Source: Oscillospiraceae bacterium (GTDB lineage Bacteria; Bacillota; Clostridia; Oscillospirales; Oscillospiraceae). From it: DNA of 64,000 nucleotides. Under the pieces are notes generated by a model. The model searched no databases, was not told the origin of the DNA, and was given only the letters and a program-made list of their open reading frames with translations. The translations under genes were made by a program, and so were the position numbers. This document shows positions 1 to 64,000 of the stretch, in pieces. Position 1 is the stretch's first letter; the number at the start of each line of letters is the position of its first letter. The stretch spans positions 1 through 64,000 of the forward strand of contig WRDH01000005.1 in NCBI GenBank assembly GCA_009783555.1, written 5' to 3'.

Positions 1-14
1 ATTGCTCAAGTTCA

Positions 15-45
15 TCGGGTGTTCAGTATCGTTATGAACACCCGA
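15..45 (-). terminator. hairpin downstream of tRNA-Pro
   Basis: An 11-bp perfect inverted repeat (arms 15-25 and 35-45, 9-nt loop) begins 3 nt beyond the CCA end of the minus-strand tRNA. No T-run follows on the minus strand, so this could be a terminator or a processing hairpin; the sequence does not decide. Confidence 0.5.
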
Positions 46-47
46 CA

Positions 48-123
48 TGGTCGGAGTGCGGGGACTTGAACCCCGGGCCTCTTGACCCCCAGTCAAGCAC
101 GCTACCAACTGCGCCACACCCCG
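48..123 (-). tRNA. tRNA-Pro (anticodon GGG)
   Basis: The reverse strand folds into a full cloverleaf. The acceptor stem CGGGGTG pairs with CACTCCG with one G-U pair, the D arm contains AGTTGGTAG, the anticodon stem is CTTGA/TCAAG with loop CTGGGGG, and the T arm carries GGTTCAAGTCC. The anticodon is GGG, reading proline CCC/CCU codons. The terminal CCA is encoded (minus strand of 48-50). It stands alone in this window, upstream of and divergent from the amidohydrolase gene. Confidence 0.96.
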
Positions 124-312
124 ATGTAATTTTCTGTATTTGCAATGGTTTTCAGGTTTTATAGTTGTTTACACTTTGATTTTGCGTGCTTGACCATTGC
201 TTTTACAGTGCTTGAAAAGTATATCTGATTACTATATATTATGCAAGTAATATCTTTTCCCTAAAGTTCGAATGATATTATATTTACCTGATAGGAAGAA
301 ATGGAGTTCATT

Positions 313-1578
313 ATGAATAATTACGAGAGTTTCTATGAGCAGTTAATGGAATACGCGAATAATATGCATATAATTGACACGCATGAGCACTTGAATCCTC
401 ACAAGAATTATATTGGTGATGAGCCTGATGTTATACGCGATTATTTTAGTCATTATATAACCAGTGACTTACAATCCGCAGGTATGAGTACACTGGAAAT
501 TGACAAAATCTATGATACCGGTGCCGGTTTGATTGAACGCTTTTCATTGCTTGAACCTTGGCTCGATCAGGTTAAGAATACATCATATTTCAGGTCATTG
601 GAAATAAGTGCCGAAAAAATACATGATGTAAATGAGATTTCACGCAACACAATCGAAGAATTAAATGAGAGGTTCAAAAAAGTAGCAAGTAAAGACGATT
701 ACGGCAGATATATAATGAAAGACTTATGTAATATCGAAGTTTCAATCAATGACAACTGGGCAGATGATATGCGTGCATCCACAACAGAACTGTTTGTGCC
801 TGCGTGGCAGCCTGTTGCTTTTTTAAACTATAATGACAATGAGGCTGTCGCAAATATGAGAGATCCTCAATTAGAAATTGAAAAGATGACGCTAAAAGAG
901 TATTGCGAGTATTACAGACAATACTTCCTGAAGCAGAAATCCGACGGCGCAAAGGCACTCAAATTCCCTGTTGCGTATTGGCGTTCACTGTATTTTGAAG
1001 ATGTTTGTTATGATGAAGCCGTAAAAATATTTGACAAAACAAAAAAGACAAGCGATTTCTTCCCGAAGAAGCTGCAAGATTATATTATGCATTTTATATT
1101 GCAAACAGCGATGGACAACGAAATGGCAGTGCAAATCCACACAGGTATTCAGGAAGGGATGGGTCATAACCTCGAGGACAGTAATCCTATGTTGCTCGGA
1201 AATCTGTTTAAAAAGTATCCGAAGCTGGTCTTCGATTTATTCCACACAGGTTATCCGTACGAGAGAGAACTGACCGTACTCGTTAAATACCACGCAAATG
1301 TATATGTTGACTTTTGCTGGTCACACTTGATTTCCCCTTTTGCCGCAAAAAATGCATTCTATGAAATGCTCGATGTCATTCCATACACAAAGATATTTGG
1401 TTTCGGCGGCGACTATGTATTCTTCGACGGTGTAGTAGGACATCTGACCCTGGCAAAACAAAATGTCTGCACAGTTCTATCGCAAAAAGTCACTAATAAA
1501 GAATGTGGTATTGAACTTGCAAAAAATGTTTTACAGGCTGTTTTTTATGACAATGCAAAAAGAGTGTTTAATCTGTAG
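313..1578 (+). CDS. amidohydrolase-superfamily metal-dependent hydrolase
   Basis: A TIM-barrel metallohydrolase of about 421 residues, related to the amidohydrolase-2/uronate isomerase-like branch. Visible metal-site features are the HxH pair in IDTHEHLN (residues 24 and 26), a GAKALKF lysine, histidines in VQIHTG and FHTGYPYE, and a late aspartate in GFGGDYVFFDG. The start is placed at 313 because GGAG (303-306) sits six bases upstream. The in-frame ATG at 301 has AGGAAG only two bases before it. The substrate cannot be read from sequence; a sugar acid or small cyclic amide/lactone is plausible. It is a single-gene unit, followed by a palindromic repeat that could act as its terminator. Family assignment is firm; function is open. 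Confidence 0.82.
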   Translation: MNNYESFYEQLMEYANNMHIIDTHEHLNPHKNYIGDEPDVIRDYFSHYITSDLQSAGMSTLEIDKIYDTGAGLIERFSLLEPWLDQVKNTSYFRSLEISAEKIHDVNEISRNTIEELNERFKKVASKDDYGRYIMKDLCNIEVSINDNWADDMRASTTELFVPAWQPVAFLNYNDNEAVANMRDPQLEIEKMTLKEYCEYYRQYFLKQKSDGAKALKFPVAYWRSLYFEDVCYDEAVKIFDKTKKTSDFFPKKLQDYIMHFILQTAMDNEMAVQIHTGIQEGMGHNLEDSNPMLLGNLFKKYPKLVFDLFHTGYPYERELTVLVKYHANVYVDFCWSHLISPFAAKNAFYEMLDVIPYTKIFGFGGDYVFFDGVVGHLTLAKQNVCTVLSQKVTNKECGIELAKNVLQAVFYDNAKRVFNL

Positions 1579-1617
1579 TTAAAAATGCAAGTAATTCTAA
1601 CGGTAGGAAGACATGGG

Positions 1618-1646
1618 CAAGACATGGGGACGGTTCATCTGTCTTG
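1618..1646. repeat. GGGGACGGTTC-type palindromic repeat
   Basis: CAAGACA (1618-1624) and TGTCTTG (1640-1646) form the stem around the core GGGGACGGTTCA. It is one member of a dispersed family found at many gene ends in this window. It lies about 40 nt after the amidohydrolase stop and may terminate transcription as a hairpin. Confidence 0.75.
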
Positions 1647-1670
1647 TAAAATAGGCATCAAAAAAATATG

Positions 1671-1699
1671 TTGACAAACAAAAACAATTCAGCTATACT
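1671..1699 (+). promoter_or_regulatory. sigma-A promoter of the GntR/ABC operon
   Basis: TTGACA at 1671-1676 is a perfect -35. A 17-bp spacer leads to TATACT at 1694-1699 (five of six consensus). It drives the GntR regulator starting at 1738. The -10 box lies inside the palindrome at 1691-1726. Confidence 0.85.
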
Positions 1700-1726
1700 A
1701 CATCACATAAGTAATGTAGTATAGCT
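1691..1726. promoter_or_regulatory. palindromic operator over the -10 box
   Basis: Perfect 13-bp inverted repeat: arm AGCTATACTACAT at 1691-1703 and its reverse complement at 1714-1726, with a 10-nt centre. It covers the -10 element and the expected start site. This is the classic position for autorepression by the YtrA-type GntR protein encoded 12 nt downstream. Binding is inferred. Confidence 0.75.
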
Positions 1727-1737
1727 GAGGGTTTTGC

Positions 1738-2127
1738 ATGAAAATAAGCTTTGACAGTTTAAAGCCTGTTTATATCCAGATTGCGGAAGCGATTGAGGAT
1801 GATGTTATCAGCGGCAAACTTTCCGAAGGAAGTCCGGCGTACTCGCAGCTTATAATCGCGAGAGAGCTGAGCGTCAACCCCGCAACCGCCGCAAAAGGGA
1901 TAAACATGCTTGTATCAAAGGGTATACTCGAAAAGCAGCGGGGTGCGTCCATGATTGTCGCTCACGGCGCGCTTGAAAGTTTGCTGAAAGAACGCAGGGA
2001 AAAGGGATTCAGAGAATTGGTTTCAACCCTTGTTTCGGAGGCGAGAAAGATAAATTTATCCGTGGATGAAATCGTGCATGAAATAAACATTTATTGTCAG
2101 AGGGACGGTTCTCCTGACAAACAATGA
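1738..2127 (+). CDS. GntR-family (YtrA subfamily) transcriptional regulator
   Basis: A 129-residue regulator with an N-terminal winged helix-turn-helix (about residues 8-75; LSVNPATAAKGINMLVSKGI is the recognition region) and only a short C-terminal dimerisation tail. This is the YtrA layout, in which the gene heads an ABC transporter operon and represses it until an inducer, often a cell-envelope antibiotic, is present. GAGGG upstream supports the ATG. The last ten or so residues (CQRDGSPDKQ) are encoded by the palindromic repeat at 2094-2120, and the stop lies just beyond that arm, so the native C-terminus has apparently been replaced by repeat sequence. A perfect palindrome over its promoter is the likely operator. 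Confidence 0.9.
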   Translation: MKISFDSLKPVYIQIAEAIEDDVISGKLSEGSPAYSQLIIARELSVNPATAAKGINMLVSKGILEKQRGASMIVAHGALESLLKERREKGFRELVSTLVSEARKINLSVDEIVHEINIYCQRDGSPDKQ

Positions 2128-2171
2128 TGAAAAATCTACATAAGTTGTCAGGAGAACCGTCCCCTTGACAA
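2094..2171. repeat. paired inverted GGGACGGTTC repeat
   Basis: Two 27-nt arms (2094-2120 and 2145-2171) are near-perfect inverted copies of each other, starting TTGTCAG and ending TGACAA around GGGACGGTTCTC or its complement. The left arm encodes the end of the GntR protein; the right arm ends just before the ABC gene's AAAGGAGG. If transcribed, the pair forms a long hairpin between regulator and transporter and may attenuate or stabilise the mRNA. Confidence 0.85.
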
Positions 2172-2189
2172 CAAAGGAGGAACACAACG

Positions 2190-3086
2190 ATGAGTGATGT
2201 CGTAAGGACAGTAAATCTTAGCAAAAACTATGGCAAGACACATGCTTTGAGCGATATGTCCATTATCATTGCCGAGAACAGCATTACCGGGCTGATTGGC
2301 AGGAACGGTTCGGGTAAAACTACGCTTTTGAAAATACTTGCGGGTCTTCTCGATAAAACAGAAGGCGAAGTACTGGTATTCGGCGAACAGCCAATGGACA
2401 ATCTGCCGGTACTCAACAAACTGGTATACACCTACCACGATGTGCCGTATGATGGCGGGCTGAAACTAAAAAAACTGCTTACCTTCTATAAGTTGATGTT
2501 CCCGGATTTCGACCATGAATTTGCGGGAAAGCTAATGAGCTTTTTCGAGCTCAGCGGCAAAATGAAATATAAGCACCTGTCACAAGGCATGGGCAGCATT
2601 TTCAACTTCATATGCGCATTGTCCTGCCGTGCTCCGCTGACAATGATGGATGAGCCTGTTCTGGGCATGGATGTTACAGTCAGAAAATCCGCATATGAAA
2701 TTTTGCTTAGGGACTTTACCGAACACCCCCGTACCTTTATTATCTCCAGTCACCTGCTATCAGAACTCGAAGGAACACTGTCCGACATTCTTCTAATTGA
2801 GCAAGGTCGTGTCGTGCTCAATAAGTCCATTGATGATGTGCGTCAAAGCGCATACCGAATAGATGGCTCCTCCGATGCAATATTGCGGTATATTAAGGAT
2901 AAAAAAGTCATTACGAAAAAAATCAGCAAGCTAAACCGCTTCGCTATAGTATACGAGCCGCTTACAGATGCAGCGGCGGAAGCTATAAAAATGCAAGGGC
3001 TGACCGTTTCTTCTGTACGGGCAGAGGAGCTATGCGTATTTCTGACACAACAAAACAAGGAGGATGAACTCGAATGTTTATGGTAA
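2190..3086 (+). CDS. ABC transporter ATP-binding protein
   Basis: A 298-residue ABC ATPase of the single-domain exporter type. Walker A is GRNGSGKT (residues 37-44), the signature region is LSQGMGS, Walker B with the catalytic Glu is MMDEPVLGMD, and the switch His is in SSHLL. The last ~80 residues after the ATPase core are typical of YtrB/CcmA-like exporters. AAAGGAGG lies nine bases before the ATG. It overlaps the next gene by 13 nt, so ATPase and permease are translationally coupled. With the YtrA-type regulator upstream it forms a three-gene unit, probably for export or sensing of envelope-active compounds. Confidence 0.92.
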   Translation: MSDVVRTVNLSKNYGKTHALSDMSIIIAENSITGLIGRNGSGKTTLLKILAGLLDKTEGEVLVFGEQPMDNLPVLNKLVYTYHDVPYDGGLKLKKLLTFYKLMFPDFDHEFAGKLMSFFELSGKMKYKHLSQGMGSIFNFICALSCRAPLTMMDEPVLGMDVTVRKSAYEILLRDFTEHPRTFIISSHLLSELEGTLSDILLIEQGRVVLNKSIDDVRQSAYRIDGSSDAILRYIKDKKVITKKISKLNRFAIVYEPLTDAAAEAIKMQGLTVSSVRAEELCVFLTQQNKEDELECLW

Positions 3087-4408
3087 AAGAAGAGTTTAAG
3101 AATATAAAGAATCTGTTCAGAGTCAGGTTAAAAATGGCAAAAAATCAATATATTGTCTTTGCGCTTATTTTCACGGGATTTCTTCTAATTCCCCTTATAA
3201 ACAATATTCTTTATATAATTAGTAATAATACAAACCTCTACATCGATGTTCCCGAGTTGTCAGGGTTTATCCTTTTTGGTTTTGTAATCGGTTTAGTCGT
3301 TTCTGTAATTATATATAGAACCGCAAACGCAAAGCTGTCGGTGTACCCGCAAACTAATAATAGCCGGTTGATTTCATCACTACTGATGACCTATCTTACA
3401 ATAACCTTGGTATGGGTAGTTATTTCGGTTATGCATTTAATTAACTTAGGCACATTCAAACTGATGTCGGTTTTCTATGATAATATTATCTTCGCGCTGA
3501 ATATTGATATCGAATTTATTATTGCCGGGTTCTTTGTTTATATTGCGTATAGTTTTCTGATTGTATCGGCAATCGAATTCATAGGAGCGATTTTACGGAA
3601 ATGGACATATTATGCCGCGGTTGCTCTAACTACCCTTTTTGCATTGCTGATTGTCAACTTGCCAAGAATTATCGGACAGTTGTCAAGGATTTTTGCATTT
3701 TTAATCGCGGAACCATCGCTTCTCTTGTTTTTCTTAAAAGCTGCAGGTCTGTGGCTGGCAATTACTGCAGCAACACTTTTACTAAACAGATACACTGTAT
3801 TCTATAAAAGCCGTAGCCCGGCACTAAAGAGAGGCACAGTGATTATTTGTATAGTGATAGCTGTGGCGATTATAGCAATTACACCCGCAGTAATATTTGA
3901 AGTGTCCTATAGCAACAGTGATGATTATTGGGAGGAAGCGGATTGGATTATTGATGAAAATGATTATATCAACACCGAAGAGTTTACCTTTGATATTTCG
4001 CACTTACCCGACGGAAGTCGAATTGACATAGCCGGCACAAACATACACATTTGGTATCCCGGACAATGGGTGTGGTCATCAGATGAAGCTTTTGCGATTG
4101 TTTCAATTGCAGATGAGCTTTACAATATCCAAGGAGATACGATTACCGTAGGATACCGCCCTGCATGGTATCTTGTAAACGGTATTGAAGTGTACAAGTA
4201 TACCAACCAGCACTTGTCTGTGCATCTGGAAGGAAATACGCTAATTCTCGACTACACTCGAGACAATGTCCATGTATTAATCATGCCGGTATGGAGTCTG
4301 GCAAGACAGTTCGATTATTTCAAAGATATGGGCTTATTTACCACAAACGCCCTCGGCTTCACCTCAGGCGGCAACAGCAGAGCAAATATTTGGATTAACG
4401 TTGAGTGA
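3074..4408 (+). CDS. ABC transporter permease with C-terminal extracytoplasmic domain
   Basis: A 444-residue membrane protein with about six hydrophobic segments between residues ~25 and 280 (for example YIVFALIFTGFLLIPLI, GFILFGFVIGLVVSVIIY, GTVIICIVIAVAIIAIT), then a hydrophilic, acidic C-terminal domain of about 165 residues predicted to lie outside the cell. It is the membrane partner of the overlapping ATPase. AAGGAGG at 3058-3064 supports the ATG at 3074. The C-terminal domain has no family I recognise. It may be a ligand-binding extension, which would fit a YtrA-regulated system. Confidence 0.83.
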   Translation: MFMVKEEFKNIKNLFRVRLKMAKNQYIVFALIFTGFLLIPLINNILYIISNNTNLYIDVPELSGFILFGFVIGLVVSVIIYRTANAKLSVYPQTNNSRLISSLLMTYLTITLVWVVISVMHLINLGTFKLMSVFYDNIIFALNIDIEFIIAGFFVYIAYSFLIVSAIEFIGAILRKWTYYAAVALTTLFALLIVNLPRIIGQLSRIFAFLIAEPSLLLFFLKAAGLWLAITAATLLLNRYTVFYKSRSPALKRGTVIICIVIAVAIIAITPAVIFEVSYSNSDDYWEEADWIIDENDYINTEEFTFDISHLPDGSRIDIAGTNIHIWYPGQWVWSSDEAFAIVSIADELYNIQGDTITVGYRPAWYLVNGIEVYKYTNQHLSVHLEGNTLILDYTRDNVHVLIMPVWSLARQFDYFKDMGLFTTNALGFTSGGNSRANIWINVE

Positions 4409-4411
4409 GGC

Positions 4412-4439
4412 AAGACAGGGGGACGGTCCCCTCTGTCTT
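4412..4439. terminator. repeat-derived bidirectional terminator hairpin
   Basis: A GGGGGACGGTCCCC core flanked by AAGACAG and CTGTCTT folds into a strong hairpin with one bulge. It lies in the 36-nt gap between the convergent permease and Na/Pi cotransporter genes, so a member of the dispersed repeat family probably serves both as terminator. Confidence 0.7.
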
Positions 4440-4444
4440 CTACT

Positions 4445-6091
4445 TTAATGCAAGCTCTTCTTGCCTTCCATCAGCATTGAAAAGGCTATGTTGTTTGCGT
4501 GGTCGGCGCTTCTTTCCAGATCTGTTATCATATCTGTGAATATGACTCCGCTCTTAGGCTCGCAGCTTGCGAGCTTGAGTCTTTCAATGTGGTTTTCGAT
4601 GAATTCAGCGGATAGGTTGTCGATATCCTGCTCCAGTGAGTGTATTGCGGAAAGGTAAGAAATATCTTCCTGTTCATATGCTTCCAGAGCAAGGTCAACG
4701 AGTTTTATCGTCATCCCGCTTAATGTTATTAATTCCTTTTCAGCAGCTTCCGAGAACTTGAGATCATTATCTTCCACGATTATTGTGTACTCCGCAATGT
4801 TTTCGGCATGGTCGCCGATTCTTTCCATGTCAGAAACCAGTTGGAACATTCTACCGATTTTAGCGGCTTCATAACCTGATAGAGCCATGTTATTTATCCA
4901 TATTAATTTAATTGCGATATTATGGCTGAGGAAGTCAATTATCTTCTCATTTTTCAGTACCTTTTTCGCAAGCTCCGGATTTTTTGTAGTAAATGACTCA
5001 ACAGCAAGGGCAAGGTTTTCATTAGCGATTTTACCCATGCGGCAGAGCTCAAGATGCGCGTTTACAACTGCAATTGATGGAGTTTGGCTTGTTTTCTCAT
5101 CGAGATACATTAGTTTCTTTTCATAGGTGTGGTCAACTTCATCAGGTGTACCCGGGATTAATTTTTGCATTAAATTTGCAACCTGTTTTACAAACGGCAA
5201 GAGGAGGAACATTGTCGCAAAGTTGTAAAGTGTATGGAACATTGCAACCTGACGCGCTTTTTCCGTCCATGTGTACTCAAACCATGCTAAGATATTGGGG
5301 ATAAGGTAAATCAATGTTCCGAAAACAGTAGTACCTATGATGTCGAACATAATATGAAACAGAGCAGCGCGTTTACTCTCACGGCTTGCCGGGATTGAAG
5401 CGATTAAAGTTGTAATACTTGTGCCTATGTTAGTTCCGAGGATTATATAGACCGAAGTATAAAATGGTATAGGAACACCGCTCAAATGCAAAGTAACCAG
5501 AATACCCATTGTGGCTGATGAACTTTGTATTATCGCGGTAAACAGAAAGCCTACTAATATTGACAGTATGGGGTTTGCGAAGGAAGTTAAGATTGCGTTA
5601 AATGATGGATTGTTGGCTAGATCTTTGAGCGGGATCCCCATTACCGATACGCCAAAGAATAGTATTCCGAATCCAAGTACGGCATAACCGATGTTCTTTA
5701 TGTATCTTTGCTTAAAAAACAAATGCATTATTATGCCTATAAAAATAAATAAGGGGGCAACCTGGTCAATCTTAAACGCAATGAGCTGTGCGCTAAAAGT
5801 TGTACCTACATTTGCACCCATTATAATTCCGATTGCCTGAGTCAAGTTCATCATCCCGGAGTTGACAAGGCTCACGGTCATTATTGTTGTCGCCGTTGAG
5901 CTGTTGATTGCAATTGTTGCCAGAATTCCGACCGCAACAGCGGAAAACCTGTTCGATGTTACGCGTTTAATAATGCCTTGCAGACGGTCACCCGCAATCA
6001 GCTCCAGTCCGTTTGACATCATTTTCATGCCAAAAAGAAACAGTCCGAGACCGCCTACAGCTAAAAATATACTTTCCAGAGTCGGGTTCAT
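4445..6091 (-). CDS. Na/Pi cotransporter family protein with PhoU-like domain
   Basis: About 548 residues. The N-terminal ~310 form the Na+/phosphate cotransporter (NptA/PF02690-like) domain with two inverted halves, each carrying the QSS/NSS-type motif (AINSSTATTIMTV near residue 60 and IIQSSSATMGILV near 185) and GANVGTT/GTNIGTS repeats. Residues ~340-545 are helical and PhoU-like (DMERIGDHAENIAEY, DLERSADHANNIAF). It would import or balance phosphate with sodium. A TTG at 6112 is in frame, but the ATG at 6091 matches the family start (MNPTLESIF) and has GGTGA upstream. The E/RxxDH motifs of PhoU, which bind metal, are present twice. Confidence 0.93.
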   Translation of the reverse strand: MNPTLESIFLAVGGLGLFLFGMKMMSNGLELIAGDRLQGIIKRVTSNRFSAVAVGILATIAINSSTATTIMTVSLVNSGMMNLTQAIGIIMGANVGTTFSAQLIAFKIDQVAPLFIFIGIIMHLFFKQRYIKNIGYAVLGFGILFFGVSVMGIPLKDLANNPSFNAILTSFANPILSILVGFLFTAIIQSSSATMGILVTLHLSGVPIPFYTSVYIILGTNIGTSITTLIASIPASRESKRAALFHIMFDIIGTTVFGTLIYLIPNILAWFEYTWTEKARQVAMFHTLYNFATMFLLLPFVKQVANLMQKLIPGTPDEVDHTYEKKLMYLDEKTSQTPSIAVVNAHLELCRMGKIANENLALAVESFTTKNPELAKKVLKNEKIIDFLSHNIAIKLIWINNMALSGYEAAKIGRMFQLVSDMERIGDHAENIAEYTIIVEDNDLKFSEAAEKELITLSGMTIKLVDLALEAYEQEDISYLSAIHSLEQDIDNLSAEFIENHIERLKLASCEPKSGVIFTDMITDLERSADHANNIAFSMLMEGKKSLH

Positions 6092-6189
6092 ACATTCACC
6101 ATTCCAAATCAAAACTGCTTGCTTATATTATCATGGTATTTTGATTTCATCAAGTACAGTTTTGTGTACATTTTCGACAGATTTTTAAC

Positions 6190-6232
6190 AAAAAAAAAGC
6201 ACATTGTTGTAGAGCCTCGTTTGCGAGACTCT
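6190..6232 (-). terminator. possible terminator after the CHAP gene
   Basis: On the minus strand an imperfect hairpin AGAGTCTCG...CGAGGCTCT (6232-6211) is followed after 12 nt by an uninterrupted T-run (6198-6190). The spacing is longer than in a textbook terminator. It lies between the CHAP gene stop and the Na/Pi cotransporter gene. Confidence 0.4.
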
Positions 6233-6238
6233 GAACAG

Positions 6239-6266
6239 AAGACAGATGAACCGTCCCCTTGTCTTG
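6239..6266. repeat. GGGGACGGTTC-type palindromic repeat
   Basis: AAGACAG/CTTGTCTT stem with core GAACCGTCCCC (the complement of the core seen elsewhere). It directly abuts the stop codon of the CHAP-domain gene at 6267, so this repeat marks the gene's 3' boundary exactly. Confidence 0.75.
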
Positions 6267-7415
6267 CTATGTTATATCAGCGTCAACACCTGTTGTTGAG
6301 TTGACGGGGATTCTGCCGAAGCCTGTGCCGCCGTTTCTGCCGAAGCCGTGTATTTGCCGGCTGCTGAGATCATAGTGACGTATACGTACCGCATTGTTTG
6401 TATTACCTTCAACGGTGTAGACTCTTTGGGTACCGGGGTCAAATGCAACAACAATGCCGACATGTCTGATTTGACCATTTGGTCCTTGGAAATATATTGA
6501 ATCTCCTTCGCGGGGTTGATAACCGGAGCCGCTTGCAGCATACAAGCCGCGTTCCTGATATGCCGCGACACCTTGTGATGTTGATGCGTGCCTCGGGACA
6601 ACATTATGAAGAATTCCCGCCTGGTCTGCTGCCCATGAAACAAACATAGCACACCAAGGCTGACCATTCATACCGTACCATGCGCCGAATTGAGTTATAT
6701 TGCCATTCCCGACAGAGCCGTCTCTGTTACGCTCTTGATAACCAACCTGCGACAGAGCAGCATCAATCATACGTTGTATGTCACTTTGATGCTCGCTCCC
6801 CTCTTGCATATCACCAAGCCCAATCATATTATTTGGTCTGCCTGCGGAAGCATCATTAGTAAACTGAGTGAGCAAGCCCGCAAGCATTTGCATTATAGGC
6901 ATCATATCGCTGCCGCCGCCGCTGCTGCCGGATTGCATCATCATAATCATCATAAACAGCGCTAACTGAGCCCCGGACATCTCACCCGTTCCTGCAGCAG
7001 AAATAAGCGTATTTTCCATGCCTGATGAAATTGAAGGCATGAAAGCAGCCGGTCCGCCCATACCGCCAATTCCACCCATTCCAAGCATGGCGTTTGTCCC
7101 GCCAAGACCGCCTAATCCACTGAGCATTGCATTAGTACCACCGAGGCTGCCTAATCCGCCGAGCATTGCATTTGTTCCGCCGAGACCGCCCATTGTACTT
7201 GACATCGGGCTTGATTCGCTAAAACCACTGCCGGGCGACCCGCCTGACGGGCTTCCCATTCTTTCCATGACAGATTTTAATGCCTGTTCTTTGATGGCAT
7301 CATTTAAAACATTCGAAAAATCCGAGCCCGAGCCTTGGTCACTTGATGACCCTGCTTGATTACTGTTGTTATAAACAGGCGGATTTGTTTCGTTTACACC
7401 ATTGATTGTACTCAT
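6267..7415 (-). CDS. CHAP-domain cysteine peptidase/amidase with Gly-rich repeat region
   Basis: A 382-residue protein. Residues ~1-60 are polar and low in complexity; residues ~85-135 hold three imperfect copies of a Gly-rich unit containing LGGTNAML; residues ~140-190 are Met/Gly-rich; residues ~215-370 form a CHAP domain (catalytic Cys in GQPWCAMFVSWAADQAG, His in IRHVGIVV, then VEGNTNN). CHAP domains cleave peptidoglycan peptides. No signal peptide or membrane segment is visible, which is unusual; release by another route or with a phage- or flagellum-type apparatus is possible. GGAGGT lies seven bases upstream of the ATG. It has its own probable promoter (7475-7502) and is divergent from the DUF1905 gene. 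Confidence 0.85.
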   Translation of the reverse strand: MSTINGVNETNPPVYNNSNQAGSSSDQGSGSDFSNVLNDAIKEQALKSVMERMGSPSGGSPGSGFSESSPMSSTMGGLGGTNAMLGGLGSLGGTNAMLSGLGGLGGTNAMLGMGGIGGMGGPAAFMPSISSGMENTLISAAGTGEMSGAQLALFMMIMMMQSGSSGGGSDMMPIMQMLAGLLTQFTNDASAGRPNNMIGLGDMQEGSEHQSDIQRMIDAALSQVGYQERNRDGSVGNGNITQFGAWYGMNGQPWCAMFVSWAADQAGILHNVVPRHASTSQGVAAYQERGLYAASGSGYQPREGDSIYFQGPNGQIRHVGIVVAFDPGTQRVYTVEGNTNNAVRIRHYDLSSRQIHGFGRNGGTGFGRIPVNSTTGVDADIT

Positions 7416-7474
7416 GTGCCGACCTCCGAATATCTGTTTACGCTACTACTTGCTATCTATTTTATCGGAACTTT

Positions 7475-7502
7475 TATATAGTTTCTTTAATTGAAATGAC
7501 AA
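7475..7502 (-). promoter_or_regulatory. promoter of the CHAP gene
   Basis: On the minus strand TTGTCA (7502-7497), a 16-bp spacer and TATATA (7480-7475) precede the CHAP gene by about 60 nt. Confidence 0.55.
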
Positions 7503-7527
7503 ATAAATGATACCACACAACCATTTC

Positions 7528-7556
7528 TTGAGCAAATGAAATCTATGTGGTATATT
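7528..7556 (+). promoter_or_regulatory. promoter of the DUF1905 gene with flanking inverted repeat
   Basis: TTGAGC (7528-7533), a 17-bp spacer and TATATT (7551-7556) give a good sigma-A promoter 23 nt before the start codon. ATACCACA (7510-7517) and its complement TGTGGTAT (7546-7553) flank it and overlap the -10, so a repressor site is possible. Confidence 0.6.
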
Positions 7557-7578
7557 TGGTTTGAAAGGTAATGTGCAT

Positions 7579-7872
7579 ATGTCCCAAATGAATGACATAA
7601 TCCATGAATTTGAAGCAATAATCCAAAAAGTGCCTGATATTGATGGCGCATATATAGCTGTGCCGTTTGATATCAAAGCTGAGTTTGGCAAGGGACGCTT
7701 GCCTGTACATGCCACCTTCGATGGTGAACCTTATGACGGAAGCATCGTAAACATGGGCATAAAAAACCCGGACGGCTCAATATGTTACATAATAGGTATA
7801 CGAAAAGACATCCGCGCAAAAATCGGCAAGCAACCCGGCGATAGTATAAAAGTGACGATAAAACCAAAATAA
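7579..7872 (+). CDS. DUF1905-domain protein
   Basis: A 97-residue protein matching the DUF1905 pattern: an N-terminal [21 protein letters not shown] strand region, the [20 protein letters not shown] core, and a C-terminal [23 protein letters not shown] segment. The family is a small beta-barrel-like domain often linked to YdeI/OmdA proteins; no biochemical role is established. The ATG at 7579 is chosen because AAAGGT lies nine bases upstream; an in-frame TTG at 7561 has no ribosome binding site. It is followed 18 nt later by the AIM24-type gene, probably co-transcribed. Confidence 0.85.
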
Positions 7873-7890
7873 ATTGGAAGGACAAATATT

Positions 7891-8568
7891 ATGACACACA
7901 GAATCATCGGCGACAGCTTCCCCGTGCTGATTTACAGCTTAAACAGAGGAGAAACGGTAATTACACAGCGAGGCGGCATGTCATGGCGGACGGCGGATAT
8001 TGAAATGGAAACGAACACTCATGGCGGACTCATGAAAGGTCTTCGGCGTTCTCTTGCAGGCGGCAGCGTTTTCATCAACAAGTATACCGCGCGAAGTGAT
8101 AATCAGGAGATAGCTTTTGGATTGACATTTCCCGGGGAAATCAAGTCCTTTCAACTTTCCGGCGGAGCACAATTAATTGCACAGAAAAACGCATTCATAG
8201 CATGTACGGAAAACATAGATATCGATATGCATTTCAACAGAAAACTGGGTGCGGGATTGTTCACGGGAGAGGGGTTCATCTTAGAGCGTTTCAGCGGAGA
8301 AGGACTGGTATTTATAGAGGTAGACGGAAAATCACATGAATACGATCTTGCGCCGGGTCAGCAACTGTTGATAGATTGCGGATATTTAGCCGCAATGGAA
8401 ACAACCGTAACATTTGACATCGAAACCGTTAAGGGTGTAAAAAACGTCATGTTCGGCGGAGAGGGTCTATTTCTCGGAAGACTTACCGGACCCGGAAAAG
8501 TTTGGCTCCAAACCCTGCCGATAACAGGTCTGCAACGCATACTCGCCGCAAGCGTTTCTACATCGTAA
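7891..8568 (+). CDS. AIM24/TIGR00266-family protein
   Basis: 225 residues of the AIM24 (TIGR00266) beta-rich family. Features include QRGGMSWRTADIEMET near the N-terminus, the repeated GEGFILERFSGEGLVFIE / GEGLFLGRLTGPGKVWLQTLP hairpins, and the typical ending with PITGLQRIL. Bacterial members are cytoplasmic proteins of unknown function, about this length. GGAAGG precedes the ATG by nine bases. It is probably the second gene of a two-gene unit with the DUF1905 protein. The stop is six bases before a paired palindromic repeat that likely terminates the transcript. Confidence 0.9.
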   Translation: MTHRIIGDSFPVLIYSLNRGETVITQRGGMSWRTADIEMETNTHGGLMKGLRRSLAGGSVFINKYTARSDNQEIAFGLTFPGEIKSFQLSGGAQLIAQKNAFIACTENIDIDMHFNRKLGAGLFTGEGFILERFSGEGLVFIEVDGKSHEYDLAPGQQLLIDCGYLAAMETTVTFDIETVKGVKNVMFGGEGLFLGRLTGPGKVWLQTLPITGLQRILAASVSTS

Positions 8569-8573
8569 AAAAG

Positions 8574-8651
8574 TTGTCAGAGGGACGGTTCTCTTGACAA
8601 ACTATGGTGAATTTTCACCATAAGTTGTCAGGAGAACCGTCCCCTTGACAC
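8574..8651. repeat. paired inverted GGGACGGTTC repeat
   Basis: Arms at 8574-8600 and 8625-8650 are inverted copies of the family unit (TTGTCAG ... GGGACGGTTCTC ... TTGACAA). Between them ATGGTGAA/TTCACCAT forms a further stem, so the whole 78 nt can fold into one long hairpin. It is nearly the same as the element at 2094-2171 and separates the AIM24 gene from the sugar-transport promoter. Confidence 0.85.
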
Positions 8652-8690
8652 CCCCCTGACAACATAAAAACAAAAAATGTTAAAATTGTA

Positions 8691-8719
8691 TTGACAAGCA
8701 ATTTTTTTTTTGCTAAATT
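8691..8719 (+). promoter_or_regulatory. promoter of the carbohydrate transport operon
   Basis: TTGACA (8691-8696, perfect -35), a 17-bp T-rich spacer and TAAATT (8714-8719, four of six) lie about 130 nt before the first solute-binding protein gene. The long leader may hold regulation; no riboswitch I recognise is present. Confidence 0.7.
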
Positions 8720-8847
8720 GAGAATAGTAAACTTGTTAAGTTACAACATACATACTGTAAACCTCGACAGGTAACAAAGATTCTTAATGGGATTACCGGA
8801 GAAAACTGTTGAAACGACAAAGAAATGTATTGATGAGGAGAGATACT

Positions 8848-10350
8848 ATGATTAAGAAAATTGGTAGTGTATTAATTGTAATGGCGTTGTTGTTATCTCT
8901 TTTTAGCTTAACAGCATGTTTTAATGACGATGCTATCCCCGGTACAACGCCGCCGCAGAACGGCAACGGCGGCGGAGACGTGCAATCGCCGGGAGGCGGT
9001 AATGGTGACAACAACAGAAACGATAACCTCTTATCCTATTTGGAACAAGAGGCTGCACGGCGTGCTGCGCTGACAGGTGAATTAAATGTATGGATTCGCG
9101 GCTGGGACAATTGGGGACTGGTCGGCGGAACACCGGAAGACCCGTATTATGAGTATTTTAGAGAACAATTTCCGAATGTCGTATTAAACTTACAGATTAA
9201 CCGTGACTGGCATTACCTGACAGAAGCAATTGCATCCGGAGACGCACCCGACTTGTTTTTCTGGGAAGGATTACCTCCCAATGTATTCAGAAACATGATT
9301 GAGCAAGGATTTGTAGCACCTTTGGATGATTTTCTTTCAAGAGATTCTGTATTTACAGACCAATTTCTTCCCGGAATGCTGGAAATGCACAGATTTGAAG
9401 GTCATATATATGGTCTTCCCATCGATGTAATGCCAAATGCAATACTGTTAAACCTTGATATTTTTGATCTGCGCAATGTACCATATCCGAATAATGACTG
9501 GACAATCGACGATGTAGTCTCGCTGGCAGGACGTTTGACAAACAAAACCGATCTTGCAAGCCCGTCTGTAGGCATTGTACGCAACGTTGATGAGCAAGAC
9601 TATATTCGCATGTTAAACTTCTTTACACAAGCGCATGATGTCGTCGGTTACAGAATGGACGGCGGTCAAAGAGTATCGAATTTAGCTGAAGATCAAGGTG
9701 CAATAACCGCTATTCAACAGTATATTGAAGTACAGGCAAATAACTATGCAAATACATTCTCTTATGAAGAAAGAGTCGCTCTCGGTCTTGATACTTCCGT
9801 ATGGAATATTGACTGGGCAGCCGGTGTCGGCGGAATGTTTGTAGGTGCCGGCCCGTGGGGTATGGAAGTAAATAACGAAACCCGCGAGCCACTGTTTACA
9901 CAAACAGTAATGCCGCCGCCTGTCGGCGCAAACGGCGGAAGAGGCAACTTTGTATCTATAATCGGTATGAGCATATTTGAAGGAAGCAATAATAAGGAAC
10001 TGGCATGGGAGTTTCTCAAAGCCATGACATGTCGTGAATTCCGCGAAGCTGCCTGGACAATAAATGATGCAGGCGAAAGAATCTATCCGCTGCGCTTCGA
10101 TGAAAACAGTTACCGCTTCGGGTGGGGGCTTCCCGCATATCAGATAGATGAAAGCCGCTTAACAGGATTTTTCCGCGACTGGTATCTGGGCTTTAAAGCC
10201 GCCTCTGCATTCCCTGCAATTACCGCAATGAATTCTGATGCTATACTTGATGTAACACGTGATGTTGAGAGCGGGACAAGACAACTGGTTGACGCGTTAC
10301 GTGAATATGATGATTATGTAAATGCAAATAACCTGCTTGCTGAGTGGTAG
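8848..10350 (+). CDS. carbohydrate ABC transporter solute-binding lipoprotein
   Basis: A 500-residue family-1 extracellular solute-binding protein. It begins with a lipoprotein signal (hydrophobic core to residue 23, lipobox LTAC with Cys24), then a Gly/Asn-rich flexible tether, then the binding fold (ELNVWIRGWDNWG, ITAIQQYIEVQAN, GMFVGAGPWGMEVNNE, FVSIIGMSIFEGSNNKELAWEFLKAM). GAGGAG (8835-8840) seven bases upstream fixes the ATG at 8848; an upstream TTG at 8809 would spoil the signal peptide. It is anchored outside the membrane and hands a sugar to a permease pair in this locus. Which pair (14430/15393 or 20655/21525) cannot be told; the ligand is unknown. Confidence 0.93.
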   Translation: MIKKIGSVLIVMALLLSLFSLTACFNDDAIPGTTPPQNGNGGGDVQSPGGGNGDNNRNDNLLSYLEQEAARRAALTGELNVWIRGWDNWGLVGGTPEDPYYEYFREQFPNVVLNLQINRDWHYLTEAIASGDAPDLFFWEGLPPNVFRNMIEQGFVAPLDDFLSRDSVFTDQFLPGMLEMHRFEGHIYGLPIDVMPNAILLNLDIFDLRNVPYPNNDWTIDDVVSLAGRLTNKTDLASPSVGIVRNVDEQDYIRMLNFFTQAHDVVGYRMDGGQRVSNLAEDQGAITAIQQYIEVQANNYANTFSYEERVALGLDTSVWNIDWAAGVGGMFVGAGPWGMEVNNETREPLFTQTVMPPPVGANGGRGNFVSIIGMSIFEGSNNKELAWEFLKAMTCREFREAAWTINDAGERIYPLRFDENSYRFGWGLPAYQIDESRLTGFFRDWYLGFKAASAFPAITAMNSDAILDVTRDVESGTRQLVDALREYDDYVNANNLLAEW

Positions 10351-10364
10351 TATAAAGTTGATAT

Positions 10365-10395
10365 GAGGAATTCCGTCAATTTGATAGAATTCCTC
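10365..10395 (+). terminator. intercistronic hairpin
   Basis: GAGGAATTC (10365-10373) and GAATTCCTC (10387-10395) form a perfect 9-bp stem just after the solute-binding protein stop. No T-run follows. Such hairpins often stabilise the upstream binding-protein mRNA so that it is made in excess over the other components. Confidence 0.5.
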
Positions 10396-10402
10396 TGTAA
10401 CC

Positions 10403-10411
10403 TGATATAAT
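10403..10411 (+). promoter_or_regulatory. extended -10 promoter before the ATPase gene
   Basis: TGATATAAT is a perfect extended -10 (TGnTATAAT). A -35 at normal spacing is poor. It lies 77 nt before the ATPase start and could give an internal promoter. Confidence 0.5.
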
Positions 10412-10487
10412 CCGGGGAGAATGGTATACTCCTCACGTTTCAATAAAAACTAAATGAGTTGCTTTTTACTATTCAGGAAATACATTC

Positions 10488-11609
10488 ATGCCACAGGTAT
10501 CTTTAAGAAATATCTATAAAGTATATCCGAATGCGAAAAACTCTGCACCCGCTGTTTGTGACTTTAATCTGGAAATAAACGACGGGGAGTTTGTTGTTCT
10601 TGTAGGTCCTTCGGGCTGCGGGAAATCAACGACACTTCGTATGATTGCCGGTCTCGAAAGCATAACAACAGGCGAAATATACATTGATGGCAAGCTTATT
10701 AATAACCTACCACCCAAAGACAGAGATATTGCAATGGTTTTTCAGAATTACGCACTTTACCCCAATCTCAGTAATTTTGAAAACATGGCGTTCGGGTTGC
10801 GTTTACGCAAAGTTGAAAAATATAAAATTAACGAGCTTGTAAAGGTTAAGGCAAGAGAACTGGAAATAGAAAATCTTTTGGACAGACAGCCAAAGGATGT
10901 TTCCGGCGGGCAAAGACAACGCGTCGCTTTAGGCAGAGCTATAGTACGCCAGCCTAAAGTATTTTTAATGGATGAGCCATTGTCAAATCTGGATGCAAGA
11001 ATGCGGGTTCAAACACGTATCGAGATAATGAAGCTTCATAATGATCTGAACGCAACAACGGTTTATGTTACGCATGACCAGATTGAAGCCATGACAATGG
11101 GTCACCGCATAGTTGTAATGCACGGCGGACTTATCCAACAGGTTGCGACGCCGGAAGATTTATATAACAAACCCGCAAACAAATTTATCGGTTCATTTAT
11201 TGGTTCGCCGCCGATGAATTTCGTTTTCGGAAGATTACTGTCCGGAGATGACGGCAGAATATTCTTTAGTAACTCAACAATGTACATCCCTTTTCCTGAA
11301 AAGAGGATAACAAAAGGTATAGATAAATATATAGGTACGGATGTAGTCGGCGGAATACGCCCTGAATACCTCAGCTTAAGACAAGGCGAAGAACGAAATG
11401 AAGATGAGTTTTTCGCAAAGGTTGATGTGACAGAGCTTGTTGGCGCCGACAGATATGTATATCTGGATATAAACCAAAGCAACCGTGAGAGCCTGGTTGC
11501 CAGAGTTCCGGCAAAAGACAAATTTTCTCCCGGCTTACGGGTAATCGGACAAGCGGATATGGATAACTTCCATATATTTGACAGAAATACTGAGCAGCGG
11601 ATTTATTAA
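10488..11609 (+). CDS. carbohydrate import ABC ATPase (MsmK/UgpC type)
   Basis: 373 residues. The N-terminal ABC domain has Walker A GPSGCGKST near residue 39, Q-loop QNYALYP, signature VSGGQRQRVALGRA, Walker B FLMDEPLSNLDARM and switch His VTHDQIEAM. From about residue 240 a TOBE/MOBE-type beta domain follows (GGIRPEYLSL, VTELVGADRYVYLDI). This is the CUT1 ATPase type that docks to MalF/MalG-like permeases. It is the only import ATPase in a locus with two permease pairs and two binding proteins, so it probably energises both transporters. AGGAAA lies before the ATG. Confidence 0.95.
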   Translation: MPQVSLRNIYKVYPNAKNSAPAVCDFNLEINDGEFVVLVGPSGCGKSTTLRMIAGLESITTGEIYIDGKLINNLPPKDRDIAMVFQNYALYPNLSNFENMAFGLRLRKVEKYKINELVKVKARELEIENLLDRQPKDVSGGQRQRVALGRAIVRQPKVFLMDEPLSNLDARMRVQTRIEIMKLHNDLNATTVYVTHDQIEAMTMGHRIVVMHGGLIQQVATPEDLYNKPANKFIGSFIGSPPMNFVFGRLLSGDDGRIFFSNSTMYIPFPEKRITKGIDKYIGTDVVGGIRPEYLSLRQGEERNEDEFFAKVDVTELVGADRYVYLDINQSNRESLVARVPAKDKFSPGLRVIGQADMDNFHIFDRNTEQRIY

Positions 11610-11637
11610 CAGGCTTAGCAAATATAGATGCAAGCTG

Positions 11638-11706
11638 CATTGTTCACGAGATTGCGGATGTTTTTGGGCACTTACGAAACCCAAAGGATCGAGCCCGCAA
11701 TGACGA
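11638..11706. repeat. ATTGCGG/GCAATGACG dispersed repeat
   Basis: A second repeat type: CATTGTTCACGAGATTGCGG ... CCCGCAATGACG, containing TTTTTGGGCACTTAC and AACCCAAAGG. The same inner words recur at 24949-24971, next to the LacI gene. It fills the gap between the ATPase and the large binding-protein gene. Confidence 0.65.
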
Positions 11707-11734
11707 GTTAGCGGAAAGGAAAGGAACGCAAAAA

Positions 11735-14437
11735 ATGAAATGGTTTATTGTAAGTACATCTTTCATTTTATTTTTTCTCTTTTATGCTGTGGTGCCGGTA
11801 AGTGCAGCAGAATGGACAGATTGGCGCGAGGAAATTCAAGTAGAAGAAAGCGGATACTATAACATTCGTGTCAGCTACCATTACAAAGAAGTTCAATCCT
11901 TAAATGCTACAGGAACTATTTACATTGATGGTATTCTGCCGCTTGATGAAGCTGAGTTTTTTGTTTTTCCGAAACGTATAGCTTACAATGATTTTCCTTT
12001 CCTTGTTGATTCATTAGGTAATGACCGTATGCCGCACCGAAAGCAATTAACAATGCTTGATTCTGTTTTGATTCAGGATAAGGAAGCAAGACAAAGCATA
12101 CCGCTTGTGTTTTTCATCGAACAAGGAATGCGAAATATCAGTATTGAATTTGATGGTCCTATTCAAATTAACAACATCGAGCTGATCCCGCATTCTTATT
12201 TACCGTCACACGCCGAATATATAGGCAGATTTGGTAATGATACTCATGCCCCCCGGGATAAAGCACTCATAACTGTTGAAGCGGAAGCAATGGCATATAT
12301 GTCAGGAATGAATATTGTACCGTCAAATATGTCAGGCGCGGGGATTTCACCGCAGGAAACCGGAAGGCGGAAATTCAACGTTATCGGACTTACTTCCTTT
12401 GATACCGCAGGTGATTTTGCGATATGGAATATTCATGTAGAAGAAAGCGGGTTTTATAACCTCACATTCAAATACCTGCAAAACACAAATGTCAACCTGA
12501 ATTCATACCGTACAATCTATGTTAATGATAAAGTGCCGTTCCGTGAGTTTTCGGAGGTTTCATTCCCCTTCACAACGCGATGGAGAAACCTGACGCTGGA
12601 TGATTTTCCGGTTTTTCTTGAAGCAGGAGAAAACAGCATAAAGCTAGCTGTGACAACTGCTCCATATGCGGAAATAAAAGACGCTCTGTATACCGCAGTC
12701 AGAGGCATACACGGTTTGGATATGAATATCCGGGCAATAATAGGCAATGAGGTAGATCCGTTCCGGTTGTGGAATCTTGAAAGTTATATTCCCGGTCTTG
12801 GCAATGATTTGGCAAGCATAGCAGAGGATATAGATTTAATCATGTATATGCTTTCCGATCTTACGGGATTTCGTGTTAGTGAATATAGTGCGCTCCAATC
12901 TGCAGTTCAGGATTTAAGGCGGTTCTCGGAAAAGCCTGACCGCCTTGCCCGTTGGGTTCATTCCCTAAGTCAAGTCGTAGGTTCTCTTACGGATTGGCTG
13001 ATTTCACTGGAGAGGCAATCCGTTGTACTCGATAAGTTTTACGTTCACTCTGCAAATGCATCAGTTCCGGCTGCGACACCAAACATCTTCGTGCGTTTTT
13101 TTCATGCGATAAGAAACTTCTTCGCTTCATTTTCACAAGCTGCAACAACAGACACGTTTAAAAGCGAAATCGAACCTATACAAGTGTGGGTACGGCGCAG
13201 CAGAGATTTTGTTGATCTTATGCAGCGGATGAGCGATGATTTTTTCACTCCTGCGACAGGAATCCCGGTAAGTGTGCAGTATATACCGGACACAACAGTA
13301 TTAATTCTTGCAAATGCCGCAGGAACACCTCCCGAACTCGCTGCGGGAATGGATATAAATGTGCCGTATGAATATGCCATCAGAGGCGCGCTTGCCGATT
13401 TAACAAGGTTTGACGGCTTTGAGCCTCTTTCTGCACCAATGGCACGCGGAGCTATAGTTCCGTACATGTATTCGGGAGGAGTATATGCTTTGCCCGAGGA
13501 AGTCATTGTCAACGTACTTTATTACCGTACAGATATTTTTGACGTACACGGTCTTGATGCGCCGGATACATGGGATGACGTCCTTGATACCGTGCATCAT
13601 TTATTTACATTAAACTCCACATTTTACTACCCGTACGGTGATTATCAGACATTCTTCGCACAAAGAGGAATCCCTGTCTATACCGAAGACGGTCTTTCTC
13701 TTGCGTGTGACACCGAAGAGGGTTTTGAAGCATTTCGTTTTTGGACGGATCTATATATAAAACATGGATTACCGGCAAGAATGGAGAGCTTTTACCAGCA
13801 TTTCAGAATGGGTACCGCTCCCGTCGGAGTCGCGGGGATTAACGAGTATATGCGATTTTTGCTGACCGCACCCGACATCGCAAACAGGTGGAGAGTCGCG
13901 CCGATTCCCGGGACATTAGGTGAGCAAGGTATTGTAAACCGGTCACAGGCGGGAAATCAAAACGGTATTATGATGTTTAACACCACGCACGAGAGAGAAG
14001 AAATGGCTTGGACATTTTTAGAGTGGTGGCTTTCTACGGATACGCAGGCTCAATTTGCACAAAATCTTGTGAACTTTTACGGTCCGGAGTTCAGGTGGTT
14101 CACAGCAAATTTTGATGCACTCGTACAGCTTGATTGGAGATGGGAGACCTTGTCTGTTTTAGAAGAACAATTACGCTGGTATAACCCTGTTCCTTTGGTT
14201 CCCGGGGGTTCGTATATGACGGGCCGTGAGATATGGAATGCCTGGACACGGACGGTTGTAAGGCAAGAACATTATAGAGAACAACTGGAAATTGCGTTTC
14301 GCGATATCAGAATGGAGATGGAACGAAAACAAGTTGAGTTCAGTCTTGTTTCTCCCGATGGCAGAGTCTTGCGGACATTAAATATTCAATCATACGACCC
14401 GATGGTTCATTTTCTGGGGAGGGATGTTCATGATTAG
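11735..14437 (+). CDS. large extracellular protein: two CBM-like domains plus solute-binding domain
   Basis: A 900-residue secreted protein. It has a signal peptide ending near residue 24 (PVSAAEW) without a lipobox. Two related beta-sandwich modules (~25-150 and ~175-330) share the motif VEESGYYNIRVSY / VEESGFYNLTFKY and resemble CBM6/35-type domains. A helical linker follows (~340-500), then a family-1 solute-binding domain (~505-830; VYALPEEVIVNVLYYRTDIF, MGTAPVGVAGINEYM, EMAWTFLEWWLSTDTQAQFAQ). It probably captures a polysaccharide or oligosaccharide and feeds the permeases encoded directly downstream, which overlap it. Binding proteins are normally ~400-550 residues, so the N-terminal modules are an unusual addition. 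The ATG has GGAAAGGAACG upstream. Confidence 0.85.
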   Translation: MKWFIVSTSFILFFLFYAVVPVSAAEWTDWREEIQVEESGYYNIRVSYHYKEVQSLNATGTIYIDGILPLDEAEFFVFPKRIAYNDFPFLVDSLGNDRMPHRKQLTMLDSVLIQDKEARQSIPLVFFIEQGMRNISIEFDGPIQINNIELIPHSYLPSHAEYIGRFGNDTHAPRDKALITVEAEAMAYMSGMNIVPSNMSGAGISPQETGRRKFNVIGLTSFDTAGDFAIWNIHVEESGFYNLTFKYLQNTNVNLNSYRTIYVNDKVPFREFSEVSFPFTTRWRNLTLDDFPVFLEAGENSIKLAVTTAPYAEIKDALYTAVRGIHGLDMNIRAIIGNEVDPFRLWNLESYIPGLGNDLASIAEDIDLIMYMLSDLTGFRVSEYSALQSAVQDLRRFSEKPDRLARWVHSLSQVVGSLTDWLISLERQSVVLDKFYVHSANASVPAATPNIFVRFFHAIRNFFASFSQAATTDTFKSEIEPIQVWVRRSRDFVDLMQRMSDDFFTPATGIPVSVQYIPDTTVLILANAAGTPPELAAGMDINVPYEYAIRGALADLTRFDGFEPLSAPMARGAIVPYMYSGGVYALPEEVIVNVLYYRTDIFDVHGLDAPDTWDDVLDTVHHLFTLNSTFYYPYGDYQTFFAQRGIPVYTEDGLSLACDTEEGFEAFRFWTDLYIKHGLPARMESFYQHFRMGTAPVGVAGINEYMRFLLTAPDIANRWRVAPIPGTLGEQGIVNRSQAGNQNGIMMFNTTHEREEMAWTFLEWWLSTDTQAQFAQNLVNFYGPEFRWFTANFDALVQLDWRWETLSVLEEQLRWYNPVPLVPGGSYMTGREIWNAWTRTVVRQEHYREQLEIAFRDIRMEMERKQVEFSLVSPDGRVLRTLNIQSYDPMVHFLGRDVHD

Positions 14438-15386
14438 AGTATATCGCAAACCGGCTCCCGAAATATACAGACCGTCTCCAAGCGAGACCCTGGCAAATAT
14501 GAAGAAAAACAAATTAGCATATTTGTTTATCGCTCCTTTTTTGTTGTGCTTTTGTATATTTATTGTTTTACCGGTAGCATCGGCAACTGTACTTTCGTTT
14601 ACACAGTTTGATTCAATTTCCCGACCGCAGTTTGTGGGTTTTCGTAACTTCATAGATATTCTGACACGCGATATGCTGTTGATGATTCATGTCATTCCGA
14701 ATACTTTTCTTTTTGCGGTAGCTGTAGGGCCTGTCGGATATGCACTGCAGTTTCTGCTCGCCTGGCTCATAAACCGTTTGCCGAAAAAACTGAAAACGTT
14801 TTATATCATGGCAATATACCTGCCTTCTCTTGCAGGCGGTGTCTTAATATCTGTAGTGTTTCGTGTATTCTTTTCCGGTGACAGGCTCGGTCATCTTAAC
14901 CGGTTTTTAATGAATCTGGGTGTTATCGTTGATCCAATCGCATGGACCACAGACAGAGACTACCTGTTAATAATTATGATTATTGTAACTGTATGGGGCA
15001 GCATGGGGGTCGGCTTTTTATCATTGTTTGCCGGAATGCAAAATGTAGATACTCAGCTATTTGAAGCCGGCAGAATCGACGGGATAAGAAATTCATTTCA
15101 AGAGCTTGTTTACATAACTATACCTCAAATGAAACCGCAAATGCTGTTTTCCGCAATAATGTCTATAGTCGGAGCATTACGGGCAGGAAGCATCGGCGTT
15201 CAATTATCGGGACAAAATCCAACACCTGATTATGCAGGGCAATTGCTTCAAAATCATATAGAAGATTTTGGTTTTCAACGTTTTGAACTTGGGTATGCCA
15301 CGGCATTGTCATTCACATTGCTGATAGTTACATACATAATAACAAAATTATGCTTCCGTTTCCTCGGAACAAAGCCGGATGAGTAA
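14430..15386 (+). CDS. carbohydrate ABC permease (MalF/LplB type)
   Basis: A 318-residue inner-membrane permease with about six transmembrane segments (first KLAYLFIAPFLLCFCIFIVL) and the cytoplasmic EAA loop EAGRIDGIRNSFQELVYITIP that contacts the ATPase. The ATG at 14430 is preferred because GGGGAGGG (14416-14423) is six bases upstream; the ATG at 14424 is directly against that site. It overlaps the end of the large binding protein by eight bases, indicating translational coupling, and is followed after six bases by its partner permease. Confidence 0.93.
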   Translation: MIRVYRKPAPEIYRPSPSETLANMKKNKLAYLFIAPFLLCFCIFIVLPVASATVLSFTQFDSISRPQFVGFRNFIDILTRDMLLMIHVIPNTFLFAVAVGPVGYALQFLLAWLINRLPKKLKTFYIMAIYLPSLAGGVLISVVFRVFFSGDRLGHLNRFLMNLGVIVDPIAWTTDRDYLLIIMIIVTVWGSMGVGFLSLFAGMQNVDTQLFEAGRIDGIRNSFQELVYITIPQMKPQMLFSAIMSIVGALRAGSIGVQLSGQNPTPDYAGQLLQNHIEDFGFQRFELGYATALSFTLLIVTYIITKLCFRFLGTKPDE

Positions 15387-15392
15387 AGGTAT

Positions 15393-16253
15393 ATGAAATT
15401 GTTAAGTCGTATAAGCATAAATCGCACATCACTCTTTATTCTTCTGTTGCTTACGGGCACAGCAGTCATATTTATGCTTCCCGTTTTTTACATTGTCAGC
15501 ACCGCGTTTAAGCCTTTATCCGAACTATTCCTTTTCCCTCCGCGCTTTTTCGTACAAAATCCGACACTGCAGAATTTTAATGACTTCATGCAGGCGGCAG
15601 ATGCTTCCATTGTTCCTTTTTCCCGATTTTTATTTAACAGCTCAGTAGTCACATTTTTTAGTGTCTCCATCGCTCTTTTTATCAGTTCTCTTTGTGCGTA
15701 TGCCTTTTCTAGAATGGACTTTCCGGGGAAAAAGTGGTTATTCAATCTTATAATCATCGCGCTTATGTTTGCTCCCGAAGCTGTTGTTATAACAAGATTT
15801 CTGGTGGTTTCACAGCTCGGGATAATCAATACATACTTCGGGCACATTCTGCCGCACATAGCGGTGCCTGTCGGCGTTTTTCTGATGAAGCAGTTCATGG
15901 ATCAGATCCCTGCTTCACTCTCCGAAGCTGCAAGAATAGAAGGTGCGGGTGAGTTCACGATATATTGGCGGATAATAATGCCTAATGTAATGCCGGCAGT
16001 CGGCGCGGTTATGATTATTGTTTTCCAAGCTGTATGGATGGATAATGTAAGCTCCGTGTTATATATGACAGAAGAATCCATGAGAACCCTTCCTTATTTT
16101 GTCAGCACCCTCACAGCAGCCATCGGTACGGATGTTGCAAGACAGGGAGCAGCTGCAGCCGCCGGATTCATAATGTTTATGCCTAATTTCCTTCTGTTTG
16201 CAATAATGCAAAAATCCATGATCGAGACAATGGTCACCTCCGGCATAAAATAG
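15393..16253 (+). CDS. carbohydrate ABC permease (MalG type)
   Basis: A 286-residue permease with six hydrophobic segments and the EAA loop SEAARIEGAGEFTIYWRIIMP. It starts with the usual N-terminal membrane segment (TSLFILLLLTGTAVIFMLPVFYIVSTAFK). It forms the heterodimer channel with the preceding permease, and very likely works with the CBM-containing binding protein. The gene closes the tightly spaced trio 11735-16253; 43 nt separate it from the NHL-YIP1 gene. Confidence 0.93.
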   Translation: MKLLSRISINRTSLFILLLLTGTAVIFMLPVFYIVSTAFKPLSELFLFPPRFFVQNPTLQNFNDFMQAADASIVPFSRFLFNSSVVTFFSVSIALFISSLCAYAFSRMDFPGKKWLFNLIIIALMFAPEAVVITRFLVVSQLGIINTYFGHILPHIAVPVGVFLMKQFMDQIPASLSEAARIEGAGEFTIYWRIIMPNVMPAVGAVMIIVFQAVWMDNVSSVLYMTEESMRTLPYFVSTLTAAIGTDVARQGAAAAAGFIMFMPNFLLFAIMQKSMIETMVTSGIK

Positions 16254-16296
16254 GCGTTGTTAGCATGATTAAAGGTATAGTCATGGTAGGTTTATT

Positions 16297-18396
16297 ATGA
16301 AAATCTTAAAAAGCAATATAATTAAATTAACAATATCAGTTGTTTTTCTTGTTGTTTTCGCATTTATTAATGTGGTGTCCGCAATCGCATCGCCACCCTA
16401 CAGCACGTATTCATTTAACGCAGACCGTCAACCCGCATATATGCAGACTGTATATCAACCTGTCGGAATGCTGGGTCAAAACCTGTATGATCATACGACC
16501 GGCGAACAGTTACCGGGACTGAGCAACCCGTCGGGCATTTTCATTGACCAAAACGACAGAATTTACGTAGCCGACAGAGATAATAACAGGATAGTGCATA
16601 TAACATCATCGGGCGCGCTGATGAAGGTTTACGGAGATGAATCCGGGCCGGGCGTGCTGCGGCAGCCTGAAGGTGTGTTTGTTACGGAAAACGGTGATGT
16701 TTTTGTAGCCGATACGGGAAATAACAGAATAGTACATTTTGATGCCGGCGGGAACTATATATTCTCATTCGGCAAGCCGGATGATATCAGGCTGCAAAAC
16801 ATAATGTTTATTCCAACTGACGTGACTATGGATTTACGAGGCACATTACTGGTGCTTCTCAGAGGCGGCAGCGAGGGAATCATGCTGATGAGCCGGGAGG
16901 GAGAGTTCCTTAGCTTTTTCGGCAGAAACCTCACCCCGCTTAATATAATTGAGCGGTTGCTCCGGTTTATATATACAGATGAACAGATACGGACAAATCT
17001 AAACCGCCTTGCACCTTCTCCGTCAGCGGTTGCAGTCGGAAAGGACGGTTTTATTTACACAGCGACACAGGCGACGGACAGGGGACAGCTAAAAAAATTA
17101 AATGTAAATTCTGAGGATTTGTTTCTTAATGAGGACTTTCAAATTGACAATCCGTACTTTAATCCTATAGCGTTATCCGCTATTACCGTTACAAACAGCG
17201 GTATGATTTTTGTCACAGACAGATCAAACGGCATGGTACTGATACATGACAATCTGGGTGATTTGCAAATCGGCTTCGGGCAACTGCTGTTCGGCGGGAA
17301 TTTCAGGGTCGGGGTTTTCGGCGATCCCGTAGGTATAGGAGTCAATTCGAGATATAATGTGTTTGTACTTGATAGAGTATATAACGGCATACATGTTTTT
17401 GCTCCCACGAATTTTATGCTGAATTTTATTGCCGGAATAGAAAAACAGCAGCAAGGTCTTCATCTGGAGGCGGAAGAGAATTGGGAAACGGTTCTGAGAC
17501 AAAATGTATTTATAAGATCGGCGCATGAAGGTATAGGACGTATTCGTTACCGTGAGGGCGACTACATCTCTGCCATGGAACATATGCGCAGAGCGTTTAA
17601 TCAGGAGCTGTACTCTGCAGCACGTTGGCAGCAAAGAGTAATTGTTACAAGAGAGTATACTCCGGTGGTTTTGATTACACTTGCAGGGGTGTTTATATTA
17701 TGGTTGATACTGTTTAAAATTCTGCGTCTGAAAATGGAGCCGACAAGAAGAGTTATGCTCGGACCTCGCATTGCCGGGCATTTGGACAATTTCCTTTTTG
17801 CCGCGCAGATACTGCGCTCCCCGTCAGATACACTATACTCCGCATCATATGAAAAGCACGGAAACATTGGTACAGCCACTGTATGGCTGCTGCTTTATTT
17901 AATGACAGCAATAATAGCAACCGGACTTACAAGCTTTTCGTTTAGTATGTACGGGTTGAGAGGCTTTGACCTTGTCACGTTTTTAGTATTTAACCTGTTA
18001 CCTGTTCTCGTATGGATACTTGCCGGGTATTTAGTCGGTTCGATAACAAAGGGACAAGGTACACTGAGAAATATTTTCATATCAACAGTTTATGCCTTAA
18101 TGCCGTTTATTCTCTTGCGTATCCCGATTGCATTAATATCACAAGTATTGACGCTAACGGAAGTTGCTATTTATAACTTCTTTATGCTGGTAATGTGGGC
18201 GTGGGTTGTCATTCTTCAGTTTATTGCGACAAAGGAAACACAAGGCTTTTCCATGGGTGAAACAGTAAAAAACACATTGTGGATTATTTTTGTCTCGGCT
18301 ATGACCGTACTCTTTGCAATTGCTCTGTACGGGATAGCTATGCAGGCATGGTCTTTCTTAGATGAATTTTTCAGAGAGTTATTGGGGCTTGTATAA
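16297..18396 (+). CDS. NHL-repeat and YIP1-domain membrane protein
   Basis: A 699-residue protein. Residues 1-31 are a signal sequence. Residues ~65-390 contain NHL beta-propeller repeats (NPSGIFIDQNDRIYVADRDNNRIV, QPEGVFVTENGDVFVADTGNNRIV) facing outward. Residues ~395-445 are TPR-like. A membrane segment lies at ~450-472 (VVLITLAGVFILWLILFKIL), and the C-terminal ~200 residues form a YIP1-like bundle of five or so membrane helices. Proteins of this architecture occur beside sugar ABC genes in Clostridia, but their role is not established; the propeller may bind a glycan or partner outside the cell. GGTAGG precedes the ATG. It is followed directly by the DUF5696-type gene. Confidence 0.85.
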   Translation: MKILKSNIIKLTISVVFLVVFAFINVVSAIASPPYSTYSFNADRQPAYMQTVYQPVGMLGQNLYDHTTGEQLPGLSNPSGIFIDQNDRIYVADRDNNRIVHITSSGALMKVYGDESGPGVLRQPEGVFVTENGDVFVADTGNNRIVHFDAGGNYIFSFGKPDDIRLQNIMFIPTDVTMDLRGTLLVLLRGGSEGIMLMSREGEFLSFFGRNLTPLNIIERLLRFIYTDEQIRTNLNRLAPSPSAVAVGKDGFIYTATQATDRGQLKKLNVNSEDLFLNEDFQIDNPYFNPIALSAITVTNSGMIFVTDRSNGMVLIHDNLGDLQIGFGQLLFGGNFRVGVFGDPVGIGVNSRYNVFVLDRVYNGIHVFAPTNFMLNFIAGIEKQQQGLHLEAEENWETVLRQNVFIRSAHEGIGRIRYREGDYISAMEHMRRAFNQELYSAARWQQRVIVTREYTPVVLITLAGVFILWLILFKILRLKMEPTRRVMLGPRIAGHLDNFLFAAQILRSPSDTLYSASYEKHGNIGTATVWLLLYLMTAIIATGLTSFSFSMYGLRGFDLVTFLVFNLLPVLVWILAGYLVGSITKGQGTLRNIFISTVYALMPFILLRIPIALISQVLTLTEVAIYNFFMLVMWAWVVILQFIATKETQGFSMGETVKNTLWIIFVSAMTVLFAIALYGIAMQAWSFLDEFFRELLGLV

Positions 18397-18400
18397 GGAT

Positions 18401-20650
18401 ATGTTAAATAACGATACGGCGGTTAAAAGAATGCTTATAAATCTTAAGAAACCTGTTACAGCAATAGGTGTTATCATATTGCTTGCAGGCGTGATATCAG
18501 GGCTTCGCTACATAAACATTATGCGGGGTTTTCCGGGGCTTCCTTCACATGTGTACGATAATCTGATATCCAATGATACTCTTACCCGCATAAACAAAGC
18601 CGGTATTGAGATAATTGCCGAAAATGATAATTTCACGCTCAGCCTTGATTTTAACAGCGGCAACATCGAGATGCTTCATAAACAGGCAGGATATACGTGG
18701 AGAAGCAGTCCAGGTGATGCTGATATGGCACTTGAAGAAAGCGGCACCCTATGGCTTGGTAATTTACAGTCTCCTGTAATGTTCGCTTATGCGGATGATA
18801 TGCACTCAATGTTGACACGTCTTGGGAATGTGCATAATCAAAGCACCGAAATGCAAGTGTTTCGGTTACCCGATGGCGGGACCAGGGTATTTTATTTCTT
18901 CCACGAAACAGGTATTGAAATCGGATATGACATGCACTTGACCAAATACGGACTAAAGATTGATGTGCCTGCGAATCTTGTGCGGGATAATGGAGCGGGA
19001 CCGCTTTTAACGGACTTCGTTATTTTTCCGTTCCTCGGTGCGACCCGCAGTGATACGGATGACACAGGCTATCTGTTCCTGCCGGACGGACCCGGTGCTC
19101 TGGTGCACTTCCATCTCCACCGTGACTTTAATAACTCATTTGTTGAAACTGTTTACGGAAGTGATTTGGCATATGTCACCGATACCGGCACAACCAATAT
19201 CCGGAGATTTTTCGGATCTGCGGTAGAATTTCCTGTTTACGGTATTCATAGAAACAACAACTCAATGATGGTTATTATTGACGGAGGTGAAGGTCTTGCG
19301 GATATTATAGGAAACCCTGCTTATGTTCAAACAGGCTTTAACAGTGCTTACGCCAGATTTAGCTACCGGAAATCATTTAGTGTAATAACTAATGCTCAAA
19401 CAGGAGAAGGATATTTCCGTTATTCCGATGAAACATTTAACGAGTTACGCAGCCTGCAGTTTCATTTCCTGACCGGAGAAGATGCAGGATGGTTTGCAAT
19501 GGCAGAGACTTACAGGGATTATCTTGTTGAAAAGAAACGTCTTGTACGCAGACCTAAGGAGAATATCCCGTTTACAGTCTTTTTGACGGGCGGCGATATG
19601 ACACAAGCTACACTTGGCAGCAGGTTTGTACCGACCACCACATTCGAACAAGCAAGCGAGATTTTACAATACTTCCATGATATGGGAGTAGAGGACATGG
19701 TTACAATTTATTACGGATGGCAGAAGCGCGGAAACAGCGTGAGAAGCCCCGACAAATACCCCGCGGCAAGGCAGCTTGGCGGAGACCGGGGACTTCGGCA
19801 AATGATTGTACACGCAAATAATTTAGGATACTCTGTCATTCTTTCCGACAACTTTTCTACCATAACAAAAACAGGACGCGGTATAAGGCTTCGAAGGGAT
19901 ACGGTTTATAATGCACAGGGATTTTCGGTTTTCGGCGGATGGCATCTTAGCGCAACGGCAACAAGGAAAATGTTTGACCGTAATTGGTCAAGGCTCGAAG
20001 GATACGGTGCAGATGGTATACTTCCGCAAAATACCGGGAGATTTTTGATGACGGACTTTAATACAACGGCACCTATGGGGCGTACTATGGTTATGGAAGC
20101 TATTCAAGATATCTCCGGACACATGCAAAACACTGCCGGGTTACTATACCACAACAGATCTCGAGCATTTCTGATTAGACCCGATGCTGTGTTTTTTAAT
20201 ATGCCGCTTGAAGGTACTCACTTGATAATGCTTGATGAAACAGTGCCGTTTTTTCCTGTTGCCCTTCATGGTTATGTGAAGTACTACGGCGAGTCATATA
20301 ACGATATGAGCGAGCCGGCAGAGGAGCTGCTTCGTGCGCTGAGTTGGGGTGCATTGCCCAATTTCGATTTAATGTATGCTGCTTCAGAGGACTTGTGGGT
20401 GCTTGAAAACACTTATGTCTATAACAGTAAGTTCGAAGCAAGACGTGAAGAATTCCTGGAGGTTTATAACCGTTTCCGGAATGCTTATTATTTAATTTCC
20501 GACAAGGTGATAACATCATACTCCGAGTCAGGCGGGATAAGAGAAGTTGTATTTGAAGATATAATTATTTATCTGAACATGAACAGAGAAGAAATTGTAC
20601 ACAATGGCGTCATTATCCCGGGTTTGGATTTTATTGTAAGGGAGGGATAA
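18401..20650 (+). CDS. DUF5696-type membrane-anchored extracellular protein
   Basis: About 749 residues. An N-terminal signal anchor (KPVTAIGVIILLAGVISGLRYI) leads into a large extracellular part with beta-rich (~60-330) and barrel-like (~370-680) regions: YLFLPDGPGALVHFH, MVTIYYGWQKRGNSVRSPDKYP, MTDFNTTAPMGRTMVMEAIQ. This matches the DUF5696 proteins that accompany YIP1 proteins and sugar permeases in Firmicutes. The layout resembles a glycoside hydrolase, but catalytic residues cannot be assigned here. The start at 18401 avoids overlap with the upstream gene; an in-frame ATG at 18362 exists. It probably processes or binds the sugar taken up by the adjacent transporters. Confidence 0.78.
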   Translation: MLNNDTAVKRMLINLKKPVTAIGVIILLAGVISGLRYINIMRGFPGLPSHVYDNLISNDTLTRINKAGIEIIAENDNFTLSLDFNSGNIEMLHKQAGYTWRSSPGDADMALEESGTLWLGNLQSPVMFAYADDMHSMLTRLGNVHNQSTEMQVFRLPDGGTRVFYFFHETGIEIGYDMHLTKYGLKIDVPANLVRDNGAGPLLTDFVIFPFLGATRSDTDDTGYLFLPDGPGALVHFHLHRDFNNSFVETVYGSDLAYVTDTGTTNIRRFFGSAVEFPVYGIHRNNNSMMVIIDGGEGLADIIGNPAYVQTGFNSAYARFSYRKSFSVITNAQTGEGYFRYSDETFNELRSLQFHFLTGEDAGWFAMAETYRDYLVEKKRLVRRPKENIPFTVFLTGGDMTQATLGSRFVPTTTFEQASEILQYFHDMGVEDMVTIYYGWQKRGNSVRSPDKYPAARQLGGDRGLRQMIVHANNLGYSVILSDNFSTITKTGRGIRLRRDTVYNAQGFSVFGGWHLSATATRKMFDRNWSRLEGYGADGILPQNTGRFLMTDFNTTAPMGRTMVMEAIQDISGHMQNTAGLLYHNRSRAFLIRPDAVFFNMPLEGTHLIMLDETVPFFPVALHGYVKYYGESYNDMSEPAEELLRALSWGALPNFDLMYAASEDLWVLENTYVYNSKFEARREEFLEVYNRFRNAYYLISDKVITSYSESGGIREVVFEDIIIYLNMNREEIVHNGVIIPGLDFIVREG

Positions 20651-20654
20651 ACGA

Positions 20655-21509
20655 ATGAAAATTGAAACCAGAAATAAAATTATCGGTATTTCCTTCATCT
20701 CCCTGTGGGCTGTCGGGTTTTTGGTTTTTTGGGTTTTTCCTTTGATTTTCAGTTTTTTCATGAGCCTCAACCATGTTGCAATCCAAACCGACAGGCTGGT
20801 TTTCGATTTTGTTGGTTTTGACCAGTATCACAAGGCACTATTCAGGGATGCGGAAATACCAAATGTTTCACTCCAGTTTTTTGCTCAGTCTCTGATAATC
20901 ATTCCCGTAATAGTTGTATTCGCGCTGATTATAGCACTTATGCTAAATCAAAGATTTCCGGGGCGCGGTTTTGCCAGAGCAATTTTCTTCCTGCCCGTTG
21001 TCCTTACCAGTGGCAACCTGATTAATGAGTTGACAAACCAGCAACAGGGAACCTTAAGTTTTTTACAAACCGCAACAGTTACCAATCTTGTATTAACACT
21101 GCCCGACACATGGGCATTAGCTCTCACTAATGTCCTAAACAGCTTTCTGATGGTGCTTTGGTATTCGGGCGTACAAATGTTGATTCTTATAGCAGGAATG
21201 CAAAGCATAAATCCAAGTGTTTACGAAGCAGCGAAAATCGACGGTGCAAATGACTGGGCGAGTCTTTGGCTTATAACCCTTCCGGGTATAACACCGTTTA
21301 TATTTATTTCCGTTGTGTATACGGTGGTCGATCAGTTTACGTCTCCATTCAATCCGATTCTTGAAGTAATTTTGCGTCATTTTCGTGAGCCTGATACCGG
21401 ATACGGTTATGCAACAGCTATTGCATGGTTATACTTTGCAATAATACTGGCTATTCTGGTTGTTGTGACATTAATATTCAGAAAACCGCTCGGATTAAAA
21501 AAGAAGTAA
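20655..21509 (+). CDS. carbohydrate ABC permease (MalF type), second transporter
   Basis: A 284-residue permease with six predicted membrane segments and the EAA loop YEAAKIDGANDWASLWLITLP. The start lies five bases after the DUF5696 stop, with GGGAGGG upstream. It pairs with the permease at 21525. It differs clearly from the 14430 permease, so the locus encodes two separate sugar importers. There is no second ATPase gene here, so it probably shares the one at 10488. Confidence 0.93.
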   Translation: MKIETRNKIIGISFISLWAVGFLVFWVFPLIFSFFMSLNHVAIQTDRLVFDFVGFDQYHKALFRDAEIPNVSLQFFAQSLIIIPVIVVFALIIALMLNQRFPGRGFARAIFFLPVVLTSGNLINELTNQQQGTLSFLQTATVTNLVLTLPDTWALALTNVLNSFLMVLWYSGVQMLILIAGMQSINPSVYEAAKIDGANDWASLWLITLPGITPFIFISVVYTVVDQFTSPFNPILEVILRHFREPDTGYGYATAIAWLYFAIILAILVVVTLIFRKPLGLKKK

Positions 21510-21524
21510 GGCGGGAGGAGAATT

Positions 21525-22427
21525 ATGTTTCATTTTAAGTTATCAAAAGCGGTAAAACTGATAATCCTGCTTTTATTGCTTCTTGTATTTGCCATACTAT
21601 ATCTTCAGCCTGTTCTTTATATGATCAGCCTTTCGTTTAAAAGTCTTTCAGACATTGTTGATCCGAGCACACGCTGGATACCAAACAATCCTACCCTTTC
21701 AAATATCGAATATGCTCTCGGACAGATGCGAATCATACCGATGATGCTCGACGGGCGCGGTCTTTGGGATAACTTGACTACCTCAACCCTGTTTGTTTCA
21801 CTGGTAACGGCGATACCTGCCGCGATTGCACAGTTATTTGCCTGCGCCATAGCAGGATATGCTTTCGGACGGTGTCAATTTCCGTTTAAACGTTTGATGA
21901 TAGTTCTTTTGATCCTCACTTATGTTATACCGCCGCAAACGGTATTCATCCCTGTTGCCTGGCTGAATAATCAACTTGGCTTTCTCAACAGCCCGTTGGC
22001 ATTTATTGTCCCGTCTTTGCTCGGACACGGACTTAACGGAGGTTTGTTCGTAATAATATATATGCAGTTCTTCAGAAAAATCCCGAAAGAGTTGGAAGAA
22101 GCAGCATTGATTGACGGCGCAAATCCATATACTGTATTTATGAAAATCATCTTCCCGCTGGCAAAACCGGCTATGATTGTTGTGTTTCTTTTCTCATTGG
22201 TCTGGCATTGGAATGAAACATTTTTGGCAGGTATATACTATTCGCGCATTTCTACTCTCGCAACTCAAATCACTCAAGTAAATATTATGCCGCAAGAGCA
22301 GACGCAAGCACTGATGCCTGCGATAATGGCATCAGGGCTGTTATTCATCACACCGATTTTGATAGTTTATATATTCACTCAACGGTTCTTTACCGAAAGT
22401 ATTGAACGTACAGGCGTTGTTGAGTAG
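21525..22427 (+). CDS. carbohydrate ABC permease (MalG type), second transporter
   Basis: A 300-residue permease; EAA loop EEAALIDGANPYTVFMKIIFP, six membrane segments, the first starting AVKLIILLLLLLVFAILYL. GGGAGGAG lies before the ATG. It is the partner of the permease ending 15 nt upstream. The most likely binding protein for this pair is the lipoprotein at 8848, by elimination, although gene order does not prove it. Confidence 0.93.
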   Translation: MFHFKLSKAVKLIILLLLLLVFAILYLQPVLYMISLSFKSLSDIVDPSTRWIPNNPTLSNIEYALGQMRIIPMMLDGRGLWDNLTTSTLFVSLVTAIPAAIAQLFACAIAGYAFGRCQFPFKRLMIVLLILTYVIPPQTVFIPVAWLNNQLGFLNSPLAFIVPSLLGHGLNGGLFVIIYMQFFRKIPKELEEAALIDGANPYTVFMKIIFPLAKPAMIVVFLFSLVWHWNETFLAGIYYSRISTLATQITQVNIMPQEQTQALMPAIMASGLLFITPILIVYIFTQRFFTESIERTGVVE

Positions 22428-22460
22428 CATTTTTTTATGAAAAGAAAGGAACTAACAGAC

Positions 22461-23918
22461 ATGGAAAAATTGATTTTTAAGAATGTAGAAAATATGCCGT
22501 TACCGTTGCGTGTATTCCCTGATTATACAACTCCGGCAGAGAATTTCAGCATACATATTCATAATCCGGATAACGGAATATTACTTGAAGATGAATCGGG
22601 TGATGCATATTTCGCTGCATATCCGGAAGGAAAAAGCAATGAAATGGTGACATGGGGTGTGGTTGCCGCGGGAGAAATGCTCCGGGGTTCCATGAAACAA
22701 AATTATTATACAAAGGCATTTAAACGGTACTTTAATAACAATACAAAAGTTTATGTGAACAGTCCGGGACAAACTAAAACAGAGCACTGGTATTTATTAT
22801 ATGCAAACACTTTAGCGGGTGTTATTTACAAGACTTACTTTAAGCACTGCGAGAATGCACATAAACGAATGCTTGAGTCAGCGTCTTCAATGCGGGAAAT
22901 GGCAAGAAACATAAATTACGACTTTAACGATCAGGGATATGATTTTTCAACGGGGAAATCATGGACAAATAAGGATATATACCGCCAGCCGGATTCAATC
23001 GGCGGATATGCATATAACATGTTATTTGCCGGAGTTCACGGCAACGATGATACATTTATAACCGAAGCCGTTAGCGCAATAAATTTATATGAGAAGTTTA
23101 CAGATAACCCGTGGTATGAAATACCAAACGGCAGCACTGCGTTTTTCGCAGCAGCATGGCTTAAGTCAAAAGGTTATAAGGTAGACCTTAAGAAAATACT
23201 TGGTTTTATTTTCGACATTAAACAGGGTCCCTTACAAATAGGAACGTGGAACGGTGAACCGGTTGACGGTCTGATGATGGGTTGGCGTGGTGATGACCGC
23301 GAATATGCGGTTTCTTCCGCGTATAGCATGGAAACATTAATGCCTTTGCCTTTTATGCTGCCTGCCGTTAAATATGTGCCGGAAACGGCTAAAAGTATCG
23401 CTTGGTATGCATTAAATGCAGTATCCAACTTTAATTTGTTTTTTGCAAAAGGTTTAAGTAACAATATATATGAGACAAGACCTGATTTGTCAAATGTAGT
23501 TCCATATGAAAAAATTGAGATTTCACGTGACGGTCACTCACCCGCCGCCTGTGGTGATTTTATGGGTCATCGTTCGGTATACGGCGGTGCGTACATGGCA
23601 TGGATTGCCGCATTGATGCGACCTACAGAAAAAACGAACATACCCGCATGGGATCTCACTGTCACGGATTGGCTGGATGTAAGTGAAAAACCCGAGCCGG
23701 TTTTTATGTTGTACAACAATGAGAAATGTGAAGTGGATGTATCGTTTACAATCGGTGATATATGGAAAGAAAAACGCCCTGATTTATTTGAAAACGGACA
23801 TTTAAAAGGGAAGTTATTTAACTTTATTACCGATGATTTCATAACAAATATAAACGATAATCAAGTGCGGGTAAAAATAGCTCCGGAATCTGTAATTCTC
23901 ATCACATTAAGGATTTGA
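22461..23918 (+). CDS. unrecognised protein at the end of the sugar operon
   Basis: A 485-residue protein with no signal peptide or membrane segment, so cytoplasmic. I do not recognise the family. It is rich in Trp, Tyr and Gly, with helical stretches (TEHWYLLYANTLAGVIYKTYF, SIAWYALNAVSNFNLFFA) and motifs such as PDSIGGYAYNMLFAGVHG, GMMGWRGDDREY-like (DGLMMGWRGDDREYAV) and DGHSPAACGDFMGHRSVYGG, followed by a beta-rich C-terminal ~80 residues. This resembles an alpha/alpha-barrel sugar-active enzyme (lyase, hydrolase or phosphorylase partner), inferred only from composition and place. AAAGGA 10 bases upstream favours the ATG at 22461 over 22437. Its end overlaps the convergent LacI gene by 17 bases. 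Confidence 0.72.
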   Translation: MEKLIFKNVENMPLPLRVFPDYTTPAENFSIHIHNPDNGILLEDESGDAYFAAYPEGKSNEMVTWGVVAAGEMLRGSMKQNYYTKAFKRYFNNNTKVYVNSPGQTKTEHWYLLYANTLAGVIYKTYFKHCENAHKRMLESASSMREMARNINYDFNDQGYDFSTGKSWTNKDIYRQPDSIGGYAYNMLFAGVHGNDDTFITEAVSAINLYEKFTDNPWYEIPNGSTAFFAAAWLKSKGYKVDLKKILGFIFDIKQGPLQIGTWNGEPVDGLMMGWRGDDREYAVSSAYSMETLMPLPFMLPAVKYVPETAKSIAWYALNAVSNFNLFFAKGLSNNIYETRPDLSNVVPYEKIEISRDGHSPAACGDFMGHRSVYGGAYMAWIAALMRPTEKTNIPAWDLTVTDWLDVSEKPEPVFMLYNNEKCEVDVSFTIGDIWKEKRPDLFENGHLKGKLFNFITDDFITNINDNQVRVKIAPESVILITLRI

Positions 23919-24885
23919 CGGAATCACGGCTTATCAGTTTTGTTGAAACATAATAACGGTTTCGATACTCTTCATTGCGAATAAGCATGTCCATTGCACG
24001 GATTGCTGTGCTTGCAATATCTCTTTTGTCGATATCAACACTTGTCAGCCCGGACGCTTTACTTAGCTCTGTATTGTCAAAGCTGATAAGAGACACATCC
24101 CCGGGTATTGCAATCCCTTTGTTTTGCAAGTTGCATGACAGGAAGTATGCTGCCATGTCACAATGACATACAAATGCTGTTGGCATAACAGAAGGCAGCG
24201 CAGTATTTATCTCATATAATCCTGTCCTTGCATCATTGTTTGAAATAATCCAATCATCACATAATGAAACATTGATCTCCTGCAATGCTTTTAAGTAACC
24301 GTAATAGCGATCGGAAATACTGCTGGTTTGATTGATATTCCCTACAAAACCTATATCTCTATGCCCTCTTTCGATTAAGTATCTTGTAACCCGGTGACCA
24401 ATATGGAAATTATCAATAAGCACACAAGGTACATCAAGATCGGTTTTGTAGAAATCGATTGCCACTATCGGCTTGCCTGTTCCCGATATCATGCTTGTGT
24501 ACTTATCGGATAACTCTCCTGTCAAAAATATGCCGTCATACTCTTCATAAAAACCATAATCATCTGCACTGTCTTCAGTCTTTATATTTACTATTACCGG
24601 AACAAGCGTAGTGTTTTTTCTTAAATAACTGCCGTTCATATAGTAAAAAATCACATTGTAGAATTTGTCGGTTTCCAGAAAAAACCGCTTTGGCACTACA
24701 AATGCAAATTTCTTTTTTTCCGACGGTAATTGATTTGGTACATAACCCATTTTTGATGCCGTGGAGATAATCAGCTTACGTAAATCATCGCTTACTCCGG
24801 GTTGATTTCCGAGCGCTTTTGAAACCGACACCTTTGAAATATCCAAACGGTCGGCTATATTTTGCATTGTAGTTCTTTTTTTCAA
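23902..24885 (-). CDS. LacI-family transcriptional regulator
   Basis: About 328 residues. The N-terminal LacI helix-turn-helix (MQNIADRLDISKVSVSKALG, residues ~7-26) and hinge are followed by a periplasmic-binding-like sugar-sensing domain (YDGIFLTGELSDKYTSM, GHRDIGFVGN, PTAFVCHCDMAAYFL, DVSLISFDNTE). A TTG start at 24885 has AGGTGA five bases upstream; the GTG at 24894 has none. It most likely controls the sugar operon it faces and the DUF1861-type gene behind it, releasing DNA when the imported sugar or its phosphate appears. No operator could be fixed by eye. The coding end overlaps the convergent 22461 gene. Confidence 0.93.
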   Translation of the reverse strand: MKKRTTMQNIADRLDISKVSVSKALGNQPGVSDDLRKLIISTASKMGYVPNQLPSEKKKFAFVVPKRFFLETDKFYNVIFYYMNGSYLRKNTTLVPVIVNIKTEDSADDYGFYEEYDGIFLTGELSDKYTSMISGTGKPIVAIDFYKTDLDVPCVLIDNFHIGHRVTRYLIERGHRDIGFVGNINQTSSISDRYYGYLKALQEINVSLCDDWIISNNDARTGLYEINTALPSVMPTAFVCHCDMAAYFLSCNLQNKGIAIPGDVSLISFDNTELSKASGLTSVDIDKRDIASTAIRAMDMLIRNEEYRNRYYVSTKLISRDSVKSLM

Positions 24886-24898
24886 ATTATTCACCTAC

Positions 24899-24999
24899 CA
24901 CGTCATTGCGAATGTATTTAATCCTCTTCAGAGGTTAAAAGGTATTTTTGGGCACTTACAGAACCCAAAGGTCCGTCCGCAGACGGTGTGGCAATCCAT
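24899..24999. repeat. CGTCATTGCG ... GGCAATCC dispersed repeat
   Basis: Starts CGTCATTGCGAATG and ends GTGGCAATCC, with an internal CTCTTCAGAG stem and the words TTTTTGGGCACTTACAG and AACCCAAAGGTCC. The same inner words occur at 11661-11687. It lies directly upstream of the LacI gene and downstream of the DUF1861-type gene. Confidence 0.65.
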
Positions 25000-25058
25000 A
25001 AGCCAATTTAGCTAGCTTATTAATATATGTTATGTCAGTAAAACAATATTTAACGAGT

Positions 25059-26015
25059 TTATAACGGGGAAGTTATCCTTCCAAAGCCTTCAAACGGATA
25101 CTCAATAACAGCTCTGCCTTGCATTGTGTCTCCCAAACCGCTGTATAAATCAGCCATTCCGTCATCTCTCATTACAATCCCCGATGCGAACGCGCAATCA
25201 ATAAGACACGTTTTCTTCGCCGGACCTGCAGGGTAACTGCTGCGTGTTGCTATAATTTTCTCATCAAGTACTTCATGTGTTTTCGGATTAAAAACAAATG
25301 ATATGTTCACATAGACTAAGACATCGGATACGTCCGGCCGGTCTTCCTTATAGCTTTTGTGTCCGATTACTCCAATCAATCCGGAATCAAGGTTATAACA
25401 TTGATTACAGCCGCCCCATTCGTCATTATCAAAGATATTCTCTATTTTCCGCGCGTTCTTAATGACATCCGCAGAGAGCTCTTTTATATCGGATATCTCC
25501 GTGTAACCGATTATTGATTCCGAACCGTGTTCTCTTAATATTTCTTCACCTCTCGGTCTGGAAAATACGCCTATCTTGTTTTTTAATTGTACTAATCGTA
25601 TATCCTTCATATTTACCGGACCCGTTGTGAAGTAATACAGATTATCTAAATCATTCCCTTTGTAGAAGTAACTGAAAAAATCTTTATATTCACCTTGTTG
25701 GTATTGAACATGTGTTCCGCCGAGTATAATTTCGTCACCGATGCGGCTGACATACGGATCCTCCAAAGGATAAATCATAGAATTATTAACCAATGTATAC
25801 TCATCGGGTGATGTTTCCAGAAACAGGCGAACCCATGACCTCGCCCAATCGTCACGATGCTCTATACGCCCGTACATATACCTTTTTCCGTTGTAAAAAA
25901 ACGGTATAGAGCAGTTATATACGTCAAATCCGTCAACGCCGTTAAATGTTAAAAGGCAACTTTCTGTAACGGGATTATTCTTGTCAAATGCTGCCTTTTT
26001 ATTAGGAAATGTCAT
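25059..26015 (-). CDS. DUF1861/GT108-type mannoside phosphorylase
   Basis: A 318-residue protein matching the DUF1861 (MTP-1) family, a five-bladed propeller related to GH130/GH43. Key features are FNGVDGFDVYNCSIPF, YGRIEHRDDWARSWVRLF, YPLEDPYVSRIGDEIILGGTHV (the conserved ExDP turn), GRPRG-like FSRPRG, and NDEWGGCNQCYNLDSGLIGVIGH. Characterised family members (CAZy GT108) are beta-1,2-mannoside phosphorylases/mannosyltransferases, so the locus may handle beta-1,2-linked mannosides; that substrate is inference. The ATG at 26015 has GAAGGG nine bases upstream; the ATG at 26039 would be almost leaderless from the promoter at 26048-26076. It shares its strand with the LacI gene. Confidence 0.78.
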   Translation of the reverse strand: MTFPNKKAAFDKNNPVTESCLLTFNGVDGFDVYNCSIPFFYNGKRYMYGRIEHRDDWARSWVRLFLETSPDEYTLVNNSMIYPLEDPYVSRIGDEIILGGTHVQYQQGEYKDFFSYFYKGNDLDNLYYFTTGPVNMKDIRLVQLKNKIGVFSRPRGEEILREHGSESIIGYTEISDIKELSADVIKNARKIENIFDNDEWGGCNQCYNLDSGLIGVIGHKSYKEDRPDVSDVLVYVNISFVFNPKTHEVLDEKIIATRSSYPAGPAKKTCLIDCAFASGIVMRDDGMADLYSGLGDTMQGRAVIEYPFEGFGRITSPL

Positions 26016-26047
26016 GAGCGTTTTCCCTTCTGTATACATACTTAGTA

Positions 26048-26076
26048 TTTATATCATGCTTTTGTTGCCCTGTAAA
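26048..26076 (-). promoter_or_regulatory. promoter of the DUF1861-type gene
   Basis: On the minus strand TTTACA (26076-26071), a 17-bp spacer and TATAAA (26053-26048). The expected start is near 26041, which supports translation from 26015. Confidence 0.65.
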
Positions 26077-26436
26077 GTTGCAATATAGTAATTTGTTAGT
26101 TATTCGTCGTTTTTTTCTCACATAAATAGGGCATAACAGATGCTTTTATTTATTTAAGTTACAAGTACATTGTGTTAGGTTACATGTTAATGTTACCATG
26201 GTGCTGTTTGTATGTCAAGGAACAAATGGGGACGGTACGTTTTTGTCTTTGAAGCAACATATAGCGTATGAGCACATAAAATACGTTAATTAACCACAAT
26301 ATCTGCCATGCTAAGTATACACAATAGCTAAAACAATTTGAATAAATGGTTAATAAATTGTGTACTTGTAAATTGACTCCGAATCTACTCGTATGATATC
26401 ATGTAACAGTACTATCAGAAATATACGAGGTGCATT
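26077..26436. other. intergenic region upstream of purL
   Basis: This 360-nt AT-rich stretch between divergent genes holds one degenerate palindromic repeat (26216-26252, GGGGACGGTACG core) and several short near-palindromes. Upstream of purL, TTGACT (26373-26378) with GATATC at 16-bp spacing is a possible but weak promoter. I see no guanine, PreQ1, glycine or ZTP riboswitch-like fold, and no gene. Confidence 0.5.
26216..26252. repeat. degenerate GGGGACGGT repeat
   Basis: Core GGGGACGGTACG followed by TTTTTGTCTTTG; the outer stem is weak. It appears to be an old copy of the family, standing free in the purL upstream region. Confidence 0.55.
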
Positions 26437-29400
26437 ATGAAGAGGATTCTTGTCGAAAAAAAAGAGCCGTTCCGGCTGGAAGAAAGAGACATGATGCTCG
26501 AAATACGAGACGCACTTAACATACCCCGTGTCACCGGGGTTCGTATTTTTAACGGATATGATATAGAGGGACAGGAAAAGACAGAGGGACAGGTACACTG
26601 TCTTGTGTTCGCCCAAGACAGTGTACCTGTCCCCCTGTCTTCAATCTTTTCGGAAGCAGGCCGGGACATCGTCTACGAAGATGTCCCGGACACTACCGGA
26701 GCCGCTTGCGTTTTCGCTGTAGCTGCAGCTATCGACCAGTATGACCAACGAGAAGACTATGCGAATCAATTACTGCGTATAGTGGAGTCAAACTCCGAGC
26801 CGAATGTCAGAGTATTCAAAGTCATAGCATTTTATGGAGATTTATCAAGCTCCGACATAGATAAAATAAAATCATATTACATCAACCCTTTGGAAACACG
26901 GGAGATACCACTGACAGCCACAAAGCCAAGAGTTTACACGGACGCTGAAACTGTTGAAGTAATAAAAGGGTTTTCAAACGCTGATGATGATTTGTTGAAA
27001 ATGCTTGCCGGGAAATACGGTATAGCAATGGCGATTGATAATTTAAAGCTCTGCAGGGAGTACTTCGCAAAAGAACAAAAAGACCCTACAGTTACCGAAA
27101 TGAAAGTGCTTGACACTTATTGGTCAGACCACTGCAGACACAGCACATTTATGACTGTTATAGACGAGGTGACAATAAACGAAAACAAGTACACGGAAGG
27201 ACTCAAGCGTGCACAAGAATTATATGAGCATGCAAAGACATACGTGTATGGAGATACGGATAGACCGCTTTGTCTGATGGACATTGCGACAATGTCCATG
27301 AAAAAACTAAAAAAATGCGGTGAGCTTGACGATATGGAGAAATCCGATGAGGTCAATGCGTGCAGTATAGAAGTGACCGTGCCGGTTGACGGCAAACCGA
27401 CCGATATGATTGTAATGTTCAAAAACGAAACCCACAATCATCCTACAGAAATGGAACCGTTCGGTGGCGCGTCTACATGCCTCGGCGGCGCGATACGCGA
27501 CCCGCTATCGGGGCGTGCGCACGCGTTTGGAGCAATCAGATTAACCGGAAGCGGAGACCCAAGAGAACCGGTGGAAGATACGTTGCCCGGTAAATTACCG
27601 CAGCGGAAAATAACGCAAACGGCAGCAGATGGCTACAGCTCGTACGGAAACGGGATAGGTCTTGCTTTGGGGCAGCTTATAGAGGTTTATGATCCGGGGT
27701 TTAAAGCAAAACGTATGGAGTGCGGCGCAATCGTAGCCGCCGCAAAAAAAGCGGAGATTTTCAGAGGAAAACCGCATCCGGGTGATGTAGTTGTTTTGGT
27801 TGGCGGAAATACGGGACGTGACGGTTGCGGCGGAGCAACAGGCTCGTCAAAAGAACATGATGATGAGTCTTTGGAAAAAGGCGGTGCAGAGGTACAAAAA
27901 GGCAACCCCGTAATTGAGCGTAACATAGTCAGGCTGTTTCGCAAGCCTTTTGTTTCCAAAATGATAAAAACATGCAATGACTTTGGAGCAGGCGGTGTTT
28001 GCGTAGCTGTAGGGGAACTTGCTGACGGACTGAAAATAGATTTAGACAAGGTTCCGGTAAAATATCCCGGGCTGGATGGTACAGAGCTTGCGATATCCGA
28101 ATCGCAAGAGCGGATGGCAGTTGTATTAGATGCAGTAAATCTTGAGTTATTTTTAGCGGAAGCTAAGAAAGAAAATCTAAACGCAGTGAAAATCGCCGAT
28201 GTGACAGATACGGGTCGAGTATTAATGACATGGCGAGGCGATGTTATACTGGATATGAGCAGCGACTTTCTAAACTCCGGCGGAGTGCGGCAGAGTACGA
28301 GGGTTGTTGTGGCTGCTCCTTGTATAGTAAATCACCCGTCGTCTGTAGACGACACCCTCTTTTCAAAGAGGGCTAATGACCTCAAACAAACATGGCTCAG
28401 TAACCTATCCGATTTAAACGTATGCTCAAAAAAAGGCATCGCAAACCGTTTTGATTTCACCGCGGGCGGCGGGACGGTGTTTTCGCCCTATGGCGGTGTT
28501 TACCAAAAGACTCCCGAGCAGGGGCTTGCCATGCGTCTGCCGCTTTTAGAGGGAGAGACGGATTTTGGTACACTTATGACTGTTGGGCACAACCCGTCAC
28601 TTGGCTATAGCAGTCCGTTTCATGCTGCAATGTATGCTGTCATAGAATCGGTGATGAAAATAACCGCAATGGGCGGTGACTACCGGAAGGTGCGGTTAAG
28701 TTTTCAAGAATATTTTGAAAGATTAGCAACCGGCGAAAGTTGGGGAAAACCATATGCTGCTCTTATGGGAGCGTTTCTGGCACAAGATGAGCTTGGTATT
28801 CCCGCAATAGGCGGCAAGGATAGCATGTCAGGAACATTTAACGATATAAATGTTCCCCCTTCGCTGATTTCATTTGCGGTAACGATAGCAGACACAACAA
28901 AGCTTATTTCACGCGCATTTAAAAGCTCCGGGCATAATGTATATTTATTGAAAACACCCGTTGATGATGGAGGTATGCCCAACTTCAAGGTGCTCCGTCA
29001 AAATATGAGTTCTGTTCTTACTCTCACTGAATATGGATGTGTCAGAGCCGCAAGTGTTGTCGGTACGGGCGGTATTGCAGCAACAATCAGCGAAATGGCA
29101 TTTGGAAACAGAATCGGCTTCGCATTTGAATCGGACTTCAAAGACGATTTATTTGCTCCGCAATACACGACCATGATACTTGAACTTGATGTAGTTCCGA
29201 AAGATCATAAGGGACTCCGTGATGAATTTATCTTACTGGGTAAAACAACAGACAAAAAAAGTATAGAGATAGATGGTGTAGCTATCCCGCTCAGTGAAGC
29301 AGAACAGGCTTGGGAGGGAGCACTTGACAACGTGTTCCCGTCAATCAACTCCCCACCTGTGATAACTCGCTCCTCATATCCTGTCAACACTAATACATCA

Positions 29401-30354
29401 CCATCTGCCATAATCAAAACTTCATCACCTGTTTCAAGCGACACCTCACCAGCTTCTCAAAATCAAACAGCCACACCTAACCCCTCATCGTTAAAAGAGC
29501 CATTAGTACCTGCTGCACAAACAAATAAACAACCAAAGGTTCTAATCCCGATATTCCCGGGTTCAACCGGTGAGTATGAACTGGAAAAACAGTTTCGTAT
29601 AGCTTGTGCCGAAGTTAATACTGTCCTATTCAGAACGCTAACATCAAGTGACATAGAGGACAGTTATTCCGAACTAACCGAAGCGGTAAATAATGCAAAC
29701 ATACTGGCAATACCCTCAGGAATGTCAGCGGGAGCAGAGCCTGACGGAAGCAGCAAGCTTATTGCGTTGATACTTCGTCATCCGAATGTCAAAGAAGCAG
29801 TTAATAAGCTAATAAGCGAGCGCAAGGGTCTGGTTCTCGGCACAGGAGAAGGCTTCAAAGCATTGTTGAAAACAGGACTGATACAAACAGGGCAAATCCA
29901 AGATGTCGAGAATGGGGATATACTCTTAACAAAGCACCCCTCCAACAACTACTACTGCACACTAAGAACAGTTATGATAGAAGAAAACACAACATCACCA
30001 TGGCTTAAAAACATGGCAGGTGAATTGGAAACAGTGCCTATATCAGGAAAAGACATCGTGGTACATATGTCCGAAGAACTCTACAAAGAGTACATGGTAA
30101 AAGGACAAATAACATCGCAATATATAAGTGAACAAGGGGACGATTCATCCGTTTCAATCAACGATGGGATAGGAAACAAAAAATGCAACTCTTCGCACAC
30201 AATTGAAGCAATGACAAGCGAAAACGGCTTAGTTCTCGGAAGAGCCGGACTCGTTGAAAACTTTACTAAAGGCCTCTACACAAATGTATTCGATGCAAAA
30301 GAAAGCCGCATATTTAGCAATGCAGTAAGTTACATAACACAGATGCAACTGTAA
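26437..30354 (+). CDS. purL: phosphoribosylformylglycinamidine synthase, single chain, amidotransferase site degenerate
   Basis: 1305 residues, the long fused PurL of Clostridia. It makes FGAM from FGAR in purine synthesis. The synthetase part is well conserved (SDHCRHSTF near 230, FKNETHNHPTEMEPFGGAST near 330, GGKDSMSGTF, CNDFGAGGVCVAVGELADG). Three oddities: residues ~48-69 (EKTEGQVHCLVFAQ...) are encoded by an in-frame 64-nt palindromic repeat; residues ~969-1031 are a Ser/Thr/Pro-rich linker; and in the C-terminal glutaminase-like domain the nucleophile motif GICNG is GTGEG (Cys replaced by Gly1137) and GHSER is GLVEN (His replaced by Leu1272). It should therefore use free ammonia or a separate glutaminase. 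GAGG precedes the ATG. First gene of the purine cluster. Confidence 0.95.
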   Translation: MKRILVEKKEPFRLEERDMMLEIRDALNIPRVTGVRIFNGYDIEGQEKTEGQVHCLVFAQDSVPVPLSSIFSEAGRDIVYEDVPDTTGAACVFAVAAAIDQYDQREDYANQLLRIVESNSEPNVRVFKVIAFYGDLSSSDIDKIKSYYINPLETREIPLTATKPRVYTDAETVEVIKGFSNADDDLLKMLAGKYGIAMAIDNLKLCREYFAKEQKDPTVTEMKVLDTYWSDHCRHSTFMTVIDEVTINENKYTEGLKRAQELYEHAKTYVYGDTDRPLCLMDIATMSMKKLKKCGELDDMEKSDEVNACSIEVTVPVDGKPTDMIVMFKNETHNHPTEMEPFGGASTCLGGAIRDPLSGRAHAFGAIRLTGSGDPREPVEDTLPGKLPQRKITQTAADGYSSYGNGIGLALGQLIEVYDPGFKAKRMECGAIVAAAKKAEIFRGKPHPGDVVVLVGGNTGRDGCGGATGSSKEHDDESLEKGGAEVQKGNPVIERNIVRLFRKPFVSKMIKTCNDFGAGGVCVAVGELADGLKIDLDKVPVKYPGLDGTELAISESQERMAVVLDAVNLELFLAEAKKENLNAVKIADVTDTGRVLMTWRGDVILDMSSDFLNSGGVRQSTRVVVAAPCIVNHPSSVDDTLFSKRANDLKQTWLSNLSDLNVCSKKGIANRFDFTAGGGTVFSPYGGVYQKTPEQGLAMRLPLLEGETDFGTLMTVGHNPSLGYSSPFHAAMYAVIESVMKITAMGGDYRKVRLSFQEYFERLATGESWGKPYAALMGAFLAQDELGIPAIGGKDSMSGTFNDINVPPSLISFAVTIADTTKLISRAFKSSGHNVYLLKTPVDDGGMPNFKVLRQNMSSVLTLTEYGCVRAASVVGTGGIAATISEMAFGNRIGFAFESDFKDDLFAPQYTTMILELDVVPKDHKGLRDEFILLGKTTDKKSIEIDGVAIPLSEAEQAWEGALDNVFPSINSPPVITRSSYPVNTNTSPSAIIKTSSPVSSDTSPASQNQTATPNPSSLKEPLVPAAQTNKQPKVLIPIFPGSTGEYELEKQFRIACAEVNTVLFRTLTSSDIEDSYSELTEAVNNANILAIPSGMSAGAEPDGSSKLIALILRHPNVKEAVNKLISERKGLVLGTGEGFKALLKTGLIQTGQIQDVENGDILLTKHPSNNYYCTLRTVMIEENTTSPWLKNMAGELETVPISGKDIVVHMSEELYKEYMVKGQITSQYISEQGDDSSVSINDGIGNKKCNSSHTIEAMTSENGLVLGRAGLVENFTKGLYTNVFDAKESRIFSNAVSYITQMQL
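26578..26641. repeat. palindromic repeat inside the purL reading frame
   Basis: Two 28-nt arms (26578-26605 and 26614-26641) are inverted copies with one mismatch, separated by 8 nt. The core is GGGACAGGTACACTGTC, a variant of the GGGACGGTTC family. It is in frame and adds about 21 residues in the N-terminal domain of PurL. Confidence 0.9.
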
Positions 30355-30430
30355 GCGGCCAAGTACGCATAAAGCCAGGTTTTCTGTGTGTTTGTTCTTA
30401 GTAATCTTATTTTTCCGGCACTAGCCACTG

Positions 30431-30470
30431 TTTATTTATCATTTTTAATTTCTCATTTATCATTTGTTAT
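30431..30470. repeat. TCATTTATCATTT minisatellite
   Basis: Imperfect repeats of ATTTATCATTT lie between purL and purE. Similar runs occur at 57111-57141 and 59011-59061, each time next to a stop codon or in an intergenic gap. Confidence 0.6.
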
Positions 30471-30483
30471 ATAGGGGGTAACT

Positions 30484-30996
30484 ATGAAAGTTGGAATAAT
30501 TATGGGAAGCGATTCCGATCTGCCAATAATGAAAGAAGCAGCGGAATTCCTCGATGAAATGGGTATTTCAAACGAAGTCACCATAGTCTCGGCACATAGG
30601 ACTCCAAAGAGAATGTTTGAATATGCGCAGACGGCAAAAGAAAGAGGATTGTCACTCATAATCGCGGGAGCGGGCGGCAGTGCACACTTGCCGGGAATGG
30701 TAGCTTCAATCACTACATTGCCCGTCATCGGAGTGCCAATAAAAACAACAGCACTCGACGGCGCTGACTCTCTATACTCAATAGTCCAAATGCCACCCGG
30801 CATACCCGTAGCAACCGTTGCGATTAACGGAGCAAAAAACGCAGGAATACTGGCTGCTTCAATATTAGCGATAAATGACGCTGAAATCGCCGAGAAATTA
30901 AAAGCATATAAAGATAATCTGAATGAATTGATTACATGGAAAGCAAAAACCCTTGAAAACATCGGGTACACAGAATATTTAACGAAAGCTAAGTAA
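30484..30996 (+). CDS. purE: N5-carboxyaminoimidazole ribonucleotide mutase (class I PurE)
   Basis: 170 residues, the usual length. [10 protein letters not shown] near the N-terminus binds the nucleotide phosphate, SAHRTPKRM carries the catalytic His of class I enzymes, and [14 protein letters not shown] is the active-site loop. It converts N5-CAIR, made by PurK, to CAIR. AGGGGG lies before the ATG. It is followed after six bases by purK, its pathway partner, which confirms the class I assignment. Confidence 0.97.
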
Positions 30997-31002
30997 CAAA
31001 AA

Positions 31003-32157
31003 ATGGAAATAGCAAAAAAAAGAATCGGAATAGTGGGCGGCGGACAGCTTGGCAAAATGATGATACTTGAAGCCAAACGGCTTGGGTTATATATTACTGT
31101 GCTTGACCCGGCTGCTGATTGCCCGTCATCAAGTATTTGCGATAAATTAATTGTCGCAAATCTCAATGACCTGAGCGGTTATACAGAGCTATCCAAGCAT
31201 GCCGATGTGATTACATATGAATGGGAAAATATCAGTGTCCCGGCACTGGAAAAGCTGGAAAAGGGAGGACATATAATCTACCCTTCCGTATCTTCATTAA
31301 GAACAATTCAAAACAAGTACGTTCAAAATGCAGCTCTGAAAAAAGCCGGAATACCGGTTCCAAAATTCGCTTTGGTCACAAACACGGAGGAAATACGGGA
31401 ATATGGAAAACCCGAGAACTTCGGTTACCCGCTCATGTTGAAAACAACATCAGGCGGGTATGACGGTAAAGGAGTTGCTCCGGTTAAAACCGAAGATGAC
31501 GTTGACGATGCTTTTCATCAGCTTGGCAGTGGAATAAAAGAACTAATGGTTGAAGAGTTCGTCGATTTCCAAAAAGAAATATCCGTCATAGCCTGCAGAG
31601 GCATAAAAGGAGAAAAAGCAGTATATCCGGTCGCGGAGAACACGCATACAAACACCATATTGGACACAACCGTTGTCCCTGCGGATATAAGCGAAGAAGC
31701 AAGTAATAAAGCAAAAGAAATAGCGGATAAGGTAATGTCGGTCTTTGAAGGTGTCGGGACGTTTTGCACAGAAATGTTTTTGGCAAAAGACGGCGAAATC
31801 TACGTAAACGAAGTTGCACCCCGCCCTCACAACTCAGGGCACTACACAATTGAGGGTTGTTTTGCGAACCAGTTTGAAAATCATATAAGAGCAATACTCG
31901 GGCTTCCGTTTGGAGATACGGGATTAATATGTCCGGCTGTTATGGTCAACTTACTTGGCGAAAGCGATGGAAAAGCAAAGCTGTTAGGTCTTGAAGAAGC
32001 GTATAATGACCCGAATGTTCAAGTACATATATATGGCAAGAGCGAATCAAAGGTCGGCAGAAAAATGGGGCATTATACAGTTGTCGGAGAATCGGCAAAG
32101 GATACAATAAAGCGGGCTTTGGAATTGAAAAAAATAGTTCGCATTATTGGGGAATAA
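31003..32157 (+). CDS. purK: N5-carboxyaminoimidazole ribonucleotide synthase
   Basis: 384 residues of the ATP-grasp superfamily. The N-terminal IGIVGGGQLGKMMILEAKRLG is the PurK nucleotide-fold signature; the ATP-grasp core runs about residues 100-300 (KTTSGGYDGKGV, VEEFVDFQKEISVI, EVAPRPHNSGHYTIEGC). It makes N5-CAIR from AIR, ATP and bicarbonate and feeds PurE. The gap to purE is six bases with no clear separate ribosome binding site, suggesting coupled translation. Confidence 0.96.
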   Translation: MEIAKKRIGIVGGGQLGKMMILEAKRLGLYITVLDPAADCPSSSICDKLIVANLNDLSGYTELSKHADVITYEWENISVPALEKLEKGGHIIYPSVSSLRTIQNKYVQNAALKKAGIPVPKFALVTNTEEIREYGKPENFGYPLMLKTTSGGYDGKGVAPVKTEDDVDDAFHQLGSGIKELMVEEFVDFQKEISVIACRGIKGEKAVYPVAENTHTNTILDTTVVPADISEEASNKAKEIADKVMSVFEGVGTFCTEMFLAKDGEIYVNEVAPRPHNSGHYTIEGCFANQFENHIRAILGLPFGDTGLICPAVMVNLLGESDGKAKLLGLEEAYNDPNVQVHIYGKSESKVGRKMGHYTVVGESAKDTIKRALELKKIVRIIGE

Positions 32158-32200
32158 ACCATTACTATGCAGAGCTTACTAGAAGCAACCATCAGTTCCC

Positions 32201-32272
32201 GTCATTCTGCGCGTTAGTCGCAGAATCCATGTCCACGCAGCAATAGATTCTGCGACTAACGCGCAGAATGAC
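32201..32272. repeat. 27-bp perfect inverted repeat (GTCATTCTGCG type)
   Basis: Arms 32201-32227 and 32246-32272 are exact reverse complements with an 18-nt loop, starting GTCATTCTGCGCG. A short relative with the same ends occurs at 60300-60328. It lies between purK and purF and would form a very stable mRNA hairpin, but no T-run follows it. Confidence 0.85.
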
Positions 32273-32325
32273 GAGGCTGGGAATACCCCACTGTACAGTA
32301 AACAAATTCGATCCGGAGGTTTTAC

Positions 32326-33717
32326 GTGGATAAATTTAGAGAAGAATGCGGACTTGTCGCAGCAGTTCTTAAAGGTAATGTTGAGGCTGCGCAGACAGTA
32401 TATTTCGGGCTTAACGGATTGCAGCACAGAGGTCAGCAAAGTGCCGGACTTGCGGTTTGCAATGATGGTATTATGAGCTGTTACAAAGATACAGGGCTTG
32501 TAACTGAAGTGCTTGATGAAAAAATACTAACCATCTTAAAAGGAGATATGGCACTCGGACACGTCAAGTACGGTCCGGGAACAGAAAGCTTTCAAATCCA
32601 TGCTCAACCTTTGCTTATAAACTACAGACACGGCTCACTTGCAACCGCATTTAACGGAGCATTAGTAAACGGCAATCAGTTGAGGGAACGCATGGAAAAT
32701 GACGGAGCAATCTTCTCCACCACAACGGATTGTGAAGTCGTTGCTGCACTAATTGCCCGGTACGATAAAAACGATATAACCGAAGCGGTTAAAGCAACAA
32801 TGGAGGAAATCCAAGGCGGTTACGCATTATGTATTATGACAAAAGACCGGATTATAGGCGCACGCGACCCTCGGGGGATACGCCCGCTGTCAATAGGGAA
32901 ACTAAGCAGCGGCTACGCACTTGCCTCGGAAAGCTGTGCGTTTGACATGATGGAAGGCGAATTCATAAGAGACGTAAAACCCGGGGAAATAATAATAATT
33001 GAAAACGAGAACATCACATCTGTAAGTACCGGGATAGAAAACGAAAAGGCGATGTGCTCATTTGAGTATGTATACTTTGCAAGACCGGATTCGACCATAG
33101 ACGGAAAAAACGTTTACGATGTCAGAGAGCTGGCAGGACGAGCACTGGCAGCCGAACACCCCGTAGACGCGGATGTAATTATCGGTGTACCCGACTCCGG
33201 AACACCCGCCGCCATCGGATATTCATTAGAAAGCGGCATCCCGTACAGACCGGGTCTGATAAAAAATAAATACATAGGGAGAATTTTCATACAACCGACT
33301 CAGACACAAAGAGAAATCGGCGTAAGAATCAAACTCAACCCGATTGAAATGCTTGTAAAAGATAAATCGGTTGTACTGGTCGATGACAGCATCGTAAGAG
33401 GCACAACAATGCGTAAAATCATAGCAACCTTGCGTCATGTAGGAGCAAAAGAAGTACACCTGCGCATAAGCTCACCGCCAATAAGAAACTGCTGCTACTT
33501 CGGAGTAGACACCCCCGACATAAAAGATTTCATAGCAACCTCCCGCCCCGTAGAAGAAATAAGACAAGAACTCGACGCAGACAGCCTCGGCTTCATAAGC
33601 ATAGAAGGCTTGCTGAAATCGCTGGGAGGAACAGGCTATTGCACAGGATGTTTTAGCGGGGAGTATCCGATGGATATAGGCATTAATTATCTACCCACAT
33701 TTCGCATTGCCCGATAA
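32326..33717 (+). CDS. purF: amidophosphoribosyltransferase
   Basis: 463 residues; commits PRPP to purine synthesis using glutamine. It starts with GTG behind GGAGG. A seven-residue propeptide (MDKFREE) precedes Cys8, the N-terminal nucleophile. The glutaminase domain has GLQHRGQQSAG and the phosphoribosyltransferase domain the PRPP loop SVVLVDDSIVRGTT. Cysteines in MCSFEYVYFARPDS, RNCCYFGVD and GYCTGCFSGEYP match the [4Fe-4S]-type enzyme of Bacillus, which is oxygen-sensitive. The coding end overlaps the convergent hsdR gene by 35 bases. The next purine gene (purM) lies 7.1 kb further on, beyond the restriction island. Confidence 0.97.
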   Translation: MDKFREECGLVAAVLKGNVEAAQTVYFGLNGLQHRGQQSAGLAVCNDGIMSCYKDTGLVTEVLDEKILTILKGDMALGHVKYGPGTESFQIHAQPLLINYRHGSLATAFNGALVNGNQLRERMENDGAIFSTTTDCEVVAALIARYDKNDITEAVKATMEEIQGGYALCIMTKDRIIGARDPRGIRPLSIGKLSSGYALASESCAFDMMEGEFIRDVKPGEIIIIENENITSVSTGIENEKAMCSFEYVYFARPDSTIDGKNVYDVRELAGRALAAEHPVDADVIIGVPDSGTPAAIGYSLESGIPYRPGLIKNKYIGRIFIQPTQTQREIGVRIKLNPIEMLVKDKSVVLVDDSIVRGTTMRKIIATLRHVGAKEVHLRISSPPIRNCCYFGVDTPDIKDFIATSRPVEEIRQELDADSLGFISIEGLLKSLGGTGYCTGCFSGEYPMDIGINYLPTFRIAR

Positions 33718-36700
33718 CTGTTTCAAGTGCGTACTCCACACCTTCCGGCGGATATTTGTATTTTTTCAGAAGCCTTTTTACCATACGTCGCATTCCTGCT
33801 CTTGCAGCTTCTTTCTTTTGCCAGTCGATTGTACGGCTCTTACGAAGTTGATCCGTGAGTTCTCTTGTCATATCGATTAGTTCTTCATTTTGATAAAAGT
33901 CCTTTACTGCTGCAGGACGAGTTAATGCATCATAAAATGCTAACTCTTCATCCGATAAACCCAATGAAGAACCTTCGGCTTGAGCGGTTGCCATTTCCTC
34001 TGCCATTTCCATAAGCTCAGCGATAACTTCCTCGTTAGTGAGCATTCCATTAATGTACTCCCGCATTGCTCTTGCTAATCTCTCAGAAAATTTCTCAGAC
34101 TTTACAAGATTTGTTTTTCGATAAATTGATACTTGCTCTGCTAATAGCTTTTTAAGTATCTCTACTGCAAGATTCCGCTCCTCCATTTTTGCTATTTCAT
34201 CAAGGAACTTAGGGTCGAATAAAGAAAACTCGATATCAATATCAGAAAACAGGTTTATAACACCCTTGCTTTGAATTGCACCCTTGAGCAATCCGTTGAT
34301 ATGCTCATTTATATCTTTTAGTGAGAATTTTTTATCAGAACCTGATATACGAGTTAATAATGTTCGCACAGCATCAAAATATGCGGCTTCATAGCGTTGC
34401 TTTTGATCCAGCAATGATCGGCACAACGACAATGCTTGACGCAGCAGCATTGCTTCCTTTATAAATGCATCTTTTAGGTTTTGCACGTCTGTTCTGTCAT
34501 TCACATAATCAGCGAAGTTCACTATTGCCGCATCTGCTGCCATCGAAAGTCCGGGCTCTGTGCTGTGCAATATTGTTCCGGGTTCAATACTGTAAATATT
34601 GCTTGATTTTACTGCAGATAAGAAGTTTACGCCTCCGCTTATTGCTTTGGCACGAGCTAAATCTGTAGCGTTTTCACTCATAAACGCCGTGTAATTATAC
34701 CCATGCATAAGGCTCCGACATACCTCCAGCTTCTCAATAAATTTTGGGAGAGCTGTTTTTGCAATATCGGTATCTCCATAATTACGTTTATCTCGATTGG
34801 TATAATCGCTCATTGCTTGTTTCAATGCCGGAGCGATACCTACATAATCAACTACTAAACCGCCTACCTTATCTTTGTAAACACGGTTCACGCGAGCGAT
34901 TGCTTGCATTAGGTTATGACCTGCCATAGGTTTGTATATATACATAGTAGCTAGAGATGGCACATCAAAACCGGTTAGCCACATATCTACTACAATAGCG
35001 ATCTTCATTGAATCGTCGTTGCTTTTAAACTTTTTTGCCAGCTCATCACGTCTGTTTTTATTACCGATGATATCATGCCAATCTTCCGGGTCATTATTAT
35101 CAGATGTCATAACAACGCCGATTTTCTCAGCCCAATGTGGTCGCATTTCCATTAGTTTTCGATATATTTTAATTCCTATAGGGCGAGAGTATGCTACAAT
35201 CATTGCTTTTCCGGTTTGTTCATACTGCCGGTTTTCTTCATAATGTTTCACTATATCGTTACATAACGCAGAAATCGTCTGCTCTGCTCCGAGAATTGAT
35301 TCCATTTTTCCAAGTTCTTTTTTGCTTTTTTCAATTGCGTGCGACTCAGCGTTTTGTGCGAGTATATCATATTCGGCATCAATCAACTTCAAAATATCTT
35401 CATCGAGCTTAAGATGAATGACACGGCTTTCATAAAACACAGGACGTGTTGCACCGTCTTCTACTGCTTGTGTCATATCATATATATCAATGTAATTTCC
35501 AAAAACCTCTATTGTAGAACGATCTTTTGATGAAATCGGTGTGCCGGTAAATCCTATGTAGGTAGCATTCGGTAGACTGTCACGAATTACTCGTGCAGTT
35601 CCGAGTGTTACACGCCCGGTATCCGCATCAACCTTTTCTTCAAGTCCATACTGTCCTCTATGAGCTTCATCAGCAATTACAATAATGTTCCTACGCTCCG
35701 AAAGCGGCTCCAAGCATTCTTCAAATTTCTGCATTGTGCTGAATATGATTCCATATGACTCACGGCCTTCAAGAAGCTCTTTTAAATTGATTCTGCTTTC
35801 AGCTTGTTTTGGTGTTTGGCGAAGATAATCTGAACATAACAGAAATTGCTCATAAAGTTGATTATCTAAATCATTTCTATCCGTGAGCACAAGAATTGTA
35901 GGGGATTGCAATACTTCTTGTAGCATTTTGGCAAAGAACACCATAGAAAGTGATTTACCACTGCCTTGCGTATGCCAGAACACGCCACCTTTACCATCAG
36001 TCTGGGTAGCCTTTACAATCATATTAACGGCTTTCTTTACTGCAAAGTATTGATGGTAAGCTCCAAGTATTTTTATATCACCGGAGTAGCAAATGAAGTT
36101 CTTAAGAAGGTCGATTAATCTTTTCTTTTCGAATATCCCAATGAAAAATGTGTCAAACCCTGCAAATTGAGTGTTTTCATAACTGCCATCTGTGGTCTTC
36201 CATGCCATAAAACGATCTTCTCCGGCTGTTATTGTACCTGCTTTGGTATGAGCTTGATCACTTGTGACCAAAAATGCATTATAAATAAATAATGACGGAA
36301 TTTCATGCATGTAGTTACGGAGTTGAAGGTATGCTTCACCTGCATCAGTTGACTCTCGAGATGGCGATTTCAACTCTGCCACTGCTATTGGTATTCCGTT
36401 CAAGAACACTATCAGGTCCGGCCTTTTTATACTATGTTCCGATATCGACCATTGGTTCGCGATGATGAAAGTGTTCATATCTATATTTTGGTAATCCACC
36501 AAGTATACTAATGTAGATTTCTGTTCTCCTCCAAAGAAGTAATTCACCGAAACGCCATTTTGCAGATAATCTGTAAAAATCTTGTTTTTCGTAATCGGGT
36601 CGCCGCTGCTAAAATCACACATCTTACTGATAGCTTCCTTGATTGCCACTTCCGGGAGAAGCGGATTTATCCGTTTCAATGCAGGTTGAAGCTCAGCGCG

Positions 36701-36811
36701 AAATAAAGGGTCGGCATAATCACGCTCGACATCAGGGCCGTATGCATGAGAATAGCCAAGCTTGTCGCGGAATATTTCAATAATAGCGTTTTCATATTGT
36801 GTTTCGTTCAT
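33683..36811 (-). CDS. hsdR: type I restriction enzyme, R (motor/nuclease) subunit
   Basis: 1042 residues, full length for HsdR. The N-terminal PD-(D/E)xK nuclease has RPDLIVFLNGIPIAVAELKSP. The SF2 translocase follows: Walker A FWHTQGSGKSLSM near residue 285, DEAH box VIADEAHRGQYG, motif III FTGTPI, motif VI LMQAIARVNRV. The C-terminal ~300 residues are the helical part that binds the methylase. It cuts unmodified DNA after translocation. The ATG at 36811 has AAGGAG nine bases upstream. It lies downstream of, and separated from, hsdM/hsdS by the HepT/MntA pair. It is intact, so restriction depends on an assembled HsdS. Confidence 0.96.
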   Translation of the reverse strand: MNETQYENAIIEIFRDKLGYSHAYGPDVERDYADPLFRAELQPALKRINPLLPEVAIKEAISKMCDFSSGDPITKNKIFTDYLQNGVSVNYFFGGEQKSTLVYLVDYQNIDMNTFIIANQWSISEHSIKRPDLIVFLNGIPIAVAELKSPSRESTDAGEAYLQLRNYMHEIPSLFIYNAFLVTSDQAHTKAGTITAGEDRFMAWKTTDGSYENTQFAGFDTFFIGIFEKKRLIDLLKNFICYSGDIKILGAYHQYFAVKKAVNMIVKATQTDGKGGVFWHTQGSGKSLSMVFFAKMLQEVLQSPTILVLTDRNDLDNQLYEQFLLCSDYLRQTPKQAESRINLKELLEGRESYGIIFSTMQKFEECLEPLSERRNIIVIADEAHRGQYGLEEKVDADTGRVTLGTARVIRDSLPNATYIGFTGTPISSKDRSTIEVFGNYIDIYDMTQAVEDGATRPVFYESRVIHLKLDEDILKLIDAEYDILAQNAESHAIEKSKKELGKMESILGAEQTISALCNDIVKHYEENRQYEQTGKAMIVAYSRPIGIKIYRKLMEMRPHWAEKIGVVMTSDNNDPEDWHDIIGNKNRRDELAKKFKSNDDSMKIAIVVDMWLTGFDVPSLATMYIYKPMAGHNLMQAIARVNRVYKDKVGGLVVDYVGIAPALKQAMSDYTNRDKRNYGDTDIAKTALPKFIEKLEVCRSLMHGYNYTAFMSENATDLARAKAISGGVNFLSAVKSSNIYSIEPGTILHSTEPGLSMAADAAIVNFADYVNDRTDVQNLKDAFIKEAMLLRQALSLCRSLLDQKQRYEAAYFDAVRTLLTRISGSDKKFSLKDINEHINGLLKGAIQSKGVINLFSDIDIEFSLFDPKFLDEIAKMEERNLAVEILKKLLAEQVSIYRKTNLVKSEKFSERLARAMREYINGMLTNEEVIAELMEMAEEMATAQAEGSSLGLSDEELAFYDALTRPAAVKDFYQNEELIDMTRELTDQLRKSRTIDWQKKEAARAGMRRMVKRLLKKYKYPPEGVEYALETVIGQCEMWVDN

Positions 36812-36834
36812 TTTAAAGAACTCCTTCAATGTGT

Positions 36835-36846
36835 TAAATCATCATT
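36835..36846. repeat. third, partial copy of the hsdS inversion repeat
   Basis: TAAATCATCATT matches the first 12 bases of the 15-bp inversion repeat at 37873-37887, in the same orientation. It sits 24 nt before the hsdR start, where the 3' end of an ordinary hsdS gene would be expected (hsdS would end AAATGA within this repeat). Confidence 0.6.
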
Positions 36847-36889
36847 GTACGAATGAATGAAAATTTATCTTTACGTTTATATAGATTTT

Positions 36890-37120
36890 GAGTATAATGT
36901 GTTTAATCCAAGTTTTCTTGGAGGTGGAGTGCTTGCACTTGGTAGCGGCTTGCTTGGCAGGCCGTTTTACTACGTAAAAAACGCCCACTACTGAGTAGAC
37001 GCTTCTTGTCGGATTTATGCATTTGACGGGCGTACCGTTCTCCCGCATCTCTCGGGTTTCCCCTGTCATTACCATCGGCGTGTGGTTTGTACGAAATCTA
37101 CCACCTCAAATGCTTGCCCT
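36890..37120 (-). ncRNA. candidate structured noncoding RNA
   Basis: Minus-strand transcript predicted from a promoter at 37127-37154 (TTTGCA, 16-bp spacer, TATAAT). The ends pair as GAGGTGG (37107-37101) with CCACCTC (36927-36921). Internally GGGGAAACCC, CCCGAGAGATGCGGG, and ACGCCC (37033-37028) with GGGCGT (36986-36981) form further stems, with CTACT/AGTAG inside. A final CCAAG-AAAA-CTTGG hairpin (36921-36908) may end it. A 77-codon frame crosses it but has no ribosome binding site and a composition unlike protein. I cannot name the family; raiA-type RNA or a transposon guide RNA should be tested. It follows hepT on the same strand. Confidence 0.5.
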
Positions 37121-37126
37121 ACAAGA

Positions 37127-37154
37127 ATTATACTATTTTTCGTTTCACTGCAAA
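37127..37154 (-). promoter_or_regulatory. promoter of the candidate RNA
   Basis: Perfect -10 TATAAT (37132-37127, minus strand) with TTTGCA (37154-37149) 16 bp upstream. No start codon with a ribosome binding site follows, which points to an RNA gene. Confidence 0.65.
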
Positions 37155-37184
37155 GAATTTGTTAATAAATCTTTGAAAATAAAA

Positions 37185-37517
37185 TTAGATGGTTAGCTCT
37201 TTCTTTAATTCAATGATACTTACCTTGACCGTATCCCATACTCTTTCCATATTAACAGCCTCGTATCTGTGTGCAGCTACATTTCGCATTGCTTGGACTT
37301 TTTTCCACGGAATATTTTTATTTAAGGATATAAACTCATCCGTATAACTCTTTGATAGTTCACCTATGTTAATCAGTGTCATAACAACGGCTTTTTGCGT
37401 TTTTGGGTCTGTATAGAAATCCGCTTCAGACATATTAGCTGTGAACAAGTCTATTTCGTTAATCTCTGACAGAATTTTCTTTGTAATAATATCATTCCTT
37501 TTACTTATCTCGTCCAT
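37185..37517 (-). CDS. hepT: HEPN toxin of HepT/MntA toxin-antitoxin system
   Basis: 110 residues of the HepT (DUF86) HEPN family. The defining RNase motif Rx4HxY is present in MRNVAAHRYEAV, including the Tyr that MntA-type partners AMPylate to silence the toxin. The rest is helical with the usual GELSKSYTDEF segment. It cleaves RNA when unmodified. It overlaps the antitoxin gene upstream by 17 bases, giving coupled translation. The pair lies between hsdR and the split hsdS, flanked by copies of the hsdS inversion repeat, so it appears to have been inserted there. Confidence 0.93.
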   Translation of the reverse strand: MDEISKRNDIITKKILSEINEIDLFTANMSEADFYTDPKTQKAVVMTLINIGELSKSYTDEFISLNKNIPWKKVQAMRNVAAHRYEAVNMERVWDTVKVSIIELKKELTI

Positions 37518-37800
37518 ATAAATGCACCACCTTATTAATTGTCATATACTCAGATGCAGTTTTTGATATTGGTGATTCCAGAATATCTACGTTCACTTTT
37601 AGCAAATCTGATAAATCTTGTTGAAAGCCACAAAAATCAAGTAGGGTAATAGGTCTTTTTCCAAACTCAACAAGCACATCAACATCGCTGTTCTGCTTAG
37701 CAGTTCCTTCTGCGTATGACCCAAATAAATGTACTTGATGGATAGGATACATTGGAGCAGTTTTACTCACGGCCTCTTTTATCTCTGTGATTGTAAGCAT
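37501..37800 (-). CDS. mntA: MntA-type nucleotidyltransferase antitoxin
   Basis: 99 residues of the minimal nucleotidyltransferase family. The catalytic motif is HLFGSYAEGTAKQNSDVDVLVEF (GS followed by DxD), with a third acidic residue in VDILESPIS. MntA proteins transfer AMP to a Tyr of HepT and so block its RNase. GAGGTG precedes the ATG. The order antitoxin-toxin with a short overlap is standard for the family. The pair may guard the neighbouring restriction system or be maintained as a selfish module. Confidence 0.92.
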   Translation of the reverse strand: MLTITEIKEAVSKTAPMYPIHQVHLFGSYAEGTAKQNSDVDVLVEFGKRPITLLDFCGFQQDLSDLLKVNVDILESPISKTASEYMTINKVVHLYGRDK

Positions 37801-37872
37801 AATACACCTCGATTTCTTACATCAATAGTCCTATAAAGTTAATATACATTACAGATAGTATAAGTTCAACAG

Positions 37873-38457
37873 TAAATCATCATTTAGAGAAGATAGCGCA
37901 GGCGATTTTTGTTGAGTGTTGTAGCGTGGGTGAAAATGCCGTACTATCTGACATTTTAACTGTTTGTTATGGCAAAGACCATAAACGGCTCGGTCATGGT
38001 GAAATACCCTGCTACGGTTCGGGTGGCATTATGCGTTATGTCGATAAAGCTATTTACAACGGCGAATCCGTCTTGATTCCTCGTAAAGGCTCACTAAACA
38101 ACGTGATTTTCATTAATGAGCCATTTTGGACGGTGGACACAATGTTCTATACTCAAATGACACACCATAATGTCGCAAAATTTGTGTACTTTACTGTACG
38201 TGACCTCGACTTGGCAGGAATGAATGTCGGTTCTGCTGTTCCAAGTATGACAACCGCTGTTCTCAATGCTTTGGAAATCGTGCTTCCGAGCGATGATGCC
38301 CTTGCAAGTTTCGAGAAAAGCGTAAGCCCGATGTTTTTGCAAATGCAAGCTAACAAGGCAGAATCTGCCCACCTAGCCGCCTTGCGAGATATGCTACTCC
38401 CGAGGCTTATGTCCGGCGAGCAGTCTATCGCCAACTTCGTTGCTAAATGATGATTTA
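37873..38457. other. invertible DNA segment of hsdS
   Basis: Bounded by perfect 15-bp inverted repeats, TAAATCATCATTTAG (37873-37887) and its complement (38443-38457). Inside lies the second half of hsdS on the plus strand. The repeat encodes NHHL in the hsdS frame. After inversion, the minus-strand frame reads KINHHLEKIAQAIFVE and continues into the second target-recognition domain, ending at the stop contained in the other repeat. This is what a site-specific invertase needs for on/off switching of specificity. No invertase gene is visible in the window. Confidence 0.88.
37926..38450 (+). CDS. hsdS: HsdS C-terminal half (inverted, presently silent cassette)
   Basis: 174 codons from the GTG at 37926, but the frame is open upstream through the repeat at 37873, reading NHHLEKIAQAIFVECCSVGENAVL. 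It contains the second target-recognition domain (CYGKDHKRLGHGEIPCYGSGGIMRYVDKAIYNGES) and the HsdS C-terminal helix with the typical LRDMLLPRLMSGE ending. EKIAQAIF is the conserved start of the segment after the central helices. There is no good ribosome binding site or promoter before it, so it is likely not translated in this orientation. Its stop codon lies inside the right inversion repeat. It belongs to the gene on the other strand at 38153-39010. Confidence 0.85.
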   Translation: MGENAVLSDILTVCYGKDHKRLGHGEIPCYGSGGIMRYVDKAIYNGESVLIPRKGSLNNVIFINEPFWTVDTMFYTQMTHHNVAKFVYFTVRDLDLAGMNVGSAVPSMTTAVLNALEIVLPSDDALASFEKSVSPMFLQMQANKAESAHLAALRDMLLPRLMSGEQSIANFVAK

Positions 38458-39010
38458 TCTTTGTATTTAACTCAATTCGTGCGTCGAGTGCCGTTAAAAT
38501 GGATGATATTCTTTGTTGTTCTTCTAGATCAGGTACTCTTATGTCATAATTAGAAAAAGACGTTTTGTTTACGATTGGGATTGCTGTTGATGTTTTACTT
38601 ATATAGTTTAATTTTTTTCCTAATATCATCATTGCATAATAAACAAAATCTGCATCAAACTCATCAAATGGAATTATAGAATTAATTTGTTGATTAGTAA
38701 CGGTTTCTTCTGTCGTTATAACAACTTTGCCTAAGTCTGAACCAATACAGCTTACACATATTGATCTCTGTGGTAATAAACATTTTTTTACCTCAGCAAG
38801 ACCTTGTTCGGTTAAATTTTTTGCTGTTTGTTCAACGTATTTTACATTCATATCATCAGAAGGCGTGAGGAATGGTATTGATCCACCATAGTTTTCAGTA
38901 ATCGCTGTTTTTGGTGTTTTTCCAGTTACTATTCGTCCTAATTCTTCCACACAAACTTTTCGCCATTCAGACCTCAAACCCAATCGCCCCCAGTCTTTTG
39001 CGAATCTCAT
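38153..39010 (-). CDS. hsdS: HsdS N-terminal half fused to an antisense tail
   Basis: About 285 codons. The real HsdS part (39010 down to 38457) holds the first target-recognition domain (WRKVCVEELGRIVTGKTPKTA start, SIPFLTPSDDMN, NKTSFSNYDIRVPDLEEQQRI) and the central conserved helices ILTALDARIELNTKINHHL. After the repeat the frame enters the inverted cassette and reads ~95 meaningless antisense codons before stopping at 38153. The product may be a half-subunit with one recognition domain, which could dimerise and give an altered specificity, or be inactive. It overlaps hsdM by about 40 bases; the exact start (TTG 39016, ATG 39010 or a later TTG/GTG) is uncertain. Confidence 0.85.
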   Translation of the reverse strand: MRFAKDWGRLGLRSEWRKVCVEELGRIVTGKTPKTAITENYGGSIPFLTPSDDMNVKYVEQTAKNLTEQGLAEVKKCLLPQRSICVSCIGSDLGKVVITTEETVTNQQINSIIPFDEFDADFVYYAMMILGKKLNYISKTSTAIPIVNKTSFSNYDIRVPDLEEQQRISSILTALDARIELNTKINHHLATKLAIDCSPDISLGSSISRKAARWADSALLACICKNIGLTLFSKLARASSLGSTISKALRTAVVILGTAEPTFIPAKSRSRTVKYTNFATLWCVI

Positions 39011-40484
39011 CCTCAAGCTCGTGGGAGTGCTTAAACATTTCCGATAACTCGCTCGTCAATCGTGTCATTTTTTCTTCGAAGGGTTCGCCGTCATCTTCTT
39101 GTTCTTCGATACCAACATAGCGTCCGGGTGTGAGTATATAGTCATGTTTTGCTATTTCATTTGTAGAGACGACAGCACAAAATCCATTTGTATCATCAAG
39201 TGTACCTTCTTCGAAAGCAACGAATGTATCTGATATTTTAGCCATGTCTTCTGTTGTCATTTCACGGTTTTTTCGTGATATCATTGTTCCCATCTTGCGA
39301 GCGTCAATAAATAAAGTTTTACCTTTCTGTTTTTTATTACGGTTTATAAACCACAATGAGACAGGTATTCCTGTTGTATAAAATAGCTGCGTTGGCATTG
39401 CGATAATACCTTCGACAAGGTCATCTTCCACGATTTTTCTTCTAATGTCTCCTTCACCGCCACTTTGCGAAGATAGTGACCCGTTAGCAAGCACTAATCC
39501 TATTTTCCCGTTTGGTGATAAATGATGAATCATATGCTGCATCCATGCAAAGTTTGCATTGCCTGCCGGAGGAAGACCATATTTCCAACGTACATCATTT
39601 GCAAGTTTGTCTGCGCCCCAATCGGAAAGGTTAAATGGGGGATTTGCCATTATATAATCTGCCCTCAGTGTAGAGTGACAATCGCTAAAGAATGTATCAG
39701 CGTTATATTTTCCAAGATCAGCCCATATTCCATGAATAGCTAAATTCATTTTTGCCATTTTCCATGTCGTTGGGTTTGAATCTTGTCCGTAAACAGCTAT
39801 ATCATTAATATTGCCTTGATGATGCGCAATGAATTTTGCAGATTGCACAAACATACCACCGGAGCCGCAACATGGATCATAAACTCTCCCGCTGTAAGGT
39901 TTGAGAACTTCGACAAGAGTTTGGACAACACAAGATGGAGTATAAAACTCGCCTGCTCGTTTTCCTTCTTGTTCCGCAAACATAGCAAGACAGTACTCAT
40001 AAGTTCTGCCGAGTAAGTCTTTGCTATCGCCATGCTCTGCCATTTTTATATTGGTAAACATGGTAACAACTTCACCGAGTCTGCGTTTATCAAGTTCAGG
40101 TCGTGCGAAAGTCTTTGGTAATATATCTTTAAGCTGCTTGTTCTCTCTTTCGATAGCCCGCATAGCGTCATCTATCATTGTACCGATTTCTGGTGTGTGT
40201 GCAACATCGGCTATTTTACTCCATCGTGCTTCTATTGGTACAAAAAATACATGCTCTGCTGCATACTCATCTCTATCTTCCTCAAAACCCTCACCTTCTG
40301 CTATAAGCTGATTATAACGTTCATCAAATTTGTCTGATATGTATTTGAGGAATATGAGACCGAGGATTACGTGCTTATATTCAGAGGCATCTATATTGCC
40401 GCGCAGTATATCTGCTGCTTTCCATATCTGCTGTTCAAAGCCTATTGTTGCTGTTGATTTTCCTGTGTTCTTCGATGCTGACAT
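38967..40484 (-). CDS. hsdM: type I restriction-modification DNA methyltransferase (M subunit)
   Basis: 505 residues. N-terminal HsdM helical domain (FEQQIWKAADILRGNIDASEYKHVILGLIFLKYISDKFDERY), then the N6-adenine methylase with AdoMet motif VYDPCCGSGGMFVQ near residue 212 and catalytic NPPF in ADYIMANPPFNLSDW. The C-terminal ~60 residues form the HsdS-binding tail. With HsdS it methylates the recognition site and directs HsdR. GGAG lies five bases before the ATG. First gene of the restriction unit; hsdS overlaps its end. Confidence 0.96.
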   Translation of the reverse strand: MSASKNTGKSTATIGFEQQIWKAADILRGNIDASEYKHVILGLIFLKYISDKFDERYNQLIAEGEGFEEDRDEYAAEHVFFVPIEARWSKIADVAHTPEIGTMIDDAMRAIERENKQLKDILPKTFARPELDKRRLGEVVTMFTNIKMAEHGDSKDLLGRTYEYCLAMFAEQEGKRAGEFYTPSCVVQTLVEVLKPYSGRVYDPCCGSGGMFVQSAKFIAHHQGNINDIAVYGQDSNPTTWKMAKMNLAIHGIWADLGKYNADTFFSDCHSTLRADYIMANPPFNLSDWGADKLANDVRWKYGLPPAGNANFAWMQHMIHHLSPNGKIGLVLANGSLSSQSGGEGDIRRKIVEDDLVEGIIAMPTQLFYTTGIPVSLWFINRNKKQKGKTLFIDARKMGTMISRKNREMTTEDMAKISDTFVAFEEGTLDDTNGFCAVVSTNEIAKHDYILTPGRYVGIEEQEDDGEPFEEKMTRLTSELSEMFKHSHELEDEIRKRLGAIGFEV

Positions 40485-40514
40485 TATATATCTCCATTCT
40501 GTTGTATTACATGG

Positions 40515-40632
40515 CTATTTGTATGCAGTTATCCCTGTCATCAACATATCTCTCATAGCATCTCGTAAACTCTCCGGTTCAAGAATCTCCGTTTTACTCC
40601 CAAATCTCTGTTTCTTGTTGATAAGATTACCA
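40515..40632 (-). pseudogene. remnant of a WYL-domain-type regulator C-terminus
   Basis: Just upstream of hsdM, a short open frame reads KKQRFGSKTEILEPESLRDAMRDMLMTG before a stop at 40515. The pattern FGSxxEILEPESLR is the usual C-terminal end of WYL-domain transcriptional regulators. A stop codon precedes it, so only the last ~35 codons remain. It suggests that a WYL regulator of the restriction locus was deleted or truncated. Confidence 0.55.
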
Positions 40633-40780
40633 TACTAAAAAGCCATAATCAACAGAAAATGGACAGCTCCACCCTTTATGCAAAATCCGAAGATTTCGCT
40701 TCTGCGACTGCGGTGCAGTATATATTGTCTGCGACAGATTAACTCCTTGGAAATTTTGTGTGATGTAACAATAAAAACAA

Positions 40781-40810
40781 TTGGATAATGTAATCGATCT
40801 GTAGTAGAAT
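40781..40810 (+). promoter_or_regulatory. possible promoter of purM
   Basis: TTGGAT (40781-40786), an 18-bp spacer and TAGAAT (40805-40810) lie 40 nt before the purM start. purM has no transcript coming from upstream because hsdM is divergent, so some promoter must be here. The remaining ~150 nt between the WYL remnant and this site shows nothing I can name. Confidence 0.45.
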
Positions 40811-40849
40811 TAGAAACGCGGGAGTTAGTACTAAGAAAGGTAACAGCTC

Positions 40850-41887
40850 ATGGAAAAATGGACATATGAAAAAGCGGGTGTCAGTGTTGAGGCGGGGTAT
40901 GATGCGGTCAAGCGTATGAAAGCGCATGCAGCCAGAACAAGAATACCCGGTGTCCTTGAGGGGCTTGGAAGCTTCGGCGGCTTGTTCGAATTACCAAAAG
41001 GCTATGACGAACCCGTTCTGGTTTCGGGTACTGATAGCGTCGGCTCAAAGGTTCAAATTGCATTTGAAATGGACATCCATAACACCATAGGCATTGACTG
41101 TGTCGCGATGTGCGTCAACGACATAATCTGTATGGGAGCAAAACCGTTGTTTTTCCTCGACTACATAGGCATAGGCGGGCTTGACCCCGAAAAAGCGGAG
41201 CTTATTGTACAAGGTGTCAGTGAAGGATGTATACAATCGGGCTGCGCGCTCATAGGTGGTGAAACTTGCGAAATGCCGGATATTTACAAGCCGGGTGAAT
41301 ATGACCTGGTTGGATTTGCGGTCGGAGTTGCAGAAAAAAGTAATATAGTCACAGGCAAGGAAATCGCTGAAGGTGACACAATTATAGGTGTTGCATCTTC
41401 AGGAATGCACAGCAACGGCTTCACACTTGTCAGAAAATTAGCAGAGCACAACGCAATATCATACGACCAACACATCGACGAATTGGGAGCAACACTTGGC
41501 AAAACCCTTCTAACTCCAACAAAGCTATACGCAAAAATGGTTGAAAAGCTGATGTCAAAGCATGAAATTAAAGGAATGGCAAACATAACCGGGGGCGGTT
41601 GGGTTGAAAACATACCGCGTATGCTTGCTGCAGACGATTTGAAAATACGCGCATCTAAAGAAAATGCACCGGTGCCGCAGATATTCGGACTCATCCAAAA
41701 ATGGGGCAACGTTGATGAAATAGAAATGTACTCAACATTTAACATGGGTATCGGATTTACACTGTGTGTTGAGACCGATGACGCAGAAGCAGTGGTGGAA
41801 ACAATTAAAAGCACGGGAGAGCAAGCGTACAGTATAGGTATTGTTGAAAAGCGTGCAAAGGGAGAACGAGACATTGTCATTGTTTAA
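40850..41887 (+). CDS. purM: phosphoribosylformylglycinamidine cyclo-ligase
   Basis: 345 residues, standard length; closes FGAM to AIR using ATP. Motifs: YEKAGVSVEAGYDAVKRM at the start, LVSGTDSVGSKVQIAF (ATP/substrate loop), DCVAMCVNDI, CALIGGETCEMPDIY and MANITGGGWVENIPRML. Homologous in fold to the PurL synthetase half. AAAGG lies before the ATG. It starts the second block of the purine cluster, beyond the restriction island. The following purN start overlaps its end by 14 bases. Confidence 0.97.
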   Translation: MEKWTYEKAGVSVEAGYDAVKRMKAHAARTRIPGVLEGLGSFGGLFELPKGYDEPVLVSGTDSVGSKVQIAFEMDIHNTIGIDCVAMCVNDIICMGAKPLFFLDYIGIGGLDPEKAELIVQGVSEGCIQSGCALIGGETCEMPDIYKPGEYDLVGFAVGVAEKSNIVTGKEIAEGDTIIGVASSGMHSNGFTLVRKLAEHNAISYDQHIDELGATLGKTLLTPTKLYAKMVEKLMSKHEIKGMANITGGGWVENIPRMLAADDLKIRASKENAPVPQIFGLIQKWGNVDEIEMYSTFNMGIGFTLCVETDDAEAVVETIKSTGEQAYSIGIVEKRAKGERDIVIV

Positions 41888-42587
41888 TCTGGCGGTACTG
41901 ATATCCGGCTCAGGCTCAAACCTGCAAGCAGTCATTGACGCAACCGAAAACGGCACAATACCGAGTGCAAAAGTCGCACTGGTCGTATCAAGTCGTGAAA
42001 AAGTCTTCGGACTGGAGCGTGCCGAAAAACACGGCATTACAAACATGGTAATAGACAGGCTCGATACGGAAAAGCTGATGGATATGCTAAAAGCACATAA
42101 CATCGACGGGATAATTTTAGCAGGGTATCTCACTGTTTTAGCACCCGATGTAATAACGGCTTACAATGGAAAAATAATCAATATTCACCCCGCATTACTT
42201 CCGATGTTCGGAGGCAAGGGTTTTTACGGAATCAAAGTTCATCAAGCGGTATTGGCATCAGGAGTTAAGTACACGGGAGCAACCGCGCATATTGTTGATT
42301 GCGGCGTAGATACAGGATCTGCACTTGTACGCGGAGTAATCCCTGTCTCACCGGATGACACTGCAGAAAACCTTCAAAAAAGAGTCCTTGAAGTAGAACA
42401 CAAAGTGCTTGTCAAAGCGGTTAAGGCATTGGTTGAGGGAAATCTTGATGAATTGATAAAAAGCCCTCTTACGCTAGTAAACAAAGATGATAAAGAAGGC
42501 ATACTCGAGTATGCAAGAGAGCTAATGGAATTAAGCAATGCGTTGAACGACGGAAAATTCGTCATTGCGGGTAATGCGTGTTCTTAG
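41874..42587 (+). CDS. purN: phosphoribosylglycinamide formyltransferase
   Basis: About 237 residues; transfers formyl from 10-formyl-THF to GAR. Catalytic Asn/His/Asp features are in IINIHPALLPMFGG, TGATAHIVDCGVDTGSAL. The TTG at 41874 is chosen because AAAGGGAG (41857-41864) is nine bases upstream and the protein then begins just before LAVLISGSGSNLQ. It overlaps purM by 14 bases. PurN is usually about 190-210 residues; this one has ~40 extra C-terminal residues, the last ten encoded by a dispersed repeat (42561-42615) that also supplies the stop. Confidence 0.94.
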   Translation: MSLFNLAVLISGSGSNLQAVIDATENGTIPSAKVALVVSSREKVFGLERAEKHGITNMVIDRLDTEKLMDMLKAHNIDGIILAGYLTVLAPDVITAYNGKIINIHPALLPMFGGKGFYGIKVHQAVLASGVKYTGATAHIVDCGVDTGSALVRGVIPVSPDDTAENLQKRVLEVEHKVLVKAVKALVEGNLDELIKSPLTLVNKDDKEGILEYARELMELSNALNDGKFVIAGNACS

Positions 42588-42615
42588 TAGATTGCGGCTC
42601 TGAGGTTGCAATGAC
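42561..42615. repeat. GTCATTGCGG ... GCAATGAC repeat at the purN end
   Basis: GTCATTGC (42561-42568) pairs with GCAATGAC (42608-42615); an inner ATTGCGG copy is also present. It is related to the repeats at 11638 and 24899. It covers the purN stop codon and the leader of purD. Confidence 0.65.
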
Positions 42616-42634
42616 AGGAAGGGATGACCAAAAA

Positions 42635-43873
42635 ATGAAAATACTAATAATCGGCAGTGGCGGCAGAGAGCATGCCATAGGATGGAAGCTTAAACAAAAC
42701 CCAGATAACCTGTTATACTTTGCTCCGGGCAATGGGGGAACATCACAAATCGGAGAAAACATCAATATTAAGGTTGATGAAATCACAAAACTTGCCGACT
42801 TTGCGGAAAAGCAAGAAATAGAAATGACCGTTGTCGGACCGGAGCTGCCGCTGACATTAGGCGTCACAGATGAGTTTAACCGCCGCGGATTACGTATTTT
42901 CGGACCGGGAATAGAAGGAGCAAGGCTCGAAGGCAGCAAAGCATTCGCAAAAAAGTTCATGCAAAAATACGATATCCCTACGGCAAATTACGATGCTGTA
43001 ACATGCTTTGTTGACGGGATGAACATGCTTGCACACCACCGCTACCCCGTTGTTATTAAAGCTGACGGGCTTGCGGCCGGAAAAGGCGTAATCATTTGCA
43101 CCAATAAGTGGGAAGCTGAAGCCGCACTCAAAGATATGCTTGAAGCAAACACATTCGGCGAAGCAGGCAGTACAGTCATTATAGAGGAATTTCTCACAGG
43201 AAAAGAAGTGTCACTTATGTGCTTCACGGACGGGGAAACAATAATCCCGATGGAAACAGCAAGCGACTACAAGCGTGCTTTAGATAAAGACAGAGGTGCT
43301 AATACCGGAGGGATGGGAAGCATATCGCCGTCACCATATTACAGTGATGGACTCGGCAATGAAATCGCACAAAAAACACTTCAGGGATTAAAACAAGAAG
43401 GCTTTGACTATCGCGGAGTAATATATATCGGTTTGATATTGACACCCGACGGTCCAAAAATACTGGAGTACAACGCACGCTTTGGAGACCCGGAAACAGA
43501 AGCCCTTCTGCCCCGTCTCGAATCAGATTTAGCAGAGATTCTCAGCGCGACAGCAGATAAGCGTTTATCTGAATGCAAATTGCACTGGAACGACAAGAAA
43601 GCAGTGAGTGTGATCATAACCTCGGAAGGTTACCCCGGTACATATGAAACAGGTTATGAAATAGATATACCGGAAACAAAAAGCACTGTATTCCACGCCG
43701 GCACAACTACCGAAAACGAAAAAACAATCACAAGCGGAGGAAGAGTGTTGTCGATTACGGCGTTGGGTACAGACTTTGAAGAAGCAAGAAGAGTTGTTTA
43801 TGAGGATGCAGAAAAAATTAGGTTTGAAGGCAAAACGTACCGGACAGATATCGGATTGGTGCAAGGTGTATAG
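42635..43873 (+). CDS. purD: phosphoribosylamine-glycine ligase
   Basis: 412 residues of the ATP-grasp superfamily; joins phosphoribosylamine and glycine to give GAR. IIGSGGREHAIGWKL is the N-terminal signature; KADGLAAGKGVIICT, IEEFLTGKEVSLMCFTDGE, RGANTGGMGSISPSP and LEYNARFGDPETEALLPRL mark the ATP-grasp core and metal site. The ATG at 42635 directly starts the conserved domain, with AGGAAGGG upstream; a longer in-frame start at 42578 would translate repeat sequence. It is followed by purC one base after the stop. Confidence 0.96.
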   Translation: MKILIIGSGGREHAIGWKLKQNPDNLLYFAPGNGGTSQIGENINIKVDEITKLADFAEKQEIEMTVVGPELPLTLGVTDEFNRRGLRIFGPGIEGARLEGSKAFAKKFMQKYDIPTANYDAVTCFVDGMNMLAHHRYPVVIKADGLAAGKGVIICTNKWEAEAALKDMLEANTFGEAGSTVIIEEFLTGKEVSLMCFTDGETIIPMETASDYKRALDKDRGANTGGMGSISPSPYYSDGLGNEIAQKTLQGLKQEGFDYRGVIYIGLILTPDGPKILEYNARFGDPETEALLPRLESDLAEILSATADKRLSECKLHWNDKKAVSVIITSEGYPGTYETGYEIDIPETKSTVFHAGTTTENEKTITSGGRVLSITALGTDFEEARRVVYEDAEKIRFEGKTYRTDIGLVQGV

Positions 43874-43874
43874 T

Positions 43875-44552
43875 ATGATAAAAATATTCACCGGAAAAAC
43901 TAAAGACGTATTCCAACTGGAAGACGGAAATATAAAGCTGGTCTTCAAAGACGATATGACGGGAGCAGACGGGGTATTTGACCCGGGTGCGAACACTGTA
44001 GGGTTAACTGTTGAAGGTGCAGGACTGGCAGGACTCAACATGTCTGTGTTTTATTTCAAGCTGCTGGAAGAAAAAGACTACCCGACTCATTTCATATCGG
44101 CTGAAGAAAACATAATGACAGTCAAACAAGCAGCTCCGTTTACCGGAGGATTGGAAGTCATTTGCCGTTATAAAGCAATGGGCAGCTTCATTCGCAGGTA
44201 CGGCGGTCTCATTAAAGAAGGAGCCGCGCTCAATGCCGTTGTAGAAATGACATTAAAGGACGATGCCCGCGGCGATCCTTTGATTAATGAAGACGTACTT
44301 GTGGCAGTAGGTATATTAAAACCGGGTGAATATGAGAAAATAAAAACACTTACTCAAAAAATCTGCGAAGTCATAAAAAACGACATCGCAGAAAAAGGTA
44401 TGGAGTTATGCGACATAAAACTGGAATTCGGTAAGGACAAACACGGAAATATCATACTGATAGATGAAATATCGGGAGGAAACATGAGAGTCCTCGAAAA
44501 CGGAATCCCGGTGTCACCATTGGATTTATCAAAAAAACTGTCCGGATTTTAA
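43875..44552 (+). CDS. purC: phosphoribosylaminoimidazole-succinocarboxamide synthase
   Basis: About 225 residues; makes SAICAR from CAIR and aspartate. The N-terminal FTGKTKDVFQLEDGNIKLVFKDD matches the ATP-binding beta hairpin of PurC, and residues ~160-210 (MELCDIKLEFGKDKHGNIILIDEISGGNMR) match the catalytic end. The middle is divergent from the common bacterial form (GADGVFDPGANTVG replaces the usual acidic loop). It starts one base after the purD stop. It is the last purine gene here; purB, purH, purA and any purQ/purS are not in the window. Confidence 0.9.
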   Translation: MIKIFTGKTKDVFQLEDGNIKLVFKDDMTGADGVFDPGANTVGLTVEGAGLAGLNMSVFYFKLLEEKDYPTHFISAEENIMTVKQAAPFTGGLEVICRYKAMGSFIRRYGGLIKEGAALNAVVEMTLKDDARGDPLINEDVLVAVGILKPGEYEKIKTLTQKICEVIKNDIAEKGMELCDIKLEFGKDKHGNIILIDEISGGNMRVLENGIPVSPLDLSKKLSGF

Positions 44553-44566
44553 TAGAATACATCCAC

Positions 44567-46138
44567 CTAATTAGGGTGTCCATTGTAGTACACATGCCCG
44601 GGAAGCACTTCACGAACTCGATAGGTAAGCAGTTCTGATACCGTGACAAATTGAAAGCCTCTGGACAAAAGCTCCGGTATCAGGCGCTGATAAGCAGTCA
44701 GCGTCGATTTATATATTTCGTGACTGAGGATGATAGAGCCGTCTCTTACTTGCTGCATGACAGAGTCATATACTGCCTCGGAATCATCGGTATTCCAATC
44801 CTCAGGATCTACAGACCAGTAGAGTATGGAAAAGCCAAGCTCACGTGCCACATCTCTCATTGTATCGCTTATAGCACCGTACGGAGGTCTGAACATCATA
44901 ACCGAGGTGCCTGTAACCTCCTCAATGATATCAGCGGTGTCTAAGATTTGCGCGCGAACAGCATCTGCCGAAAGCTTTGCCAGGTTCTTGTGATCCCAGG
45001 AATGGCCGATAACCTCATTCCCTAAACTGACAGCCCGCACCAGAGCCTCGGAATGAGCGTTTACAAGATTACCGACAACACAAAATGTTGCACGGATACC
45101 ATACATCTCCAGTAAGTCCAAAAATTGGTTTGTATAATAGCCCGGACCATCGTCAAATGACAAGGCAATCATCGGTGCTCGCGGGTCAATACTGCCGCTT
45201 TGCGGAGGCACTGACGGACCCGTTGATAAATCACCGTCCGGGCTATCCGAGCCATCTTGTCCATCTTGACCGTCTTGTCCATCTTGACCATCTTGCCCGT
45301 CATCAGGTGGCGCTGTCGGCATAGGTGTGGGCATAGGTGTTGGTGATGGCGACGGCACAGGCGCAGTATCCAATGGCGGATTGCCTCTTATAAGCAGTGC
45401 ATCACCTAAATCCTCATATGGCAGTGTCACCGTTAATGTAGGAAAATCCTCGGGGAGAAGTCTGTTTTTGTCTAAAACCACAATAATACCCTCATGTCCG
45501 ATTACTAAAAAATGAAGCCAACTCTCATCAATAAAACCAAGACTTCGCTCCGTATTCGGATGTTCAAATATCATCCTTTCACGAAGCAGTTCCAAAATCC
45601 TGTCAGATTGTGAGTAATCGAGAATATCATTTGACTCAAGAATTGTATTTCCCGGTAAATCAATATTAAAGGTTTTGACAACATCAATAGGCGGCACCAA
45701 CGGATCAAAGACTACTGAATAATCACCCTGTTGAAGAATCCCTGCATACCGGTTATCAACTAAAAAAGAATCAAAATGAACATTTACCTCACCGCGAGCT
45801 CTTGGGTCTTCATTCAACACCGCCCGAAACTCAGAGAGTATACTGACGCTTAAGCCATGTGCCCAGTTGTAAATAACCTCATCTGAAGGGTGTCCGCCTT
45901 GCGGAAAGCGTATGTATGCATGAAACGGGTCATTGTTATGCTTAATAATTGCAGGCCAGCCATACTCAATAATCGCATGATTCGGCCCGTCATTTACTAT
46001 TACGGGGCGGGGAGTCGGTGATGGCACTGCACTAGGGGGTAGCGGAATCGGCATTGAATCGGCATATGTTATAGTACTGCCTGAATATACAATAAGTGCT
46101 ATTAAAATAACTCCGCAAAACTGGAAAAATCTTCTCAT
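44567..46138 (-). CDS. secreted polysaccharide deacetylase with Pro-rich and GQD-repeat linker
   Basis: 523 residues. Signal peptide 1-26 (LIALIVYSGSTITYA). Residues ~30-245 contain a DUF3298/PdaC-like domain. Then comes a Pro/Thr linker (PVPSPSPTPMPTPMPTAPP) and five tandem GQD units. The NodB deacetylase domain (~320-500) has all motifs: LSFDDGP, metal site HSWDHKNL, RPPYG, DPEDWN and ILSHE. It removes acetyl groups from peptidoglycan or another N-acetylated glycan, which gives lysozyme resistance. AAAGGA lies upstream of the ATG. It is convergent with purC, with 14 bases between. Confidence 0.92.
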   Translation of the reverse strand: MRRFFQFCGVILIALIVYSGSTITYADSMPIPLPPSAVPSPTPRPVIVNDGPNHAIIEYGWPAIIKHNNDPFHAYIRFPQGGHPSDEVIYNWAHGLSVSILSEFRAVLNEDPRARGEVNVHFDSFLVDNRYAGILQQGDYSVVFDPLVPPIDVVKTFNIDLPGNTILESNDILDYSQSDRILELLRERMIFEHPNTERSLGFIDESWLHFLVIGHEGIIVVLDKNRLLPEDFPTLTVTLPYEDLGDALLIRGNPPLDTAPVPSPSPTPMPTPMPTAPPDDGQDGQDGQDGQDGQDGSDSPDGDLSTGPSVPPQSGSIDPRAPMIALSFDDGPGYYTNQFLDLLEMYGIRATFCVVGNLVNAHSEALVRAVSLGNEVIGHSWDHKNLAKLSADAVRAQILDTADIIEEVTGTSVMMFRPPYGAISDTMRDVARELGFSILYWSVDPEDWNTDDSEAVYDSVMQQVRDGSIILSHEIYKSTLTAYQRLIPELLSRGFQFVTVSELLTYRVREVLPGHVYYNGHPN

Positions 46139-46172
46139 TTCTAAAGGGAAATCCTTTCGCTGCTTACCTGTT

Positions 46173-47069
46173 TTACCCGCCGATTGTTACCGCAAGACCC
46201 ATATTCCTTGCAATATTCGCTGCATATTCGGCGAGATCATCCGAGCATTCCGGGGTGCCTTCCATCATCTCTATCATACCAAGGCTTGCGTATTTTCCCG
46301 CGCCGAGCTTGTGGTATTTGATTAAATCAACCTTAACATGACGACCGAGACTTTTTACAAACTTCAAGCGTCCGATAATTTCATCATCACTGTCGTTTAC
46401 ACCCGGAACGAGAATCATGCGGACAGTCATATCCTTGCCCATATCGGCAACTCTCATCGCATTTTCCAAAATCAATTGATTATCCACACCTGTATAACGC
46501 TTATGCAATGTCCGGTTTAAAGTCTTTATATCATACAAAACAAGATCGACGGCCGCAACCAGCGGAGCAAGCTTCTCCCACGGAAAATACCCTGCTGTAT
46601 CCAAAGCGACATGCACTTCCGAATCTCTTAGTTCAAGGGCAACATTGTAGAAAAACTCCGCTTGCAGACCGGCATCACCACCTGAGAAGGTGACACCGCC
46701 GCCGGACCGGTCATAAAATACCTTGTCGCGCAAAAGCCCTGAAACAAGTTCCTTTACCGTAACAATGCCGCCGATACGCTCGTATGCATCATAATAACAT
46801 ACAACGGAACATTCTTCAAGATTAGCCGCTTCACGGTCAATATCGCAGCCATCGTCCGTCAGGCGGATGGAGCCGCCGGACATTGCGACACAAGCACCGC
46901 ATCCGACACATCTGCGAGGATGATAAAGAAACTTGGTCGCATCACCTATAAGCTCGGGGTTTGCACACCACAGGCACTTCAAAGGACAGCCGACGGCAAA
47001 CACGGTGGTTCGCACACCCGGACCATCCTTGGTAGAGTATCTTTGAAGTTTTGAAATAAAACCATCCAT
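46173..47069 (-). CDS. radical-SAM glycyl-radical-enzyme activating protein (PflA-like)
   Basis: 298 residues. The radical-SAM motif is GCPLKCLWCANPE (Cx3Cx2C), with FSGGDAGLQ in the GGE position. An inserted Fe-S region has CVGCGACVAMSGG and later CSVVCYYDA, fewer cysteines than the eight of a typical two-cluster insert. LALDTAGYFPWEK-like and LYDIKTLNRTLHKRYTGVDN segments are typical of PFL activases. It generates the glycyl radical on a partner enzyme, but no glycyl radical enzyme is encoded here, so the partner is elsewhere. It starts nine bases after the stop of the transporter gene upstream. Substrate specificity cannot be assigned. Confidence 0.88.
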   Translation of the reverse strand: MDGFISKLQRYSTKDGPGVRTTVFAVGCPLKCLWCANPELIGDATKFLYHPRRCVGCGACVAMSGGSIRLTDDGCDIDREAANLEECSVVCYYDAYERIGGIVTVKELVSGLLRDKVFYDRSGGGVTFSGGDAGLQAEFFYNVALELRDSEVHVALDTAGYFPWEKLAPLVAAVDLVLYDIKTLNRTLHKRYTGVDNQLILENAMRVADMGKDMTVRMILVPGVNDSDDEIIGRLKFVKSLGRHVKVDLIKYHKLGAGKYASLGMIEMMEGTPECSDDLAEYAANIARNMGLAVTIGG

Positions 47070-47077
47070 AAATCTGT

Positions 47078-48250
47078 TTAAGCAGTCGGCACATCGGGTT
47101 TATCATCATGCGCACTATCCGCTTTAGCCTTTTCATGCTCTGTCGATGCAATGTATTCGTTTAGGATCTGTTTAATAATTACGGCTACGGGCACGGCTAA
47201 AAACATACCGACTATGTTAAAGTAAGCACCGCCGATAACAACTGCGATAATAACAAGAATTGGGCTGACCTTCAGTGAAGACTTCATTATTCTCGGCTCG
47301 ATGAAGTTTCCGTCAAGCTGGTGGAATACCAGCAGGCAGAGCATAACGTACAGCCCCGTATTCAAATCAGTGGTAATAAGGGTTATTGCACTGATAATAA
47401 AGGCAGAAATAATCGAACCGAGATATGGGATAAAATTAAACGCGCCCGCAATCAACCCCAGCAGCAAAGCATAGGGAACGTTGAAGATCAATAAGATTGT
47501 GGTCGCCGCGGCAAAGTTAATCAAGCTGTCAAGACCCTTGCTTGCGATAAATGTAAATAGAACTTTATTTATCTGGCTTAGATATTTAATGACTGCATTT
47601 ACTCTCTTGTCACGCTTAAAAACAGCCGCATTCAAACGCATGAAGAAACTGCCTATTCTCTCTCTGTCCAAAAGAATATATAGTGAAATAACCAGACCCA
47701 TTATCATACTGAAAACGCCGCCCGCAAACCCCATTACACCTTGCGCAACCTGTCCGATTCCGTCAATATTTACAAGTGAGTTTACAATATCGCCGGATGA
47801 GTTTTGTATAATGTCGGGAATGTTTAACGTAACCCAAATTGAATCCGCCGGCAAATTATTGAAGTAGTCCATAACATCAGTAATATAACCGGGAATACTG
47901 TTGACAAGAGACAATACATTTTCAGTAACAATTGGCACAACAAAGCTTAAAATGAACACTATCAGTCCAAGCAACAGTACAAAAACAATAACTGTGCTGA
48001 AGCCTCTTGCATGTTTGGAGATAAATAATATTTTCACTTTTTTCAGAAGTTTTTCAACAGCATGGTGCGGAATGTAAAGAAAATAAGAAAATAAAATCCC
48101 GTACAGTAAAGGAGAAATAATAAAAAGAAACCCACCGATAGCAGCGGTGATTTGCCCGAGATTGTCAATGGTTTTATATATAATCATCAAAATAACGGCA
48201 ATTATACATATAGGAAGCCACTTGGCTAATTCAAAACCTTCTCTTTTCAT
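47078..48250 (-). CDS. AI-2E/PerM-family transporter
   Basis: A 390-residue membrane protein of the AI-2E (UPF0118, PerM/YdiK) family with about eight hydrophobic segments. The family pattern is clear in the C-terminal half: YLGSIISAFIISAITLI, LVFHQLDGNFIEPRIMKSSLKVSPILVIIAVVIGGAYFNIVGMFLAVPVAVIIKQIL. Members export quorum-signal or act as ion antiporters; no substrate can be assigned. GGAGAG lies ~10 bases before the ATG. The C-terminal tail is charged and cytoplasmic. The gene is divergent from the pyrophosphatase. Confidence 0.93.
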   Translation of the reverse strand: MKREGFELAKWLPICIIAVILMIIYKTIDNLGQITAAIGGFLFIISPLLYGILFSYFLYIPHHAVEKLLKKVKILFISKHARGFSTVIVFVLLLGLIVFILSFVVPIVTENVLSLVNSIPGYITDVMDYFNNLPADSIWVTLNIPDIIQNSSGDIVNSLVNIDGIGQVAQGVMGFAGGVFSMIMGLVISLYILLDRERIGSFFMRLNAAVFKRDKRVNAVIKYLSQINKVLFTFIASKGLDSLINFAAATTILLIFNVPYALLLGLIAGAFNFIPYLGSIISAFIISAITLITTDLNTGLYVMLCLLVFHQLDGNFIEPRIMKSSLKVSPILVIIAVVIGGAYFNIVGMFLAVPVAVIIKQILNEYIASTEHEKAKADSAHDDKPDVPTA

Positions 48251-48438
48251 TCAACTCATCTCTCCATTCGTCGTACACGTTTAATCTATGTTAAATCCGA
48301 ATCATTGTACCACGATAGTGAGCATTTGTCCATTGTTGGCACCTATAATAAGCAATGCTCAAGAATAATGTATATTTTTATAACTAAAAAATGCTCTTTT
48401 GCTATTGCATTTGAAAAAAACGGTGGTAGAATGGTAAG

Positions 48439-48470
48439 CGGTGAATTTTGGCATTTATGCCTTAACACCG
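48439..48470 (+). promoter_or_regulatory. leader hairpin before the pyrophosphatase
   Basis: CGGTG (48439-48443) pairs with CACCG (48466-48470), and GGCAT pairs with ATGCC inside. It ends 20 nt before the ribosome binding site and could influence translation. No known riboswitch class is recognised. The rest of the 258-nt gap shows nothing firm. Confidence 0.35.
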
Positions 48471-48508
48471 TAATTTATGTCCACATTACATCTTGGAGGT
48501 ACGGAAAA

Positions 48509-50650
48509 TTGGCTATTGAGAATCTATTCTGGCTGGGTTATGTCGGAGCCTTTGGAGGTCTGCTGTTTGCGTTTATTCAGATACGCAAGGTTATGGCATA
48601 CCCTGAAGGCAGCGAAAAAATGGTGAAGATATCGGAAGCCATACGCCAAGGCGCAAACGCATACATGTATAGGCAATACACGACGGTCACTATATTTTTC
48701 CTGTCAATGTTTATATTGCTTATGATATTGTCGATTTTCGGGCTTGTTAATCAGTTTACACCATACGCATTCATAACAGGTGGTTTTTTTACAGGTCTAT
48801 CCGGTTTCATAGGCATGAGGATAGCAACATATGCAAACGTACGTACTGCAAATGCAGCACAAACAGGGTTAAACAAAGCACTTCGTGTAGCGTTTTCATC
48901 GGGTTCTGTAATGGGATTTGTTGTCAACGGGCTGGGGCTTCTCGATCTTACAACATGGTTTTTACTTCTCAAGTTTGTATTCAAAGTAAGTGATGCCGAT
49001 ATAGCGCAGACAATGGTCACATTCGGCATGGGTATCGCATCTATGGCAATGTTTGCCCGCGTTGGTGGCGGGATCTTCACAAAAGCGGCAGACGTAGGAG
49101 CTGACCTTGTCGGTAAAGTCGAAGCCGGAATTCCGGAGGACGATCCGAGAAATCCTGCAGTTATAGCAGATAATGTCGGCGACAATGTCGGTGACGTTGC
49201 CGGTATGGGCGCAGACCTTTACGAGTCAAACTCAAATGCGATTGTAGCGACGATAGCACTTGGATTTGCGGCGGGATATGGATATGCGGGCTTCCTACTG
49301 CCGATTCTTGTATCGACGGTAGGTGTGATATGCTCTATAATCGGGACATTCTTTGTAAGGACAAAAGAAAAAGCAAACCAGAAGTCACTGCTTCGTTCGC
49401 TTCACTCAGGTGTATTTGTAGCAGGCGGTTTGGCGGCACTTGCAACAATACCTCTTACCCTATGGCTCTCGCACGCTTCAGGTCCTGATATGTGGAGTAT
49501 CAGATGGGGAATGCTCATTGCTGTATTCGCAGGCATCGTATCCGGATTTATAGTCAGTTACTCCACAGAACATTTCACCTCAGACGCAGCTAAGCCAACG
49601 CGCGATTTGGCTCAATCAAGCGAGACGGGAACAGCAACACTTATGATAGGCGGTCTTTCACTGGGAATGAAATCAACCGCAGGACCAATCCTTGCTGTAT
49701 CAATAGCAGCGATTATCAGCTTCACGGTATCAGGCGGATTTGCCGGAAATGAAATGGCAGGGCTTTACAGCATAGGACTCGCCGCAGTCGCGATGCTTGC
49801 GACCAATGCGATAATCCTCGCAACCGATGCTTTCGGGCCCGTTGCCGATAACGCGGGTGGAATTGCCGAAATGGCAAAGCTTCCTCCGGAAGTACGCGAA
49901 CGCACAGACGCGCTCGACTCACTCGGAAACACAACAGCCGCAACCGGTAAAGGCTTTGCAATAAGCTCAACGGCATTTACAGCTCTTGCGCTTCTTGCTG
50001 CATATGTCAATGAAGCAAACACTTCGCTTGGAGCTTTGGGACTGGCAGAGCTTGACTTACGCCTGACGAACCCTGCAGTGCTTATTGGACTGTTCGTTGG
50101 CGGCGCACTGGCATTCGTATTCGCTGCATTTTGTATCTCAGGTGTGCATAGAGCAGCACAAAGCGTTGTTATAGAAGTCAGGCGCCAATTCAGAGAAATT
50201 GCCGGCCTAATGGAAGGCACAGCCGACGCCGATTATGCAAAGTGTGTTGATATATGCACCATTAACGCTCAAAAAGAAATGATAGCTCCGTCAATCCTCG
50301 CAGTTCTTGCACCAATAGTAACAGGTCTGGTCTTGGGTCCGGCAGGTGTTGTGGGTATGCTCGGCGGTGTTATTGCATCAGGCTTCTGTATGGCAATATT
50401 TATGCTAAACGCAGGCGGCGCGTGGGATAATGCAAAAAAATACATCGAAGCCGGAAACCACGAAGGCAAAGGCAGCGACAATCACAAAGCCGCCGTAATA
50501 GGCGACACCGTAGGCGACCCCTTGAAAGACACAGCAGGTCCGTCCTTCAACATCTTAATTACTCTGGCATCAACAGTTTCAATAGTCTTCGTAGGTGTAG
50601 CAACGAGGTTCTCAATAATTGATTTGATCAGAAACATCAGTATCGGGTAA
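48509..50650 (+). CDS. hppA: membrane-bound K+-dependent pyrophosphatase
   Basis: 713 residues with about 16 membrane helices; couples pyrophosphate hydrolysis to H+ and/or Na+ pumping. The catalytic signature DVGADLVGKVEAGIPEDDPRNPAVIADNVGDNVGDVAGMGADLYES is present (about residues 190-235), as are the C-terminal AAVIGDTVGDPLKDTAGPS acids. GNTTAATGKG has Ala where K+-independent enzymes have Lys, so it belongs to the K+-requiring class. A TTG start at 48509 has GGAGGT eight bases upstream and gives the family N-terminus AIENLFWLGYVGAF; a longer frame begins at 48305 without such support. It saves energy from biosynthetic PPi, typical of anaerobes. Confidence 0.95.
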   Translation: MAIENLFWLGYVGAFGGLLFAFIQIRKVMAYPEGSEKMVKISEAIRQGANAYMYRQYTTVTIFFLSMFILLMILSIFGLVNQFTPYAFITGGFFTGLSGFIGMRIATYANVRTANAAQTGLNKALRVAFSSGSVMGFVVNGLGLLDLTTWFLLLKFVFKVSDADIAQTMVTFGMGIASMAMFARVGGGIFTKAADVGADLVGKVEAGIPEDDPRNPAVIADNVGDNVGDVAGMGADLYESNSNAIVATIALGFAAGYGYAGFLLPILVSTVGVICSIIGTFFVRTKEKANQKSLLRSLHSGVFVAGGLAALATIPLTLWLSHASGPDMWSIRWGMLIAVFAGIVSGFIVSYSTEHFTSDAAKPTRDLAQSSETGTATLMIGGLSLGMKSTAGPILAVSIAAIISFTVSGGFAGNEMAGLYSIGLAAVAMLATNAIILATDAFGPVADNAGGIAEMAKLPPEVRERTDALDSLGNTTAATGKGFAISSTAFTALALLAAYVNEANTSLGALGLAELDLRLTNPAVLIGLFVGGALAFVFAAFCISGVHRAAQSVVIEVRRQFREIAGLMEGTADADYAKCVDICTINAQKEMIAPSILAVLAPIVTGLVLGPAGVVGMLGGVIASGFCMAIFMLNAGGAWDNAKKYIEAGNHEGKGSDNHKAAVIGDTVGDPLKDTAGPSFNILITLASTVSIVFVGVATRFSIIDLIRNISIG

Positions 50651-50656
50651 ACATAG

Positions 50657-50684
50657 TAGGGGCGACCGAGGGCGGTCGCCCCTA
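50657..50684. terminator. TAGGGGCGACC hairpin between convergent genes
   Basis: Perfect 11-bp stem TAGGGGCGACC/GGTCGCCCCTA (50657-50667 and 50674-50684) with a six-base loop. It lies just past the pyrophosphatase stop and before the convergent HydA stop at 50690. One arm of the same repeat occurs inside the TcdA-type gene at 59643-59653. Confidence 0.7.
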
Positions 50685-50689
50685 CATCC

Positions 50690-52438
50690 CTAAAACACAT
50701 TACGCTTTGCATTGGTCGTATGCAGGATGTGGTGTGCTTTTTCGCTGCCGGGTACTCCAAGGAATTCCTCATACAACACTTTTATTTCCGGGTTTTCAAA
50801 CGACTTGCGCAAGGGGAGACCTTCGTCTGCCTTATAGATTGCTTTTGTTCTTACGGCAACCAAATCTACGTTGTTGCGTATCGTGTCGCTTTGGTTTGGT
50901 TGACCGCCGCCGTTTATGCAGCCGCCGGGGCATGCCATTATTTCAATCATGTGGAATTCTTCCGTACCGTTTTTAACAGCATCCAGCAACTCTCTGGCAT
51001 TGGCAAGCCCCGATGCGACAGCGACTTTAACATCCATACCCGCAATCTTATATGTTGCGCGTCTTACACCATCGGGACCCCTGACTTCGTTGAAGTTCAC
51101 TACTTCAAAATTCTCGTCAAGCCAATGGCTTGCCGTTCTAAGTGATGCTTCCAGGACGCCGCCTGTTGCGCCGAAGATGACACCCGCGCCGCTTACAGTT
51201 CCGAAAGGATTGTCAAACTCCTCGTCCGGCAGGTTTACAAAGTTAATCCCGTCAGCTTTAATCATGCGCGCAAGCTCCCGTGTTGTGATTGCAACATCCA
51301 CATCAGGTACACCGGCTGCGGATTGGTTGTCACATCCGAGTTCAAATTTCTTCGCGGTGCAAGGTATGACGGAAACAACAAAAACATCCTTCGGGTCGAG
51401 GTTATTCTTTTCGGCGAAGTAGGTTTTAAGCATTGCACCGAACATTTGCTGCGGTGATTTACAGGTTGACAGGTTTGATATCAGTTCAGGGTAATAATGC
51501 TCACAAAACTTGACCCATCCCGGTGAGCAAGATGTAATGATAGGAAGCTTTCCGCCCGTTTTCACACGGTCAAGGAACTCATGCGCCTCTTCCATAATAG
51601 TCAGGTCAGCGGTCAATGCCATGTCATAAACCCCGTCAAAACCCATACGCTTTAATGCGGCGGCAAGTTTTCCTGTGACGATGGAGCCAAGCGGCATATC
51701 AAAGGCTTCGCCGAGTGTTACTCTTATTGAGGGAGCGGCAAAGACAAATACCTTTTTATCCGGGTCTGCAATAGCATCCAGGACTTTTTTCGTATCATCC
51801 TTTTCGGTCAATGCACCCGTCGGGCAAACAACAGTACACTGCCCGCAGTATACGCATGGGGCTTCTTCGAGAGTATGACCGAATGCACAACTGATGTTGG
51901 TCTTAAAACCTCTGTAAACAGCATCAATAACCGAAACGGATTGCACATCAGAGCAAGCTGCTATACAACGTCTGCAAAGCACACATTTCGTGTTATCACG
52001 TACAAGAGCGGGAGATTTGTCATCAATTTCATAGTGGTGAGTCATGCCTTGGAAGGTATTTTCATCAACACCGTAATCATGACAAAGAGTTTGCAATTGA
52101 CAACTGCCGCTTCTTACGCAAGAGAGACATTCTCTTTTATGGTCCGAAACCAGAAGTTCTAATGTGTGCTTGCGCGATTCTCTGATTACGGGAGTATTGG
52201 TTTGTACTTCCATGCCGTCAAAAATCGGGAATACGCATGCCGCAACCAGCGCGCGTCCTCCTTTGACTTCGGCAAGACAAATCCTGCACGCACCGATTTC
52301 ACATAATCCTTTCATGTAACAGAGCGTGGGAATATCGATGTTTGCGTATTTTGCCGCTTCCAAAATCGTAAGATTTTCCGGTACCTGGAGCGACACGTTG
52401 TTTATCTTGATATTAACCATTTTCGTTTCCATTATCAC
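50690..52438 (-). CDS. hydA: [FeFe] hydrogenase catalytic subunit, NAD(H)-coupled (HydA/HndD)
   Basis: 582 residues. N-terminal [2Fe-2S] domain (ILEAAKYANIDIPTLCYMKGLCEIGACRICLAEVKGGRALVAAC), His-Cys cluster (HKRECLSCVRSGSCQLQ), two [4Fe-4S] clusters (NTKCVLCRRCIAACSDVQ, CVYCGQCTVVCPTGAL), then the H-cluster domain: L1 TSCSPGWVKF, L2 IPCTAKKFE, L3 EIMACPGGCINGGGQ. The small-subunit-like tail ends at LHTT. It makes or takes up H2, working with HydB and HydC as an electron-bifurcating or NAD(P)H-linked complex. GTG start with AAAGGAG five bases upstream; an ATG six bases later is possible. Last gene of the minus-strand cluster. Confidence 0.95.
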   Translation of the reverse strand: MIMETKMVNIKINNVSLQVPENLTILEAAKYANIDIPTLCYMKGLCEIGACRICLAEVKGGRALVAACVFPIFDGMEVQTNTPVIRESRKHTLELLVSDHKRECLSCVRSGSCQLQTLCHDYGVDENTFQGMTHHYEIDDKSPALVRDNTKCVLCRRCIAACSDVQSVSVIDAVYRGFKTNISCAFGHTLEEAPCVYCGQCTVVCPTGALTEKDDTKKVLDAIADPDKKVFVFAAPSIRVTLGEAFDMPLGSIVTGKLAAALKRMGFDGVYDMALTADLTIMEEAHEFLDRVKTGGKLPIITSCSPGWVKFCEHYYPELISNLSTCKSPQQMFGAMLKTYFAEKNNLDPKDVFVVSVIPCTAKKFELGCDNQSAAGVPDVDVAITTRELARMIKADGINFVNLPDEEFDNPFGTVSGAGVIFGATGGVLEASLRTASHWLDENFEVVNFNEVRGPDGVRRATYKIAGMDVKVAVASGLANARELLDAVKNGTEEFHMIEIMACPGGCINGGGQPNQSDTIRNNVDLVAVRTKAIYKADEGLPLRKSFENPEIKVLYEEFLGVPGSEKAHHILHTTNAKRNVF

Positions 52439-52452
52439 GTGCTCTCCTTTCT

Positions 52453-54249
52453 TTATTTCTTTATTATGGCGTCGAACTTACATTTTTCCATGCAGACACC
52501 GCATTTTATGCATTCTTTTTGATCTATAACATGTATTTCCTTGACCTTACCGGATATACAGTGGACGGGACAGACCTTTGCACAAAGTGTACATCCTATA
52601 CATTTCTCCGGCACTACAACGTATTGCAATAAGTCTTTGCATATACCGGCGGGACATTTTTTTTCATAAACATGCGCTTTGTATTCATCCTTAAAGTATT
52701 TATACATTGATATGACAGGGTTTGATGCTGTCTGACCCAATGCGCAAAGCGAAGATTTCGATATATGGGTACATAACATTTCCATTTTATCGAGATCTTC
52801 AGGTTTTCCATGACCCGACGTGATTTTTTCAAGTATTTCTGATAAACGCTTTGTACCTATTCGGCAGGGACTGCATTTTCCGCAAGATTCTTCAACTGTA
52901 AAATCAAGGAAAAACTTCGCCATGTCAACCATACAATTATCTTCATCCATTACTATAAGACCGCCGGAACCCATCATAGAGCCGACTGCCGCAAGGTTTT
53001 CATAGTCTATAGGCACATCAAAATGTACATTGGGGATACATCCTCCGGACGGTCCACCCGTCTGCGCGGCTTTGAATTTCTTTCCGTTTGGAACGCCGCC
53101 GCCGATTTCTTCTACGATTTCACGCATTGTGATTCCCATCGGAACTTCGACAAGCCCGACGTTTGTAACATTTCCGCCAAGCGCAAAAACCTTTGTACCC
53201 TTGGATTTCTCTGTTCCCATTGACGAGAACCAATCTGCACCCTTGAGCATGATTTGCGGAATATTAGCAAAAGTCTCAACATTATTAAGAACGGTGGGTT
53301 TACCAAACAGTCCTTTTACGGCGGGGAAAGGAGGACGTGAGCGTGGTTCACCCCTATGTCCTTCAATTGAAAGCAACAGCGCGGGTTCTTCACCGCAAAC
53401 AAAAGCCCCGGCTCCAAGACGGATTTCAAGATCAAAATCAAATCCGGAATCAAAAATGTTTTTACCCAGTAAACCGTACTCTTTTGCCTGATCAATAGCT
53501 ATCTGTAAACGGTGCACGGCAATGGGGTATTCTGCACGAACGTAGACATAGCCTTGATTTGCACCGATTGCGTAAGCTGCAATACTCATAGCTTCGATTA
53601 CTGCATGGGGATCGCCTTCCAAAATTGAGCGATCCATAAACGCACCCGGGTCGCCTTCGTCCGCATTAGCGCAAACATATTTTTGGTCACCTTCGGCTTT
53701 TGCGGCAAACTCCCACTTCAGCCCTGTCGGGAATCCCGCACCACCGCGCCCGCGTAGTCCGGAAGCCTTGACTATATCAATGACCTCCTGCGGAGTCATT
53801 TCCGTCAACGCCTTGCCGAGTGCCAAATATCCGTCAAAACCGATGTATTCATCAATTACCTCCGGATCTATAACACCGCAGTTGCGCAGTGCGACACGCG
53901 TTTGCTTTTTATAGAATCCCGTTTCACTGAGAGATTTCATCCCCTCTTCTTCGCAAACAGTTTCATGATAAAGAAGTCTCGTAACGATACGCCCTTTGAG
54001 CAGGTGTTCATCGACTATTTCCTTGCAATCTTCAGCTTTAACTTGCGCATAAAAACTGCCCTCCGGATAAATTATCATGATAGGACCGAGAGCGCATAAC
54101 CCGAAACAGCCTGTGTGTACTACCTTGACTTCTTTTTCAAGCCCGACTTCCTTCAGCTCCGCTTCAAACGCGTCACTGACGGCATGACAGCCCGAAGCCA
54201 CACAGCCCGTCCCGGCGCAGAGTAAAACATGAGACCTGTATAAGTTCAT
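52453..54249 (-). CDS. hydB: hydrogenase NADH-binding flavin subunit (HydB/HndC, NuoF-like)
   Basis: 598 residues. N-terminal thioredoxin-like [2Fe-2S] domain (CAGTGCVASGC ... HTGCFGLCALGPI), NuoF FMN/NADH core (GLRGRGGAGFPTGLKWEF, ADEGDPGAFMDRSILEGDPH), the NuoF [4Fe-4S] site (ESCGKCSPCRIGTKRL), and two C-terminal ferredoxin-type clusters (CIGCTLCAKVCPVHCI, CIKCGVCMEKCKFDAI). It exchanges electrons between NAD(H), ferredoxin and HydA, the core of flavin-based bifurcation. GAAAGGAA lies before the ATG. Located 14 bases upstream of hydA. Confidence 0.95.
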   Translation of the reverse strand: MNLYRSHVLLCAGTGCVASGCHAVSDAFEAELKEVGLEKEVKVVHTGCFGLCALGPIMIIYPEGSFYAQVKAEDCKEIVDEHLLKGRIVTRLLYHETVCEEEGMKSLSETGFYKKQTRVALRNCGVIDPEVIDEYIGFDGYLALGKALTEMTPQEVIDIVKASGLRGRGGAGFPTGLKWEFAAKAEGDQKYVCANADEGDPGAFMDRSILEGDPHAVIEAMSIAAYAIGANQGYVYVRAEYPIAVHRLQIAIDQAKEYGLLGKNIFDSGFDFDLEIRLGAGAFVCGEEPALLLSIEGHRGEPRSRPPFPAVKGLFGKPTVLNNVETFANIPQIMLKGADWFSSMGTEKSKGTKVFALGGNVTNVGLVEVPMGITMREIVEEIGGGVPNGKKFKAAQTGGPSGGCIPNVHFDVPIDYENLAAVGSMMGSGGLIVMDEDNCMVDMAKFFLDFTVEESCGKCSPCRIGTKRLSEILEKITSGHGKPEDLDKMEMLCTHISKSSLCALGQTASNPVISMYKYFKDEYKAHVYEKKCPAGICKDLLQYVVVPEKCIGCTLCAKVCPVHCISGKVKEIHVIDQKECIKCGVCMEKCKFDAIIKK

Positions 54250-54267
54250 ATTTTGTTATTTCCTTTC

Positions 54268-54642
54268 TTATTTATCCTCATAAGCACCAATAGTGTACTC
54301 TTGCACAATATTACCGTTGATTACATGGTCGTTGATGATTTTTGTTACTTTTTCAGGTGTAAGGTGGACATATGTAACAGGGTCTTGCCCCGGAACGATA
54401 ACGTCCATAATGGGCTCCAATCTGCACATACCGATACATCCTGTTTGTGCCAGTGTAACGTGTTCGAGGTCTTTTTTTGCCAGTTCCGCTGTGACTGCGT
54501 TTATAATCGTCCGTGCTCCTGCGGCGATTCCGCATGTTGCCATACCGACAACTATTCTCGTTGCACTTTTGCCATCCTCTCGCATTGTTGCGTTTTGTTT
54601 CATCTTTTCTTTTATCGCGGCAAGTTCGGCTAATGATTTCAT
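54268..54642 (-). CDS. hndB: HndB-like thioredoxin-fold [2Fe-2S] protein
   Basis: 124 residues of the (2Fe-2S) ferredoxin family found as subunit HndB of NADP-reducing hydrogenases. It has a helical N-terminus, then MATCGIAAGARTIINAV and TGCIGMCRLEPIMDV. Only three cysteines sit in the cluster region (one before GIAAGA, two in CIGMC), so the cluster may be incompletely ligated or absent. AAAGGAAGG precedes the ATG. It is positioned 18 bases before hydB and is expected to be a small electron-transfer subunit of the complex. Confidence 0.9.
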   Translation of the reverse strand: MKSLAELAAIKEKMKQNATMREDGKSATRIVVGMATCGIAAGARTIINAVTAELAKKDLEHVTLAQTGCIGMCRLEPIMDVIVPGQDPVTYVHLTPEKVTKIINDHVINGNIVQEYTIGAYEDK

Positions 54643-54753
54643 TTATATTATCCTTCCTTTCATTATTCTTAATATTTGCGCATTTTCAGTTCTCAATATG
54701 GCACTATCTTAAGGTTTTGTCAGTTTTCTTTACAAAAAACAGATAATTCCCGC

Positions 54754-55311
54754 CTATTTTCCTTCGCCTGACAGGCTTTTTATGTGCTCGTTGACGTATT
54801 CCGTCAAAAAAACTACTACTGAGGGGCTGTTTAGTGATGCATTTTCACTTAAAAGCACTTTAACCTCCTGTGTTGAAAACATAAACTCGTTTTCATTCAC
54901 CCTATAGCGTACGATAAAATCGATTTCTGTGTTTAAAGTAACAAGTGTTATAACCGTTTCGGTCAAGTTTCCAACCGGCTGGCGGTCGATATGGCTCATA
55001 ACAAAAGTAGCTGTAACGGTAGTCCCGATGCCAAGCTCTGACTTTAGCTCGAATGTTCCTCCCGTAATTTCCGCAGCTTCTTTCAGAAAAGAAATCCCGA
55101 GACCGATTTTCCTTGTCGTACGTGTTGTTACGAACGGATTTTGAGCCGCTTTCAAAAAATCCTCACTCATACCTCTGCCATTATCACGCACCCTGATAGT
55201 TATACGGTCTGTACTGCTATCTTCCTCAACATCTATCTCAACAAGCGTTGCCTCAGCGGCTATAGAATTTTGTGCGATATCCAAAATGTTAAGAGAAAGC
55301 TCATTCATCAT
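54754..55311 (-). CDS. HATPase-domain protein (histidine-kinase-like ATPase)
   Basis: 185 residues. Residues ~1-115 are a GHKL ATPase domain: N box LNILDIAQNSIAAEAT, G1 RDNGRGMS, and a GLGISFLKEAAEITGG G2-type box. No phosphoacceptor His or sensor domain is present. Such orphan ATPases are regularly encoded between the HydC and HydB genes in Clostridia, and a regulatory role (protein kinase of an anti-sigma type) is plausible but not shown. It lies six bases after the hydC stop upstream and ~110 nt before hndB. The C-terminal ~65 residues are of unknown function. Confidence 0.86.
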   Translation of the reverse strand: MMNELSLNILDIAQNSIAAEATLVEIDVEEDSSTDRITIRVRDNGRGMSEDFLKAAQNPFVTTRTTRKIGLGISFLKEAAEITGGTFELKSELGIGTTVTATFVMSHIDRQPVGNLTETVITLVTLNTEIDFIVRYRVNENEFMFSTQEVKVLLSENASLNSPSVVVFLTEYVNEHIKSLSGEGK

Positions 55312-55316
55312 AATAA

Positions 55317-55814
55317 TTAATTATCTTTATAATTTTTCAGGATCTCCGGCACTTTGTCTGCGATTATTTTGCCGTACACGTCTTCATTTACCGAAATTAC
55401 CGGTGCGAGTCCGCATGCACCGACACAGCGCGCGCCGTCTAGTGAAAATTTCATGTCTTCCGTACATTCGCCGTCTTTAATACCGAGTTCCTTTTCAAAT
55501 CTCTCCATGATTTGCCCTGCGCCTATGACGTAGCAGGCTGTACCCATGCAGATTACGATTTTATATTTGCCCTTAGGCGTAAGTGAAAACTGCGAATAAA
55601 AAGTAACAACACCGTATACTTCACTTAATGAGACACCCATACCTTCGGAAACCATTCTTTGTACTTCCTCAGGCATATATCCGTATATACGCTGCGCCTC
55701 TTGTATAACGGGCATCAGCGCTCCTTTTTGCTCTTTATGACGTGCAATAGCTTCATAAAGCTCCTGCTCTTGCTCTTTTGTCCCTGTAAACGGAATTGCG
55801 GCGGCTTTACACAT
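55317..55814 (-). CDS. hydC: hydrogenase [2Fe-2S] subunit (HydC/HndA, NuoE-like)
   Basis: 165 residues of the complex I 24-kDa family. A helical N-terminal half (GALMPVIQEAQRIYGYMPEEVQRMVSEGMGVSLSEVYGVVTFYSQF) is followed by a thioredoxin-like domain with the cluster ligands VCMGTACYVIGA and RCVGACGLAPVI. It passes electrons between HydB flavin and HydA. The ATG at 55814 has AAGGAT about 10 bases upstream; longer in-frame starts run into AT-rich leader. It is the first structural hydrogenase gene after the PHP gene. Confidence 0.94.
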   Translation of the reverse strand: MCKAAAIPFTGTKEQEQELYEAIARHKEQKGALMPVIQEAQRIYGYMPEEVQRMVSEGMGVSLSEVYGVVTFYSQFSLTPKGKYKIVICMGTACYVIGAGQIMERFEKELGIKDGECTEDMKFSLDGARCVGACGLAPVISVNEDVYGKIIADKVPEILKNYKDN

Positions 55815-55926
55815 AATAATGTTCATCCTTTCACTACTGTAACTTTTGTGTTGAAAAGCAACAACAATAATAATATATACACGTAAAAAAATCAATGTAA
55901 ATAATTTATAACTGCTATAAAAATAA

Positions 55927-55992
55927 CTAACTGCCTCTTTGGAAATAGCTAATGGTTGCTTTGGAAATAACTAATAGCTGCTTTGGAGTTTT
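55927..55992. repeat. 22-nt tandem repeat at the PHP gene end
   Basis: Three imperfect copies of CTAATNGNTGCTTTGGAAATA (55927-55948, 55949-55970, 55971-55992). Copies two and three encode the last dozen residues and stop of the PHP protein on the minus strand. Confidence 0.75.
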
Positions 55993-56689
55993 TTTCGGGA
56001 AGCAGTAAAACATTTTCTCTTTCGTTTATTGTCCACAGCTGATGGGCATCCGACGAAAAAATAATTTTATTCTTTGAGTACACTTCTTTATTTTCCTCGT
56101 AAAAACCGCTGTCAGCACCTTTTTGAGAGACCTCTAAGGTGCTGATGTCAAGATGCGGAGGCAAAAATCCTAAATTTGACAATAAACTGAACGAGTCTCT
56201 GTCAATATGTGCCGGTATAAATGCTCCTCCGTGCTTATGAACCAAAAGGTATAGATTATCGAAAGTTATAGATGCAGGAGCAATAAGCATGCGCTCCAAC
56301 TCACCTGTGATTTGGTCGTTTTCATCATAGATTATTTGATTACCGAATATGTGTATGCGGTTTAGTAATCCCGAGAAGTATGGAAAAAGGTCTGTTTCGA
56401 ACTCCAACGCGGCTTCAATATCATGAAACAGGCATAATACATGGACTTCTTCGGCAGTAGATACTTCAATTCCGGGAAGGACAATAATTTCTTTACCGCC
56501 TTGGGTCTGCACCGACTTTGCAGCCTTTACGACAGATTCCGCGTTTGCAAAGGTATTATGATCGGTAACTGCAATCATATCTAAACCGTTTAGTATCGCC
56601 ATCCTGACGATATCATTTGGTGTCATATCATCATTGGCGCATGGAGAAAGTGCAGTATGAATATGTAGGTCGTAATAAACAGATACCAA
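55949..56689 (-). CDS. PHP-domain phosphoesterase
   Basis: 246 residues of the PHP family (trinuclear metal phosphoesterase fold). Metal ligands are visible in order: YDLHIHTALSPCA (HxH), VTDHNTF, GIEVST, EEVHVLCLF, AHIDRDS and SSDAHQ. It is usually active on small phosphates or nucleotides; the target here is not known. TTG start with AGGAG six bases upstream, 10 nt after the DRTGG stop. It is a conserved companion of hydrogenase-regulatory genes. The end of the coding region is formed by a tandem repeat. Confidence 0.9.
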   Translation of the reverse strand: MVSVYYDLHIHTALSPCANDDMTPNDIVRMAILNGLDMIAVTDHNTFANAESVVKAAKSVQTQGGKEIIVLPGIEVSTAEEVHVLCLFHDIEAALEFETDLFPYFSGLLNRIHIFGNQIIYDENDQITGELERMLIAPASITFDNLYLLVHKHGGAFIPAHIDRDSFSLLSNLGFLPPHLDISTLEVSQKGADSGFYEENKEVYSKNKIIFSSDAHQLWTINERENVLLLPEKNSKAAISYFQSNH

Positions 56690-56698
56690 AAGAAGCTC

Positions 56699-57055
56699 CT
56701 ATGTATAAAGATGATTCAAGGGTTGGGATTTAGGATATAGCTCCGATATTTTTATAGCGAGCGAATAAGCACTTTCTTTTGATGAAAATACCGCGAGGTC
56801 TTCTTCGTTAGCTTTTTCTATTACATTATCCGGTGCGGCCAGACCTTCGGGCAATATTACACAAGATGCTTCCGTCATAACGGCAACGGCAACCATGTTA
56901 AGCGATGATTGTACTGTTATCCATATATCGCCGGCTTGGCAACCACCCAAAACCCGACTTAGAAGATCGGAAATATAACAAGAAGCAACTTCCTTATCCG
57001 TCTCACCCGATAGTTTGATAAGATTAAGCTTTTCAGCCAGTGTTGTAATTGTCAT
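56699..57055 (-). CDS. DRTGG-domain protein (second copy)
   Basis: 118 residues resembling the DRTGG regulatory domain (LAEKLNLIKLSGETDKEVASCYISDLLSRVLGG ... GDIWITVQSSLNMVAVAVMTEASCVILPEG ... EDLAVFSSKESAYSLAIKISEL). DRTGG domains sit beside CBS domains or kinases and probably bind small ligands. It is a distant relative of the product at 59057-59404. GGAAGGG precedes the ATG. It lies between the HydS-like protein and the PHP gene, suggesting a shared sensory role. Confidence 0.85.
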   Translation of the reverse strand: MTITTLAEKLNLIKLSGETDKEVASCYISDLLSRVLGGCQAGDIWITVQSSLNMVAVAVMTEASCVILPEGLAAPDNVIEKANEEDLAVFSSKESAYSLAIKISELYPKSQPLNHLYT

Positions 57056-57110
57056 ATTTATGAATACCCTTCCAACATGATTCTATTTTATTTCCTGCTG
57101 ATCATTATAA

Positions 57111-57141
57111 TTTGTCATTTATCATTTATCATTTATCATTT
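57111..57141. repeat. TCATTTA minisatellite at the HydS-like gene end
   Basis: Four near-perfect copies of the 7-mer TCATTTA in tandem. They encode the last residues (INDK) and the stop of the gene at 57122 on the minus strand. The same motif is at 30431-30470 and 59011-59061. Confidence 0.7.
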
Positions 57142-58468
57142 GCCCTCTCCCCTGTTCTCTAAATGGCGGGGGCATATACTCCTGCAGTTCTGTTATTTCA
57201 CGGAATAGTGTTGACATACGTTCACGCAACTTGAATACACAATCACTTTCAAGAGCCGTACCGTTTATTATATCTTCCGCAAGTGCGTGGCATGAGGGAG
57301 CACCGCAGGAGCCGCAATCAATTCCGGGAAGGGTTTCAAATAGGCTTTCGATGTCTGCAAGCTTTCTTATTGCCGTACTCCGGTCGGCATCAATGAGGAA
57401 GGGGTAGCCGGATTCGGGTGTCTTTTGCCAATAAAGTATTTCGGGATCGAGGTAGTTTTCATCGATTGTGTTAGTGTCATTTTCTTCAGATAGATTGAGT
57501 CCCATGCGTTGGATTCTGGCTCTTGCTACAAAAGGATTTTCGACCGAGAGACAACCGCCGACACAACCACCCGGGCAGGCATTGAGTTCTACAAATCGTA
57601 CACTTGAAAGTTTATCGTTTTCTACTTCATCCAGAACTCTTATAACATTGTCTATGCCGTCTACGGCAACAAATAGAGATTCATCTATTGCACTGCCTTC
57701 TCCGCCCGAGAAGGACCATTTTATTCCGCGTGCTCCCGCAACCGAAAGCTTCATCGGTTCTTTTATTTTATCGACAATCGGCAGAAGCTTTACAAATATT
57801 TCACGCATTGACAATATCCCGTCTATTACAACACCGTCGTAACCGATTCGGTATTTCGATGCTGTTATCTTGGCAGGGCAGGGTGAAATGAAAAACACGC
57901 CGATCTCTTCGGGTTTTAATCCTTTTTCGCGAACAGCTTTTTCCCTTGCAGCTATTGCTGCTAGTTCGACAGGAGCGATTGTTTTAAGAACATTCTCAAG
58001 AAGCTCCGGATAACGCACACAAATCAGCTTTACGACAACAGGGCATGCAGAGCTGATTGTCGGACCGCTCAGCAAAGCACGGGCTTCGGGAAGTATGTCT
58101 TTCGTGTGATCCGATACATTTTGTGCTGCAAGTGCAACCTCGAAAATGCTGTCAAATCCTATATTGACTAGTGCGGTCAAAATAACATTCACATCACGTA
58201 TGCTCTTAAATTGCCCGTAGAGCGACGGTGCCGGCAGGGCAATCTTGTACTTGTAATTATCTATCATAGAAATAGGGTCGGAAATAGCTTTTTTTGCATT
58301 GTGAGGGCATACACGTATACACTCACCGCAATCAATGCAATGATCATTCATTATAACTGCTTTGCCGTTTCTGACACGAATCGCTTCCGTGGGACATCTT
58401 TTTATGCAATTTATGCACCCTTTGCATTTTTCAGCATCAAGTGTAACCGAATGAGTAATAGATTCCAT
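57122..58468 (-). CDS. HydS-like [FeFe]-hydrogenase-related Fe-S protein (putative sensor)
   Basis: 448 residues. Two N-terminal [4Fe-4S] clusters (CKGCINCIKRCPTEAI, CIDCGECIRVCPHNAK), an H-cluster-type domain with L1 SSACPVVVKLI, L2 ISPCPAK and L3 ELNACPGGCVGGC, and a C-terminal RnfB-like cluster (GIDCGSCGAPSCHALAEDIINGTALESDC). L1 has Ala where catalytic enzymes have the proton-relay Cys; this substitution is known from group C sensory hydrogenases. Those carry a PAS and output domain, absent here; the separate RsbW-like and HATPase proteins nearby could be the outputs. It likely senses H2 or redox state rather than producing H2. Its stop lies in a minisatellite. Confidence 0.86.
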   Translation of the reverse strand: MESITHSVTLDAEKCKGCINCIKRCPTEAIRVRNGKAVIMNDHCIDCGECIRVCPHNAKKAISDPISMIDNYKYKIALPAPSLYGQFKSIRDVNVILTALVNIGFDSIFEVALAAQNVSDHTKDILPEARALLSGPTISSACPVVVKLICVRYPELLENVLKTIAPVELAAIAAREKAVREKGLKPEEIGVFFISPCPAKITASKYRIGYDGVVIDGILSMREIFVKLLPIVDKIKEPMKLSVAGARGIKWSFSGGEGSAIDESLFVAVDGIDNVIRVLDEVENDKLSSVRFVELNACPGGCVGGCLSVENPFVARARIQRMGLNLSEENDTNTIDENYLDPEILYWQKTPESGYPFLIDADRSTAIRKLADIESLFETLPGIDCGSCGAPSCHALAEDIINGTALESDCVFKLRERMSTLFREITELQEYMPPPFREQGRGQMINDK

Positions 58469-58494
58469 TTAATTTTCCTTTAAATTATCCTCTT

Positions 58495-58941
58495 TCACGT
58501 AGCGATAGTAATAACCAAAGTCGTGCCTTTTCCCACTTCACTGATGAGGCTTAAATTATCGCTTTGCTTTTTAATGTTCGGCAGCCCCATACCGGCACCG
58601 AAGCCCATCTCGCGTACTGTGTCGGAAGCGGTGGAAAACCCTTCCTTCATGGCAAGATTTATATCGGCAATTCCGGGACCTTCGTCCGTCAAAGTTATTG
58701 TTACTTGATTTTCACTGATTCCGACCTCGGCAACTCCGCCACCGCCGTGTATTACCATGTTGATTTCACCCTCATACATGGCAATAGATGTGCGCCGGAT
58801 AAAATCGGGAGAAAACCCGAGTTGCTTAAGAGTCTTTTTCACCGCCGCAGATGCAGCTCCTGCGGAAGCAAAATCATCAGCACTGACTTCATATCTTTGC
58901 TTGAGAACTTCAACTCCTGAATTATCATTTTTATTTTCCAA
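58495..58941 (-). CDS. RsbW-like anti-sigma ATPase
   Basis: About 148 residues of the GHKL serine kinase/anti-sigma type. N box YEGEINMVIHGGGG, G1 LTDEGPGIADI, and G2-like GFGAGMGLPNIKKQSDNL followed by GKGTTLVITI. RsbW-type proteins phosphorylate anti-sigma antagonists; here a role in signal output of the hydrogenase-linked sensor is inferred from position. The start is uncertain: a TTG at 58941 has GAGGG seven bases upstream; in-frame TTG/GTG at 58968/58965 are also possible. It is 26 bases before the HydS-like gene. Confidence 0.87.
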   Translation of the reverse strand: MENKNDNSGVEVLKQRYEVSADDFASAGAASAAVKKTLKQLGFSPDFIRRTSIAMYEGEINMVIHGGGGVAEVGISENQVTITLTDEGPGIADINLAMKEGFSTASDTVREMGFGAGMGLPNIKKQSDNLSLISEVGKGTTLVITIAT

Positions 58942-59010
58942 CTTTAGACCCTCGGAATTATGCACCAACCCCTTCTTTACCTGTCTGCAGGAAACTTTTT
59001 GAAGTGGTCT

Positions 59011-59061
59011 TTGCTATTTTATCTTTTGTCATTTATCATTTGCTATTTATTATTTGCTATT
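59011..59061. repeat. ATTTATCATTTGCTATT minisatellite
   Basis: Imperfect runs of CATTTATCATTTGCTATTTATTA between two minus-strand genes, covering the stop codon of the DRTGG gene at 59057. Confidence 0.6.
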
Positions 59062-59404
59062 CATCTCCGCCGCGCAAGCCGGCAGCATATAGCAGACCGC
59101 AGGATGTATACATAGAATAGTCGGTCTTCATAATTACTATTTCTTTTTCATTTGCAAGCTTAACAAGTGCTTCATCAGGCTCTTTTCCACGCACGATTAT
59201 CACACAGCGAATGTCCATCATTTCTGCTGTACGAACGCTTTGCGGATTATTAAGACCAGTCAAGAGAAGCCCTTTGTTCTCGCCAAATGCCAGCGCATCA
59301 CTCATAAGGTCCGCGCCGCAAGCTGCGTTGATTTCAATGTCCTCAAACGGTACATCGGTATAAACTTTTGCATTTAGCACTTCCATAACCTGAGCAAGTT
59401 TCAT
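59057..59404 (-). CDS. DRTGG-domain protein (first copy)
   Basis: About 115 residues of the DRTGG family: MKLAQVMEVLNAKVYTDVPFEDIEINAACGADLMSDALAFGENKGLLLTGLNNPQSVRTAEMMDIRCVIIVRGKEPDEALVKLA in outline (a small alpha/beta ligand-binding domain). The ATG at 59404 has AAAGGA ten bases upstream; an earlier in-frame ATG at 59431 lacks one. It is the first gene of the ten-gene hydrogenase cluster, so its promoter region (59405-59540) probably controls the whole set. Ligand unknown. Confidence 0.87.
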   Translation of the reverse strand: MKLAQVMEVLNAKVYTDVPFEDIEINAACGADLMSDALAFGENKGLLLTGLNNPQSVRTAEMMDIRCVIIVRGKEPDEALVKLANEKEIVIMKTDYSMYTSCGLLYAAGLRGGDE

Positions 59405-59540
59405 AATAGTTTTTCCTTTCAAAACATACACTTTAAGTGCCTACCCATGATAACACTTTATATCAATAGCCGCAATAGAAATTTATGATATAGTATCATG
59501 TTTCACGGTTCTCGCTATGCGAGGAGTGAAACGATATTAT

Positions 59541-60263
59541 TTAGTCAATATTAAATGGTTGTGCAGCAATCATTAAGTCCTTTATAACTTCCCCCGCTAA
59601 GATAAACCCGGCGACCGGCGGAACAAACGAGATGCTCGACTGTAGGGGCGACCGCTCAGAAGACAGGGGGACAGGTTCCTTCGAATAAACAACCTTCAAA
59701 GCCTCCACGCCACGTTTGCGCAATTCTTTTCGCATAATTCTTGCCATCGGACACACCGTTGTTTCATATATATCGGCAACTTCGAATGCTGTGGGATTAA
59801 GCTTGTTCGCTGCGCCCATTGAGCATATAACCGGGACATTCTGATTTATTGCACGGCATACAAGTTCTATTTTTGCAGTCATTGTATCGACGGCATCAAT
59901 AATATAGTCATAAACGGACAAATCAACACTGTCGGCTGATTCAGGCAAATAAAAAATTTTATGTGCTCCGATTATGACTTCCGGATTGATTTCAAGCATA
60001 CGCTCTTTTATTACATCTACCTTATTGCGTCCGAGTGTCTTATGCGTAGCAATGAGTTGTCTGTTGATGTTAGTTATATCCACAACATCACCGTCAAAAA
60101 CATCGATTTTGCCAATACCCGCACGGCAAAGAGCCTCAACGGAATAACCGCCGACACCGCCAACACCGAAAACCGCCACATGGCGGTTTCTCAGTTTCTC
60201 AATATTCTCACGTCCAATAAGCAAAGCCGTTCTCTGAAATTGATCGTTTTTACTAAAATCCAT
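59541..60263 (-). CDS. tcdA: TcdA-type E1-like enzyme (tRNA threonylcarbamoyladenosine dehydratase) with translated repeat
   Basis: About 240 residues. E1-like ThiF fold: ATP loop VAVFGVGGVGGYSVEALCRAGIGKI, DGDVVDITNINRQL, DAVDTMTAK, and the late SISFVPPVAGFILAGEVIKDL typical of TcdA, which cyclises t6A37 in tRNA. Between VVYSKEP and SISF, where relatives have a variable loop, the residues VPLSSERSPLQS are encoded by two dispersed repeats back to back (59643-59653 and 59659-59680). The protein remains in frame and complete. The ATG at 60263 matches the family start; a TTG at 60293 is in frame. Confidence 0.92.
   Translation of the reverse strand: MDFSKNDQFQRTALLIGRENIEKLRNRHVAVFGVGGVGGYSVEALCRAGIGKIDVFDGDVVDITNINRQLIATHKTLGRNKVDVIKERMLEINPEVIIGAHKIFYLPESADSVDLSVYDYIIDAVDTMTAKIELVCRAINQNVPVICSMGAANKLNPTAFEVADIYETTVCPMARIMRKELRKRGVEALKVVYSKEPVPLSSERSPLQSSISFVPPVAGFILAGEVIKDLMIAAQPFNID
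59643..59680. repeat. composite repeat inside the tcdA reading frame
   Basis: One arm of the TAGGGGCGACC repeat (59643-59653) is followed by a half-copy of the AAGACAGGGGGACAGGTTC family (59661-59679). Both are translated in the minus-strand gene. Confidence 0.75.
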
Positions 60264-60299
60264 TATACTAAAATCCAAATTCCCATAAACCAATAGCCC

Positions 60300-60328
60300 G
60301 TCATTCTGCGCTTTTGTCGCAGAATGAC
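60300..60328. repeat. GTCATTCTGCG hairpin
   Basis: GTCATTCTGCG (60300-60310) and CGCAGAATGAC (60318-60328) form an 11-bp stem with a 7-nt loop between tcdA and the deaminase gene; a short form of the 32201-32272 element. Confidence 0.75.
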
Positions 60329-60340
60329 GTAGCTGCTCAT

Positions 60341-60838
60341 CTACTTAAGCGAAAATTTTGAACCATCCAAGATAGAATCATCATTGAAAACCCAATCGCG
60401 TATGTGGGTCACACTAACTTTTCCTCCCTTGGAGCGACATATCGTTTTTTCAATACCGGAATTAATTATCAACCGCTGACACATACTGCATGAGCTTGTA
60501 TCATCCAGCAGTTCACCGGCTTTTGCGTCAAACCCTGTCATATATAACGTAGAGCCCATCATATCGCGGCGAGCTGCAGAGATGATAGCATTTGCTTCGG
60601 CATGAACACTGCGGCATAGCTCATAACGCTCACCACTGGGAATACCCAGTTCATCTCTCATGCACACCGAGCGATCCAGGCAGTTCTTTCTCCCTCTCGG
60701 CGCACCGTTATACCCTGTCGCAATTATCTCATCGTTGTACACAATGATTGCACCGTATTTACGGCGGCGGCAGGTCGATCTGAGTGAAACAGTTTCAGCG
60801 ATATCGAGATAATAGTTTACTTTATCCTTACGTTCCAT
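60341..60838 (-). CDS. deoxycytidylate deaminase (ComEB/dCMP deaminase family)
   Basis: 165 residues of the zinc-dependent deaminase family. Zinc and catalytic residues are in SVHAEANAI (His, Glu) and SSCSMCQRLI (two Cys), with an extra His/Cys-containing insert (NCLDRSVCMRDELGIPSGERYELC) typical of dCMP deaminases. It converts dCMP to dUMP for thymidylate synthesis. The N-terminal YYLDIAETVSLRSTCRRRKYGAIIV matches the family. The gap to tcdA holds a short palindrome. Confidence 0.94.
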   Translation of the reverse strand: MERKDKVNYYLDIAETVSLRSTCRRRKYGAIIVYNDEIIATGYNGAPRGRKNCLDRSVCMRDELGIPSGERYELCRSVHAEANAIISAARRDMMGSTLYMTGFDAKAGELLDDTSSCSMCQRLIINSGIEKTICRSKGGKVSVTHIRDWVFNDDSILDGSKFSLK

Positions 60839-60908
60839 AGTTAACCTCCGGTACTACCTATATTAAAATCACACTTATTATAGTACCGCCGGCAATTAAA
60901 ATCAAGCA

Positions 60909-60937
60909 TTGCAAATTAGTAATAAACGAAGTATAAT
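60909..60937 (+). promoter_or_regulatory. sigma-A promoter of the hybrid kinase gene
   Basis: TTGCAA (60909-60914), a 17-bp spacer and a perfect TATAAT (60932-60937) lie 86 nt before the start codon. Confidence 0.8.
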
Positions 60938-61022
60938 GAAAATTCAAGTTAACGGATTAATAAGGGCGGAAATTTCTCAAGCAAAGCGACAAACAAACGA
61001 CGTGTAAGCGAAGGAAAATATA

Positions 61023-64000
61023 ATGATGAATGACTCTCAAATCAACCAGCAAGAAGCCGATGAACAACCCGTTGTAAAGAAGGGACTAAAGCTTCGGACT
61101 AAGCTTGTAATGATATTTGTTTCAGTTATGATGATACCCGTTGTATTATTTACGGTTCTTGCATGGAATCAAATAATGTCGCTCGGATATCTTCTAAGGG
61201 ACTTATCGGTATCTGATGCAACAACTGCTCTAAACGACAATGCGCGAGATAACCTTGAGCGTATGACCACTGACACTGCAATGTCAATTGCGGAGTTTCT
61301 TTATCAACGTGACCGGGACATCCTTATGCTTGCTCAATTTCTGCCTTCCGATGAAACATTCAGAGCATTTTCGGAAAACAGAACAAGCAAACTGATGAAA
61401 ATGGGAGAGTGGGTTCTTTCGGATGACCAAATGTCATGGGTCGAAGTAGATCCGTTTGTATGTAAAGGCTCACTCGATGTATCTTCAAACAGAGAAAATA
61501 ACGACATAGAATTCGGGAGCAGCTTCAACTACAGACCTCCGGAGTTTTTTGAGCACTACAGAGAGTCGTTTCCGTTATATGATGAAATTACATTTATCAA
61601 CCTTAACGGTCAAGAGATATTTAAGTTCGTAAATCCCGCCTCAACAAAAGTAAATTATCCGATGAACCCGGAGTTATTAGACATATCAGACAGGGCAAAC
61701 ACTTATGTCAGAGCGGAAACTTATTGGGAAGATTTACAAAACCTGCGTCCCGGAGAGATTTATGTGTCTGACGTCATAGGTGCTTATGTCGGCACCAACT
61801 TTATAGGTATGTATACACCCGGGGCTATGAGAAATGCACCGCAGGCTCACGCAAACTACGACCTGCTGCAGGAAATTGCGAATCTGCCTTTGGACGAATT
61901 CTATGAAGAAGCAAGGCGGCAGGCGTTTGCGGGCTTTGAAAATCCCCTTGGACAAAGATTTGAGGGTATAATCCGCTGGGCAACACCAATCATAGGTTTT
62001 GAAGGAGAAGTCTGGGGCTATGTTACTATGGCACTAAATCACGACCATATAATGGAATTTGTCGATTTTATAACTCCAATGCCTGAACGCTATTCCGTTC
62101 TGTCAGACGCTCATAGCGGTAACTATGCATTCCTTTGGGACTATAAATGCCGTAACATTGTTCATCCCAGACATCATTCAATCGTAGGATATAATCCGGT
62201 AACGGGAGAACCGCAGGTTCCATGGCTGGAAGGGTCGGTAATGATGGAGCGTAACTACGAAGAAGGCGGCTTTGTCTTCAACGAAAACAATGTTGCTATA
62301 CCCATATTAGACGTAAACGGGGAACCGCAACCGGCGCGGGATACGCCATTTTACTATTGGTATTCAGGCAGCGGCAGTGATTGGCTCGAAGATAATCCCA
62401 CATGGTACAACCTCTCAGAGGAATCCTCGGGTATAAGCTGGGGGCAATTCTACGAGGAAAATAAAGATAACAGGGAAATTCTTCCGCAGTTTGGTGAAAG
62501 ACAACTGAGAGATGCAAACGGAAATCTCGTCTATAAAGAAGACGGCACTCCGATACTCGACTACCAATCACGCACAAAAACACCCGCCAGAGTACTAACC
62601 AGAGCAGGTTTTGTAGCTCTTGACGGAAGGTTCTTAAACAATGCACCTCAGTGCACAGGTTGGATGGATCTGACAGAAGACGGAGGATCAGGCTCATTCT
62701 ATATCTATTGGAGTAATGTATATAAACCAACCACAGCAGGCGCCGTACAATATTACACAGGTAAGTTTTCACCTGAAGTACAAGGAAACAGACGGGGCAT
62801 CGGATTTGTTACAATCGGTGCAGGTCTGGAGGATTTCACAGAACCCGCTGTTCTCATGGGGGAAAGAATGATCCTCGCAATCGATACAAATTCACGGCAG
62901 TATGCTACACATATTATTATTATGAGTGGTGCAATATTTGCTCTGACTCTGGTTGTTGCAGTATTATTAGCTTCGGCAGTTACACGCCGTATTAAAGTGC
63001 TTATTGTAGGATTATCAAGATTCCGCCAGGGAGATATGAGCTTTAGGCTTCGCTCAAAAGTAAATGATGAGTTCGGGCAGGTTGCAGATTCATTTGATGA
63101 AATGGCTGACAGCCTTGAAGAAAGCATGGGTAGAGCAGAGCAGGCAAGCATTGCAAAGAGCACCTTCCTGTCAAACATGAGCCATGAAATACGCACACCG
63201 CTTAACGCGATTATAGGAATGACAACCATAGGTATTACTGCTCCGGATTTAGAGAAAAAAGACTATTCACTTAATAAAATAAATGATGCTTCAAAACATC
63301 TACTCGGAATAATAAATGACATTCTTGATATGTCGAAAATTGAAGCGAATAAATACAGTCTTTCAAAAGCAACCTTCAGACTTGAGGAGATGATTCACCG
63401 TGTTGTTGATGTTATCAATTTCCGTGTTGAGCAGAAACACCAAAAGCTGACCGTTCATATAGACCCGAACACGCCAAACTACCTGATAGGTGACGACCAA
63501 AGACTTGCACAAGTAATAACAAATCTATTGTCCAATGCGGTCAAATTCACTGCGGAAGATGGCAGTATTCATTTAGAGATAATGGTAGAAGATGAAGTAG
63601 ATGACATGTGTACACTTTTAGTAGTTGTAAGTGATACAGGTATAGGCATGAGCAAAGAGCAGCAAAGCCGCTTGTTTATGTCTTTTGAGCAGGCAGAAGC
63701 AAGCACCTCACGCAGATTCGGCGGCACAGGGCTGGGGCTCGTTATAAGCAAAACCATCGTGGAAATGATGGGTGGCGAAATATGGATTGAATCCGAACTG
63801 GGCGACGGATCGGTCATTTCGTTCACAGTACGTTTGGGCTTTGACAGAACCGAGCACATAAAGGAGATTGCTCCGAGAGGTAAAGCTGAGGAGATAAAAC
63901 TGTTAATTACAGATGAGGACATGGTTACAAGAGTTTTCTTCGAAGAAATGTCATATGTCACCAGCATTACATGCGATATTGTTACACGCGGCGAAGAGAC
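61023..64000 (+). CDS. hybrid sensor histidine kinase (3' end beyond window)
   Basis: At least 992 residues, open at the window end. TM1 at ~28-48 (VMIFVSVMMIPVVLFTVLAW), a large extracellular sensor part (~50-625) with Cache-like features (FVNPASTKVNYPMNPE, EIYVSDVIGAYVG, GYVTMALNHDHIMEFV), TM2 at ~629-652 (IIIMSGAIFALTLVVAVLLASAV), HAMP (~653-705, RFRQGDMSFRLRSKVNDEFG), HisKA with His721 in SNMSHEIRTPLNAIIGM, HATPase (N box QVITNLLSNAVKFTA, G1 VSDTGIGM, G2 GTGLGLVI), and the start of a receiver domain (KLLITDEDMVTRVFFEEM). AAGGA seven bases upstream supports the ATG at 61023. The signal it senses is unknown. Confidence 0.93.
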   Translation, partial: MMNDSQINQQEADEQPVVKKGLKLRTKLVMIFVSVMMIPVVLFTVLAWNQIMSLGYLLRDLSVSDATTALNDNARDNLERMTTDTAMSIAEFLYQRDRDILMLAQFLPSDETFRAFSENRTSKLMKMGEWVLSDDQMSWVEVDPFVCKGSLDVSSNRENNDIEFGSSFNYRPPEFFEHYRESFPLYDEITFINLNGQEIFKFVNPASTKVNYPMNPELLDISDRANTYVRAETYWEDLQNLRPGEIYVSDVIGAYVGTNFIGMYTPGAMRNAPQAHANYDLLQEIANLPLDEFYEEARRQAFAGFENPLGQRFEGIIRWATPIIGFEGEVWGYVTMALNHDHIMEFVDFITPMPERYSVLSDAHSGNYAFLWDYKCRNIVHPRHHSIVGYNPVTGEPQVPWLEGSVMMERNYEEGGFVFNENNVAIPILDVNGEPQPARDTPFYYWYSGSGSDWLEDNPTWYNLSEESSGISWGQFYEENKDNREILPQFGERQLRDANGNLVYKEDGTPILDYQSRTKTPARVLTRAGFVALDGRFLNNAPQCTGWMDLTEDGGSGSFYIYWSNVYKPTTAGAVQYYTGKFSPEVQGNRRGIGFVTIGAGLEDFTEPAVLMGERMILAIDTNSRQYATHIIIMSGAIFALTLVVAVLLASAVTRRIKVLIVGLSRFRQGDMSFRLRSKVNDEFGQVADSFDEMADSLEESMGRAEQASIAKSTFLSNMSHEIRTPLNAIIGMTTIGITAPDLEKKDYSLNKINDASKHLLGIINDILDMSKIEANKYSLSKATFRLEEMIHRVVDVINFRVEQKHQKLTVHIDPNTPNYLIGDDQRLAQVITNLLSNAVKFTAEDGSIHLEIMVEDEVDDMCTLLVVVSDTGIGMSKEQQSRLFMSFEQAEASTSRRFGGTGLGLVISKTIVEMMGGEIWIESELGDGSVISFTVRLGFDRTEHIKEIAPRGKAEEIKLLITDEDMVTRVFFEEMSYVTSITCDIVTRGEE

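Follow-up and report, generated by a model that had tools for sequence, protein, structure and literature searches.

The locus analysed here raises the question of where an FGAM synthetase (PurL) obtains its nitrogen when its own glutaminase domain lacks the catalytic cysteine and histidine. Textbooks describe amidotransferases such as PurL, GuaA and CarAB as coupled to a glutaminase. A survey recorded no glutaminase-less case for PurL (660 genomes), GuaA (730), PyrG (800) or CarAB (600) (PMC3376133), and open-licence papers yielded no description of a naturally occurring PurL whose glutaminase is dead. The purL of the window (the whole stretch of 64,000 nucleotides that was analysed, from an Oscillospiraceae bacterium) encodes a full-length match to the clostridial-type PurL equivalog TIGR01857, scoring 1368 bits against a curated cut-off of 1057 and spanning positions 1–1238 of 1239. 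It is surrounded by the intact purine genes E, K, F, M, N and D and by a purC-like gene (Table 1), and with such neighbours a dead enzyme would be odd.

Table 1. The purL gene, its parts and altered motifs, and the neighbouring purine genes, in positions of the window.
Feature	Positions	Strand	Evidence or detail
purL, clostridial-type FGAM synthetase, apparently inactive glutaminase domain, 1305 aa	26437..30354	+	TIGR01857
PurL N-terminal and synthetase part, conserved	26437..29331	+	WSDHCRH, ETHNHPT, GGKDSM in translation
PurL linker rich in Ser/Thr/Pro/Asn	29332..29529	+	Translation
Pseudo-glutaminase domain, GATase_5 fold, triad Cys and His lost	29530..30336	+	PF13507, 112.5 bits
Oxyanion-loop region IPSGMSAGAEPDGS (live PurLs: PGGFSGGDEPDGS), Asp lost	29710..29751	+	
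Nucleophile elbow LGTGEG, Gly1137 in place of catalytic Cys	29836..29853	+	Gly1137 codon 29845-29847
GLVEN, Leu1272 for catalytic His, Glu1274 kept, Asn1275 for conserved Arg	30247..30261	+	Leu1272 codon 30250-30252
purE	30484..30996	+	TIGR01162
purK	31003..32157	+	TIGR01161
purF, class II Cys kept, Arg73-equivalent replaced by Lys (HVKY)	32326..33717	+	TIGR01134
purM	40850..41887	+	TIGR00878
purN	41841..42587	+	TIGR00639
purD	42578..43873	+	TIGR00877
purC-like	43776..44552	+	TIGR00081, 119.7 bits, below the curated cut-off of 189.9

An earlier note, made from the DNA alone, had claimed that both catalytic residues are gone, that the nearby oxyanion loop is altered and that the synthetase half is conserved, and all three observations held, as did the reading frame and the positions of LGTGEG and GLVEN. 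In a profile of 50 related domains, Gly1137 and Leu1272 align with the motifs GxCNG and HPER of PurL and PurQ proteins of solved structure; Ala1100 stands for the Asp of the oxyanion loop. The catalytic Glu, two residues past the His, is retained in the window, with Asp in its place in two members of the clade; the next residue, an Arg that in PurL of Salmonella sits at the ammonia exit (PMC3815217), is replaced by Asn. Judged by these residues, the window PurL lacks the Cys and the His of a glutamine-hydrolysing FGAM synthetase (EC 6.3.5.3) and keeps the Glu. Five other species in the genus, 65–75% identical, carry all four altered motifs; together with the window they form a clade in which the catalytic-His column is Leu in 6/6 members and which shares a new elbow, G[TLF]GE[GA]F. 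Since the loss is common to six species, several of them represented by separately sampled MAGs, assembly or sequencing error can be discarded as its cause, its probability being practically nil. The shared elbow, as well as the constraint that persists in the domain (53–71% identity within the clade), would fit the use of another nucleophile or the gain of a new binding role, for example in metabolite sensing; this is nevertheless quite improbable, given that no Cys or His elsewhere in the domain is invariant in the six-member clade (Cys1174 and His1210 occur in 5/6); on the same ground a compensating pair was rejected.

The two parts of the protein have fared differently. Of the positions at which 34 live PurLs do not vary, the synthetase part keeps 171/194, in agreement with a conserved FGAM synthetase core, and the glutaminase part only 36/62. 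The GATase_5 domain is nonetheless full-length (residues 1032–1300) and is predicted still to fold as a PurL glutaminase, with an AlphaFold pLDDT of 88 and Foldseek matches to PurL structures at E about 1e-13. Relative to the synthetase part, the glutaminase part changes at 1.28 times the rate within the clade, whereas the median for 123 pairs of live PurLs is 0.93; the constraint on it, judging from this ratio and from the identity that remains, is relaxed, yet not free. The faster change could be taken as a sign that PurL is decaying in an organism that lives on purine salvage, but this is very improbable in view of the complete reading frame, the adjoining purine cluster and the retention of 88% of the synthetase invariants in all clade members. 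It is also at odds with the relative G009, where PurL is split, the stop codon of the synthetase overlapping the start codon (ATG) of the pseudo-glutaminase, so that the dead domain has been preserved as a gene of its own after fission; a GGGAGGGGG stretch lies upstream, and the named record of the species has the same sequence.

With its own domain disabled, PurL might be served by another glutaminase. A search of the window genome for purQ and purS found neither: the sole PF13507 match is the window purL itself and PF02700 has no match. On this search the organism does not appear to have a split PurL/PurQ/PurS system, in which purQ and purS are genes of their own, and rescue of PurL by these proteins was rejected. 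The class I glutaminase family PF00117 likewise has no match in this genome and is matched in 14/14 control genomes, which makes a class I glutaminase of this family less likely as a dedicated partner of PurL. A separate glutaminase, non-homologous or of class II or III, could still dock on PurL and supply ammonia from glutamine; class II enzymes such as PurF are present in the genome, and it has been suggested that in E. coli PurL serves the other purine enzymes as a scaffold (PMC10912719). This arrangement is unlikely, however, considering the loss of the conserved ammonia-exit Arg and the lack of PurQ, PurS and PF00117 in a search confined to these three, as distinct from other glutaminase families such as PF04960, PF07685 and PF01174.

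The same deficit extends to other amidotransferases of the window genome. Its GMP synthetase (GuaA) is a stand-alone synthetase of 335 aa that covers only positions 195–512 of the full-length model, with no glutamine amidotransferase (GATase) domain upstream or nearby; CarB is complete, with no CarA adjoining it, and the search for PyrG gave no match. This genome is 92% complete and in 79 contigs, so some of these absences could be gaps; the relative G002, 98% complete, gives the same picture. Of 19 genomes of the genus, 14 gave no PyrG, including several with a completeness of at least 96%. That synthetases such as GuaA and CarB are kept without a glutaminase speaks against simple auxotrophy, and amidotransferase synthetases are able to use ammonia in vitro (PMC3376133).

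We consider it very probable that the window PurL is an FGAM synthetase dependent on ammonia, its pseudo-glutaminase having a structural role, within a wider abandonment of class I glutaminases; an ammonia-using PurL would be the simplest reading of these sequences. The synthetase would be working and fed by free ammonia entering from the cytosol, while the C-terminal domain would retain the class I glutaminase fold with glutamine hydrolysis made impossible by the loss of the nucleophile, the general base and the oxyanion-loop residues, and would probably persist as a structural piece of PurL. The dead PurL glutaminase, together with the glutaminase parts dropped elsewhere, suggests that nucleotides in this clade are probably built from free ammonia rather than from glutamine. 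The earlier note had deduced that PurL depends on ammonia or on a separate glutaminase: the loss in relatives and the lack of PurQ, PurS and PF00117 matches agree with this deduction; the use of ammonia itself is what we infer. Its suggestion of a shift in purine nitrogen supply gains support and becomes wider, as GuaA and carbamoyl-phosphate synthetase are affected too.

CarA lacking the glutaminase nucleophile, and mostly also the His, occurs in many genomes and families of the order. In G007 and G012 only the N-terminal domain of CarA is left, the glutaminase domain being deleted (L143:8390-8797, L158:5092-5568). A dead PurL is associated with a dead, truncated or missing CarA, both by genome (Fisher p 0.019) and by event, counted by hand (Fisher p 0.015). 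Outside the genus it also goes together with a lower number of PF00117 genes (p 0.008). Within the genus the difference in PF00117 count is not significant (p 0.10), the loss of GuaA/PyrG-sized GATases shows no association with dead PurL outside it (p 0.71), and some genomes with a live PurL likewise have few PF00117 genes. The combination found in G013, a dead PurL with live CarA, GuaA and PyrG, indicates that loss in PurL does not require the other losses. On balance, it is rather probable that in a lineage of anaerobes from ammonia-rich guts the class I glutaminases of PurL, CarA and GuaA have been lost together and repeatedly, by inactivation or deletion, so that purines and carbamoyl phosphate are made from free ammonia, and the change in PurL would be one part of this lineage-wide process. 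The repeated, genome-wide loss is a stronger part of the finding than PurL alone. The nucleophile-less CarA loci are L097, L108, L109, L114, L204, L206-L210, L212, L214, L224, L225 and L229, and some genomes of the order carry both a live and a dead CarA copy; at L143, the CarB that adjoins the shortened CarA is fused to a DapF-like domain. L110 and L111 (neighbours L099 and L100) encode neighbouring PuuD-like proteins with the class I GATase fold and N-terminal extensions, one with GICRG and the other with Asn replacing the Cys.

Dead PurL is rare in the family and the order. A codon-pattern survey found a non-Cys elbow in at least 5/400 genomes of the family and at least 7/396 of the order, in sets that overlap; these counts are lower bounds because the DNA pattern missed G013, which has Met rather than Leu after the elbow. 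In a quick tree built from the synthetase parts of 53 PurLs, with support by SH-aLRT only, the dead state requires eight changes, seven of them forced by well-supported branches, and within the order the non-Cys elbow thus appears to have evolved some seven times or more. The other dead PurLs have mostly lost the Cys alone; the His is also lost in the window clade and in G014, which belongs to another PurL lineage of the genus. The same tree places three unrelated PurL lineages inside this one genus, which suggests that purL has been replaced or transferred within it.

In its entire architecture, synthetase motifs and gene context, the window protein is like the clostridial-type large PurL (TIGR01857); it differs in lacking the Cys, the His, the oxyanion-loop Asp and the ammonia-exit Arg, and would not be expected to hydrolyse glutamine. 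The known parallel is mammalian carbamoyl-phosphate synthetase 1 (CPS1), which takes free ammonia and whose glutaminase-like domain is established as inactive in the human enzyme (PMC4655335). The window PurL would be comparable to it and would work like it, without being a member, as in both an inactive class I glutaminase-like fold, here a predicted one, is retained on an intact amidotransferase synthetase; CPS1, however, is activated by N-acetylglutamate and detoxifies ammonia, whereas the present case concerns another enzyme, bacterial nucleotide synthesis and repeated loss. The single-domain, ammonia-using NAD synthetase NadE is likewise an amidotransferase synthetase that works without a glutaminase (PMC3376133), but its glutaminase-free form has been proposed as ancestral, while in the window PurL the glutaminase was once present and then inactivated. 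Archaeal PurF' without the N-terminal Cys is also a purine amidotransferase homologue missing its nucleophile, for which ammonia use has been suggested (PMC3261824), although its domain is of class II and it occurs in genomes that also have a normal PurF.

The cause may lie in the habitat, since these bacteria probably abandoned class I glutaminases because they inhabit ammonia-rich guts. The five clade genomes with names, from which alone the habitat is taken, are "Oscillospiraceae bacterium" gut MAGs, at least four of them from termites; four of the five carry sample codes of humus-feeding termites, Emb289 for Embiratermes neotenicus and Th196 for Termes hospes (PMC7024585), and the fifth is coded Pal332. 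Ammonia can reach 130 mM in the posterior hindgut, a value that PMC7886697 cites from Ji and Brune (2006) and that refers to soil-feeding termites, whereas the named hosts are humus feeders. If true, the joint loss would contradict the published picture of PurL, GuaA and CarA as always coupled to a glutaminase; the coupling would have been broken more than once, and since the genomes can be named and the enzymes expressed, it becomes testable when free ammonia can substitute for channelled ammonia and why the dead domain is retained. Annotation models still label such proteins as glutamine-hydrolysing, so the glutamine demand of these organisms is probably wrong in gut metabolic models.

The class II glutaminase of PurF in this clade may be impaired too, as the Arg73 equivalent is Lys (HVKYG) in 5/5 members examined; the catalytic Cys is kept in them, and glutamine use may therefore not be wholly abandoned. 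The PurF of the dead-PurL clade (the window gene; L032, L033, L035, L036) also reads FNG for HNG. Between purF and purM of the window, type I restriction-modification genes lie on the reverse strand (33683-40484), with an hsdM-like gene at 38967-40484 (-) and a likely hsdR, read by eye, at 33683-36829 (-).
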